This document shows, one piece after another, positions 1 through 64,000 of a stretch of 64,000 bases of DNA. Position 1 is the first letter of the stretch; the number at the start of each line of letters is the position of its first letter. Origin of the DNA: Bryum argenteum (lineage: Eukaryota > Streptophyta > Bryopsida > Bryales > Bryaceae). The translations under genes were made by a program, and so were the position numbers. The notes under the pieces were generated by a model. It ran no database searches. It saw nothing but the letters and a program-made list of their open reading frames with translations, and was not told the DNA's origin. The stretch covers positions 23,204,097-23,268,096 of the forward strand of contig CM073324.1 in assembly GCA_037043015.1 (NCBI GenBank), written 5' to 3'.

Positions 1-812
1 TCGGATAATTTGATGTCACACCAATGCACACATATATTTTTATTTAGAGGCAAGTCCGAGAGCATCTTCACTTGTCCCCTCATTTGAAGAGCCATGACTT
101 TTCTAGCAAGTTACGTACTTTCTTTTGTTCACTTCGAAGTGAAAATGCTACTGCAATCAATCTATTGAAGAGTCATCAAAAAAATTCTGACTCTTATGGT
201 GGCCTTGCAATGGTGAAAATTGCCCCAAAATTTGTGAAGGAAAAATATACAAAATTAGACTCCTTGAACTAAATTGCATGCCATATCTTCCTCTCATCTC
301 AAACAAAAGTGAGGTTGCTACCACAAACTAGATTCAGATTGGAATTCAACCCAACATACAAAGTTGAAATCCAAATGTCGAAGAAAGAGAAGCAACTCTT
401 TAAAATTCATGCACATTTCTTTTCAAATTTTTTTGGTATAGAAACATCATTGCAAATCTTATGCGTTAAATATCTCACTCACAAATTCCTCCAACTACAA
501 AGTTGTTGATGTTCATCTTAAGATCATACTTACGCAAAAAAAATCATAAGTAACCAAATAAGATTCCACACAATTGACTTGCAATGGTAAAACATCTCCC
601 ATGTTTGAAAATCCAAAAACAAAATGTACCTTCACTATTTGCATGTCATGTACTCATACTTTTTGACTGGGTATGCACTGTATACCACACCAACTAGACT
701 TGATTGGGACTCAACATAAGTGATATTGTCACAAACAGACACACTGTGTAAAGAATTTATGGCTCTTCACAGTTTTAGCTTGTCATTCATAGAGCCGATC
801 TACAGGGGTTAA
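1..812 (+). mobile_element. Partial TTAA-bounded repeat element, right end
   Basis: AT-rich non-coding sequence related to the element at 51915-52529 in the same orientation. Shared landmarks, in the same order, include a stretch around GCAATGGTGAAAA, a stretch around TTGATTGGGACTCAAC, and the terminal segment ending AGGGGTTAA at 804-812. The left end lies outside the window. Only short ORFs are present (66 residues at most), so no transposase is encoded. The assignment rests on similarity by eye to the 48.9-52.5 kb copies. Confidence 0.5.
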
Positions 813-920
813 TATACCCATTAACTAAATTGAAAAGAGAGAACTATACAATGTAGAGTTCAAATTTGAAATATCAAACTATTAAATTATATTATCCTCA
901 AAATTGTATACCAAAGTCAT

Positions 921-1173
921 CACTAGTAAAAATTGTGTTCTAAAATGTTGACTGAAATTACATGTCCAATAGGACATTTTAGACTTATGTTCTACGTTAT
1001 TTCCGACATAAGTCTAAAGTGTCCTATTGGACATGTAATTGCAGTCAACATTTTAGAAATTATAATGTCCAATAGGACATTTTAGACTTATGTTCTACGT
1101 TATTTCGGCCATAAGTCTAAAATGTCCTATTAGTAATTCCAGCCAACATTTTAGAACACGATTCCTACTAGTG
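921..1173. mobile_element. 253-bp MITE with CACTAGTA ends and two internal hairpins
   Basis: The ends are inverted repeats of about 30 bp with a few mismatches: CACTAGTAAAAATTGTGTTC at 921 and its near complement ending TACTAGTG at 1173. The four bases TCAT occur just outside both ends (917-920 and 1174-1177), as a target-site duplication would. The interior is two consecutive palindromes, about 960-1035 and 1068-1130. Each has arms carrying GTCCAATAGGACATTTTAGA and a loop near TTCTACGTTATTTC. There is no coding capacity. The CACTA-like tip suggests a CACTA relative, but that superfamily usually makes 3-bp duplications, so the superfamily is left open. Confidence 0.8.
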
Positions 1174-1177
1174 TCAT

Positions 1178-2189
1178 GTAGTTTTAAGAATTGTGACTAC
1201 TTACATTCACCTTTTTGTTGAATTGCTAATCAACATGTTTGAGTTTCTTTGCATGATCAGTTTCTTTGGAAAGACCTATCTCTCGAAATGCCTATGTTCC
1301 AACTAAAAGAAAGACCTGATCATACATCGGCCTTCACATCCATGCTCATGAGGGTGTTACAAGTGTAAGAAAACCGGCTTGCAATTCTGCATCTTCAAGG
1401 CATCGAACAATTATTCAAGAGCGGCATCCACAATAGATTTCCACATGGCCGGCTTGACTGCGGGCGTGCAAGAGGGAGGATAGAGCTCTGATGGTTATCT
1501 CCACATGATTATGCATCTATCAATTAGAACAGAAAAGATCAAGCCGCTCAACACAAGTTACCTTCGATCAAGCGGCAACGTTCCTTGAAACTTAAAGCAT
1601 GTATCGATGGGCTCTGACCGCCACTCTTGATCGCCAGAGAGCCACCAGTGACACCCAGAGCTGGATCTCCCCCAGTCGTGCATCTTGCTCCAAGGTTACC
1701 CATTACCACACTCAAGTTCCTGAACGTGTTCAAATGTTCTTTGTGAAGGAAACGAATCGGTTATGCCTTGGCTTGTATCAGTCGATTGTATACCTCTGGT
1801 GTGTCTAAAATCACCGACATCAGTTACCTCATCCTGCGAGACAGTTCTCATTGACAAGGGGTAGTATGTCTTGTTAATGAAAACCTTCATAGTATCAAAT
1901 AGCGGCGAAGCACCATCATCGTTCACTTGTTAGCAACAACTTGATGGAAGGTCAGGACACAGTTGAATCGTGTAAATCAGGTGATCAGAGAAAGCGCTTT
2001 CTTCCAGGCTGAAGGGGTAAATGCTAACAATATTGTATAAATATAATATGTAATGATTAGTAGTCACGTGTTGTCGTATGACATGCCCCGGCCTAACGCA
2101 CCGGCTGCGGCCGACCGTGTCGGCAGTCCGTCGAGTCTATCGGTGGTCAAGTTGTGGTGGTCAAGTCGTGGTCTGCGGTTCCAGTCGTC
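1178..2189. other. Intergenic, no supported gene
   Basis: Only short overlapping ORFs on both strands around 1548-1926. A minus-strand stretch there is locally GC-rich and could be a decayed exon, but it has no recognisable motif, start or splice pattern. Confidence 0.4.
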
Positions 2190-3120
2190 CTGTCTTTGTC
2201 GGTGCTTGGGTAGTCGCGTCGGTTTGTGTGCTTGGTCCGTACTTGAGTCAGTCGTGTGTTTGGTCCGTGCGTGGGTGAGTCGTGTGTTTGGTTTGTGCTT
2301 GGGTGCTTGGTCCTTGCTTGGGTTAGTAGTGTGCTTGGTATGTGCTTGATATGTGCTTGGTCTATGCTTGGGACACTCATGTGCTTGGTCCATGCTTAGG
2401 TGAGTCGTGTGCTTGGGTGAGTCTTTGGATACTGCTTGGTCCGTGCTTGGGATAGTCGTGTGTTTGGTTCGTGCTAGGGTTAGTCGTGTGCTTGGTCCGT
2501 GATTGGGCCAGTCGTATACTTGGTCCATGCTTGAGTTAATCGTGTGCTTGGTCCGTGATTGGGTCAGTCGTGTGCTTGGTCCGTGATTGGGTCAGTCGTG
2601 TGCTTGGTCCGTGATTGGGTCAGTCGTGTGCTTGGTCCGTGATTGGGTCAGTCGTGTGCTTGCTCCGTGATTGGATCAGTCGTGTGCTTGGTCCGTGATT
2701 GGGTCAGTCGTGTGCTTGCTCCGTGAAAGGGTCAATCGTGTGCTTGGTCCGTGATTGGATCAGTCGTGTGCTTGGGTGTTTGGTCCATGCTTGCTTGGGT
2801 TAGTCATGTGCTTGGTTCAAGCTTGGTTAGTCGTGTGCTTGGTATGTCCTTGGTCTATGCTTGGGTCAATCACGTGCTTGGTCTATGCTTGGGTCACTCA
2901 TGTGTTTGGTCCATGTTTGAGTCGGTCATGTGCTTGGTCCATGCTTGGGTGAATCATGTGCTTGGTCCATGCTTGGGTGAATCATGTGCTTGGTCCATGC
3001 TTGGGTGAACCATGTGCTTGGTCTGTGCTTGGGCCAGTCGTGTCATATGTTTGGGTTAGTGTGCTTGGTCCGTGCTTGGGTCAATTTGTGTGTGTGCTTT
3101 GTGCTTGGGACAATGTGCAT
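2190..3120. repeat. Minisatellite, 28-bp unit, about 0.9 kb
   Basis: Tandem array with consensus unit GTGATTGGGTCAGTCGTGTG followed by CTTGGTCC (28 bp). Units between about 2545 and 2760 are nearly identical. Those on either side are diverged and vary in length, with GCTTGG and AGTCGTGTG as recurring words. The array is open in several frames on both strands (for example 154 codons at 2064-2528 minus), but the products are pure repeat translation and I do not regard them as genes. Confidence 0.9.
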
Positions 3121-4615
3121 GGTTTATGATGAGAGCTTGGCTCCTTGACCTGTATCAACAGTCCGCTCTGTTACTTCAACAATTTTAAGCGTGAGTTTCA
3201 TTGTTGGGATACCGGTTGCAGGATGCCGATCAACCATCACTACATATATGTGAATTGGACATATGTGAAAGAAGCTATATTGAAGAAAATGCGTGCATAT
3301 GTCGCTCCTGATACCAAACGACATATACTTTCGTATAATTGCATCTATCTTCTATTTTCAACAACATTTACCTTCTACTTGTGCACAGTTTCACAAATTC
3401 GTGTTTGAAAATTGTTTTTTATGTTTTTGTCTAGGACTTTTTGAGCAGTTGATACACATGCGAGACAAAGCGGAGACGGCAGCCATTCTTAGAACTTGAC
3501 ACTCAGGTTTTCAACCTCCATCATAAAACCTCCTCCATCAGTAGAGATGGATGACCATAGTACAGGAACCTTTCATCAAGCAAAGATATATGGTAAGGTG
3601 TCCTATAATGGCGCAATTTTCAGCACAGAAAATCTACTGGAATGTTGCGAGTGCACGCAATTTTGGTGCATGGGGAAAATTAGTAGAAAACTAGAGCAAG
3701 TGGAATCATCATTTTTCGACTCTTCTACAGTGAGTAATGAATTTTTAAAGATGGAAATATAGGTGTTCCTAAAATGGTGCCCTAAAGTGACGCCCTACAA
3801 TCTTTGCAGAGTGTACATGGTACTATTGTAAGGAGAAGCTATTATGTACGTGGCAGTGAAGATTACTAGGGCTCCATTTTCGGCACTGCGCCATTTTTGG
3901 CTGCTCTACCATATGACCATGTTACAGGATGGATGTATCAATAAACTGCTATTGCACGAACAGGTGATGGAGAATATAATACTATGCTGGAGGTTATTGA
4001 TTTCAGTGCATCATTCGGCCATATGGATGCCGCCTACTGTGGTTACCTTTGGAGTGAAGTAGCCACCACTGCCAATCAGTCACACTCGTGCCCATAATTT
4101 GTGATTATTATGGCCACCAATTACTGAGAACAGAAGTTCATATACATCCCCATTTCATTGTGCAAATTGTTTTTCATGAAGAAGACAGTGACTCGGACGA
4201 GATTAATACACTAATAACACTTATATTTATGGGCCTCAGATTTATAGAAAATAACAGTTAAATAGAAACACTTATACTTATGCAATGAGATTTAGATGCT
4301 GATGTATTTAAAGCTTATTGGCAATCTAAAGAAAATATGAACCCAATTGGAAATATATTTTTCTCATTTTATACGAAAATATTATGAATTTTCAAAGTTT
4401 TGTAAGCCTAAATTCCTATTTTTGTGCATAGATCCCTCCTAAAAGCGTACATGAGGACAACTCACTAACCCCGTTGGAAGGGCATACGAGTCAGTGTTTC
4501 TACGAGTCAGTGTTTCTACCAGTCATTGTTAAGATAGGCTAGAATGTACACCCTAAAACACTGAATACTTGTGAGACCCCTAACCCCTAACCGAAACCGA
4601 CTGAATGAACGGTAC
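3121..4615. other. Intergenic, no supported gene
   Basis: AT-rich with small ORFs only (88 codons or fewer) and no recognised domain. A short direct repeat of TACGAGTCAGTGTTTCTAC lies at about 4487-4518. This stretch is also downstream of the minus-strand gene ending at 4616 and probably contains its 3' UTR. Confidence 0.4.
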
Positions 4616-7600
4616 CTACTGGGCATACATCATTGGGGAAGCCGGCTCCGAGTCTCGCAGCTGTGAAGCTCCGATTTCCCCATCTTCTCTACTACCACCA
4701 TCTTCTGTGCTGGAGGTGTCACTGGAGTCGTCACTGTGGACCACAACATGGTGTCTTACCAGGGGTCCAAAGCTGAGAGCCGTGAGGTTCAGCATTCCAT
4801 TGCCAGCTCCTTGTTGCTCTTGAGCCTCGCCACCATCGTTAGCATGTTTCGGTGTTGTCTGGCTCATGTCAATATCTACATCACCGGCGGCTTCGGTACC
4901 GGTTTTCTCTTCAGCATTCCTCTCTCCTGCTATATTATTAGTGGCAACTTGACTCGCTGCGTGCTCTGCTCCCTCGTCACTCGTCCTGCGGGGGATCATC
5001 ATCAGAGGCTCCACTCGCTCGGCACTGGATGAATCATCCTCTCCGTGCGCTGCTGTGGTCATTGCCCAGCTGCCTGCTACCTCGGACGCCATCAAGTCTG
5101 CTGTACATAGGGAGTCTCTGGGGTGCCTTCTGCTGAACATTGCCCCTGCTGCTTGTGATATACCTCGATGATCTTCAAACCACCAAACCACAGCTTAGAA
5201 TCACATGATCCGAAGGTCACCTATTATGCTCAAGGATAGATGAAGTTCATGAAGACAACGGAAGATCAGTCTCACCATCTGCACCATCGTCCCACTGCGC
5301 TGTATTTTCAATCACGGTGCCGACGCCCATGTGGTCTGGATGTGCATTGGCTTCGTCGTCCATTGGTTCGTCTTCGTCATCTCTGTGAGCTGCTGCCATT
5401 CCATCTTGACCCACATTAGAAGATCTAGCTCGTGGAGAACCTCCTGAGAAGCAGAAATTAAATCACAAAGTCAGGAGAGGGTTACGATGTCATAATGCAA
5501 TATTCCTACGCACCACCAAGAGTATTACAAGAAAAACTTTGAGTCAGGTTGATTAATCTGGTAGAACATAGTTTTAAATGTCCATTTTTGATCCATTGAT
5601 GTCTACTCTCCATCCACAGCAAACTCTGATACAGGGTTTTCATCGATGGCATGTACTGTAGCAAGGGTGGAGTCCTGCAACTGCTAGATGGGTGTTGTTC
5701 CTTAGTTTCTATATACTACAACAGAAACGTTAATGTCATCTACGTCGGGCCCACAATGCATTTCAGATTTTATAAAATAGTCGCAACCAAATTTCAAATC
5801 ATCAGGATTCCACGTCTTAGAAGACGAATAATTTAGCATCAACACCAACCTTTTCACAAATAGAAGATGCCATTACACACCTTCCAAGTTGTCTTCGGGG
5901 TTGAGCAGTTGCGTACAGCCCGGGTCAAAACTGGCAATCTGAGTGAAGCCAGCTTCTCCAGGTTCTTGCTGAGTGGCCCCGATGATATCACCGCTTGTGA
6001 ATGGAACAAAAGCGGAGTTCCCATGACGAAACAAGCCAGTTTCATCGTACGTCGACGCGATTTTCAGACTGCCGCAGACATCGATTTGCGTCGGAACAGC
6101 TTGGGTAGGAGGGATATTAACATCTGAGGACCGTGACGCGTCGGAACATCCGTCTTGTTGTGTATCGCCTTCGGTGTCATCGTCTATGGCCGTCCCCTTG
6201 CTCTTCTCCTCATCCTCGCGTTTGTTTTCAAGTTGCTGCACAGGCCGACGACTCCCAGATGTACTTTGAGATGTGCCTCTCGTTTCCTTGCTACCTTGAT
6301 TCAGGAGGGTGACTTTAGTGGGTTGACTGGTACTGCGCACAGTGGTATTGTCGTGATCGCTATCACCATCTTCAAGTGTTCGAATCATCGTTAATAACTG
6401 GTCCTGCTGCCTCTGCTGCAAATCAGCTATTTCTGCGGCGGTCGAATGAAACGCTCGCAGTTGAGATTCTCTGCTAGATTAACAAAACATGCGTTAAAGA
6501 GAGAAACGTTTCAACAGGGGAAAGGATTATTTCGATATCTTGCTGATTAGCAGCCCTTATGATTACGAGAGGGAAGATGACAAGTCGGTGCTTACCGAAG
6601 CACGATGCGCTCTCGTGCACCTTGTAAGCGCTGCTTCTCTAACTTCAAATCTCTAGATGCTGCTTCCATCTCCACTTCAAACCTCGCAATCCTTGCTTCG
6701 GCACCTTCTCTTGCTATCTGTCGACCGGTTGGACCGAATGCAGGATACGTGAATGAGTACAAGCTATTGGAACGTCTATAGAGGCTGAGCGACTCTCTTA
6801 ATGCTTCAAAGTCCAGGGTTCATCATGATATATCAATTCAAAGATTTCCAGCAAAAATACAATACCTTCTCATCTTCCAGCTCTCTGAATGTCTGCTGAA
6901 GTCGGACTTCATGAGCATCTGCTCTCTGAGGCACAGACCAAAACACAAAACATCTCAGTTTTTACGATAACTACAAGCATTCCATTCCGGGTAAACTTCG
7001 AGCTTGGTCGAAACTAAGTTCATTTTACAGATGGTCTTACTGTTTGTGCTGCTGAACTTAAAACTTTCTCCTCTTGAAGTTGAGACTCCAGCCGACGAGC
7101 TCGCTCTTCTGCAGCAACAACGGCCGCCCTTTCGGAATCCTGAATCCAAGAGCGGGTAGAAGCAGTCATACATCAATCTGCTGAGACTCTGAGATAAGCA
7201 GAAGTAGCTACCATCTTTTATCACACTCAGCCTGACGCCAACCTCATGGTCATGCAGCAGGATGAATGGCTAGAATGACTTGGTTAGCTCACATTCAAGA
7301 GAGAAATCATCGAGGAATTTATATGCTTTTGCAACAGCTGACGTTGAACTACACATAATGGAGAAGTAGCCGCTGAGAAGCACATCATATTCCTTCGAGG
7401 TGTTTCAAGGGCACGAAGAAAGTGAAAAACTCTCTGCTTGTTTGCCAGCAGCAGAAGTGAAGGTGACAAGCCTTCGAAAGTGTAGATTCTCCAGTTACAA
7501 AAGCTTAGAAAAGCATACCAGCTTCTTCCGCGAAATTTCAGCAGCTGCACGGTACTCCTTCTCTCCTTCCTGCGCAAGCTCAATGCATCATACCGAATTT

Positions 7601-10237
7601 ATTGGTCCTCATAAAGCGCGGTTGCACTTCCCAATCGATAAGGTCATGTTGCAAACGAAGGATCCTCCAAACGCCAATCACATTCTATGGACGAGCACTT
7701 CGTATGAAAGAATGCAAAAAACTTGGAAAACGAGCTAGAAAGGGACCTGAAGTGCCAGAATGATTTCATTTTGCTGCTCTTGCTGACGGAGAGCTGTTTC
7801 TTCATGGCGCTTCAGCTCTTCTGCTGCTTCTAAACGTATCCGGTCCAAAGCTGCCCGTAGACTGGCTTCCGCTTCAGCCCTTTCCTTGCTTATCTTAAAG
7901 CGCTCTTCTTCTAATAATTTTTCAAGCTCTTCAGCTCTCAATTTTAAACTGCGACCACAGTGTGCATACATTACTCAATTGTATAGACTATATAGAAACG
8001 AGACTGAAACATGATGAACCTTATGATCTGTTAAAATTAGCTTGTCTAAGACTTCAAAAGATCATATGAACTTACCCATCTATGACCTCTTCTGCATCAA
8101 CACGAGATTTGGCTTCAGACGCAAGTCGTTGTTGAAGAAGCTCAATATTACTCTCTAGTTGCAACCGTAAAGCACCACTTGCCTCTGCTTCTGCTTCTTT
8201 GGTAGCCAGGGAGAGTTTCAACTCCTCTTGTTGTGCACTGAATTTCTCTGCTACTGCTGCTCGTACTTCTTTTAACTCCTGGAATCGTTCGATAACAAGT
8301 AAAAATAGATATGTAAGTAATGTTCCTACACATGACTTCCAAAACCACGTTGAAAATCACATATCAACAGACAGAGCCATGCTTTCTAGGCATAAAACAG
8401 GTACAAGAATCATAAAAATGAACTTGGTACTAACAGTTGCATGGCGAGCCTCCGCAGTGCGATACTCCGAACGCATCTTCTCAACCTCAAGCACATGCGC
8501 CTCTACCTGGACCCTTAGCTCCTGCCACAAACAGTACCCTTCATACAGTTGAGAATCATCCCTTGCAAATCATGCTCTGCAAATAAAATGAGGGTTCTGT
8601 TGCAATCTGCCAATAAATCTGAGAAGCCAATTTCCATCCATTCTACGTTTTCACACATCCACCATGGCCCTGGGCCATTCTTTGTAGCATCAAGAATGTC
8701 CTGTAGTTCATGCAGAAGGATAACCCTACTTCATAGGATGAACCGATGTAAGTAATTACACCTGAAGCCTTGGATAGAAATCATGAGAAAACTCAAAAAG
8801 GTGCATGACATTAACATCAGAAGTCATCTCTGGTTTATCACCAACTCAATAACAATTGAGCTCTCTGATGGTCTTATTACGGTATACTCAACTGCATTAC
8901 CTTCACTTTCGTAACTGCTCCGTGCAATGAGATTCTATATTCAAAAGTTACCATTCAAAGTTTGTGAAAACCAGAAACACTATGATGTGGTCAGATTATG
9001 CTCACTTCATTGGAGCGCTGCAATTGGCGAACATCGTTGAGCATTATGGGACCAGAAACACCGCCATTCCCAAGTCCCTTAATACGCTTCCCATCACCAC
9101 CAACCATTTCCGCACCATCATCTGCGTCCTCATCACCGAGCTCGCCAAGTAAGTGAACCCGATGGCTCTTACAGAACTTCTCCTCTTAATTGTGAATAAG
9201 GGTCCTTATTAGGATGCGGTTCAAGGCATTTACCAGGTGGAGAAGCCTTGCGTTTGTTGGATAGCCATGTGGCTTCGCCAGGTGACATAGAAGCAAGAGG
9301 TGAACCAGCAGCGGCAGCAGCCCCTGTTACCTCGCGGAACACATAAGAGAAAGCGGTTCCTGTTGCAGGAAAATTATCACATGAGTAAATCAATCACGTG
9401 GTATTCAATGACATGTAATGATAACAATAATTTTCACATCGACCTGCTTAAATTTTGCAAATCGATTGATCGTTACTTCCCCTGAAGAATATCATAACGT
9501 TTTTGGACAAAAGAATGCTACACAATAAGGAAAAGAACTCACCATTCTCAGGGGTGCCCACCAAGGAAACAACATCTCCATGACGTAGCTGCACTTCCTC
9601 GCCATTTCGCTCAAGCCTTTGCAGATTGACGTACGTTCCATTGGAGCTACAATAGGAATTCTAACGTTACAAAATATTCACAGGTAACAATCATACATAT
9701 AAGCTTTTCGAAAAAGGAATGTCACACACCTGGAGTCGCGGATGCAAGCGACGACGCGATCGGTGGCGGATGGGACATGATTCGGCGGCATGATACGTCC
9801 ATCAGGACCGACATAGCGCCGGGAAATCGTGCAATGCCGGCCACTAACATTGGGTGAATTGAACTGGAAACAAGGCTCCTTGACAGTGCGACCAAAAACA
9901 TGCTCGGAGTTTTGCAAAAAGATGTGCAACCCCTGGGGGAAAAAAAATGAAAAAGAACCCGGTATGAGAGCGATTGCAAACAAGGCGGTAAGAGAGCGAT
10001 ACAAAAAAGGGCGGCATGGGAAAGGAAAAAGAGCGGGACCTGAGAGCGCTCGCGGGCGTTGGGGGAGACGGCGGTGAGCATGGCCCAGAGAGCAGGGCTG
10101 GGCCGGCTAATAGGGCAGGGCTGGGCGGCGAGCGTAGCGGCCCTGGCCATGACTCCATCAGGAGGATGAGCAGGTGCGGGCGCTGGCGGTGGAGCCAGAG
10201 CCGGAGCCGGAGCGGCATTGCTGGGCGAAGAAGCCAT
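4616..10237 (-). CDS. FHA-domain, coiled-coil protein
   Basis: Likely nuclear phosphothreonine-binding scaffold; partner unknown. Exon 1 (10237-10040) begins MASSPSNAAPAPAL, a Pro/Ala-rich leader. Exons 2-4 (9932-9730, 9646-9543, 9359-9234) encode the FHA domain: GLHIFLQNSEHVFGR, the SGRHCTISRR motif, and DSSSNGTYVN with LRHGDVVSLVG, the usual FHA signature. A short exon ends GPIMLNDVRQLQRSNE near 9005. About seven exons between 8530 and 6600 are Glu/Ala/Arg-rich coiled coil, for example ELKEVRAAVAEKFSAQQEEL and KLRAEELEKLLEEERFKISK. After that come an exon with QQRQQDQLLTMIRTLEDGDS (about 6480-5873), an acidic exon (about 5455-5275) and a last exon from about 5195 ending ASPMMYAQ. The layout resembles the uncharacterised Arabidopsis SMAD/FHA protein At2g45460, from memory. 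The exon 1 donor reads CAG|GTCCCG, which is unusual. Some middle junctions are approximate. Confidence 0.8.
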
Positions 10238-10649
10238 GGCGCAATACCATAACCACCACAATCTCTTGTTCTCTCACGAATTGGGGCCCAAGAAATTCTT
10301 CAAGGAATTGTTGTTGCCGCACATCATCGTCATCGTCGTAGCGGAATGTCGCGGAATGAAGAATCTCCCGGCACGATGTTGAGAGTCGCTGTCAAACTGT
10401 TGTTGCCTTCCTTTCTTCCTGGCACAACGACCTCGCCGTTACGGGGTCCCATGCCCACTCGTGCACACCACGGTAGAGGGCCCTTCAAGCGGGCATAAGG
10501 GCCAAAGCCTGTTTCTACCTTCTTATACAAGCTTGACATTGACATTGTACAGGGCAATTTCCGAGAGGAGGGGATTGCAAAACATAGAAACCGTCAAAGG
10601 AACTTGTACTCTATAATCACGCACTTTTTTTAAACATGTTGTAGATTAT
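10238..10649. promoter_or_regulatory. Upstream region of the FHA gene
   Basis: Sequence immediately 5' of the minus-strand ATG at 10237, presumably 5' UTR and promoter. It is moderately GC-rich in its first 300 bases, with a short CATCGTCATCGTC repeat at 10323. No core element could be assigned with confidence. Confidence 0.3.
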
Positions 10650-10975
10650 ATAGATATCAGCCTTGAAAATGAATGGCAAAAGTGGTGGTTTCCTTGCTAG
10701 TGAGGGATACAGGACACAATTGACCTTGAAAACTAAAGATTACGGGGATAGTATAGACATTATTTTTTCCTAGCCAACAATTGCATGGACACTACAATAT
10801 CAACTCCTGAAATGAATTGCAAATCCTTCATCAATGGTTCCTTTGCTAACCAAGGATTACGAGGACATAATCAACCTTGAAGATGAATAGCCAATCCAAC
10901 AACAATGGTTCCCTTTATAAGGAGGGAATACAAGCATATAATCGACCATGACAATGAATGACCAGCCTATATTCC
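10650..10975. repeat. Degenerate tandem repeat, about 80-90 bp unit
   Basis: Three to four diverged copies of a segment containing ATGAATGGC, then GGTTTCCTTGCTA, then GGATACAGGACA and ATTGACCTTGAAAA. Copies begin near 10665, 10800, 10885 and 10950. Spacing is uneven and the array is recognisable only by eye. Confidence 0.45.
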
Positions 10976-11069
10976 AATAAGACATAAATATCTTCTAATT
11001 TTGAATATACTTAAATTGTATTTCAATCTCATTGTTTCCAGAATGTCACATTTCGTCAACCAAAGTTTA

Positions 11070-11282
11070 CATCCATCCATTACTGAAATTCATGCACTCA
11101 TGCCTTTATAACTACTAGAATTTCTCTTCTTACATCCATCCATTACTGGAATTCATGCATGCTTTTATAACTACTAGAAATTCTCTTCTTACATCCATCC
11201 ATTACTGGAATTCATGCATGCTTTTATAACTACTAGAAATTCTCTTCTTACATCCATCCATAACTGGAAGTTACTGCATGTA
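11070..11282. repeat. Tandem repeat, 59-bp unit, 3.5 copies
   Basis: The unit starts CATCCATCCATTACTGGAAT, continues with TCATGCATGCTTTTATAACT and ends with CTCTTCTTA. The two central copies look identical; the first carries a small insertion and the last is truncated. It lies 0.35 kb beyond the 3' end of the ISA2 coding region. Confidence 0.9.
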
Positions 11283-11622
11283 ACTATCCACTTCATGTGT
11301 CTCGAGAATCCTAGAAGACTTAGTTAGGAAGATAGGAAAATGAGTTAGTCCGTAAGTTGGCAATCAACTGGTACACAAGTACTGTACATTTTTCAATAAG
11401 TGCAAAACACTTGCATTCTTTCCGCTATTGAACAACGGTAGTAAGTTGGAGAAACCCCAAATACGTCACAATCTGTAACCAAGCACCTGATGTGATCTCT
11501 TGACAATTCAATTGAGATTTACATTTACAACAGATACAATCTGCAGGGCAGGCCTTCGCTCAACTCAATTCAAAAATAATACATCCATCTATCAGCACGT
11601 AGCATAAAAGCTGGCAATGAAG

Positions 11623-14600
11623 TCAAGCATCTCCCCCCGCAGTGCCGGCACAGGCCTCCAGTATCAGCGAGCTGTGAGGCTGTAGCTCATATATACACTT
11701 CGGACTGCATCACCATTGCAACTCTTAGCACACTTGCAGACTAACAATCAACCGTTTCTTACATGAAACATATATCACAGGAAAAAACCAGTGGTATGTG
11801 TTGAAAAACCTGGCAGTAGTAGTTGTTGTAGTATCCGCCTGTGTATCAATCTTCATCGTAAACGGTTTGCCTTCGATGGAGAAATTGTCGGGGAAAGGAA
11901 GGCTTGAATCTGCAATCCGAACCCTGCATTCATCCATAAAACATGACCCTGCTCATGATAGCCAGAAATTGATCTTTTATTTTACCGATGTGATAAAAGT
12001 TCAGTTTAATTATACCACTTACACTTTGAAGATGAATGTAAATGGAGGAAGGACAAGGAGAACATACCAGATCATGCCTGATGGCGCCTCTGGAAGCGTC
12101 ACCGGAATAGCTACCGGGTGAGGATTGTAGGCAATATATAGATCGCCAAAGGTTTTGCTTGTGCTTTCTTGGACCACATTCGAGTGAAGACTGACCGCCA
12201 GAATATTGCTGCACCGAGTATTACTCCAACCGTGAGGATATGATAATAAAGTCCTGAATGCAATTTAAGTTATTATACACTGACAATATTGGGCATAGAA
12301 GTATTATCATACATCTCAGAGCTCTCCCAAAGTGGTTGCTCCGGTTTTATGCCATGCCATGTGAGCATTTTCAGCTCCAAAAAACCCCTCGTCTGGCCAT
12401 ACCCACAAAACAATAGTAAATGTAATGAAGGTCTACAAGAGCATTGATGTTCAATAAGAAAACTCAATATTGTCCACAGGTTTTAAGAGTAATATGTGAA
12501 CTTGGCTGACCTGTAGCAGATCCTTTCGACGTGTGCGTAACTTCACAAGAGAGCCAATTAGATGTGTAGTTTGCTTTCCATATTCTGACTCCAATGCCTC
12601 CCATTGAAAACATGAGCTGAGCCAACACAAGCACGTTAAAGAGTACTAAACATAGGTGGAAGTTTCTTAATTACTCACTACGATGATTAAGCAAGTGACT
12701 ACCTTGACTTTCATGAATAATGCTGCTAGAAGTACGTACCTGTTATCAACTTCAAGAATGCCTTCTTTGGAGTTACCGTATTCATCACCCATGTTGAGCA
12801 CAGGAACTCCTTGCGATAGAAATAGCGTTGTAAGAAAGTTGCGAACCTGTTAGACACCAGATACGTTCGAAGATTAATACATGTGCTTGAATGTAGGGCA
12901 TAATAGTACCTTAACCAGCCGTGCTCAAAAACATCTGATTCTCTGGCTCCAACCATCCATGTAACCAGTTTTTTTGGCACCTTACTTTTTTTTTTTTAAT
13001 TCCCTTGAGTATGACATTGACGATTGTAACCAATATTACGATGTACCAGAAGGATCTGGGTGATCACCTGCTTGACTCGAGTTTCAATCACCAAGGGGTC
13101 ACTTACAGGCCCTTCGTGTCCACAATTCCAGCTGCACCCAAAGCTCCGCGGTCAGTTCCAAAGGCCTTTATGCTATATACAACTTGATCTGAACCACTAA
13201 AAATAAGCTTCAGAAGTTGAAGAAAGACATGCCTGTACTCGCTGACTTCGCCTTCCACATCACTGTTACAAGGCAACAAAAGAACCAAGATTAAAAAAGT
13301 GGAGAGTGTCTGCTATCGATGAGTTAAGTCAGACGACAACAAACCCAATTACACCGGGCCATTTCGTACCTGTAGCTCACCAAGTCAGTGAGTGTGAAAC
13401 CATACGGGGCTGTGACATGGTTAAAAGAATATTGCGTTCCTCGCCCATCTGCGAACAAATCACCACTAGTAGCGGAATACATTGCGTTAGCCCCTCCATC
13501 CAAGCTTCAAAAGTCACAAGCTATGGATTGAACAGCAGTTCCGCAATATGTAAGGAAGCCATAGGAAATCGACTGTACCACACAGCCTAATGATGAAGCA
13601 ACTACACACAAGTGCACGATGTTGACGAAGGTGCCCCTTGGGAAGTCAAGTATAGAGAAGACAATGACTAGGGAGCTGTGACTAGGGTTATAACCTGCCA
13701 CACAGCCGCGTCGCAAATTCACTCAACTGATCCGGCTCACCCCGCAGGAAACGGCGCACATCGATCTTGAATTGCAAATTCCATTCACACCACCTTCTCC
13801 AATGGGGAAATGTCACATCCTGTGGAGTTACCACGATGAAACTATGAAGATGTTGGCAATAATTGAGACTCTCAGACTGCATTTGTAAGCCATAAAGCTC
13901 GTTCGCAACTATGATACCACAAGGCTCGGATAAGGAGTCACACGGGAGACTTATGATATATACCTTCGACACTCCGTTGATAGGAGAGGTCAGGTCTGCA
14001 ATGAGCTTCACCCTCGCAAGCACAGGATCAAACGATATAGACTCCACCAACACTGGCCTGCTCAGGTCTTGCCCATGGGGTCCTGTAATGAGGCAGGCGG
14101 CATTGTTGAAGCAGAAACCATCCACATGAAACTCATCCACTATGTACTGAAGACTGTCCATGATCTGCACCATACACCCAATCATTCCCTCTGTAACTCA
14201 AGCAGTATAACATATGCATGTATTCCTTCCACTTTCCACCAGTTGCCAGAGAAAAAACCGTCACTTCAGGTCTTGACCACTGGAGAACACATACCAGTTT
14301 CTGCACTGTAGGGTGGTTGCAGTTGAAAGAGTTGTCCGTTCCAAATTCAGATTTTGCGACTCTGTAAAAGTTCACAAACGCGTTAGACGCATTAACATTG
14401 AGCAGAATAGAAATGAATAGCGAGGTTCAACTACACGTACACGCCAAACTTGTCACAGATGTAGTAGGTCGCATTGTCGATGCCCCGGAAGGACATTGCC
14501 TTGGGCCCATCATCCCCATTCTCTGCCGTGTGGCTGTACACAACGTCAAGTATCACCTGGACACAGCCATCCCAATATGCATATCAAAAACTGTTATTAC

Positions 14601-17600
14601 TGTGGCATCATGCAACAAGAATATGAATCAATTCCACAACACAATGATCTTCGAAAGAACATCTGCTCATCACCGGGATGATATAGTAAACCTCGAGAAA
14701 GTGTTAGCAGACTGAAAATGCTACTACCTCAATTCCATTCCGGTGAAGTTCTTTCACCATCTTCTTCAATTCCAAGCTTGCTGACAAGCTGTTGCCAGAG
14801 GAGCTGTAACCACCCATCACCGAGAAGAAGCTGCACATCTCCACATGAAACAGCAAAGGTAAGGAACTACAAGTATTGTGATGCTCTTATGAAACACGAA
14901 GAGTCTGATTGATAAATTAATTGACCAGCTTAATTACTGTAAGGTTTCCTCGCTGAACGGACACTGAAGCTCATCAGCTCACATTGAGGCGAACATCGAT
15001 CAGAACTACAAAACGATGACAGGGAAAAACACACCTTATAGGATAGTAGCAACCCTTGCCTTCATCCCATGCAAAAATTGGTTGCAGTATAACAGCATTC
15101 ACACCTACAAATGACGACACACAAAAATCAGTATGTAACCAGTATCAGTTACATCAAAATAGCGTAGTGTCAAAATTTGAATAGACGCCCACCGAGCTTT
15201 AGTAGATGTGGGACCTTCTCTGAAACTCCAAGAAAAGTTCCACGAGAGTCGTCGCTAACATCGTCGGCTTCGCCTGTGAATTCATACACATGCAATCGAT
15301 ATGCCACCATAGCCTCCAGAGATATTCTGCGAACAAAAGCCCAGTGTGACAAGTAACATTACAACATTGTTACATGAATCGAAATGAAGGGTGCAGAGGT
15401 CTCACCGAGGAGCTGTGTCATCCTCCCAATCAAACGGTACACCTTTCTGAAGCCAACCAAGCATCGGAGCTGGAGATGGCAGGTCTTCTGCGACAGGTCA
15501 GGCATCACAGTCAGCGACAAATCGACCTGAAGTGGTGAACAATTCTGAGATAAATAGGTGCGACAATCTGACCTTGTCCTCGAACGTGAGGAGCTATGTA
15601 TTTCGCATATGGGTCGAGCAGAACATTTCGAGCATGAAATCGATCACCACTCTCCCATCCGACTTGCCCCTATATACCAACGAAGCCGCATGCAGATGAG
15701 CAATCACTCCCGATATACAAACGCCATTAATTGCACACCAACCACACAACAATGTCTTCAAGAATATTTCTAACAGGTGGTTGCCTTTCGGGTGGTAACC
15801 GTACACAAGATCATCAAGCATCTCTCTAGTGTGACAATCTGTAACTCGGTAGACAAGGGAGGATAATTATGAGAGAAAGCACTTGTGGAAGTTCATTACT
15901 CTCAAAAAAGCAGAAGATACATATGATCTTCCAACACCTGAGGACTAGATTACCGGGGCTTTTATCAGAATCGTGGGTTTAATGCAGCCATTTGAAACTT
16001 GGGGTCGCATGAATCGAAACAAGGAGACATTCACTACATTTATGAGAAGAGTTAAAAACAAACGTACCTTACATCGATAGCCATACCGTGTGTACTTTCC
16101 CAAGCTTTCCAGCTCTATATGCCACACGTAACCAGTCCGGTGAACGGACCTATCCAAGTCTATTTCAAGCTGTGGAGAATGAAGAGCAGAACATAGTGAG
16201 TGAAACCAATGCTTTAAATTCGAATTCAATAATCTGCACCTTAAGGAACTGGCTGCTACAAGCTCTGTTTAAAGTGTTGATGCTTTAAGAAAAGTCAATG
16301 ACTTACAGAGGGTTCCGTAGCCTCGGCTTCATAGAGACAGAGCACCGCATTCTCCGCACGATGCGAGTAAAGCGCAAAGTTGACAGAGCCATCTCGACCC
16401 CAAGTTACGCCCAGTGGATCAGGCCGACCCCTTCTCATCCCCACGGGAATGCAAAAATTGGCCCCCTCATTCCCCCTGCTCACCAACACGAAATCAGAGC
16501 GAGCTCAACAATGAATGTTAATTCTGAGGCTCAGAGACTCATTGATACTAGCCCTTGGATACCGACAAAATTCAAGTACACACTGTTGATCGCCTAGCAT
16601 ACTCTAAAGCAGCGCGTCTGTCAATTCCACATGAAGCTGCAGTAAGAAACTGTAGAAACAAAAATTCAAAAGACTTAGAAATGTCATTTGCAGTCTCCCA
16701 AGTACACGGTTATCAAGAATTGCATCGGAAGTCACCATTATTCTTGATTGCTACCAATGTTGGTGTTGTTATAAGGTCATCAAACTAAGAGATGATGATA
16801 CGCTATAAGAGGGCCTGGATGATCACCTGATCCAAACATCTTCCTGCTCTGCAGAGCTTGCTGGCTTCAGAAGCACGAAATTCACGAAGAAGGGAGCCAT
16901 ATTCGCATCCAAGGTCAAACTCAGTGACTGCAGGCCACGAGGACCAACCACAAACGGGGTCTGCATTGCTTCAACTCTGCCAACGACAGACAGGTAACAA
17001 CGCTTAACTACTCCGCTCACAGCTCACATAATGCTCCCATAATCTTGACGATATAAACGAGGTTCAGAGATTTACACCCCATCCATGATGACAGTGCCCC
17101 CCGGAGCTTCATCTGGTTCAAGTAATACCCACTCCGTCGAATCGGATCTAAACAGCCCCTGCCAGCATTGATCAAACAATCGCCGGCATCAAGTTTGTCA
17201 CTATTCTCGTCCCAACTACTGGAGCCTGCAATGTGGGGTAATCGAGCTTACCCAGTGCAGTTTCAGAGGCTCATTGATCTGAGGGAGAGCATGGCCAGTG
17301 TCGACTAGAATCTCAATGACGAAGGACTCACTGTCCGCTTTGCTGACAGCGACCTGAACCTGCAAGAATAGGAGAGGGGATCAAAAATTGAAATGGCAAT
17401 GACGAGAAAGGGAGGGGTGGGAATTGAGCGGGAACCTTGCAGGATGGCTGAGCGTGGAAGTTGAATTTTTGCAAGTGGGGAGGGCGGGACGAAACAAGCG
17501 GGGGCGAGGAGGACGCCAAGAGGGCAGGAGCCGAGGAATTGGCTTGCATGAAGGACGCCCAAAGGCGAGAGTCGGAGGGAATGGGCACAGAGGAGGAGGA

Positions 17601-17714
17601 GGAGGGGGAGGGGGAGGCATCGCAGCGGACGCGGGCAGCGGCAGAGCGAGGGCGTCCGAAGGTGGGGCACAACGGAGTGGCGAGCCCGGGTGGGCGGAGC
17701 TGCACGGGAACCAT
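11623..17714 (-). CDS. ISA2: Isoamylase-type debranching enzyme, ISA2 (non-catalytic regulatory subunit)
   Basis: Plastid starch-debranching partner protein. In known plants ISA2 binds ISA1 to trim glucans during starch assembly. The first ATG (17714) opens a Ser/Pro/Ala-rich, acid-poor leader typical of a transit peptide. Next come an N-terminal beta domain ([22 protein letters not shown]), the CBM48 region ([37 protein letters not shown]) and the GH13 barrel ([88 protein letters not shown]). The last exon ends [13 protein letters not shown] (stop 11623). Catalytic acids are replaced as in ISA2: RFD becomes CFN, the Glu of IAEAWD becomes Asp (KLIAD), and AHDGF becomes APYGF. About 18-20 exons; a few junctions (around 13.1-13.3 and 15.8-16.1 kb) were not fully resolved. 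ISA2 identity is strong because the sequence follows the Arabidopsis protein throughout, e.g. [11 protein letters not shown] and FLRG. Confidence 0.93.
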
Positions 17715-18029
17715 GGCTGCTGCTCTCACAAGGAGTAGCACTGAGGAAAGGCTGGTTCCAGTATGTTAAGGGGCTGCAATGCGGGCGTCGCTCACGCGCT
17801 GCTCGCTGCGCTCGTCACGGCCGCCCGCGATGCCGTTTTCTGGCACTCGCTGGGGCCCCGTCCAGCTCCAACACTTCCCTCTGCCTTTCATAATGGTTTT
17901 ATAATGAAGTTCAGTTCTTAACCTCTAATGCCAAAAATAGCCATAACATGGTCGGTTTGACTTTGGTCAGGCTCTTAACTACTAAATAGATCCTATGGAG
18001 ATAAAGCTTTTTGCAAATTGTAAAATTCT
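17715..18029. promoter_or_regulatory. Upstream region of ISA2
   Basis: 5' flank of the minus-strand ISA2 start. It is GC-rich to about 17860, probably 5' UTR, then becomes AT-rich. No core promoter motif could be assigned. Confidence 0.3.
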
Positions 18030-18398
18030 TTAACCCTTAAATGGCCTTCCACTCCCCAATGGGCAGCCCGAAATTGGATCTCAGCATCTTTTGGACTTGG
18101 GCATCATGAATAGTGCACTTTTTGAACTTGGGCATCATGAATGAACCAATCAATGATGAGCTTGCAACCTCCTACAAGGTTTTGTGCAACCCCAACCTAC
18201 CTACCACAATCCTTTCAAATCACATATCTCTCATACAAATTGTGATTTGGATTGTGAAATTTTACTATGTGGATGCATCATAAGAAGGTGACCACAATGA
18301 TATAAAAATATAAGCAAAAAGTGAAGAATCAAATGAGCTACAGAGAAGATTCTGCAGGAAAACAGCCCGAGGGGCTGACAGGGCCGTTTAAGGGTTAA
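18030..18398. mobile_element. Short TTAA-bounded inverted-repeat element, 369 bp
   Basis: The left end TTAACCCTTAAATGGCC (18030) and right end GGCCGTTTAAGGGTTAA (18398) are inverted repeats with one mismatch over 17 bases. TTAA at both tips would be the duplicated target. The interior is non-coding and contains a short direct repeat, GACTTGGGCATCATGAAT and GAACTTGGGCATCATGAAT. Confidence 0.7.
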
Positions 18399-19943
18399 TT
18401 CCTTTCCAACAAGATTATTCATGCTTCAAAACTCCTCATACTTTAGGAGATATTCATGGTCAAACTTTGAAGTCGCTACCGTACCACCATAGCAGGTTCG
18501 TTCATGAATAATTCTATTTTAAAAAAACGTAAATGAAGGAATGAAAAGCCAAGAGGAAGGAAAAGTTGGGAAATTGTATCCAAAAACCGCTTTGTTGTGA
18601 CAAAAGGGTATTCAAAAGTTGGGAAATTATATTCAAAAAACAAAAGAATGAATTTCAAAAAAAATCTATTTCTGACAAAGAAACCTTATATTTTTCAAAA
18701 AAATAAAAATATCCGTTGGTTGAGGACCAAACCTGCTATGGTGGTACAAGATTAGAGCATGCTTGAATTTGCCCACAACTGTGATATATGCTTATTGATT
18801 CACAAAATCTACCCAAAATCAAACTTCAAAATTCACCAAAAATGAAGATTTTACTTTCGGTTACATTCTTGTTTTTTTGGCGTGTAAATTAAGTTCTGAG
18901 GCATGATCTCACTGCTCGGATTTTTAATTCCATAATTCTTTCAGACAAACAAACTTGTGTTATCAAAGATCGGCCTTTGTAGTTGAATTCTAGCATACAA
19001 CCATGTGAAATATTAGGGTAGCAATTTTATGGGTTTAATAGGTCCTATAAGGGTAAAAATAATCCTAACTCACTTAGGAGCAAGGATTTGAAGAACCTCA
19101 CTTCACATTTATCTTTAAAATTGGATTTTTTGGCTCACAATTAAATCACTTCAAACCCATCATGCAACTAGTCAAGATAACTTCTTTTTCACACTCAACA
19201 TTACGATCTCACTGAGGATAAGGAATTCAAACCTCATATTCGGGGTACATCAACACATACAAGTTAGTTACTAGATCCTATGGTACAACCTCATACTCCA
19301 AAGTACGTCAAAAATTTTAAAAATTTACCTTCCATGAGAAAAGGCAACTTTTAGGGCTATTGGCAATTTTGAGACCTTAGGTGTTAAGAAAAATGATCAC
19401 TACGATGGACTCACCTAAACCTTGATGTGAATGAGACTTTTGAAATATAAAAAATGCCATAGTTGTGAATTTTAACATTGTTTCAAATATAAATTTTGAA
19501 TCTAAAGTGATAAATATAATAATTTATTTTGACGTTGTTAAAAGCACAATTAAAACTGACACTTTGTGTCATTCCGGTCAAGTCATTGCGGCCGTCACTT
19601 TTTTGCCATTTTCTACTACAGTGCCTCCACTTTTACCAAATGTTCCATCGTCGTCTTCGTTTCTGCTCCATGATGTCCTCAGTCGCCACAATTGAATGAT
19701 TTCGACAACTCGTTGGCGGTTCAAGTGATGTTTGGATTTCATGGCGATGCATTCGGTTCAGCTAATGAAGGAGAAGGACGGTGCATGTTGACGCGATTGA
19801 ATTAGGGTTATGATCTGGTCAGCCAGCCATTTTTTATTTTGATCTTGCCGAAGTGTGGCCATGGCGACTCGCGATTGCGGCAATCCTCTCTAGGCAGCTC
19901 TCCAAGAGGCATATGAGGTTGCTGTTAGATTCAACCTGAGGAT
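18399..19943. other. Intergenic; 5' flank of the G-gamma gene
   Basis: AT-rich without supported ORFs to about 19550, then of mixed composition up to the ATG at 19944. The last 400 bases probably contain the promoter and 5' UTR of the downstream gene. A copy of GTACCACCATAGCAGGTT near 18480 recurs in inverted form near 18730, so a roughly 270-bp palindromic insertion is possible. Confidence 0.35.
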
Positions 19944-20846
19944 ATGTATTCCGCAGGGTCACAACAGTCGATCATGCCAAGCTCCAATCCAGGTGCCTCT
20001 TCTTCGCTCGTGCCGCAGCAGCAGTCGGCGCCCTCTTCCGCTCCATCGTCTGCTGTCATTCGAGGTCGGAACCGCGAGTTGCAGCAGCTGAACTTCGAAT
20101 TGCAGCTGCTTCAGGTGAGAGCCCATGCTTCTCCATGAAACTAGGGTTCAAGAAGCTACCCCTCCCTCTGTTGGAGCACGCTCTTCTTGTGATATAACTG
20201 ATTCGGATGAGGAAATGCTTGGCTGATCCCATTCTAGGAGCTATTAAGTGAGCCTTTGTGTAGTGATCTGCTCCCGAGGATCTAAGTAGTGCAAAAAATG
20301 AATGAAATCTCGCGGTTTCGAGATCAGCTACCAAATGGATGCTTAAGTTACAAGAGTAGGGGTTGATAATCACATCGTTATTTGCAGCAATTTTGATTCC
20401 TGTACTCTCTGTTTACAGGAGGAGCTGAAGTTCTTGGACACCATTCCACCGGCCTCCAAGGCCTGCCGAGAGTAGGCTCATCAATTCTCTATTGGAATAT
20501 CAGTTGCATTAGGTCGTTCGTTCGAGAATGGAGTAGAGTGCTCAGGGACTAGTAAGTCTTCTTGTTGAGCACAGGTATTGACAACATCTTTTTTTGATTG
20601 CTGCAGTCTGGTGACCGCTGTTGAGAATCGCTCGGATCCTTTCTTCCCGGGGTAAGCACTCGTCGTCTCTCTTTTCCACATCCAGATTATCAATAGACTT
20701 TTCGGACATTGCATCAGTGCTTTATCTTTGAGTTCAAATTCTGAGGGAAAATTGGGCGATGGCATTGCAGCTCAGATGGAGTGGCGCCCCAAGCTTGGCC
20801 TCATGACCGACCTGTCAAAGCCTCCCGTTGGTGTTGGAAGTTTTAA
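19944..20846 (+). CDS. Heterotrimeric G-protein gamma subunit, plant short type
   Basis: Membrane-anchored partner of G-beta in G-protein signalling. Four exons join in frame: 19944-20114, 20419-20471, 20607-20651 and 20771-20846, giving 114 residues (AGG1 and AGG2 of Arabidopsis are about 100). Residues 1-40 are a Ser/Gln/Pro-rich leader. The core is RGRNRELQQLNFELQLLQEE, the gamma coiled coil that binds G-beta, then LKFLDTIPPASKACRDL and VENRSDPFFP, matching the plant LDT-P-S-AC...LLxxVExxPDPLLP pattern. The C-terminus RWCWKF contains a CaaX-like tail (CWKF) for isoprenylation. The coding region is split in the same style as plant AGG genes. The last exon needs the acceptor GCATTGCAG at 20770; other acceptors there give an early stop. 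Confidence 0.9.
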
Positions 20847-23319
20847 TAACATGAAGCTGTACCATTTTCAACTGGAAGACGTCAACGTTTGTGTGTAGGT
20901 GAGAAAGGCACACGGACGATTTACGGCTCACCAGGTCCTGGAGGCAAAGACTTATTCTGCGACTCAAACCACTTCCCTTGAGCAGATTTTCCAGTGCGTT
21001 CTGAATTGAGCAGCGGCAACCGCGTATGTAAGTATAGTTGATTTGTGTTGTCCGGAGCACATGAATTCTACATAAATTTTGAGGGCATTTTTAGGAAAGG
21101 GAATAGTGTTCCCCTAGCCCTTCGTTTGAGCATCAGCTCCTTAGGTCAGGAATAAAATGTATAGCAATTCTGATAGCACCACATCAAACAGCTTCTGATA
21201 TTGTCGAAGAGAGGATTTTTTTCCGGTTCCATAAGCGTGTGAAGCTATCAGCAAGTATTGGAACGTAATTGCAGTCTTTGACTATTCTGTTGCCTGTTGC
21301 GAATACGCTTGGATACCAAAGAAGGAATCGTAGCTTGTAGATGGTTAATCAAGGCTCAAATAGGGTGGCTTCTTTTGAAGTGAATCAGCGTCGGGTTTTT
21401 GTGAAGCTGTTAGGCCAAGCAGCACCTTGTTTCTTTTCTCCCCAATACTCCTACAAGATACGCGACGGAGTCGCATTGTACAGAAAATTTGCTATCGCCT
21501 TGCTGGCACCCAAAACAGAATGTCGAAGCTCCGTGTCAGTTCGCATCGAAAACACAAACAAAACACCAGACGGCGTCAAAACAAGGCTCCCGTGAAGGCA
21601 CACTGAAATGTCTACACAACCAACAACACAAACATGCATTAAGGAGAGCTGCTTCCAAGTCGCGTGACCAACACTGACTAATTACACCTCTTCATGCACA
21701 ATGATGGAACGTTCGATGCTCAAAGGAATCGAGAATACACCTACGACCAGCACACGTAATGTTACTGAATGAACTACAAATTTCACTCAATACGCATCCA
21801 GCAACAATTTATCACAACGTTCTTATCCTTTCTGAGCTCGTCAGTGCCGTGCGGGGGTTAATGAAACCTCTATACCTTCACTCGCTTCTCTTCGGGACAG
21901 GTGCTGCTCAGGCCATAGCATCCCTTTGAAAATGTACGAATCTGGTATAATCTCTCCGAAGAGCATGGCCCTTCAGAAAGCACTACCCCGTAACCCTAAA
22001 GGGCACAAAGGAAGCTTCCGTGAGTTTTTTCTCGGCTAAGATCAAGCGTAGAGATGGGAGATACGGTCTTTTCCCGAGGATCCAGCAGAGGGAGGATAAT
22101 TCTCTCGACTGAAGGGGCAGCAGATAAGAAGCAGCGACTAGTCAAGTCAAGGCCTGCCTGACCGATCAATGAATAGCATGACTTGGTGATCTTGTTGGAA
22201 AAAGCAGTAGCGGAAGACTATGAAATTGAAATGGCTGAATAATCTGCCATTGTCACGAAGAATGATGCACCGCCACTCACTCGCAAGTCGGCACGCACCG
22301 CCATCTTCGTTTCCGCTTTGCGGGTTTCGAGCTCGCCATCGCCGGCCTCTTTGCTTTGCGCACAGCTTTAGGGCTTCAAACTTGGAATTCAGCTGAATAT
22401 TCATATTGGAAAAGTCTTAAATGTTGCACCTATGCCACTTGGAATCTTCCTATTAGTTGAAAAATGTTTGATGGGTGATGTTTTCAAGTAAAGTTGGCTT
22501 GTGGGTTTTGCCCTTTGAAAACCCTGAATGAGGCCCTTGCCACACCATCGGCAGGCCGCCCCTGCCTGCTGCCGCTGTAGCAGCGATTATCGTCTTTTCT
22601 CCTGAATTTTCTCCACTGCCGGTCGACTTCCAGGCACTAGTGCCTGGTAGTTTTCAAGTGCCTCCCATGTGCCACGTCATTGCCATGTAGATCCCAAAGC
22701 AACAACCAAAGCAAACCCAAAGCTACAAAGTTGCTCCATGTCACTCTTGCCACTCTTCCTACTTCCTCACATGTGGCAACCACTTGCTCATTAGAACCAA
22801 TACGAATCTTCCATCTCATTGCCTTTCCTCCCATGTGGTATGGCCCTGAGTTGAATGGAATGGTTGTTGTATAGGTTTGGATGGATGTTGGATGAAGAGG
22901 TTACAAGATAAGATCAACAATGGTATAAATATGTTGCCTTACTAGGATTCTTTTGAATCACAATGTGTAAGTGAACATTTTGAACATTGTAAAATGTGTG
23001 ATTGATTGCGTGTGGACTTTCATACACAGATGTACCTAGCTTTGAGTGTTTCCAAGTTAATGTTTGAATCATTTAATTTGGTTGTTTTTCAAATATTTAT
23101 GTGCATACTTGGTACTTTGTAAAATTCTTTGTGTGGAAGTTTCAATCACCAACAAGATGTTAAACATTGTGAAAGCAAAGCTTTGAGTCATAGTATAGTT
23201 GGTTTTGCAAATAGTATCTGAAAATGACCACAGTTGAGGCCTTTGCTGAGTTAACATTTCAATCATTAAGACTATATGTCAAATACACGAGCAGCTGCAT
23301 GTAGACTTTTTTACATAGA
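20847..23319. other. Intergenic, no supported gene
   Basis: Contains the 3' UTR of the G-gamma gene and then ORFs of 94 codons or fewer with no recognisable motif on either strand. The plus-strand stretch 21341-21595 and the minus-strand stretch 22147-22404 are the longest, but neither shows coding-like splice context. Confidence 0.4.
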
Positions 23320-23351
23320 CTAGAATATACCCGTGTCTTCTGGACACACAC

Positions 23352-23393
<42 letters not shown>

Positions 23394-23890
23394 CCAATGT
23401 CCTCCTCGTCCCGATGGGTAAGCTCTTTATTTGGTGCTCTTTGGAAACTACCTCCTATCCTCGGTTCCCTTGTTGATAGTCACTTGTTTTAAAAAATCTA
23501 TAGCATGTCCTTCGTTTCCTTCTTTGTCGTTCCCCGTGTTTTTTGAGATTTATAACAGGTGCTTTGTTTCCTTGTTTCGAGTTCCCCTCCTTGGTCTTGG
23601 TATTTCATTCTCCGTTTCCTTGTTAATGGTTTCTTATCTCCGAACCCCTGTTATCGGTTCCTCGTCCCTCAACTCCCCTTCTTGGTTTCCATCATTTGTT
23701 CCTAGTTCCTATCATTCGTTTCTAGTTCTAATTATTTAGTCCACGTTCCCATCCTCCTTCCTCAATTCCTATAATTTGTTCCCTGTTCCTAGTTCTCCTC
23801 CGATGTTCACTTACTCGTTCCCTCATTCTTTGCTCCCATTTTTATGTTTCGTATTCCTTGTTCCTTTGACTCCTTGTTATACTAGTGAGA
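23320..23890 (-). mobile_element. Small Helitron-like element, 571 bp, simple-repeat interior
   Basis: On the minus strand the 5' tip is TCTCACTAGTATAACAAGGA, preceded by A (23891). The 3' tip is a hairpin GTGTC-CAGAA-GACAC, then GGGTATATT and CTAG, followed by T (23319). The 5'-TC start, CTRR-3' end, subterminal hairpin about 12 bases from the end and insertion between A and T are the Helitron hallmarks. The interior is a 37-base poly-A run (23353-23389, poly-T on the element strand) and about 450 bases of degenerate CCTNGTTCC-type repeats. No Rep/helicase is encoded. Confidence 0.65.
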
Positions 23891-25764
23891 TAAAATAAAC
23901 TCTTACTAAGAATCAATTACTACTTATGGAAACTCTTTAAAATCTTAAAACCTCTTCATGCCGTGTATACATGACCAAATGATGATGAACATCACCATGA
24001 ACATGCATGAATGGATTGCCAAGGACAGACATGTTCTGTCTTATAGAGATATTCCTAGTGTTGATTGTAGTTTGGATTCATCTGAAGCAAAGGTTTATAT
24101 CAAATCCATATGTGAGACCTATTCTTGGACATCTCAATCTCATATAGTTTGTCAAACTGATCATCCATGAACTTTCCCATGTAAATTTCCCAATCGTGCG
24201 AGTATACTTTTGACTCTTTCACTCACAAAGGTCTCAATCACTTACTTTGGTCGTACGCCAAACGCTTTCAAGTGCATGTTTTGTTGTGCAAGGATTCTTC
24301 TACATGTACAATTCTACCATTGATTATATACAAATCTTTCAAAAACAACTCTGATGAGTATTTCTGTCACAAGATATTTCTACAAATTACCTAGTAAATT
24401 TTTCTTAAGATGTTTGTGTGTTTGGAGGTGTAGGTGAATCTCACTGAAAAAAATATATTGTATACAAACTATACCATATTGCATCCTTGTTAAATTATAT
24501 CATAATCTCAACCTCAAAAGTTACTCGAGACAAAAAATACTATACAATTTGATTTACTTCCCAAAACCAGATGAAAGGTTTTTCTAAATTTCACATTCAA
24601 ATACACCACTTGCATCATCCAAATGAACCATTACATGTTGAATTAGAATAATCTCAATCACGAAATAATTGAGGAACTTGCGTGGCACATGATAAAGGTG
24701 GATTGTAAAACAAAGTGGCATCAAAAGAACCAGGGTGGCATGCCAAGCAAACGGGGGAAGAGTGCATTCATCATATGTAAAGCAACTTCGATAGAAGAAC
24801 AAACCTAATCTCTAAATCATAATGTAGGACACTCTCAAGTTGCCCCCCACTTGAGTACTCCACCTCTATATAAAACCACATGGCCTCTTATAAGATTCAT
24901 TTTTTCACTAATGAAGAACTTGAAACATCATAAATGCTTTGAAGTCAAATTATATATTTGATATGGCCAAGTGGATGGTTCAAGACATGTACTACATTTT
25001 CGAAGTCTTTAATTTTAAACATCCAAAAAATTACAAAATTTGACAAAATTTGAATCTTTTTCAATAACTCAACTAGACCCAATTCAAACACATATATCAC
25101 ATCACATACAACAAATAATATGAACATATTATGTGGTTCGCATTTCAATTCAAAATGAGGCAAAGATCCTATGCATCCAAAAGTGATGACTGTGTACGAT
25201 GACGTGGCAAGCTCCTCACTAGTCCAGGTCATTTGCCACGCTGGCACCAATAAGAGAGTTTGGCGGCCATGGGCAACTGGTGAAAATTCATTCTTCGGAT
25301 AATAACGAATTAAACTGAATCTAGTGTTCTCTCATCGACAACAGTTCAGATCTAAGCTTAGCCATTGAACAAGTCAAAGTAGAAGAACGGCTTCTCCCCA
25401 GCCTCCTTTTTGAAAGCCACATCTACGAATTTGAAGAATTTTTTTGGTATACTGAATCTGAAATCTAGGAATTTGATGGATTTCTTGCTGAACAGTTTGG
25501 AGGTAAATGGAACTTTGATAAGCACCAGTTATTTCTTTTCGTCTTGCTAGATAGACAACAATTGAATTAACAAGATTATTTAGCTAAGGGTTCGACTCAA
25601 ATAATTGTATATCCTTTGATGGTAAGTAGTATTTGCAAATGCAATCCTAGCAGAATCAAAAGAAGAAATTTGAAAAAGTTTGATTTGTGTAATCTATAAA
25701 GCATTAATTCTAATAACCTCTTAAAAGAATTTTCACGGTTTGGATTCTAAATAACTATGTAAGA
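23891..25764. other. Intergenic, no supported gene
   Basis: AT-rich sequence with small ORFs only (101 codons or fewer). No domain, RNA gene or organised repeat was recognised between the two Helitron-like elements. Confidence 0.4.
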
Positions 25765-25910
25765 CTAGCAAGGTACCCATCGTTTTGATGGGGAGGCTCT
25801 TTATACGGATACTTTCAACACTATTATATTTATTATTTTTATATATGCCCATTTTCTTTTTCTTTTTATGTATTCTTTTTTTTCTTTTTTCTTTTTTCTT
25901 TCTTGTTTTT

Positions 25911-25950
<40 letters not shown>

Positions 25951-25996
25951 TTTGTTTTTTTTTTTGTTTGTTTGTTTTTTTTTTGTTTGTTTGTTT

Positions 25997-26037
<41 letters not shown>

Positions 26038-26211
26038 TTTTTTTTTTTTTTTAAATGCATATTCCAAAAAAACATAAAAAAGGTTGGTAGGTAGGTTGGT
26101 AATTGCGTAGGTTGGTAATTGCGTAGGTTGGTAGGTTTGTATGTTGGTAGGTTGGTAAGTTGGTGGGTAGGAAGGATCATCGGGCAGACCCAATTTTGTT
26201 GTATATATAGA
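25765..26211 (-). mobile_element. Small Helitron-like element, 447 bp, poly-T and PTYQPTN-type repeats
   Basis: On the minus strand the 5' tip is TCTATATATACAACAAAATT, preceded by A (26212). The 3' tip is CCCATC-AAAAC-GATGGG, then TACCTTG and CTAG, followed by T (25764). All Helitron terminal features are present. The interior has two blocks: an AGGTTGGT-type octamer array on the plus strand (about 26081-26170) and a T-rich tract with G interruptions (about 25851-26053). Long ORFs through the tract (up to 130 codons) are homopolymer translation, not genes. Confidence 0.7.
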
Positions 26212-27130
26212 TGAAATTTGATGTGTACTTTCAGTAGCGGTTATTGTTTCTTAGAGTTTTAGTTCCTAGGGGCCACGCTCTAGTGCTTCATCAAACGGTT
26301 CAAGAGTGATGTGGAAATAATCAGTAAGAAATGGAGATATAGCCTAGTGAGAGCCAAAAGCATAACTAAACAAGAGCATTTAAATTTGAATTATCATTTA
26401 AAGATTACCAAAAAATTGAATTCATAACAAGTTTGTAGTGACAAAACAATTCAACGAGGACAAATGCAACGGGGCACGTTGAAAACAAAGAGTCCCTTAC
26501 AAGTAGCAACTTAAGAGGATTTTTCTGGAGCCCCTTTTTGCATTTCTTGCATGCAAGGCCTATGCATTTGGTTTCAAGGGCCCTTCAAGCAGTCTTGTTG
26601 GAAATTTTTTGTTTCTCAAAAGTGTCAACTAGTTCTTTGAAGTTCCAACATATTAACTAGGATATAGACATTATTCGAGGTTTATTGATTTCTCTTATAA
26701 ACTTTATGAAGAATATATTTTTGAAATCACTCGTTGGAATCTTTGGGACCCAAGGACCCGGCCATACGCTTCATATGTATAAATCCATGTCATAACTAGT
26801 CATGAATTCTTAAACATCATTGAACTTTCTTAAATAATTGCATCACCAAGGATATGATTAGGAATATTATTGCTTTGTATTTCAAAATGTCATCATAAAA
26901 AATTGTCTTTTCGTTCTCATGAGAAACTTACACTTGAGCTTGGTACTCATTATCACATAATCCACTTTATTATAACTTGATACCCCAAGGCAAAAAAATT
27001 CGTGACGTGGCGCACATGTGGCGACTCCCGGAGGCCGAACAATCCACGAAATGTTCTAGAATTTGGAGATGATACGACAGGGCGGCCCATTAACTGGAGG
27101 ATGTAGCCATTTTGAATATGACCAAATGTT
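26212..27130. other. Intergenic, no supported gene
   Basis: AT-rich. Nothing coding recognised. The sequence becomes GC-rich from about 27130, approaching the probable PP1 leader. Confidence 0.4.
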
Positions 27131-28771
27131 CGCCACGCGTAGATGATAGGGGTGCAGATTGAGGCGCAGCTGGTAGATTCGGAGGGGCGGGAGAGGGCTA
27201 GAGAGAGGAGGGCGGGGATGGGGGCGGGCAGAGCAGTGTTCGCTGGAGGAGCTTTGAGCGCTTCGTTGTTGTTGCTGCTACTGCGGGAGAGAGAGATTAG
27301 AGATCGAACAGCGGATGTGTGCTTGTTGAAATTGTGCCGATGCGTGCATTTCATTCGCTTCCTGTCTCTCCGCGACCTGGCCGATTTTCGCGGGCGGCCG
27401 TGAGCCGGTGCTGCGCCGGAGACCTACCCTAGCTCCTCCTCTCCCCTTGTAAGTAACAATAGTCGTCTTACTTGAAATTACGGCGTCACTTTTTGTGTCT
27501 GCTCTTTTCTCAGTAGGGGTGGCTTAAAGTTAGATCGATGCGAAAGTACGGCGGATTGGTTCAACGTTATGAGAATTTGGAATGGTATTGTGTGATGTCT
27601 GGTCGGTTGGCGTGATCTTGTACCCTAGAGATGAGCGCTTGCGATTCTCGAAATTTGGAAAGAGTTGAATCCGTACTTTCGGTTGTGTTTAGGTAGGAGA
27701 ACGAGAGTAGTGCTTATTGTTGACCTTGTCAAGCCATGTATGTCGCTGTGAACGCATGCAGTCCAGGACCGATTCTAAGCTGTACATGTGTTTCATTGTG
27801 TTTCGCCCTGCCGTGCTACAAGATATTTTTAGCTTAATAATAAATCGATGTTGTTGTTTAGTTTTAGTTCCAACTCTCTACTTTGCCTGGGAAGAACGGT
27901 CGTCATCCCCTCCATCCTTATCAACCCTAACTGCTCGAGAGTTTTGAACTGGTTTCGCTGCGAGTGTGTTTACCGCTGGTTTCGGTCTTCACTGCGTTCA
28001 ACATTATTCCCGTGAAACGTGCGCCTGGAATTATCTTCACGTTGATGTGCATTCTAACTGCTCTGTGGATGATGCGGTCAGACTTTTGATTCGTTTTACT
28101 CATGGCAACTATAACTCAGTAGGGTTACATGATGTCTGTGCTCTTATCCGAACTTTCTTACAACGTCTATCAGGACGGAATTTGCCTCCGAACTTGTGAT
28201 ATCTCACTACTTTGGTGCATCATTCTCCATTTTTTTGAATCGCTCTGTCTGAGCACAGACACTGCCTTGGTTGCGTCCTGTTCTGGGGGCACATTCTGCT
28301 TTTTCATGAGTGTAAAAGTTGTCGAACCCTAATAGCGTCTAATCTTAATTGATTTTCATAGCAATGCCCATTTTGTCCACTTTTAGTCAGGTTTGCTTGG
28401 CTGAACACGTTTTTGGGTACACTAGATCCCTCGTTTCAGTTGGATTGTTTGTTAAAGACCTCTAGCGACCCTATGCGGATTGTTGAACTGAAGTCAACTT
28501 GGAATTTCTGGTCAATTCAAATTCCTCAGGTTTCTGGACGTGGTTTCCAGTGGATTAAATACAAGCAGTTGCTCATTTTAAGTGGACCATCTTGATTGAC
28601 GTACTTTTCGATCTTTACGCTGTAGCCCTTGGTGCGCCTGAACGACTTAATGAATGGCTTTTCAATAATTCTGCAGAATCTAGTGCAGTAGTGGCTGCTC
28701 AACCAAAACAACGGAGACAAAGGTGGAAAAGGAAAATTCCCTAAAGGTGGGGATAGTTGTAAGGAAGGGTA
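27131..28771 (+). promoter_or_regulatory. Probable promoter, 5' UTR and 5' UTR intron of the PP1 gene
   Basis: A GC-rich, purine-rich stretch (27140-27300) is followed by a candidate donor CCCTT|GTAAGT near 27447 and more than a kilobase of T-rich, intron-like sequence. Candidate acceptors (for example TTCTGCAG near 28676) precede the ATG at 28772. This pattern is common for a leader intron. It is inferred from composition and splice motifs only. Confidence 0.45.
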
Positions 28772-30747
28772 ATGGACAGCGCGGTTTTAGATGATATTAT
28801 ATCGCGGCTGCTCGAGGTGCGAACTGGACGGCCGGGCAAGCAAGTACAACTTTCGGAGGCTGAAATTCGTCAGCTCTGTGTTGCTTCAAAGGACATATTT
28901 TTGTCCCAGCCCAACCTTCTTGAGCTCGAAGCGCCAATCAAGATTTGTGGTACGCCCTTGATCTCCTTTGAAGGCTTCCAAATTTCTTCATGTCTCCTTC
29001 GCGTAATCTTGATGGGAAATGAGAAGACGTATCTTTTGCTTGTTGATCGCAGCAGTCAAATCAGATTTATGTGCCTGTTTCAACCTGTTACCATGGAGGA
29101 ACATATTCGCTTTTGATGCGTTTTTTAGGACTAACTGTGTCACTGAATTGTAATTTGTGAAATGGAAGTTCATCTCTCGGGTTGTTCGAGAATTTTCATG
29201 TTTGCATGCTATTGAATGGATTCACGAGGATTTAGACTTCTGCATTGCGCTAGACTGCAAGTCTTTTGAGAGAAATTTTCCCCGAGTAATGCAGTCTGTT
29301 GTACATCAATTGTTGGAATTTTCTGTGTAATGTTAAGGGTGAGATTCAGTAGTATGACCTAAAAGCAGTTACCAATGTATAGAGTTTTGTTGTGAGGTTA
29401 TTGATTCTGGGATAAAGTTACACCAGTAGCTGCATCTGAAAGTGATGCAGTGGATCTGTGTTTTGAGGGACTGTCCATGGACCAGTCTATGTTCTTCTGA
29501 TTTTTTCTTCCTTTCCTCCTGATGATAGTTGATCTGATGACTGATGACCGCTGATCTTTTGATACAGGTGATATCCACGGTCAATATTCTGACCTCTTGA
29601 GGTTGTTTGAATATGGTGGTTTTCCACCTGAGGCCAATTACTTGTTTTTAGGGGACTATGTGGACAGAGGGAAGCAGAGTCTAGAAACCATTTGTCTCCT
29701 CTTGGCTTATAAAATCAAGTACCCTGAGAACTTCTTTCTGCTAAGAGGGAACCATGAATGTGCATCAATCAACCGGATATACGGCTTCTACGATGAATGT
29801 AAACGTCGATTCAACATCCGATTGTGGAAGACTTTCACAGATTGTTTTAACTGCCTGCCCGTGGCTGCCTTGATTGATGAGAAGATTCTTTGCATGCATG
29901 GAGGCCTTTCACCAGACCTCAAGAGCTTGGATCAGATAAAGAAGATTGCCCGGCCAACAGACGTTCCTGATGCCGGCTTATTGTGTGACCTCCTTTGGGC
30001 GGATCCTGACAAGGATGTGGCAGGCTGGGGAGATAATGATCGAGGAGTCTCGTTCACCTTTGGCCCAGACACAGTCTTTGAGTTCTTACAAAAACACGAT
30101 TTGGATCTCATTTGTCGAGCCCATCAAGTACTATTTTTTTGAACTCTATGAGTCTTCGTTTCACCTCTTCTTAAACATGCATCAGATTGATTTCCATGGG
30201 TTAGTGAGTAAATGGATGCAGCAAGCTGAAACCATTAGGTGTAGGCGCAATGAGGCTGACAACAGTAACAAATGTAGATGATTTAATTAGACCCGTGATG
30301 GAGTGATCTAGCGGTCGCTAGTACACTCTAATGTGCTTTGCTGCTCTTACATAGAAAGTCCTCGATATGCTTCCACTTGTTTGACAAAGTTTTTTTTCAG
30401 TTGCAGACAGTTTATACATATCTGTTCTAATAGGCCTACAGTTTTTATATTTCACAGTATGTGTATTTATTACTGACACTGGCGTGGATCCTTTCATTCA
30501 GGTAGTGGAAGACGGTTACGAGTTTTTTGCTAAGCGCCAGCTGGTTACTATTTTCTCTGCACCAAATTATTGTGGCGAATTCGATAATGCGGGTGCAATG
30601 ATGAGCGTGGACGATACTCTTATGTGCTCGTTTCAGATCCTTAAACCAGCAGAAAAGAAACCAAAGTATGGCAACAACTTGTCTTACGGCAATAATGCGT
30701 CTCGACCTGGAACACCTCCTCGAGCAATGAAGGTCAGCAGATTCTGA
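28772..30747 (+). CDS. TOPP: Serine/threonine protein phosphatase PP1 catalytic subunit
   Basis: Metal-dependent phosphoserine/threonine phosphatase, active in nucleus and cytoplasm with regulatory subunits. Three exons join in frame (28772-28949, 29568-30127, 30502-30747), giving 327 residues, the usual length. All PPP motifs are intact: GDIHGQ (metal ligands), GDYVDRG, LRGNHE (catalytic His and Asn), [24 protein letters not shown] and [14 protein letters not shown] (beta12-beta13 loop). The N-terminus [20 protein letters not shown] is PP1-like rather than PP2A-like. The C-terminal tail ends [12 protein letters not shown] and keeps a TPPR motif, the conserved regulatory phosphorylation site of PP1. 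The second exon carries most of the catalytic core. The donor of exon 2 (CATCAA|GTACTA) is weak but is needed to join RAHQ to VVEDGYEFF. Confidence 0.97.
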
Positions 30748-33430
30748 AGCTTACAAAATCAGTTCCTTATTGTTACTTCCTCATTCCGCGGATGGTTTGG
30801 TTGCGCACTCATTGAGGTTGTGTGTTTCAGTGAGGGTTTCAGGGATAAAGCCAGATGCTGGTGATGACCGAGAGGAACAAGTTATGAACTGTAATCACAA
30901 GCCTTATAAGCTGAAGCCTTAGGTTACAGTGAGGCTCTGGGCAAGTGTGGAACCTGCTCTTTGGAAGTGGAGCTGGAGTTTGTGGTCAGCAGATCTCGTA
31001 GACACGTACACATATGTATGCACGCGTGCATTGCACACACAAACTTAGTAGCTGTAGTTATTTTGGAAGGCTGGTTGTCCTCGGAAGGGCGGTGGCGCAC
31101 ATGTCTTAGCTCTGTGCACTTGCTGAGCTGAGCTGAAGCAAGAGGTCTGCTAGGGTGGAATTGGTGATCGATGATCTGGGCTGGGAGTGTGAACATGTTC
31201 GTAGGTGGTGAGGATACTCTGCAGTAGAGCAATTATGCCAATCGTAGTTTATGTACATTAGGGAGCGTGAGCACCCAGTTTTAAGTTTCGCTTCACCTCA
31301 TCTTCTCTAGTCAACTAACTGTTCAGCTTTAATTTGTCTTGCAGTTTACCATCCGCTTGGCTGGAAATGTTATAAGGTATATTGTCATGGTTGACTGCTT
31401 CTTCATAAGGTTTTTTTACGGATCATCTTCTATTGACCCTCACTGCCCCACGTTCCGAGGTTTCTTAAATGTATATTGTTTATATATCGTTTGACGTTGC
31501 TACAGTATCGGTACAGTATGTCGTTGGTAGCATATTAAAAGTGTTTTTCCAACGGCATACTTAAAAGGTGGCGCTCCATAAAGTTTGGCGACTCAAATAT
31601 AGTGTGCTCTTGATGGCAGCCGCAGTTTGGTTTGCTATGGAAATAGTAACCAGATATGGTTGATGGATACTAGTTACTCAACACAGTGCCGAAGGACTTA
31701 TGTTCACTCTGTGTAGTAAATGGTTCGTAACGTTTTGCAGCTATGTTTTACGTGAATGGTTTTTCTTACCATGTCAAATGAATATTCTTTATAAGCTAGC
31801 TTTGGGTCTCGAAACTGCAAAAAAGGTTACTGCTTCTTTCTACTTTCAAATGTAAGATGTTGAAGGTAACTTCCATAAGTACTGCCATAAAAAGATATTA
31901 TTGTTGGATTTTCACCATTTGGAAGGTTGTAACAATCAAAATTGATGCAATATTTGTTTTTGCAAGATTTGAAGTTTGATATTGTAAATTTTGAAGGTTG
32001 CCCTTGTAAAATTGGTTAAATATTCAACTTTGGAGTTTTTGAAAATATTAGTAGTAGTAGTATTATGCAAAAAAAGAAAGTTTAGAAACTTTTATATATA
32101 TATATAGTACCCCTTTTGGGGTTGAAAACTATAATTTGCTCAATAGAAATCTAAAACTGGAATTTAGCTTTGAAAAATTTACCACATTTATGTACTCCTA
32201 CACCCTTACCAAATTATAGCCCAAGATATCAAATTTAGGTCCTTCATCTAGGCTAGCCTGAAATTGCAAGACCCATTTTGGCTCTCTTGGGCACTTCGGG
32301 GTCAAATTGACTTCTTTTTGTTTTTTGAGATATGAACAAGTCAACCTATTTTGGCTCTTGTGGGCACTTAGGGGTCAAACTGACTTCTTTTTGTTTTTTG
32401 AGGTATGAACAAGTCAACCTGATTCAATCCAAGCTTATTGTGAAACTCAATCCTTGAGTTATGATTTATCCACGAATACATACATATTTTTTCTAATAGT
32501 ATTTGGTGCGTGGAAGTGGTGACAACCATCCTATTTGGAATGGTCCAATTGATGATCCATTCAACTTTATTTAATGTGATAATTGGATTAAGACTTAGCT
32601 TACACTCACTCCAATGTAATGTGGAAAATGCATACACATATGAAATTCCTTCCAAAACCGCCCACAAAAAAATCTTACAAATTGTAGCCTTATAAATTCA
32701 ATGTTTTATCAAAGCCTTGCAAGTTGACAATTTGAATCTTTAACAGATATTACTTAGACCCATATAAGTTTGACACTCTTGAGGACTATGTACAATATAA
32801 ATCAACATACTATGTATCGTACAAAAATAATGGAACATTGCTTTCATTTTTCATTTATTTGATATTTTGAACATGTTTGGATTTGGTTAAATGTGACATT
32901 TCAATCTCTTGCAATATGACCTAAAAGATGATTTTGAAATGAATGTATATATGATGTTATGATGAACAATTGCTAAGTTTGAAAACAAGTGATGACATTT
33001 TAAAGAAATTGAGATGAATAAAATTATTGCAAGTGCGATTGAGCCTTTTTAAGAGCTATATTGGACATGATATGTTTTTGGAAATATGCCACTTTGTAGG
33101 AGCAATTGTAGAATCAATACTTTAAATATATTTTTAAAAAATAGAGAGATAAAATGAGAGAGCTTGCAAAGGCTTGGAGTATTTGATTTGCGGTAACCAA
33201 TACTTAATAAGTCTTGCTTGTCCAAGAAATGACATTTCCAAATTTTAAAAAATAAATTACTTATGTTTATTCTTTATTAGATTATTTCAGGGAGTACATG
33301 AATGCATGGTGCTACATGTAAAAATATACAAAACTTTGAAAACTTATTGACTTTTTGATATACTAGAAATAGAAGCATAAGAGCATTCCAACTCCATACA
33401 CCAAATAAAGATGCCAAGGGTTATTGACCC
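30748..33430. other. 3' UTR of PP1 and intergenic DNA, no supported gene
   Basis: The first 500 bases are probably PP1 3' UTR. The remainder is AT-rich with small ORFs only. A roughly 45-base segment around GGGGTCAAA and TGACTTCTTTTTGTTTTTTG is directly repeated at about 32275-32345 and 32350-32412. A short (TA)n run lies at 32094-32107. Confidence 0.45.
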
Positions 33431-33699
33431 TTAACCCCTAAATTTCCTTGTTGCAAAACGGTCTAAGTCACAAAATTTGACCTTCCTTCAAGATCAAGCT
33501 CAAAAAATCTTAATCCAAGCATTATTTTAGAGATTTAACCGTAAGATCTCAAAGTTCACTTGACCTTCTTCTCCCATACCAAATTTGAACCGTTCATTCT
33601 TCCTCATTTGTGAGATTATAATGGTCAAAGTTGGCTGAGTTTTTCTACTGCGGGAACCTCCAAAACCCGTTTCGGGTTTTAAGGAGAGTTAGGGGTTAA
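33431..33699. mobile_element. Short TTAA-bounded inverted-repeat element, 269 bp
   Basis: The left end TTAACCCCTAAATTTCCTT (33431) and the complement of the right end, TTAACCCCTAACTCTCCTT (33699), are inverted repeats with two mismatches. TTAA at each tip is the putative target duplication. The interior is non-coding. The termini match those at 18 kb and 49-52 kb, but the interior does not obviously match. Confidence 0.7.
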
Positions 33700-35528
33700 T
33701 ACTACCACACATCGTTCCCGCTTATGGCAAAGATGAGCGTGGTTCATTCAAGTTCTCTACAACCAACAAGAAACGATGACATTGACCTCTTCACATTCGG
33801 CAATCATCGTTTAATTTCCTTTCTCTGCATGTATAGGTGAGCCGTGTCGGAAGGGTATTTATTTTGACTTAAGTGGTTGCCACTTTGTAATACAAAGTTG
33901 GGCTCATAATAATCATTCTCCAATTGACAAATGATAAGTTGGCAGGCCCATTTGACGGAAAGAGGAGTCTCTTTTCAAACACACGTAGCATATTTGGGAC
34001 TAATTGGTATTTTTACCCCTGATATATTGCCAATTTGTCATGAATGTGCTAATTCCTTCTGTAATGTTCGCGACGACAACATACTCTTCACCTTTTCAAA
34101 ATAAGCAATATTTTGTTGGGTACACATAGCAAGACATACAATAAGTACTTGACATATATACAATCACAATGATGCAAGAGTGCCACTACTGGCATGTTCT
34201 CTAGTACATACAGTGGTGCTTGGATTAAATGAACATTTTCGGACAGACAAAAACATTGATCTAATCCAAGCGTTGACCATAACGAAACAATGCCTCTTTG
34301 CATAATAAAGGGACATGGACAACGTTCTTAACTATACGTTGATCTTAACAAGGTTGATCTTATCCAGGTACCACTGTATCACTCAACCTAAAGTTACCTG
34401 AGGTAAAAATCACAACTTTGTCACAACGAAAATCACATGGAGTAGTGCAACAAGCGACACCAAAGGTTGGTACCAATATCCTGTTCCATTGAAATCTAAG
34501 AAGAGAAACCGGTAACGAAGTATTAAAGGCCAGAAAAGTGGTGAATACCACCTCGTGGGGGCGGTAATGAGTTCGTGAGGTGCCAAGTGACAAACGCAGC
34601 AGTCACTCATCACTCATCAGCAACAGCAACCGAGAGAGATCCTTTGGAAAGGGAGAAAGGGAGAAAAGGGGCAGGCAGGAGGTAAGTACCAGTGTCTGGT
34701 ACTGTAGTACTGGCATAGGTGCGAGCCTCGGGCGCTGCCAAGAGGCACCCAAAATAGAGCGCGGATGAGGAGGTGGCAGCAGGGCCACATTCCCACTCTG
34801 TGACGGAATTCAACAGAGAATTGCAACCACAGGTAACGATGAAGCGGCAACCAGCAGCAAAAGCAGCAAAAGCAACTAAAGGAAGCGCGACGAGCACCCG
34901 AGCGAGGCTCGCCCTCCCGCCATGGATGGAGATGAAGAAAAGCTGCGTGGGGTCCGCTGGACGCGATGGCGGAGGCGAAAGAGACGGCGCCCGATGCGGG
35001 AGTGCAGGAGCATGGATGCCTGCACCTCACTGCCTGCCTTTGTAGCAGCTGCTTGTCCTGGCCTCCATCTTTGTCCCGCTTCTGCCCGCTCCTAGTCTCC
35101 CGCCCCATCACCAGCCTGGATATCATCACACTCTCTAGATCTAGCTCCTGCAATTCACGCAATTGCAGGACGCGCTCGCTCGAGAGATTGAGCCGCTTCA
35201 ATCTTTGTGGGGTCGAAGATTGGACATTCCTGCTTGGATCCGGAAGATCTGGCGCTGAAGTGTGTCAAGAAAATCTTGGCGCATGAGTGTCCGTTGTTGT
35301 CTGTTGGCAAGATGAGATGCGGCTCTCGTCCGGCTTTGTATTTGTGAATACTACTACAGGGAGTTTTGAGTTCGTCTGCAATGGCTGTGGTGGTGAGATC
35401 TTGCAGAGAGTTGAGCCGCCGAGCCGCTGTTGGCTTGTTTCGGTACTAGATTGAAAGCAGCAGCGATCGTGACGGTGGGAGATTTGGATTTTAGCAGGGT
35501 TTGTGCTTAGGAGGTTTACAGAGCGATC
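33700..35528 (+). promoter_or_regulatory. Intergenic DNA and probable promoter/5' UTR of the DUF936 gene
   Basis: AT-rich to about 34560, then GC-rich with many CA/GC repeats up to the ATG at 35529. ORFs of up to 194 codons on the minus strand (34617-35201) lie in this GC-rich leader. They show no recognisable domain and no splice support, so I read the segment as leader rather than gene. Confidence 0.4.
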
Positions 35529-38500
35529 ATGGCGACGTTGACGCCGGGAGTTTTATTGAAGCTCCTGCAGCATATAAACTCGGATGTGAAGGTAACTGGG
35601 GAGCATCGCTCGGCGCTGCTGCAGGTGATATCGATCGTGCCCGCGCTCGCAGGAAGTGAGTTGTGGCCAAACCAGGGATTTTACATCAAGGTGTCGGATT
35701 CCTCACATGCGACGTATGTTTCTTTGGGCGAAGAGCACGACGATCTGATCTTGAGTGACAAGCTGCAGCTGGGGCAGTTCATTCATGTCGACCGGCTCGA
35801 AGCGGGATCCCCTGTTCCGCTACTTCGCGGCGTGCGGCCGCTCCCCGGTCGTCACCAATGCGTGGGCAATCCGGAAGATCTTGTTGCTACTGTTGTGCCG
35901 ACGTCGAGCAATGACAACTCCATGCAGCCCGATCTCTTCCAGCCCGATTTGCGCACTTCTGACACCATCGACAGCTTCTCGCGTAACGCATCCAACAGGT
36001 GCGTGTTTGGCTTTGCTTTGCTCCATTTGGGTAGCATTGATTGAAAATCTAGTGCGGAGCTGATGCGGGGGGAGGGGTTGATTGCAGGTTTGATCCATCG
36101 TCAGCGGAGAGCATTGCAGGAAAGAACGCTGAGAGGTCGCACGGGATGAGCAATGGGCATGCGATCATGGGCAGGTCGCCGTCCAATGGATCGCACAGGT
36201 TTCACGACGTGGAGGTGACGACGGTGGAGAAGACGATAGAGATCTCTTCGGATGACTTTGGCGCGCAGCTGACAGAGCGGCTGGCGCGCGGCTCCATGTC
36301 CAGAAATACCTCTTTCAAGCCCGAGGGGCGGTCGAATGCGCCGCAGCAGGAGGACCCGACGCGGCGCAAAGTGTGCTCAGACAAGCCCAAAGCGTACGTG
36401 GATTGTAACTCCGCCTCGTTGCAGAAAGAGACCAATAAAACGTCCTCTCCAACTTCGCGGTCGCAGTCCATCATGAGCTCGCTCTTCACTGATCGAAGAT
36501 CGCCCTCGTCCCTCTTCACACGCAGCGTTGTGGCTTGCCCGGAAGATCGTGTGATTCCCTACAGGGACACGCCTACCGCAACCTCGCGCGCCAAGCAAAC
36601 CTCCCCCCTCACCAAGCGCTCCGTCAGCACAGGTGCAATTGCCCACCACTAGTGCTAACCTTTCAATCTTGCTCATGAGTTCGAATTCTAGAAATTTCTG
36701 TGGGTTGCAAGAATATGACGGCAGGAAGAATTTGGAAGTAGAGTGTAGGTCAGTACTAATTGAGTGTTGAAGAGCATCTAATTATCCTGATCGTGGGGAG
36801 GGATTAAGGGATTGGCCAAATTAGGTTGCAATGTGATAAGGTTTATGTGTAGTTTGAGTAACTAAAGGAAATGGTTGGCAGGTCGAGTAGTGAACGGGGT
36901 TGTTGACGCTACAAAGCGCCGCTCCATGGGGAGCAGCGTCACGAGCGTCACGAGCGTGCGAGCAAACGAGCCCGCCGTGACCGTGGCGGGCAAGAGTCTC
37001 CGCAAGAGCTGGGAAGGCGCCAAGAGCACTGGCAAGGACCGGCCGCAGCCCAAGGCGGCGTCCGCCAAGCCCGACGTCAAGGCCACACTCTGGTCCTCGG
37101 TGAGCATTCACACTCCCCACCACTCCTTATTTGTGGTCTCTGTCAGGTAGAATCTTCCACCTCGCAGTACAGCAAGTCTACTTCATCACCAACAATAAAC
37201 AGTTGTCGTACATCCTGCAAGGTCTAGCTGAATATTGGAACTGGCACCTGAGTGTGTAGGTGTCTGGGTCACGGAAGCTGGGCGTGGACGCGAATGGGAA
37301 TTCGGCATCGCTGGATCGGGGACCCTCGTCACCGCATGTCGCGAATGGACGAGCGAGCCACAACCGCGTGGACAGCAACTGCTCCGGCGTGGGATCTGTG
37401 TCCCCCACACACTCTATATCCAGCGTCAACAACGCCAACGACGTTGAAGTGACGTCCGCTCTCACCAGCGGCAACTCCTGGGAATCTCTTCCTGGCAACT
37501 TGGCCACATTCGGCATGGTCAGTCCCTAGCAATCCCATATATCAAGAGAAGTCACATCCATTCGTTTTACCGGATCATCGGACTCCGTGTCGAGACGAAA
37601 TTAGGAAACTCTCATGAGAGTAAAAAGTCGATATTTGTCCTGCAAGCATCAGATCTGAAGCCTAATTGCAGATGATGACGTTTATTTCTTGCAATGAAGA
37701 TTGTGAGGCTAATGTTTCGGATTGACCGTCGTTGCAGGAAGCAATGCAATCCCGGGAGGCTGCAACTTTGGCTGCAGTGGAAGCTCTTCAAGAAGCGTCA
37801 GCAGCTGAGAGTGTGCTTAGGAGTCTAAGGTAAAGCCACAAGCCGTAAATTAGTGTCTTGGTCGGCAATCGAGGTCAGTAATTTTGGAGCTGGAGATTCA
37901 CATTGGGAGTTTGTGTGCAGCATGTTTGCGGAGCTATGCGCAGTGGCGCGGACAGACCATCCTCAGCCATCAGTAGAGTACTTCCTGAACCTGCACCAAT
38001 CCCTGAAAAACGCAGTGGCGGTGTCCGATGCTCTCTCGACCGCGAGAAACTCGTCGGAAACAGCAGCAGACTCGGAGGGTAACGAGCCTTCCAATAACAA
38101 CGACAAGGCACAGGTGGTGATGGAGAAGTCGCGCAGCGCGGCCAGCTGGGTGAACGCGGCGCTCACGTCGGATCTCGCAGCGTTCTCCATTCAGAGCAAG
38201 CAAGGCCCTGGATTGCGAAGCTCCGTGTCGAAGCGGGCAACGAGCCAGCAATTGCAGGTCATGCTTGACAATGGGCCGTCAACAGTGCCTCGAGGAAGAA
38301 GCTCGTCACCCTCCGTCACCACGCGCGCCACTCTATCCACCCCGTCCTCCCCCAAAGCGCGTACTGCTCTCTCCTCTGTCGGCTACATCGCCAATGAGAA
38401 GCGGACCGCCGCGGAGTCACGCTCCCAATCTCCAGTAAAGCCCTACCCAGCCTCCGTGCTACCCGCATTCCGTCCCCTATTAGTTGTTGACAATTTTATC

Positions 38501-39074
38501 ATCTGTGCAGGTGCCTGTGCTGTCAAGCTCCAGGCGTGCGAATGCCATCAGTCGTATAGGGCTGGGCAAAAGCTCGAAATCGAGTAGCAAAGTGACGCCG
38601 GAAGTGCAGCCGGTGATGGACGCGAAGCCGGTGCCGCCAGTGGCGACGGCTGCGACGCCACCGCCGGCGTGGGTTCGCGGCAAGGGCGTGGCTGAGACCG
38701 CGGAGTTGGCGAAGCAGGTGGAGAGAGAAGCGCAGCGCTGGTTCCTGAACTTCATGGAGGGCGCGCTGGATGTGGGTTTTCACGTGGCCACGAGCTCAGC
38801 GAACCAGGAGCGCGAGGACCATCTGCTGCACGGCGCCAAGGTGATGAGCCAGCAGGAGAATAGTCACATCGCCACAATGCTCTCGCAGCTGAAGCGCGTG
38901 AACGACTGGTTGGACCAGGTGGGCGAGGGCCTCGACGCCAAACTGATCGAGACTAAAGCTCGTCTGAAGCGTAAGATCTACGATTTCCTGCTTCAGCACG
39001 TCGAGTCAGCAGCTGCCGCTCTTGGCAACGTCTCCTCCATCACGGTTTACTCCAAACCTCAGCTCGTGAACTGA
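35529..39074 (+). CDS. DUF936 family protein
   Basis: Plant-specific family; some members are reported to act on cortical microtubules (CORD proteins, from memory), so a cytoskeletal role is possible but not shown here. Seven exons join in frame: 35529-35998, 36088-36632, 36882-37099, 37260-37517, 37738-37829, 37921-38434 and 38511-39074, giving 886 residues. The DUF936 domain spans residues 1 to about 120: [19 protein letters not shown], then [37 protein letters not shown] and [15 protein letters not shown]. The middle (about 150-700) is Ser/Arg/Thr-rich and low in complexity, as in the family. The C-terminal 190 residues are helical and conserved-looking ([56 protein letters not shown]). 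The ATG starts the domain directly, as in relatives. Confidence 0.93.
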
Positions 39075-39559
39075 TCTGACCTCATTTACTGGCATGGTAT
39101 TAGCAAGGTATTAGGCAGGTGTAGATTCTTATGAGCACTCCGGGAACGCGGATGCGAGTGAGGCTGATGAGGACCAAGGCTGTCACGGCGACCCTCAATG
39201 ACGTCTTTGCTCGCATTTTCAATGAGGATGAGCTTTCAGAGGGGTATATTGAGTTATTGAGATGCTATCAAAAACATCACATGTACATTACATCACATTT
39301 TATTTACTCGATTCTTTTCATATTCATTGGATGACTCTTTGTTTGCCTGGTTCGTGGTGATGACGTTCTGTCTCACTTGAGCGGCGTGGCTAGATGTGCA
39401 GCGGCGTCGTGAATGCTGCTGTTCACTTTCACGATTTGCAAGCTTGCGCTAGCTCTCCGTTTCGGTGAGTGAATCTTTATGAGCTGTTGACAACAACAAT
39501 CAATGGAGGTCTGTCAGTTTCATTCAGCAGCAGCCTCTGCAAGTGCCACATTTCATGTG

Positions 39560-42513
39560 TTAGAATTTTACTACTCTAAAAGGGTTCGAAGAACGCATTA
39601 CTCCGAGACACTCCATAGTCTGGTAGTAAGCCCTTCCTTGGAGTGGTGCATGTCCCAGTCTTGATTCTGAAAGGTATCTGGTCCTACACAGACCACACAT
39701 TCATGTCAGGTTTTATACATCAATAATCTGTTGTCGCAAGCTACCACTTTGCAATGGAGTAAAGGGACCTTGCATGTGTGGCTAATTGGATATAGCACAT
39801 GATGAGATGTTTTGAAGTGAACGTGATATCACAAGATCTGGTTTGAATTCTACTCTTCCACCTCTCAATCGTCAGATGACTCGGAATCGGGTCAAGGAAA
39901 CTGAATTGGCCAAATGAAAAACATTGCCACCTGTTTTCTTGACCCAAATTGCTCGGAAAACAAGATGAATTAAACTCATAGATCTCCGGAACAACCAAGA
40001 ACAATCGCGAATCAAATGAAACCGTAGACTACAAATGACATGTCGTTCTCTCGTTCAGTTTAATCTCTCTGCATGAAAAACGGACTATTTATCTGTATGA
40101 CTTCCACGCTGTATAAGCATATAGCATAATGGGAGTTTACGGGGTCAAAAGGGATAAGGGTACATACCACTCAACATAACCAGGGTCCACAGTGAATCCG
40201 TAAATGTCCACTTGCTTGCAGACGGAGAGTGCTAACTGAATTGCCTTAACTCCAGTCCCTTTTGCAGCTACTCCCAATGGTGGGCTGAGCATAAGATACA
40301 CTGGGTTCCGGATTGGCACCTCCTGCACAAAATAATCAGAATCTAATTCGAGGTTTCCGGAGATCAAGAATTCATTGTTCCGTATGAACTTAGACCTTTC
40401 ATTCATAAACAAAAGGGTGAAGTTTGTGTATTCTGAAGATTTGCTGTACCCGTATCATTCGATTCATGATGTCGTGAACAGTCGTCTTCACGATGAAAAC
40501 CTCCTTCGCAGACGCTGCTCAGTGCAAAAATCATTAACAATGGAGGCGTTAAAAGTAAGATGGCTGTTGAGACGAGCTATTAAATTTTCTTCCTACAATG
40601 CGAGCAACCTTTAAGCATTACAATCCAGTTTTTAGAAGAGAATGGGGACTTCGTACTTGCAAGTGCCGCAACTTTGTCTAAAGCTTTCGCAGTTCCACGA
40701 TTGAGAATGCGAAATGTGGTCTTCTTTCCCACATGATGAGTGTCATTCTGCAAAATTGAAAATGCAGTTTGATCTGATAATAGTTAACGGCTTTCATTTC
40801 AGAATTGAAATAGCACAGATGCCAATGTTTATCAGCCAATGTAGATTGACCATTGCGAATCAAACCCAACTTTTTCCAGCAAGTCTCTCTGTCTTTGAAT
40901 TGGTCAATAATTTGTCTCCTTTCACAAACAGTAAGAGTGTATCACGATAAATAACATTTTTCACCAGATGCCAAAAATCGAAACTTCAACATTCATACAT
41001 TCAAAAGCTTGAGAAGTTCACCGACGTAAGTTCCTAATAACCTCCAAACAGCTGATGAACGAATGTCATTAAAACTTTCAAAAAAATAGGATAGCGGCTG
41101 TAGGTTTGTGTTTCAAGAGTCTTCTTTCACTCGTGGTACCTCAATGGGAGCTCCATTCATTCGAAAGACTGCGTCGTGCTCATCAATCTCAGCTCCAAAC
41201 CGATCCTTAAGCAAATCACCAGAGTTCCCTACTACTGCACACCGACCATATTGACCGGGAACGAATGGAGGAGACTGCGGAAGCACCAACGCCAGCTTTT
41301 CCTTGCACACGCTCACGTTCAAACACATTTGGCTGCAGCAGCACGATGATAGGTAACTCAATACCTGAAAATTTGAATGTATTTATCCCCAGCCATTGCA
41401 ATGCAGTTATTTATGTACAACCTTCATCACGTTCAAAAGAACATTGTGTTTCATTTCAGTAGACCTGTGGCCTTTGTTGATGCGCGTCCATGCGTAATCC
41501 CGCCACCCATTGGGCAATTTATCAATGTAGTCCTTGGTCAAGATTGTGGTGCTGTTCCGCACCTGCAGCTTCTATCAGTGACTCCTTGACTTCTTCTCAG
41601 CGATTCCTTAAAGCAAATAATAGTGCCTCAATAATGTCACACAGTTTGAAAAGGGGTGTACCTTTTCCCACAGCTCTATCATGTCGCAAAGATTGAATGT
41701 GTAATCAAGGCCTTCCAATTCTCCGGTTGTAGGGTCTCTCTGCACAGAAGATGCGATCGTTAACTTAAGCTTCTAAAAATGAGGAGAAACGCAAGAATTG
41801 GCCATGGCTTCTTACCCACATGGCTGCCGAGGCGTCGGTAAACACCAGTTTCACTTCGCACTCGTTAAGAGGTTGAGCATCTAAGCCCATCCCTCGCTCC
41901 CTCTGCAAAAGGCATACATAGATCTCATGTAAATATTATACTCAAATGGATTGAATCTTTCATGAGATTTAGTTGCACACGAGGTTCAAGGCAACAGTTT
42001 TGAGCAGCCTCAATCCTTCGATGCGGTAAGATCTGGTCTTGAACCCATGCTGTAATCCTTACAGCATAACTCATGTAATTCTCATAATATTTCATTCCCG
42101 TAGTTTTGCAACATTTCATGATTGAAGTTTTGCTCAAATTTCTATTGGAAGGCAAAGATAGTTTTATGGGGTCTGAATCATGGTATCTGCTCTTACAATA
42201 CATTGAACGAGATCGATCTGGAAACTTTCCAGGCTTACGCCGCATGCATCCAGATACGTGAGTTTCTTCCACCGTCCTCCGCCTGCAAGATCAAGGATTC
42301 AATCGATCACACAGTCGTGAACCGGCACATGTTCTTCGCTTGCGTGTGTCGGTACAAAGGTTGAGGTTGAGATTCCTAAAATTGCAAAAGAAACGGCTAA
42401 AAATTTAGAGTACCATAAGCGGCGAGTCTAACGTAGTAAACGACAGAGGACACCGTGGCGAGCATCAGCAACACGACCAGTCTCGACGGTGATTTGAAAT
42501 TAAGCTTCCCCAT
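39560..42513 (-). CDS. Sialyltransferase-like protein, GT29 family
   Basis: Golgi glycosyltransferase-like protein. Plants lack N-acetylneuraminic acid; relatives (SIA1/MGP2, SIA2 in Arabidopsis) matter for pollen growth, with Kdo- or Dha-type donors suggested. Exon 1 (42513 to about 42414) gives [20 protein letters not shown] and a membrane anchor, a type II topology. Sialyl motif L is [20 protein letters not shown] with [12 protein letters not shown] (exon near 41113-41361). Later exons give [20 protein letters not shown] (about 40660-40745) and [17 protein letters not shown] (about 40445-40505). Motif S is in [20 protein letters not shown] to VDPGYVEW (40322-40168). The last exon (39683-39560) supplies [20 protein letters not shown] then QTMECLGV, with the His and Glu of the VS motif. 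Other exons near 41.5, 41.7 and 41.85 kb were read less precisely. It is divergent from the next gene with a shared 582-bp upstream region. Confidence 0.88.
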
Positions 42514-43095
42514 GGATTCTTGACCTTCTGCCGTTTCTTGAAAGCGTGCCCTCTTTCAATCAAGAGATAATGCTAAACCCTAAAGCCTGTTTGTTGAAGA
42601 ACAAGATCACTCCATGGTAAGGAGCCCATGCTGGTCTATTCTGTTGTGTCCAACCTAGTATGTAAGCGACCGGTACATTCCCATACACAGGCTCCGTGGG
42701 GGTTTGCTCAAGCAACAAGAATTTTAGATTCCAGCTATGCGGACCCGTCCAGCGATGTCTATTTTACAAGAAGGCAGCGAGCAGGAGAATTCTCGTAGAA
42801 ATTGATCCAAATCCCCTAATCCGTGCAATATGGAAAGATGGTGAATCATCCTCTGCTACGTTATGGAAAGATTCTGCTACGTTAGTTTGAGAGATGGTGG
42901 AATGTGCCTGCCTTAGATTTGGGGGAGATGGTAAAGCATGTTTTCTACTCTGGTGCCGCGGTCTTGATTTGAAAGAACCCTAGGGTTGCTGAGATGATTT
43001 TCAGGGAGCTTCAAGCACTAGAAGCGTTCTCTGCACTGCGGGCAATTCTTCAATCACTGCGTGCTGTGTATTATTTGAATTTAATCTAGTTCGCC
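42514..43095. promoter_or_regulatory. Shared upstream region of two divergent genes
   Basis: The 582 bases lie between the ATG of the sialyltransferase-like gene (minus) and that of the STR6-like gene (plus). They must hold both promoters and 5' UTRs, so a bidirectional promoter is possible. No TATA box or other element stands out convincingly. Confidence 0.4.
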
Positions 43096-46144
<3,049 letters not shown>

Positions 46145-46535
46145 CATTTACAGTGAAATATCCAACATTCTTAGTAGCTGCAGCGATCACTTCTTCCTTG
46201 CTGTAGATGGCAACCAGATATGAGGCTCAAAAGTCTTGAACCGTTGCGGATTTGACACTGACCTTCGGTGAGGTCCAGCTTGTGAAGAACAGTGAACTCT
46301 TTCAAACTCACTACAAACTGATTCTCCTGGGAGCAGATCTGAAGTGCTTTGTGCAATATTCTTAAGCGAATGCGAATTGATAAGATAAGTACAAAAAGAT
46401 GGCAGAAAACGTCATCGTCACCGATTCGGGAACAGTCGATTTTTTTCTCATCCAGTGTACTCATCAATGACAAAGAATGTGCAAAAGCTCTAAAATTAAA
46501 GAATGTGATGGTACATGAAATGCTTCGTCTATGCA

Positions 46536-47986
46536 TCAGACTATGTAACATGGGTATACAGCACGGCAAGCAGCTGCGGAGCTCCTGGCGGTTGATTTTA
46601 TCCTGGCAGCCGATTTGGCAATCTCGGAAGCAGTTGAGTGCTCCCTGTTCCAGAAGTATTTGCCTTCTGTGATGCACGGATGAATGGCTCGAAAGCGTGT
46701 CAAGGGAGCTTCGCTCTCCGCCACATCGATCAAGTCCTGCACTGTGCACACGTTCAGCACGATGGTCGGGGTCCTGAACTTGAAGTGGCTAGTGTAGGGA
46801 GACGTCAACAAAATTCCGCAGCAGTGTCTCTGTTCCCAGTAAGCCATGTACGACAGCATTCTTCGTGCCTCTCGACAGCCCCACTTCGGCTTATAGATGC
46901 GCATCGTCTCCGGATTCCCTGCAATTTCGAACGTGATCGACGTCTGACATGTTCCACTCTTGGCACATGTGGGTGCGAACTTCCCGTCTCTGTCAAACCT
47001 GAAACGCCAAAAGGAGGTCAGGCTTCAATTACCGTAGTTGCACTTGCATACACCTACCAGTGATCTGGATTTCGACAATCTCTGAAGTTTTATATCAGCC
47101 CGTCTCATCATTGCTAATCAAAGTGTGTTCTCTCACACTAGCACGTATGACTTCAATAACAATGAAAGGCAGTCCAAGAATTTTACGGATATCGAATGGA
47201 AGTTCATCCAAACCTGAAGAAAACGTTGAGATCACCGACATATATTGCGAGCTCGATGAGCACATGCTCGTTCTTGAGATCTCGGAAGAACCGACAGCCA
47301 GCTTCATCACTCAGATTGACATCCAGCTCGTAAGTGTAGCCGGGTTCACTTTCATATTCCCTGAGCACACTGATGCCTCTGAGAGAGATCTCGGCACTAT
47401 GTCGGAAGAATCTATAGGCGGTGGCTTTGTTCAAGAAGCTGAGCTTGAGATGCTTGACGGTGTCGGTAGGAATGTCGATGACATCAGACTCCTGGGGTGC
47501 AACCACGAGGTGCGAGTCGTGAAGACAGTGCACGGTGTTGCTGTAACCCTGATGGCAATAGATGCCTCTGCCGTGAAGCCTCCAACTGGTTTCCTTGAGA
47601 GGGAAGTACTCGTCCAGCAGCAATTGCCACAAGGCGTACTTAAATCGTCGCCATTTGGAACGGGGAGAGAAGAAAAACTCTGTCAAACTGACGATGATGG
47701 GGACGAGGGAGAGTAGTATCAGGATCGATAATACTGTCAACAACCATCGCCTGCTGTTGCTTGTTCTCTCGGCTGCAAGCGAAATGACTGAGCCCCAAAA
47801 CACCAAAATGGCTTTCAAGTTCATCCTCTCGATCACAGGATGCAAACTCCTCGCAAAGATCGATCTCCCACACCAACATGGAACAGACATGAGTTCTGAT
47901 GATGCTGAATCTGCGTGTGCAGACATTTGAATGAATGATCGGTAGCTACTGTTGTGCCCCACACGGGAACTGGAAGGGGCGAACAT
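46536..47986 (-). CDS. Predicted two-pass membrane protein, unrecognised
   Basis: I do not recognise this gene. Two exons (47986-47214 and 46998-46536) join in frame through TTCAG|GTTTGG and CAG, giving 411 residues from the first ATG (MFAPSSSRVGHNSSYRSF). Later in-frame ATGs at MSAHADSASS or MNLKAILVFWG are possible starts. Two hydrophobic segments follow: MNLKAILVFWGSVISLA (about residues 64-80) and RWLLTVLSILILLSLVPIIV (about 88-108). After them comes a long soluble part with beta-strand-like alternation (HLKLSFLNKATAYRFF, YTYELDVNLSDEAGCRFF, VLIELAIYV) and many cysteines (CAKSGTCQTSITFEIAG, WGCREARRML, HCCGILLTS). A membrane-anchored lumenal or extracellular domain fits. It lies tail-to-tail with the STR6-like gene, about 390 bp apart. 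Confidence 0.6.
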
Positions 47987-48299
47987 ACGAGTGGCTCTAG
48001 ATTCCTCGACATGCAATTCGAGCCAGGGCTCTTAAAGGTTGACAGATGGATTAGAATCTCCAATCCTGAAGGGTACATCTTCATTCACAATGATGCTCAT
48101 TCAATCTTCATCTTTCCAAGAAGGTTCCTAGTTTGAGAAATGACAATATTTTGGTCAAAGGACATGATTGCGGAGCAGTTGGCTTGGTCTCATTGCCTTT
48201 GTCATCCAGGTTACAGGAAGATGCTATATGCCGAGTTGCCGACAGTGGCCAGTGGAGCTTTGTCAGCCCTACAGTTTTGGGTTGGATTCCATTCAAAGT
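47987..48299. other. Upstream region of the membrane-protein gene
   Basis: Probable 5' UTR and promoter of the minus-strand gene starting at 47986. No clear motif. The sequence passes into repeat element A at about 48.2-48.3 kb. Confidence 0.3.
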
Positions 48300-48746
48300 C
48301 TTGTTTTAGTGGTAGAAACTTTAACCTGATTAAATATGTATTGATGATAGGGTATGAAATTTGCGTGTAAGGGGTCTAGTTTTGGACTATTTTTTCTTTG
48401 TAAGATTTGGGGCAGTTTTCATCATTGAAAAAGTACTATTTGAGCCAAGATATTTGTTTGAGAGAAAGATGAACAGCTTCCTAGTTGATTGCAAATTTCA
48501 TGTTCGTAGTATTTTCACTTTGAAGTAAAAAGGATAGTTTCTGCAGCTTGTTTTGCACACTAGAACATTATGATCTCACAATTTCTAAGGTCCCATGAGT
48601 CAAGTTTTAGTTCACATGATTTACAACAAGTCTACTACAAGTTTGTACACTTGAAATCTAAGTAAATTATCTTCATTTCCATCTATGTCACTTTTCTGAG
48701 AACTGAGTTTTTGGCTGAAAGTACCCCAAGAAATTTTAGGGGTTAA
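48300..48746 (+). mobile_element. TTAA element copy A, apparently 5'-truncated
   Basis: Aligns by eye in the same orientation with the right half of copy B (about 49440-49935). Shared landmarks are GTCTAGTTTTAG-type words, CTTTGTAAGATTTGGG, a TTTTCACTTTGAAGTAA stretch, the GATCTCACAATTTCTAAGG stretch and the end TTTTAGGGGTTAA (48734-48746). No matching left TTAACCC tip is present upstream. No ORF of note. Confidence 0.6.
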
Positions 48747-48954
48747 GGGGGGGTGGGGTAATGTGTTTAATTATATGATATTAACAACCAATATTCTAAT
48801 CAAGGAGTTGAGGTACGACGAACAATTCTAGAGCAAGTGAATCAGGTATTTCACTTATGAGGACGAGGCTTTTGAAAAACCAAATAGGGTATGTAGGAGG
48901 ATGATAATAGCTTACATACCTTCAATTTTGTTAAAGGTACTTGAGATACACCCG

Positions 48955-49935
48955 TTAACCCTTAATTGGGCCGAATTTCAAAAATTGACATATTGGATGA
49001 CTACAACAACTTTGAAAAGTCATAACTTCTTCATCCGGAGTGTGTTTTGGATGAAATTAATTGAGGTGCGTCTCAAATCAAGTATACTTTGTGTGGAAAA
49101 AATCTCAGACTCATGCAATGAAGTATGAATATATGAAATGCATTTTAGTAAAGGTGGCTCTTGTTTTTGAGTTTTCAAACATGGGGTGTGTTTTGCCATT
49201 GGGAGGCCATTATGGGAAAACAAATAGATATTCTCATGACTTTTTATACATAATCATGATCTTCAGATGAAAGCTAATAAAATCTTTGTAGGAGGATTTT
49301 TTATGCAGATATTTTTGATATTGGATTTGCAACGATGTTTCTATCATGAAAGAAAGTGAATAACTGAATGAATTATGAGGGGCTATATCTCCTTATCCAT
49401 TGTTGGATTTTGACTTTATTTTTTGAAACTGATTCCAATTAGAGTCTAGTTTTAGTAGTAGAAAATTTGACAAAATCAAAGATGTATTGAAGATGAGGCA
49501 TAGATTTGAGTGCCAAGGGTTGAGATTTGGACCTTTTTTCCTTTGTAAATTCCTTTGTCAATTTTCACCATTGCAAGGTGATTATTTGGAAAAAGAAATT
49601 CTTCTCATGAATCTTTTTCGTTCAAGGTTGTTAATGAGATGAAGGTGAACATCTTCGTAGGTGGTAATTTTTTGATTGCAATAAGTATGTTGGTAGCATT
49701 TTTACTTTGGAGTAAGAATGTTGAGATTTTGTGATGTTTTTTTGAGTACTAATATGTTACGATCTTGCAATATATAAGGTCTCATGACTCAAAATTTGAC
49801 TGACATGATGTACAATATGTTTACTATGAGATTGTACGCTTGAGATCCAAATAACTCACCTTTGTCTCCATTTATGACACTTTGTTTGAGAGTGTGTTTT
49901 TTTTCTAGTGGTGAGTCAAACCATTTAGGGGTTAA
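48955..49935 (+). mobile_element. TTAA element copy B, 981 bp, apparently complete
   Basis: Begins TTAACCCTTAATTGGGCC (48955) and ends CATTTAGGGGTTAA (49935), so both tips read TTAA then CCCYTAA inward. The left part matches the complement of the right end of copy C: GGGCCGAAT, TTGACATATTGGATGAC and ACTTCTTCATCCGG occur in the same order. The right part matches copy A. Longest ORF is about 75 codons, so it is non-autonomous. Confidence 0.7.
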
Positions 49936-50525
49936 AAAAGTGGTTTGTATCTTAAAAGTCACTCAAAACACAACATGCTCATGTTTTTCATACTTTGTGC
50001 CTTAAAATCACTCAAATCTCAACAATGGTCATGTCTGATTAGAAGAGTGGTCATGTTGCATTCTTCTTTCATTACACTCATACATTTACAAATGACTATT
50101 CAAATTGTGGTGTTGGATAGTCTTACAAGAAAGGCATGCCACCGCTCTTGGATCCTCAACTTTCAGCTCCTACATGTCAAACTCTCATGCCATGACATTG
50201 GAAATACAATCCAAATAATGGCCCTACACATCATGGACGGTGGAGAAACGACTTGGTATGGAGCTGGAAATTCGAGCGCCATGCGTTAGAGAAGAAGCAA
50301 CTTGGTAATTCGATCACCGCAATGCTTGCTCAAAAACAAGGTCCAAAGAGAAATAAATTGAATGGAGAATGGCGGGTCCCTTAGAGCCCTATACCCTAAG
50401 ATTCCTTTGCCCACCGTTGGCCGGACTATATCCCCTTAATCACTTGCTATATCAAATGTTTGTCAACTTTAGATTCCTCATTCCATACCTCACAATTTAT
50501 AATTAGTGCAAAGGAAAAAGTTATG
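49936..50525. other. Intergenic, no supported gene
   Basis: AT-rich. One plus-strand ORF of 114 codons (49945-50289) has no recognisable motif and begins inside repeat-like sequence. I do not support it as a gene. Confidence 0.35.
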
Positions 50526-50656
50526 GTTGAAACAACATTGTTCAAACAACATAATGAGGAAAATGTTGTTTCTAACTCTGAAGTGTTGTTTGGCACTAGT
50601 GGTTGAAACAACATTCAAATCTTTGGCAATATGTTGTTTCATTATGTTGTTTCAAC
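50526..50656. mobile_element. 131-bp inverted-repeat element with GTTGAAACAACAT ends
   Basis: The ends GTTGAAACAACAT (50526-50538) and ATGTTGTTTCAAC (50644-50656) are exact inverted repeats of 13 bases. Additional internal copies of AACAACAT and ATGTTGTTT occur in both orientations. It could be a tiny MITE or a palindromic satellite remnant. Confidence 0.5.
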
Positions 50657-51319
50657 AAAGTTCTCCACTAATGTCTTCACCTACTCGAACCTCGATTGTG
50701 GTGTACAATGGCCAGGATGATTCACGTTCATTCTATAGCATTAGAATTTGCATAAGTGTTGTTGTGAATGATTAGATTTAGCTTGGGATTCACAATTGTA
50801 ATCATTTGCTTGTTCGTAGCTAGGCTCAAAAATCTACATGGATGCAAATCTACATGGATGCAACTGAAAAATCACCAATCTCTCTTCCGACCGTGAGTAC
50901 AGGACCGTGAGTACAAGTTCCGAGTGAAAGAATGCTCCTAGCTCATCTTCTCCGATCTTAGTTTTTGTGGCGAATTACTTGCTACTGCACCTAGAGCGCC
51001 TCCACCACCCACATTCGATAAAGTGTCGCCTACAACAATGTGCAAATCAAGTGGACAGCTTTACAGATAATGTCATGCCAGTTTCAAGGTACTGAGATTC
51101 TGGGAAGCGCAACTTGGTTCTTCAATAAACATGCATATGAATCTGAACCTATGGAGCTCTTCACAGCAACTACTGGTCATCTCTAAAACTGACCGTTGCT
51201 CTATTTTGGAGTTGTGCACGTATGCGCTTCACTTGGACGATGGCCGAGGAGGCTTGCTGAGAAAGATTTACAAGGAGCTCTAGACCTCAGCTTACATAGA
51301 CCCCTATCTCTGTGTTTGA
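50657..51319. other. Intergenic, no supported gene
   Basis: Nothing coding recognised. Contains a short direct repeat of ATCTACATGGATGCAA at about 50830-50862 and a repeated CGTGAGTACA near 50890-50915. Confidence 0.35.
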
Positions 51320-51780
51320 ACATATCATTATTTAGCTCGACTTGCTCTTCCGGCTGGGTCTCTGCGGCAACCTCGTGTGCTACGGCCTCTCGGCGCTACA
51401 CCTCTGGCGCTAGGACCTCTTGCGCCTCTTGCGCGACAACATCTTGCGCCACAACCTCTCGCGCTACGACCTATGGCGTTAGGACCTTTTGCTCAACAAC
51501 TTGCGACGCAACAACATCTTGCGCGAGAACCTCTAACGCTACAACCTCTCGCGTGGCAACTTCTTGCGTGGCAACCTCTCTCCATACGACCTATGGTGCA
51601 ACTCACGCTAAGACCTCTTATGCAACAACTTCCGGCTTGACAACCTCTGACGCGGCCTCCTCTTTAGCGGCCTCGTCATTAGGCTAGCCCTCCTCGTGAG
51701 CGGCCTTGTTATTAGGCCAACCCTCCTCCAACGAGACCTCTCCTGCAGCTTCCTCCTCACTAGTTCAACATTACAAGGAG
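51320..51780 (-). pseudogene. Decayed copy of a hexapeptide-repeat gene
   Basis: On the minus strand this reads as degenerate repeats of an 18-bp unit encoding EVVAQE-like hexapeptides (EVLAQDVVA, REVVAQDVVAQE), with several in-frame stops. It starts with EEGWPNNKAAHEEG at about 51720. The segment aligns along its length with 53690-54060, including the shared flank around CGACTTGCTCTTC, so the two are direct duplicates about 2.3 kb apart. A plus-strand ORF of 163 codons here is a Thr/Ser/Ala-rich shadow. Function unknown. Confidence 0.55.
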
Positions 51781-51914
51781 GAAAAGGCTAACTAAGAAAA
51801 AAAATTAAAATGTTAATACTCAAATTATTGTGTTTGCTATGCAGAAAAGAGAGCTTTCTAGAATTTACCGTAGAGAAATTGCCTTGAAAGTTGAATCCCA
51901 AATAAGTGAGGCCT

Positions 51915-52529
51915 TTAACCCCTAAATGGTTTGACTCATTTGTAGTAAAATGAACACATCCTCAAAAGCATTGTCATAGGTGGAGGTAAAAGTGTGTTAT
52001 CCAAATCTCAACCGTACAATCTTGTTGTAGACATATTGAACATCATGTGGGTCAAATTTTGAGTCATGAGGCTTCATAGATTGCGAGATCATAATGTATT
52101 AATACTCAAAAATGATCACATAATTTCATCATTTTCACTTTAAAGTGAAAATGCTACCATTAGACTTATTGCAATGAAAAAGTCACCAATTAGAATGTTG
52201 TTCACCTTCATCTCAGTAGCATCCTTGAAAAAAAAAAAACCATGAGAAAAATTTCTTTGTGCAAATTATGGCCCTGCAATGGTGAAAACTGCCCTAAATT
52301 TTACAAAGGAAAAAATGTCTAAAACTAGGCTGCTGTCACTGAAATGCATGCCATTAATTCATACTTCATTGTGTGGGTCTGAGATTTTTATGACATGAAC
52401 TAAACTTGATTTGGGACCCAACCCAAGTGATTTCGTCCAAAACGGAGGCCGGATGAAGAAGGTATGGCTCTCCAAAGTTTCTGTCATCCAGAATGTCGAT
52501 TTTCGACATTCGGCCCGCTTAAGGGTTAA
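51915..52529 (-). mobile_element. TTAA element copy C, 615 bp, inverted relative to B
   Basis: Begins TTAACCCCTAAATGG (51915) and ends CCCGCTTAAGGGTTAA (52529). Its complement from the right end matches the left end of copy B over about 130 bases, including GGGCCGAAT, TCTGGATGAC, CTTCTTCATCCGG, CGTTTTGG and CAAATCAAGT. It is shorter than B by internal deletion. No transposase. Confidence 0.7.
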
Positions 52530-53446
52530 TAGTGCTCGTGGGGCAGGGTCCGTCATCACCACTAAAACTGTAGAGAATGCAAATGAACATCAACAGATTA
52601 GCGAATTAGCGGAATTCACTAACAAACCTCAATTCTTGATGTGTACGTACATAAAAGAGTGAGCGCTATCCCCTAGCTCGTTATGTGCCTAAACACACGA
52701 CGTAGTTGGTGTCGGCTCCAACTCTTTGGCGACTAACTTGTTGTCGTGGGTTGTGCGCAAGGTGTGACTTTTGATGGACTGTACGTATGTATATCTGCAC
52801 CGAAGTATCTCATTAGATTTTGTGCACAAGAAAATTTATGAAATTAATCGTTTGTTGCAATAACACATTCTGAACAATCATACAAACTCTTACCTTCACG
52901 CAGTAAAATTCGATGATCTCCCCCGTCATGTACAGAGGACGCCATGCCAATTCGATCGAATTGGAGCCATGTTTCAAAACCATTGGCTTTGATGGCTTTG
53001 ATGGACCGGATTCCGGAATGAAGGTATTTGTTAATCAACATAACGATGCTAAGCTTGCTTGCAACTCGTTTTATAAAGAGACGTATTGAGATCGGAATGA
53101 TTCACTTACTTTCAAAAGTCCATCTGTTAAAAACGAGATGCGTAATCGAACCTTTGATGTAGGTGGAAGAGTAGCCAATTGGTACGCGTAGACACTTCTA
53201 TAATATACTATGGTCCACGCCTTAGCGGTTCCTAGCTTTGTGTCAATTTGGAATCTAGAGGCTCAATATTCAACATGAAAATCTATTCGACAAGAAACAA
53301 ATGATTATAACACATCGAGAATGGTAAAGGGGATGCTTACATGGTTCTTGGAAGAAAGGTGTAAGTGATGTTGCTTCAATTGAGGTCGATGGTTGTTGCA
53401 GTGATGTAACGTTAGGCTCTCCAACATGAGAAACCTAAGACTCTCT
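52530..53446. other. Intergenic; possible remnant exon on the minus strand
   Basis: No supported gene. A minus-strand open stretch at about 53040-52860 (containing GIRSIKAIKANGFETWLQFD) could be a remnant exon of the same decayed gene as 53447-54399, but no splice structure links them. Confidence 0.3.
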
Positions 53447-54399
53447 TTAGAACTCTTCATCCATATAGCCTTCATTTCTCTTCACACTCGATCCTATAGC
53501 ATCGATGTTTGGAGACTCCTCGGTGGTTGCATCATCATGAACCACCTTTCCTTTCCCTTTCCTTTTCGCAATCTCTTTGGCATAGGCGTCTCCTTGGTGT
53601 TCGGCCTCGGCATTGTTGGTAATTACACCAAAACCCTGAGATTCTTCAGCTCGTTTGGTGCGTTTGCGTCCACCAAGTTGGAAGCTATCTCCTTCTCTGA
53701 ACATATCGTCATCTGGCCGACTTGCTCTTCTGATTGAGACTCTTCTGTAGCGGCAACCTCGTGCACTACAACCTCTTGAGCTACGACCTCTCGCACTACG
53801 ACCTTTGGCGCTAGGACCTCTCGGGCAACAGCATCTTGGGCAACAACCGTTCGCGCGAAAGCCTCGGTGGCGCTAGGACCTCTCGCGCAACAACATCTTG
53901 CACGAGAATCTCTAACGCTACAACCCCTCCGCTCTACAACCTGTAGTGGTGCTATGACCTCTTGCGCTAAGACCGCTTGCACGACAACTTCTGGCTCGAC
54001 AACCTCAAGCGCAACCTCCTCTTGAGCGGCCTTGTCATTAGGCCAACCCTCCTCCGACTAGACCTCATGTGCAACATCGGCATCGTCCTCCACCAAGACC
54101 TGCTCGTGCCCGGCTTTCTCCATCCACACCTCTTTGACGTGCTTGGCCTCCACAATCGTATCCATCGCAATCTGATCCATGCAAGAAATTGAGGTCTTCA
54201 TCTTAGTGACACCGTTTGAACTAGTTGGCTCCTTAAAAGTTGCACTAAGTTGCACTTCATCTATCAAACTGAGAGCATATATACTCCGGTCGACGTGTGT
54301 CGCAACATAGTCCTCTACTCCCGAGGCGACAACATGCATTTGTGATGGCATGATCATGGTTGTGTGCAATTTAAAGAAATGTCCAAAGTGCCTACCCAT
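53447..54399 (-). pseudogene. Hexapeptide-repeat (EVVAQE) gene, broken by a stop and a frameshift
   Basis: I do not recognise the family. Read on the minus strand, an N-terminal part begins MGRHFGHFFKLHTTMIMPSQ (54399) and runs to AHEV, where TAG at 54058 stops it. The same frame continues with SEEGWPNDKAAQEEV and a Val/Glu/Ala-rich repeat (EVVVREVVAQEVVVHEVAAT) to about 53750. The reading then has to change frame in the 53623-53704 overlap to reach a basic C-terminus with GGRKRTKRAEESQGFGVI and EIAKRKGKGKVVHDDATTEE (stop 53447). One stop and one frameshift suggest decay, or exon boundaries I cannot see. A sister copy lies at 51320-51780. Confidence 0.45.
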
Positions 54400-55079
54400 T
54401 CAAGTATCATCATTTTTTGGCTTTCTCCAAACCATTCAAGATCCAAAATGCAACCATTGCATATGGTGTTATTTTCATAGACCTTTCTCACATGTTTTTT
54501 TTGTGAATGAAAAATCATTGGAGGAGGGAGAAACAATGATACAAAATGTACATTCACTTTCTCTTGCTTTGGTTAACGTAGATAAAGGGTCAAGTTTTAC
54601 TAATTCAAGCTATGGTTTGGCATGGATGTGGTCACTACCTTTGGAAAATGAAATTTCAGATTTAAATCTTTTATAGCAAAACTTGGATTTCGAGCCAAAG
54701 CAAAGTTTCTTTTTCAATTTTTAATTAAGAAAAATTGACTTTACGCTTGTACTCAAATTTCTACCCTAATTTATAAGTGGCCCATTCAAGTTGAATGTTT
54801 GAGAGATTTTTAAAAGGAAGGTTTGATAGTTCTAGTTATGCTCATTAGTGTAAGAAGTGCTTATTCGAGATCGTAACTTCAAATAAACGATAGTATTATT
54901 TGTCTAACAAAAGTAGCTACTTTTTGATAGAAGGGATGTAATAAAATATGAAACAACTGTATGGCATTTATAAGTGTTAGTTACTCACTTGTACCAACTG
55001 CATATAACTCCTTATGACATAAAGACCAAAGCGGACCAATTGACTACTCAATTTAATGAGCCATATAACCTAAATTCTC
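54400..55079. other. Intergenic, no supported gene
   Basis: AT-rich. One plus-strand ORF of 108 codons (54350-54676) has no recognisable motif. Confidence 0.35.
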
Positions 55080-55605
55080 TGTCCAACCTAAATTCTCTAT
55101 CCTATTCACTATCCAACACCCAAGCCCTGTCCAACTCTCAAGCCCAACCACAAGTCCTATCAAACTTACAAACCCAACCTCCAAGAAGACCCGAGTCTAG
55201 TCAAACTCACAAGCCCAACACCAAGCCGTGCCTAGTCCTGTCAAACTTCCAAACCCAACCCCCGGCAAGTCCAATCCCCAAGCTCTCTCCAACTTACAAG
55301 CCCAACCCCCAAGCCCTGTCCAAGTCCAACCCCCAAGCCCTGTCCAAGTCCAAACCCCAAGCCCTATTCAAGTCCAACCCCTAAGCCCTATCCAAGTCCA
55401 ACCCTTAAGCCCTATCCAAGTCCAACCCCAAGCCCATTCCAAGCCCATTCCAAGTCCAACCCCCAAGTCCAAACCTCGAGCCCTATCCAAGTCCGACCCT
55501 CGAGCCTTCTCAACTCCTGTCAAAATACAAGCCCAACCCCCAACCCCGCTTCAACTCTTCTGAAACTCACGAGCCCAACCCCAGTCCAACTCGCAAACCC
55601 TGTAA
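55080..55605. repeat. C-rich minisatellite, CCAAGCCC(T/A)(G/A)TCCAAGT units
   Basis: Degenerate tandem array of units such as CAAGCCCTGTCCAAGTCCAA, mostly 18-25 bp, with strong C-rich strand asymmetry. Translation gives QALSKSNP-type (frame 1) and SPVQVQPP-type (frame 2) repeats on the plus strand. Both frames stay open for more than 100 codons simply because the unit lacks stops, so no gene is called. Confidence 0.8.
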
Positions 55606-56433
55606 GATTATTTAGAATCAGTAGTTTTAGAACCTTCATACCTGAATCATCCCCTGAATGTAAATCACCCTCCATGTGGCCCACTCATTGCATATTTGAA
55701 TAAAAGTGCATGCCCACACAAACAATTCAATGCATGAGTACCAGGTTGGTACGGTACAAAATTTCCCCAACAGTAATAAAAAAAGAAAGTGCGCATTTAT
55801 AAGGACAAACAGGTATGGCCATCAATCAAAACAGCTAGGAAACCCCACATCAATCAAACAGCTAGGAAACCCCACATCAATCAAACAGCTAGGAAACCCC
55901 ACTGCTGAACCCATATTTTTTTTTATTTTGTTTTTCAACTATAAATGTTATATGCCCAACGGCACACAAACAATTGAAACACTCAAGGAAGTCTTTCCTT
56001 CCCTTCACGTCACCAGTACCTTCCTTCTGACCATACCTTTCCTATCCAAATTTGTATTCCTGCTCTGCACAGAACCTGCAACCTTCCCCCAAAGACAACC
56101 TTGGAAACCACCAATCACAGCTACACACATCTGCTATTCCCCTTTGTGAAAGTCAAAATTAGGGTTGTATGAGGGGTGAACTTACATGTACCTAATCAGG
56201 TACCTCTCCAAGTTAAATTCTCTACTCTCCCTGCCTTGGTTTGTTTCAAACCTTCCCCTCCAAACTTGCTCCAAATCAGATTGTCTGCTCTCCCTGCCAT
56301 GGTTTGTTTGCACCTTCCCCTCCAAACTTGATACTATAAGCCGATTTTGAATAGAAAATCCTCCTCGTAGCGTGCTAAGAAACACGCATCACATGATGAT
56401 AAATTCTTCTTCTGCGACATGGATCATCAAGCA
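55606..56433. other. Intergenic with a 27-bp triplication
   Basis: At about 55828-55902 the unit CAGCTAGGAAACCCCACATC plus AATCAAA (27 bp) occurs three times. A roughly 70-base segment with CTCTCCCTGCC and CTTCCCCTCCAAACTTG is duplicated at about 56208-56330, and GCATCACATG with AAATTCTTCTGCGACATGGA is duplicated at 56387-56469, the second copy running into the last exon of the next gene. No gene is called. Confidence 0.5.
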
Positions 56434-59400
56434 TCACATGTTGTCGATAAATTCTTCTGCGACATGGATCATCGCTTGGGCTGCCCTGAGGTAGTACTCA
56501 GGAGGAGGTGGTTGGAACGGCACAGGCGGAAGTCTTGCTTTCTTCTTTGGTGCTTTTTCAAGCTTTGGTCCGATGGTCCTCTTGAGCAGATTCGGATCGT
56601 CCTGTCCCAACTCCTTCATCGCTGCCTCCCTTGCGGCTTTCACAACCTCATCTTCCTCTTCCTGCCAATCCCAACATGGAACGTAGTAAGTATGTTGAGT
56701 GACATACTTGTACTTACAAGAGGAATTTAAGCCCTGAACGCACCTCTTCCCAAAGATTACACTTCTTGCACATGGTGCAGGGCATTTTCGGACCTGGCCT
56801 TGAATGCTGCAGTCAATTCAAACAAACACCAATTAGTTGACATTAAACAAATCATAAGAGTAAGTCCCAATTTGATACATCATTGACTTGACAGTTAACA
56901 ATCTTTTCTTCTTCTAGACTGTTTAAGTAAATGCAACTCTGATATACTTGAATTCGTTTATCCATCCAATGAATGAACCCAATTGCACTGTGTCATCTTA
57001 AATCTGCAATTGCAAGATATCACTTCCTGAGAGGTGAGAATTAACAATCAGAAAAAATACAAAACCAACCCCATATACGTAAGCATGTTAATACATATAT
57101 CAATGTGAGCCACAATGCAAGACGCCAAAATCACGATACTCATACCATATGCTCTAGAAAAGTCAAGATGACTTGGGTAATGGAAGTGTACAACCAAAAG
57201 ACGGCCAAAAAAGGGACAAATGGACTACTGAGACAAATGGACTCTGCTTTAGATTGTAGAAGGTAAAGTATGGGAAGTACTTGGCAGAAGTGTTGATAAT
57301 TCGGAGCAATGGGCTGCCTGCACACGTAACACATGGTTTTACCGCACCTGCATGTAACCTGTGGGCCAACTCGACGTGAGCATCAAAATACGTAGTAACT
57401 ATACGATGATGATGATTCACAATTGGAGTTTAATACCAGAGGAAAGAAAAAACTTACAGGAAACATGTCCAAAAACGATCAAAACAATGCAATGTTGAAT
57501 GGCCTTGAAGCAATGAAGTGTAAAGAAAGACTAAATTCTGAAACGTCTAGATTGTGTCATTCCACCATTAAGCATGAAATACACATGTATGTTTCTTTGT
57601 AATTCCCTCTGGCACTGGCCCATTTGATGAGATGATCTTAAATTTTGGTTCGAGAGAGATGATATAAAATAAACCACAAGACTAAATGCGAATCACGTAC
57701 CTTGTTGCAGCCGTCGCTTTTCAGTAACTCCGCCTTGCAAGCTGAGCATACTCGCAAGAGAGCTTTCGTCATGCGCTGCACAATAACGATGACAGTGTTT
57801 CAGTCAACGACATATACAGAGAACGAGTACTTCCTCACGTGTTATTAGTGGCAAGATATCCTAGTAAACTGTCCTACTTAGAAAAGAATCAAACAAAGAC
57901 ATTTCTATGAAGCACAATGCTGTCCAATGTCCTTTGCAGCTAGCTTACCTCTTCAACGCTCCTTCTCAATGCAGTCTCTGAGTTCTGCATTTTTGAAAAT
58001 ATAAGAATGTTAGAAATTGATGCTCTTAGTGACAATATACTTCGAACAATGGCTGTATGAGGCCAAAGTTCGAGGCCAAAGTTCGAGGCCAAAGTTCGAG
58101 GCCAAAGTTCAGATCCTAAGTAATGCAGTACTATCGTAAGTTATGAGCAACGTTGTTCCAAGTATGAGACATTGAGGTCCTATAATCATACAGATCACTG
58201 CTCAATATTAAGCGGCAAGAAGTATCAACACATGTGAATACATGACTTTTTCAATATCTGATTATTCTTGTGAGGTATGCCCATTCCTTTACTGCCTCCA
58301 ACATATAAACTCAGAGTTAAGGACGTTTCCTATATGAATGAAAAGTCTAGAAGTGAAACTCCGAAGACGTTGTGTGTAAACGTACCTTTTCGACCTCCTC
58401 ACATCGTAAGGGGATGTGATTCGGCTCCCTACAGAGTACACAAGAAGCCTGTTCGACAACGATTCATGCTTTGCGAATTAGAGGATGAAGGTAGCAAGCA
58501 ACATTCGCAAGGGGAATATAAGTACATTTAAAAAAATAGTACTTTCTCAATCACGTTGTTGTATTGTACTTACTTTCCGACAGGTCTCATTCGCGCACTC
58601 CAAAACTTTCATATCAGGATCTATTTCCCACGGAGTGTTACAAAATGGACAATAAACCTGTGCACAGTCATTGAAAGCAGTTAGAACCGAGTTTCAGGTC
58701 TGAAGTTAGAAAACAACACACAATGATAAACAACAGAGATAAAATGTGTAGATGTTATGAACGAATGGCATAGAGTAGATCAAACAAGAAGTCATACTCA
58801 CCAAGCCTGTGATTTTAGCTTGCACAACAGCATCCTCAGCTTGGCGTTGCTCGTACTTGGCGAGAACATCCGGTGGCAGGGCTCGTTTCACCTGCAAGAC
58901 ATGCAAATACAAAGTTGTGAACCACATTGCAGACACGTAATATTTTCTTGTAAAAACAGAAACTAGTGGTGATAAATGCTTAATTGAGAAGTTATACCTC
59001 AGACCACGGAAAAAACTCTTCACACCCGCTTGTGTCCATGCAGGGAAGCAAGTTGGAGGCCTTCGCTCCTCCGAATGTAGACTCCTCGATTCTTCGTCGT
59101 AAGCACGTAAAGCAGAAAAGATGCCCCTCTGCACACTGCATGAGACTTTAGAGTTATTTATCCAAGCTCCAAAGTGAAACTCCCAATGTGTACTCTAAAT
59201 AAGACAGACAGTACAAATAAGATGAGACTAACTTCTGTAAGAATTTTACCTGGACCATTTCCTCGAACCGATAATCCATACAGCAACACCCACACTCGAT
59301 GTCTGCAGATCCCGATCCCGATCCCTCACAGAAAACTGAGGATGGCCCAGGCTCGGGACCTGTCCCCATCTTCATCCTGTCCGTGACCTGTTCCACGCCT

Positions 59401-60876
59401 TCAGGTTGAGTTTTGGATCTTTGGATTTTTTGCCATTCTCGCTCAAATGGCTCGCAAGGCTCCTTTGGCTTGGCGGGTGCATCTCGATTGTCACGAGCTC
59501 GTATGTTGAGTTTTAGTCCATTTCGCTTCCCTCGTCTTCTGCCTGGACCTCCTGTGACCAATATGTGGGTAGTGGAAGGTTAGGCACTTGGACAGAAGTA
59601 GCAAAGATTAAATTCCATATAGCCCAGAATTTTTACCAGCTCGTTCTGCATCAATAGCAGCTCTGTATTCAATGCCAATTGCCTCGTAGCTTGGAGTAAA
59701 CCTTTCATTGTTCTCGCTTAAGATCCTCTTCAACTCGAGACGAGGGTACCGGGGGTACTCTTTATTCAAGATATAGTAGGTCCAAAGCATATAGTTTTCT
59801 TGTATTTCTGGCGGTAAGACCTCCAAATCAATGTCCATCTGCTGGTCTCTGGCGTTACTAGGTCCGACCCCATCCGTCATTGTCCTTACCTGCCTGTCCA
59901 CCGGCGTCTCAATCACCCTTGCCTGCCTGTCCACCGGCGTCTCAATCACCCTTGCCTGCCTGTCCATTGGCGTCTCAATCACCCGAGGAAGATCTGTCAC
60001 CAAACAGGAACCAGCCACATCAATAAACGATGGTGTTTCCTCCTCTAAGTTGTCACTAATGTGATCTAAAACAAGACATATGAGAGAGCACGATATTCCC
60101 AAAGAATAAAAAAGATGAATCACACAATGACTATGCTTCAGACCCAAATTCATTACCTAATTATTAAATAGGAATCACAATGCAAAATCGAGCATTTCTA
60201 TATTTCACGAATTCAACATACCAGGCTTTGGATCTTGCTGTGGTGCTTTCTTGGCCTTGGGAAATCCATGCTCCAGATACCGGTGAATGATCCTCTCCGA
60301 CGCGAGTCCCGGTGAAGTTTTCTTGAACTGCGCGGCCAAATGTTCTTCAACTGTTTTCGGGCATGCCTCCGTAAATATCTGGAGAACTGTCGATTTTTCC
60401 TTGTCAAGCGCTTTCTGGTCGGTCCGTTCTCCTAAAAGGTCCTTCACGACCTTCTTTTCCTTCAGAGAAGACTTCGGACGAGGAGTCTCTACAACGTCCT
60501 TCCCCTTGTCAAGTACTTCCTGGTTCTTCCTTTCCCCTACAAGGTCCTTCGAAATCTTCTTTTCCTTCAGAGAGGTCTTCGAAGGAGGAGTCTCTACAAC
60601 GTCCTTCCCCTTGTCAAGTACTTGCTGGTTCGTCCTTTCCCCTACAAGGTCCTTCGAGACCTTCTTTACCTTCGCAGCAGACTTCAAAGCAGCCTTTTCA
60701 AAGGCCTTTCTTAACTTCGCAGCAGCAGCCTTACCTCCTGTGATGCAAGCTGTACTGCCCACAGAATCTGTATCCGACAATGCGATGACTGCGCCTGTAG
60801 AGTCATCGCCAAGCTCAATCGGCTCCTTTCCCTTGCGCCTCTCCATTGCAGCTTGGGCAGGCCCGTCAGCCACCAT
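56434..60876 (-). CDS. RBR-type E3 ubiquitin ligase, RNF216/TRIAD3-like
   Basis: Predicted RING-between-RING ligase: RING1 binds the E2 and a RING2 cysteine forms a ubiquitin thioester. Minus-strand exons, N to C: a basic N-terminus (60990-60225) with three 35-residue repeats (KDLVGERTNQQVLDKGKDVV); an exon (about 60066-59634) with DRQARVIETPV three times and EIQENYMLWTYYILNKEYPR; RING1 (IECGCCCMDYRFEEMVQ, CAEGHLFCFTCLRRRIEEST, PCMDTSGCEEFFPWSE); KRALPPDVLAKYEQRQAEDA; IBR (VYCPFCNTPWEIDPDMKVLE, CANETCRK, ASCVLCREPNHIPLRCEEVE); RING2 (RVCSACKAELLKSDGCNK, VTCRCGKTMCYVCRQPI, YQHFCQ; likely catalytic Cys in KVTC). The tail (PCTMCKKCNLWEE, then KRTIGPKLEKAP to stop 56434) mirrors the animal RNF216 tail HPR..PC..C.KC.LW and IGPPLEK. 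The start is uncertain: 60876 is the first in-frame ATG of the first coding exon seen, and an upstream exon could add residues. Confidence 0.88.
58059..58110. repeat. Four tandem 13-bp units in an intron of the RBR gene
   Basis: GAGGCCAAAGTTC repeated four times; the first three units are followed directly by another and the fourth by AGATCC. It lies in the intron between the exon encoding ASCVLCREPNH (58.4 kb) and that encoding NSETALRRSVEE (57.97 kb). Probably a replication-slippage array. Confidence 0.9.
59891..59989 (-). repeat. Three 33-bp in-frame repeats in the RBR gene
   Basis: The plus-strand unit begins TGCCTGTCCACCGGCGTCTC and is 33 bp long, present three times. On the coding strand it encodes the 11-residue DRQARVIETPV. 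Being a multiple of three, it leaves the frame intact. Confidence 0.9.
60395..60670 (-). repeat. Three 105-bp in-frame repeats in the RBR N-terminus
   Basis: Each unit encodes about 35 residues of the pattern KKxSKDLVGERxNQxVLDKG then KDVVETPxxxxSLKE. The third copy is shortened after LDKEKS. The protein repeats are Lys/Glu-rich and probably disordered. DNA similarity between the first two copies is high, suggesting recent duplication. Confidence 0.85.
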
Positions 60877-61974
60877 CCAAACTGGCTCCTTTCTCTTGCG
60901 CCTCTCCCCTGGCCTTCGGCCGGAGCCGTCCGCCACTATCCTGACCAAAGAATTGCACTCCCAGTCTTCCTCCCAATTCGAAAACAACCTCTACACAAAA
61001 AAAAATTTAAGCTTCGATGATTCACCAATACGGTACCGATACACTAGTGTCGACGCTCATTATAAACAGCTACCTCTGCAATATCCAAATCACATCACAA
61101 CACTATTAGCACTTCCAAAACACTAAATCAATGACAGTACAACGTCCTTACAACTAAAAGGTACGGGAGAACCTAAAAAAATCGCAAACACAATCCAAAA
61201 TTCGCAAAACCTTAGGTTCTCAAACCTGCCAAACCTAAAATAGCAAACGATTCAAAACCAGAAGAAAAAGAACGACTACGATGCTCCTGCAAAAGAACTT
61301 ATACAATCCAACATATCGCAGAGCAACTCCACAGAGACGCATATCTTTCAAGAAAAGCAAACAATATTCTGGAGGTCAAATACAGTAGATACCTAGAGCG
61401 AACTGAACGAAAAGTAAAGACAAATAATATGCACACAACTACTTACTACAGCAAAGCAATAAACCACACACAGCTGCAAAAACACCACATTTGATTACAA
61501 AGAAGCTACAAAGCAACTCACAAAAGCACATATCCTCCAACAAAAGGATTCGTAGCCTACCTGGAAACAAAAAAGCAAAGCAACAAGCCGCAATTCCCCC
61601 GATCACTGCACTATGCAGAGCAATTGTGAGATTAGATTTCCTCAAACAGGAACATAATTTTCCGACAAAAAGCACGGAACAGAAAAACGCAATGCAACAA
61701 TTTCACAAGAAAAGAGACAGCAGAGCTGCAGTACACTAAACCTGCGTAAAGAGAAAACTAGAAACCGTAATGAGTCTTTCTAACATACAGATCATTTGAA
61801 CCACAAAAAGAACCACAATTACCGCAATTCAACCAAAAGAAAAACCTCATTACGATTCTCACACTACTACGCAGCTGTACGACACAGCTGCGTGTACACA
61901 TAACTCACAGCACTCATGCCAATTCGCAAAAACTTCCTCGATTCTTAAACCCCCGAGGGTAAAAGCTACGTACC

Positions 61975-62070
61975 TGAGAGGGCGATCGCAGGCGTCTCCA
62001 CGAAGCCGCACTGCAGAGCGGAATTGCGATCACCAGCGAGTTAAAGAACCGAAACGCGAAGAGACAGAAA
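61975..62070 (-). other. Probable 5' UTR exon of the RBR gene
   Basis: On the minus strand this ends CGCCCTCTCAG|GTACGTAGC, a strong donor at about 61976. It is locally GC-rich and lies 1 kb upstream of the acceptor TTTTTGTGTAG at 60991. It carries no in-frame ATG, so it would be leader. Inferred from splice signals and composition only. Confidence 0.45.
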
Positions 62071-62399
62071 ACCCTTGATAACGATTGCTACAATGCACCA
62101 ATCCGGGGAATTTCAGGCTCCCTGGAATGCTCTTCCATAGAGGAGACGGATTATTGCATGGGGACGAACTGATTATGGCGGCCAAATATGCTCCGCCATA
62201 TTGCAACGTTCTGGAAAAAGCGAGCTTCCTGTCCTGCTCCTCCATGCGACAATGTTGCGAAGTCGTGTCCGCCTGTGACGGCCCGAGAGAAGATCCGGGC
62301 CGTTGATTTTCGACTTCCGATAGACGGTAGAGGCTTGTCGAGCTGGATGCTGACTGGATTGTGGATTGTCCATTTTTGTGGATTTCAGCCATGTACATC

Positions 62400-64000
62400 T
62401 GTGGAAGATTTGCTTTCGATGGGAAACTAAGCTAATCATGAGATATTTGAATTTTGTCACCTCAAAGAGAAATTGTTTTGACCTTTCATGATTTCGAGAC
62501 CTCGGGTTCCATAAGAATTTGGTGAAGGAGTAAATGCCATCCCTTCATCAATATTTGAAGTGTTTTGAAATTAAAATTCACTTTTTGAATCGTCCTCGCA
62601 GAGATGCATTCAACAATATAGATTTTTTTTCTCGTATAGGCGCAATATAATTTGAAATTGAAATTTTATGAGACCCTAGGGTCTTGCCAATTGATTCAAT
62701 TCACAATTCATTACTTCTAAAGGTCCAAATGATAATTATGTGCTTTAGAGGTATGAAAACTCTGAAGAGTTGTCACACCTAAATTATGATGTGTTTTGAA
62801 ATGATTCATCGGGGTGGAATCTCGTGAGTTGACTATGAAATGTAATTTACAAATCTTCATTTCAGTACATAGTGTATTATAAATTGCCTCCAAATAGAAA
62901 GAGGGCAAGATCATTTCATGAGTAGTTTTGAGGCCATTGTTTGGACCAATAAGCCTTACGTATTGGCATTCATGTGTAGCCCTTTAAAATCCCACTATCA
63001 AAGTTTTAGAACATGGGCAATAAGGGTGAGAGTCACTCGTGAATCAGTTTCTCAAAACACTTTTTTCTTAATTAAGAAAGGTTTCTTGAAAAATTAGGGA
63101 TGATGAATAAATTGGTTGATTGAGTATTTAGAGGTTTAGTTTCATCTTAACGCAAGGCACAAAATCAGAGGCAATTAAGATAAGTATAAGATACAGTTGT
63201 TATCGTGCATGCAATGTAACGCAGTGACAAATTTCTCAGAAATTGAAGGCCAAGTGTGCGTAGTAGTAACGCAGAGGTAAATTCGTGAAAAGTGAAGGCC
63301 AAGCATGAGTAGTAGTTGACTGTCGACAACATCATGAAGGGCCTTCACAACATCATGATAGGACCTCTTCAACATCATGAAAGGGCCTCCACAACATCAT
63401 GAAAAAAGAAGATTTTAATCGCCTCCTTATTGACATCAGTAATGTAAGTTCAATAGTACTCTGTGCTAATCTAAAACAACAATGTTTTGCACGGCTATTC
63501 AAAGATATTGCCCTTTGACGACACTTAAAGGTCAAAAACCATAAAAGTGCCCTTTGACCACATGAAAAAATTGGTGATATTAGAGAAATCAATTGATATT
63601 ATGGAGGACTTGCGTAATGTTAAAAAATGTGCCACTTTACATTTTACAGGCATAAATATTTCTAATTCAGTTCAAAAATGTGCGAGTAAAATGGCACAAG
63701 GATTACGGCCATTTCAGCGGAATTAAGATTATGCATAAAACCAAGTATGACTAATGATGCATAAATTTTACAAAAAGGAAGGTACAAGCTTGAAGTATTT
63801 TTCTGATTTCCAACGCGTCAACTTCATCTTAAAGTATGGTCAAATGATTCAAAAATGCTTTGATCATTTTCAAAATAACATATTGTGATTGTAATAATAA
63901 AATATTGTAATTGTAATCATAAAATATTGTAGATTGATGTATCAATGCTGTGACATAATTTGTTGGATTGGATTCTAAATCAAGTCTAATTTGTGTGATA
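62400..64000. other. Intergenic, no supported gene; short repeats
   Basis: AT-rich. Two copies of a roughly 50-bp unit (AACGCAG..., GTGAAGGCCAAG, GTAGTAGT) lie at about 63213-63316. Four copies of a roughly 24-bp unit with CAACATCATGA lie at about 63327-63402. TAATTGTAATCATAAAATAT-type repeats lie at about 63888-63930. ORFs are 79 codons or fewer and unrecognised. Confidence 0.45.

Follow-up and report, generated by a model that had tools for sequence, protein, structure and literature searches.

Probable non-autonomous piggyBac-superfamily transposons, and a candidate autonomous source, in the genome of the moss Bryum argenteum

Introduction

Transposons of the piggyBac superfamily are known mainly from animals, fungi, and protists. 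Two described systems are closest to the elements reported here. One is piggyBac of Trichoplusia ni (structures PDB 6x67 and 6x68), with the catalytic aspartates D268, D346, D447, and D450. The other is piggyBat (PDB 9c0f), which has an animal host.

For plants, the introduction of a 2025 beetle paper describes piggyBac as only occasional and names red algae (PMC12732532). In other papers, piggyBac is listed for plants at the level of repeat annotation (PMC6890710, PMC4438587, PMC10004981, PMC10794571), including angiosperm MITEs assigned to PiggyBac (PMC10004981). PiggyBac families are given for a haptophyte alga (PMC5963040), and PMC8448359 mentions piggyBac in a reference title. A literature search thin on subscription journals found no paper on moss piggyBac elements, which leaves their absence unproven. 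The statement in our initial annotation that such elements are not established in land plants holds roughly for a worked-out case, but not at the level of repeat annotation.

Here we describe TTAA-bounded elements in a 64-kb stretch of moss DNA (the window) and their relatives across the 259-Mb genome, in which the LEAFY domain has 95% identity to 4bhk. Like T. ni piggyBac, the moss elements have a TTAA target, tips starting with CCC, and a DDE_Tnp_1_7 domain. They differ in length (5-6 kb for those read, compared to about 2.5 kb), in their open frames (909 and 1331 codons, with an extended N-terminal region that has no match, compared to 594 amino acids), and in the thousands of non-autonomous copies that surround the autonomous elements. 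Similar to the angiosperm PiggyBac MITEs, the moss MITEs are short, non-coding, high in copy number, and assigned through target site and tips; unlike those MITEs (PMC10004981), a moss MITE is tied to autonomous elements of the same genome by an exact 46-nt tip.

Results

Non-autonomous elements in the window

The window contained the following features.

48955 to 49935, plus strand: element B, complete, old, and non-autonomous, 981 nt with the TTAA on each side counted (tip sequences and genomic copies)
48955 to 49000, plus strand: tip of B, 46 nt, 85% identical to the tips of C and of the autonomous P element
51915 to 52529, minus strand: element C, complete, young, and non-autonomous, 615 nt with the two TTAA counted (genomic copies)
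52484 to 52529, minus strand: tip of C, 46 nt, with the inverted repeat AATGTCGAAAATCGACATT; the autonomous P element has an identical tip
48277 to 48746, plus strand: element A, a left-truncated relative of B with right tip TTTTAGGGG-TTAA (67% to B 477-947)
1 to 812, minus strand: relative of B at the left edge, with a CAGGGGTTAA end at 803-812 and a decayed tip (66% to B 40-624)
18030 to 18398, no strand assigned: element E, non-autonomous, 369 nt, TTAA-CCCTTAAATGGCC...GGCCGTTTAAGGG-TTAA (tip pairing and empty-site relatives)
33431 to 33699, no strand assigned: element D, non-autonomous, 269 nt, TTAA-CCCCTAAATTTCC...GGAGAGTTAGGGG-TTAA (tip pairing and relatives)
32125 to 32305, minus strand: degenerate fragment with a decayed tip (70% over 189 nt to the end of a Y-type autonomous element)

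As first noticed, B and C carry TTAA-CCCYTAA at each of their ends; B runs from TTAA-CCCTTAA to TTTAGGGG-TTAA. Their opposite orientation and long common segment were also confirmed, since two segments of B (543-981 and 1-195) align with C at 78%, the two elements being relatively inverted. By this alignment, C corresponds to B without positions 196-542. The list of open reading frames contained no open frame of 130 codons inside either element.

The alignments of A and of the left-edge element to B uphold the view that both are relatives. The segment of A aligned to B spans 48285-48712, and the TTAA of its right tip ends at 48746; the terminal TTAA of the left-edge element lies at 809-812. 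With D and E, the window contains two more complete elements than originally described. One tip of E is related to tips of T-type autonomous elements, and D has near full-length relatives of 89-93% identity at three other loci (L017, L047, and L066). The exact tip TTAACCCYTAA occurs nine times in the window and forms four complete convergent pairs (B, C, D, and E), compared to a mean of 0.065 tips, a maximum of one, and no pairs in 200 first-order Markov simulations.

Copy number, boundaries, and age

Across the genome, TTAACCCYTAAA occurs 23,184 times, compared to 401 for the reversed pattern, and exact tips alone amount to approximately 11,000 element-equivalents. The initial annotation had envisaged a numerous family of diverged copies. 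Numerous it is, but divergence is uneven among the copies, which do not form a single such family. B-type copies are old and diverged, with 39 other scored places (of 6,414 first-look candidates) 77-83% identical to B. In contrast, all 40 scored C places, its own included and drawn from 5,771 first-look candidates, are 99-100% identical and match exactly positions 1-615, TTAA to TTAA, so that the C family has at least 40 near-identical members. C is a B-type element with a shortened interior and has multiplied recently, and the moss copies appear young enough to suggest recent movement.

The element boundaries can be observed directly. In 16 fetched C copies, including that of the window, mean pairwise identity was 0.996 inside the element and 0.26 and 0.27, the chance level, in the 100 nt that flank the element at each end; both sides carried TTAA in 16/16. 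Among 30 B-type loci, TTAA was intact at 19/22 left and 14/16 right ends that lay within reach of the alignment. As anticipated, similarity between genomic copies halts at TTAA, and the flanks of the fetched C copies are unrelated.

Empty sites

We joined the flanks of insertions over one TTAA and matched them to relatives. For the insertion at L058, the nearest empty sites, L027 (97.2%) and L065 (96.4%), both carry one TTAA. The joined flanks of a nested insertion, L049:933-1720, match the window's own B (83.4%) and three other loci (L010, L011, and L012), also with TTAA. The prediction of empty sites with a single TTAA therefore held for the nearest ones but not for most distant relatives. 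When all spanning matches are counted, TTAA is present in 5/41 for L058 (TTGA in 31/41), 7/49 for L049:933-1720, 0/5 for L049:965-1488 (CTAA in four), and 0/2 for L052 (TTTA). The joined flanks of E, the oldest insertion tested, are spanned by eight relatives, none with TTAA (0/8); the target reads TCCA, TTAG, or CCCG, and the empty-site length fits a single 4-bp target. Thus, most of the more distant relatives show a different 4-mer, equal in length to TTAA. Such decay would be expected, since the matches are interrelated and most of them have much lower identity than the nearest ones. Y3, one of three copies of the young Y element, has ATAA rather than TTAA on both flanks.

Autonomous piggyBac elements in the same genome

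A genome search for piggyBac transposases with CCCYTAA ends, as first proposed, found them. All 116 scored transposase candidates (of 776 candidates) passed the PF13843 cut-off, and both ends were inspected for seven of the 116 loci (T1, T2, Y1, Y2, Y3, L067, and L068). The PF13843 transposases of T1, T2, Y1, Y2, L067, and L068 are bounded by CCCYTAA tips at TTAA. B, C, D, E, T1, Y1, L067, and L068 each carry the same heptamer at their two ends. The terminal inverted repeats are imperfect and, in the first seven of these elements, agree at 11-17 of their first 20 nt. T1 and T2 are 97.8% alike, with similarity ending at TTAA-CCCTTAAACGCCC; the three Y copies are 99.8% alike and have CCCCTAAAGGCCC tips. 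L001, L002, and L005 were considered as compact 2.2-2.6 kb elements starting from an inner TTAACCCCAAATTCC motif and rejected, as their mutual similarity continues upstream; in T1 and T2 the true left end is found 2.6 kb beyond this motif.

The Y transposase (909 amino acids) matches PF13843 at 1.3e-75 and 6x67 at 4.3e-25; its best PDB match is piggyBat (9c0f, 2.6e-27), with low sequence similarity, a weakly matched cysteine-rich tail, and a different host. The P transposase matches PF13843 at 8.4e-75, 6x67 at 2.5e-25, and 9c0f at 2e-22, and the T1 transposase matches 6x67 at 7.1e-26. In residue alignments to piggyBac structures, all four catalytic aspartates are kept in 3/3 transposases examined (T1, Y1, and P), with D opposite each T. 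ni aspartate. An IMG/VR scan using a 414-amino-acid piece of the Y transposase as query, a weak test, gave no match.

The P family as a candidate source

The P element at L068 is 5.8 kb long (5.8-6.0 kb across the family) and has a single open frame of 1331 codons. Its left tip is identical to the C tip at 46/46 nt, after which the interiors are unrelated; its right tip and C are alike at 18/25 nt. Genome-wide, a 45-mer of the C tip has 341 sites with up to two mismatches, compared to none for the reversed control. By-eye comparison of the 100 of these 341 matches that were listed placed three C-tip sites 3.1-3.3 kb before a scored transposase; thus, beyond L068, two more transposases have a C tip at equal spacing. 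At two of the three P loci the matched frame contains a stop. These comparisons point to the P family as the most likely source of the B and C families, and its transposase probably mobilises C. As the right tip matches at only 18/25 nt, C might instead rely on a closer relative outside the sampled loci. The autonomous source, initially called unknown, thus has a likely candidate. L067 had been considered as the parent of C and was rejected, since the nearby B-type tip is part of another, B-like copy, and the element that encodes the transposase resembles T.

We regard it as unlikely that B and C are piggyBac elements whose present source is T, Y, or an unsampled family with a transposase that works in trans on CCCYTAA tips in general. 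The tips of T, Y, B, and C all start in this way, the near-identity of the Y copies gives an appearance of recent activity, and only seven of the 116 scored loci were read at both ends; however, the tips of T and Y diverge from C past approximately 12 nt, while P matches throughout its 46 nt and has an unrelated interior. Kolobok elements also produce TTAA target duplications. That a Kolobok-type or other TTAA-targeting superfamily explains B and C is very improbable, since CCCYTAA tips at TTAA enclose PF13843 transposases in the six elements named above, and the 46-nt C tip is shared with one of them, L068. Chance TTAA repeats in AT-rich DNA, or segmental duplications with edges on TTAA, can be dismissed: L036 and L038 do have flanks in common, as copies inside duplicated segments, but the simulations produced no tip pair, every scored C place ends at TTAA, the fetched copies have unrelated flanks, and empty sites exist.

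Discussion

We conclude with high confidence that B and C, together with their relatives, represent non-autonomous, MITE-like transposons of the piggyBac superfamily in the moss nuclear genome, with the P family as the most likely source of the B and C families. The assignment is stronger than that of the initial annotation, which had called the family piggyBac-like and TTAA-bounded. B, C, and their relatives would have no transposase of their own; autonomous piggyBac elements elsewhere in the genome would supply one that binds to these tips, cleaves at TTAA, and inserts the elements into another TTAA, leaving TTAA on both sides. Chemistry of the cut-and-paste type, excision without a footprint, and continuing activity may apply to the moss elements.

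The superfamily is known; what is new is that it has radiated extensively, and in part recently, in a land plant. Tentatively, and with slightly less than even confidence, we propose an endogenous, currently active piggyBac system in a land plant, with several intact autonomous families, a C burst still transposing, piggyBac among the main cut-and-paste groups of the moss, and possibly a horizontal arrival from a non-plant source. The moss offers a natural plant piggyBac for the study of silencing and of possible horizontal transfer, and whether it could provide a seamless-excision tool for plants can now be asked.

A further likeness to T. ni piggyBac is the cysteine-rich C terminus of the moss Y (CVVC...C...C...CFEKWH) and P (CGFC...CKDC...H..ECFNKSH) transposases. 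Pfam at the thresholds used did not report a cysteine-rich domain for either, and both tails align weakly to 9c0f and 6x67. The open frame of T1 stops inside the cysteine-rich domain.

Elements in the window

The initial annotation proposed two TTAA-bounded, piggyBac-like copies (B and C) with two further relatives (A and a copy at the left edge). The window also contains two complete short elements with the exact tip pattern that were overlooked at that stage (D and E).

1-812, left-edge copy
18030-18398, E, complete short element
33431-33699, D, complete short element
to 48746, A
48955-49935, B
51915-52529, C

Both B and C have tips adjoining TTAA at each end (TTAA-CCCTTAATTGGGCC and TTAA-CCCCTAAATGG in B; TTAA-CCCCTAAATGG and TTAA-CCCTTAAGCGGGCC in C). 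They lie in opposite orientation and are 78% identical across 440 + 195 nt, with B positions 196-542 absent from C. The two relatives align to B, A over B 477-947 (67% identity) and the left-edge copy over B 40-624 (66%). Within the window there are 9 exact tips and 4 convergent pairs; 200 simulated windows contained a mean of 0.065 tips (maximum 1) and no pairs.

Copy number and age

We searched the 258.8-Mb assembly (25 contigs), in which the window occupies C4:23204097-23268096. TTAACCCYTAAA occurs 23,184 times, compared to 401 for the reversed control, which amounts to ~11,000 elements with both tips intact. With ≤2 mismatches allowed, the B/C right tip (28 nt) was found at 586 sites and C's other tip (45 nt) at 341, with 0 sites for either reversed control.

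For B-type elements, the best 40 of 6,414 candidates were scored. Since the 39 places besides B are 77-83% identical to it (main match), the B family is old. For C, all 40 scored places (its own included; best of 5,771 candidates) are 99-100% identical over exactly 1-615, the extent from TTAA to TTAA, a figure skewed towards young copies because the places scored are the top-scoring ones. One extra match, partial and 81% identical, adjoins one of the 40. The near-identity of its copies suggests that C moved recently.

The largest contig, C1 (44 Mb), is element-poor. Its first 100 exact tips listed span 6.93 Mb (~14 per Mb, versus ~90 per Mb genome-wide); it carries 5 of the 116 scored transposases (116 of 776 candidates) and 5 one-mismatch B/C right tips, versus 72 on C2 (34.6 Mb). 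Our guess is that C1 is perhaps a sex chromosome or an otherwise organized chromosome.

Boundaries and empty sites

Similarity among C copies stops at the TTAA, in agreement with the proposed boundaries. In 16 copies from the 40, the window's included, mean pairwise identity was 0.996 within the element, falling to 0.26 and 0.27 over the 100 nt beyond each end, and TTAA was present on both sides in 16/16. Among 30 sampled B-type loci, which are partly non-independent (L036 and L038 have common flanks), alignments extended to within 3 nt of the left end in 22, 19 of which carry TTAA there, and to the right end in 16, 14 of which carry TTAA.

Empty sites carrying one TTAA were found in close relatives, but more distant relatives mostly read another 4-mer, which we interpret as probable decay. 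The recount covers all sampled loci, with hits that are mutually non-independent; nearly all cross the join gap-free near the target, and the unit is therefore one 4-bp target. At L058, a C copy is nested within an older B-type copy. Joining its flanks over a single TTAA gives a sequence 96.4% identical to L065 (165 nt) and 97.2% identical to L027 (109 nt), each of which reads CCTTAACAAGATC. TTAA is present in 5 of 41 hits spanning this join, the two nearest among them, and TTGA in 31. L049 is a nest in which a B-type copy contains a D-type element that itself contains a C-type element. At its outer join (L049:933-1720), the window's B (83.4% identical) has a single TTAA, as do L010, L011, and L012. 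This join reads TTAA in 7/49 spanning hits, and the L049:965-1488 join reads CTAA in 4/5 and TTAA in 0/5 (nearest, L017, 92%). For E, TTAA is found in 0/8 and TCCA in 6/8 (best relative 79% identical); the L052 join reads TTTA in 2/2.

Autonomous elements

All 116 scored transposases (of 776 candidates) exceeded the curated cut-off of the piggyBac transposase profile, PF13843. Two elements, T1 and T2 (4.95 and 5.2 kb), are 97.8% alike, and their similarity starts and stops at TTAA-CCCTTAAACGCCC. The three copies of the Y element are 99.8% alike across 5.7 kb, and their flanks are unrelated. Y1 and Y2 have TTAA-CCCCTAAAGGCCC at each end; Y3 (L048) shares these tips but is flanked by ATAA at either end, a 4-bp duplication from insertion at a non-standard target. 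In animals, excerpts of one study describe TTAA as usual, other 4-mers (e.g., CTAA, TTAG) as rare, and tips as CCCTT-type (PMC10813416).

The Y1 transposase is a single open frame of 909 codons from the first ATG (PF13843, 1.3e-75). In alignments to piggyBac (6x67) and piggyBat (9c0f), VCVDEMM, TCDNFFTS, and RGVDVHDQ of T1, LTIDEMM, TMDNYFTS, and RGVDVADQ of Y, and VTVDELM, VTDNFFTS, and RGVDVSDQ of a third family, P, fall on the catalytic aspartates. Since the P, Y, and T transposases share 37-38% pairwise identity, their radiation is old. Long N-terminal parts of 846 residues in a P copy (L068 754-4746) and 388 residues in a Y-type element (L046 2198-4924) precede the transposase domain; neither has a Pfam match above cut-off. 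Directly before the transposase, T elements contain a tip-like motif, TTAACCCCAAATTCC (in L001, for example, at 1289 of the reverse complement), kept in L001, L002, and L005.

The initial annotation placed the B and C group among the non-autonomous piggyBac elements and took its source to be unknown. The first part stands; for the second, P is now a likely source, with an exact 46-nt tip match to C. We compared C right-tip sites (100 listed of 341) by eye with the 116 scored transposases. Among the matches listed, at least three C-type tips lie 3.1-3.3 kb ahead of a transposase (C9:2510893, C2:1099528, and C2:9290327). The first, L068, has TTAA-CCCTTAAGCGGGCC at 34, TTAGGGG-TTAA at 5842, and a single 1331-codon open frame enclosed by these tips (PF13843, 8.4e-75). 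Its first 46 nt match the C tip at 46/46 and the B tip at 85%; beyond them L068 shows no likeness to C or B, a limit that recurs in 16/16 sampled C copies and most matching B-type copies. The 46-nt tip contains an inverted repeat, AATGTCGAAAATCGACATT, which, with the sharp limit, is as would be expected of a putative transposase-binding tip. The other L068 tip, CCCCTAAACGTTTCGATCCATTG, is like C's at 18/25 nt. The far end of C2:1099528 (L069) is 77% like P's, and its tip, CCCCTAAACGTTTCGTTCC, adjoins TTAA (ends read); C2:9290327 has no matching far tip within the 1.5 kb examined. The most probable mechanism is trans action of the P transposase on the ends of C and B, which by analogy with piggyBac would move by TTAA cut-and-paste.

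Host and prior record

The window frame 35511-36044 matches DUF936 (1.5e-58), a plant protein in Pfam. For the LEAFY DNA-binding domain encoded in this genome (106 of its residues were searched), the best match is 4bhk (6.8e-71; 5 differences in 105 residues), from the moss Physcomitrium, with the next PDB chains at only 4.6e-50; we therefore take the host to be a moss.

Judging from excerpts of the cited papers, elements of this kind are known, and annotations already record them in plants. piggyBac is described as common across animals, fungi, and protists, with sporadic occurrence in plants, for example red algae (PMC12732532), as present in every group studied, land plants included (PMC4438587), as 1,230 fragments (122 kb) in a fern (PMC6890710), among angiosperm MITE superfamilies (PMC10004981), and among plant superfamilies (PMC10794571). 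In the literature searched, we found no worked-out moss example in which piggyBac elements were tied to autonomous partners, their boundaries and empty sites were mapped, and a recent burst was described.

Other repeats

A foldback element at 921-1172, flanked by GTCAT direct repeats, contains an inverted pair (968-1034/1065-1131) and has ACTAGTA tips (CACTAGTA left, TACTAGT right) that resemble those of CACTA elements. The B-type copy in L049 carries a ~247-nt insertion (~1919-2166) lacking TTAA bounds; it has inverted ends near TACCYGGCAAGAGAGAT, seems to have duplicated TGTACA, and appears to be another kind of transposon. The window also contains tandem arrays:

2226-3099, 28-nt unit
51363-51612 and 53749-54025, 15-nt unit, one occurrence on each side of C
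55084-55524, 24-nt unit
60399-60713, 105-nt unit
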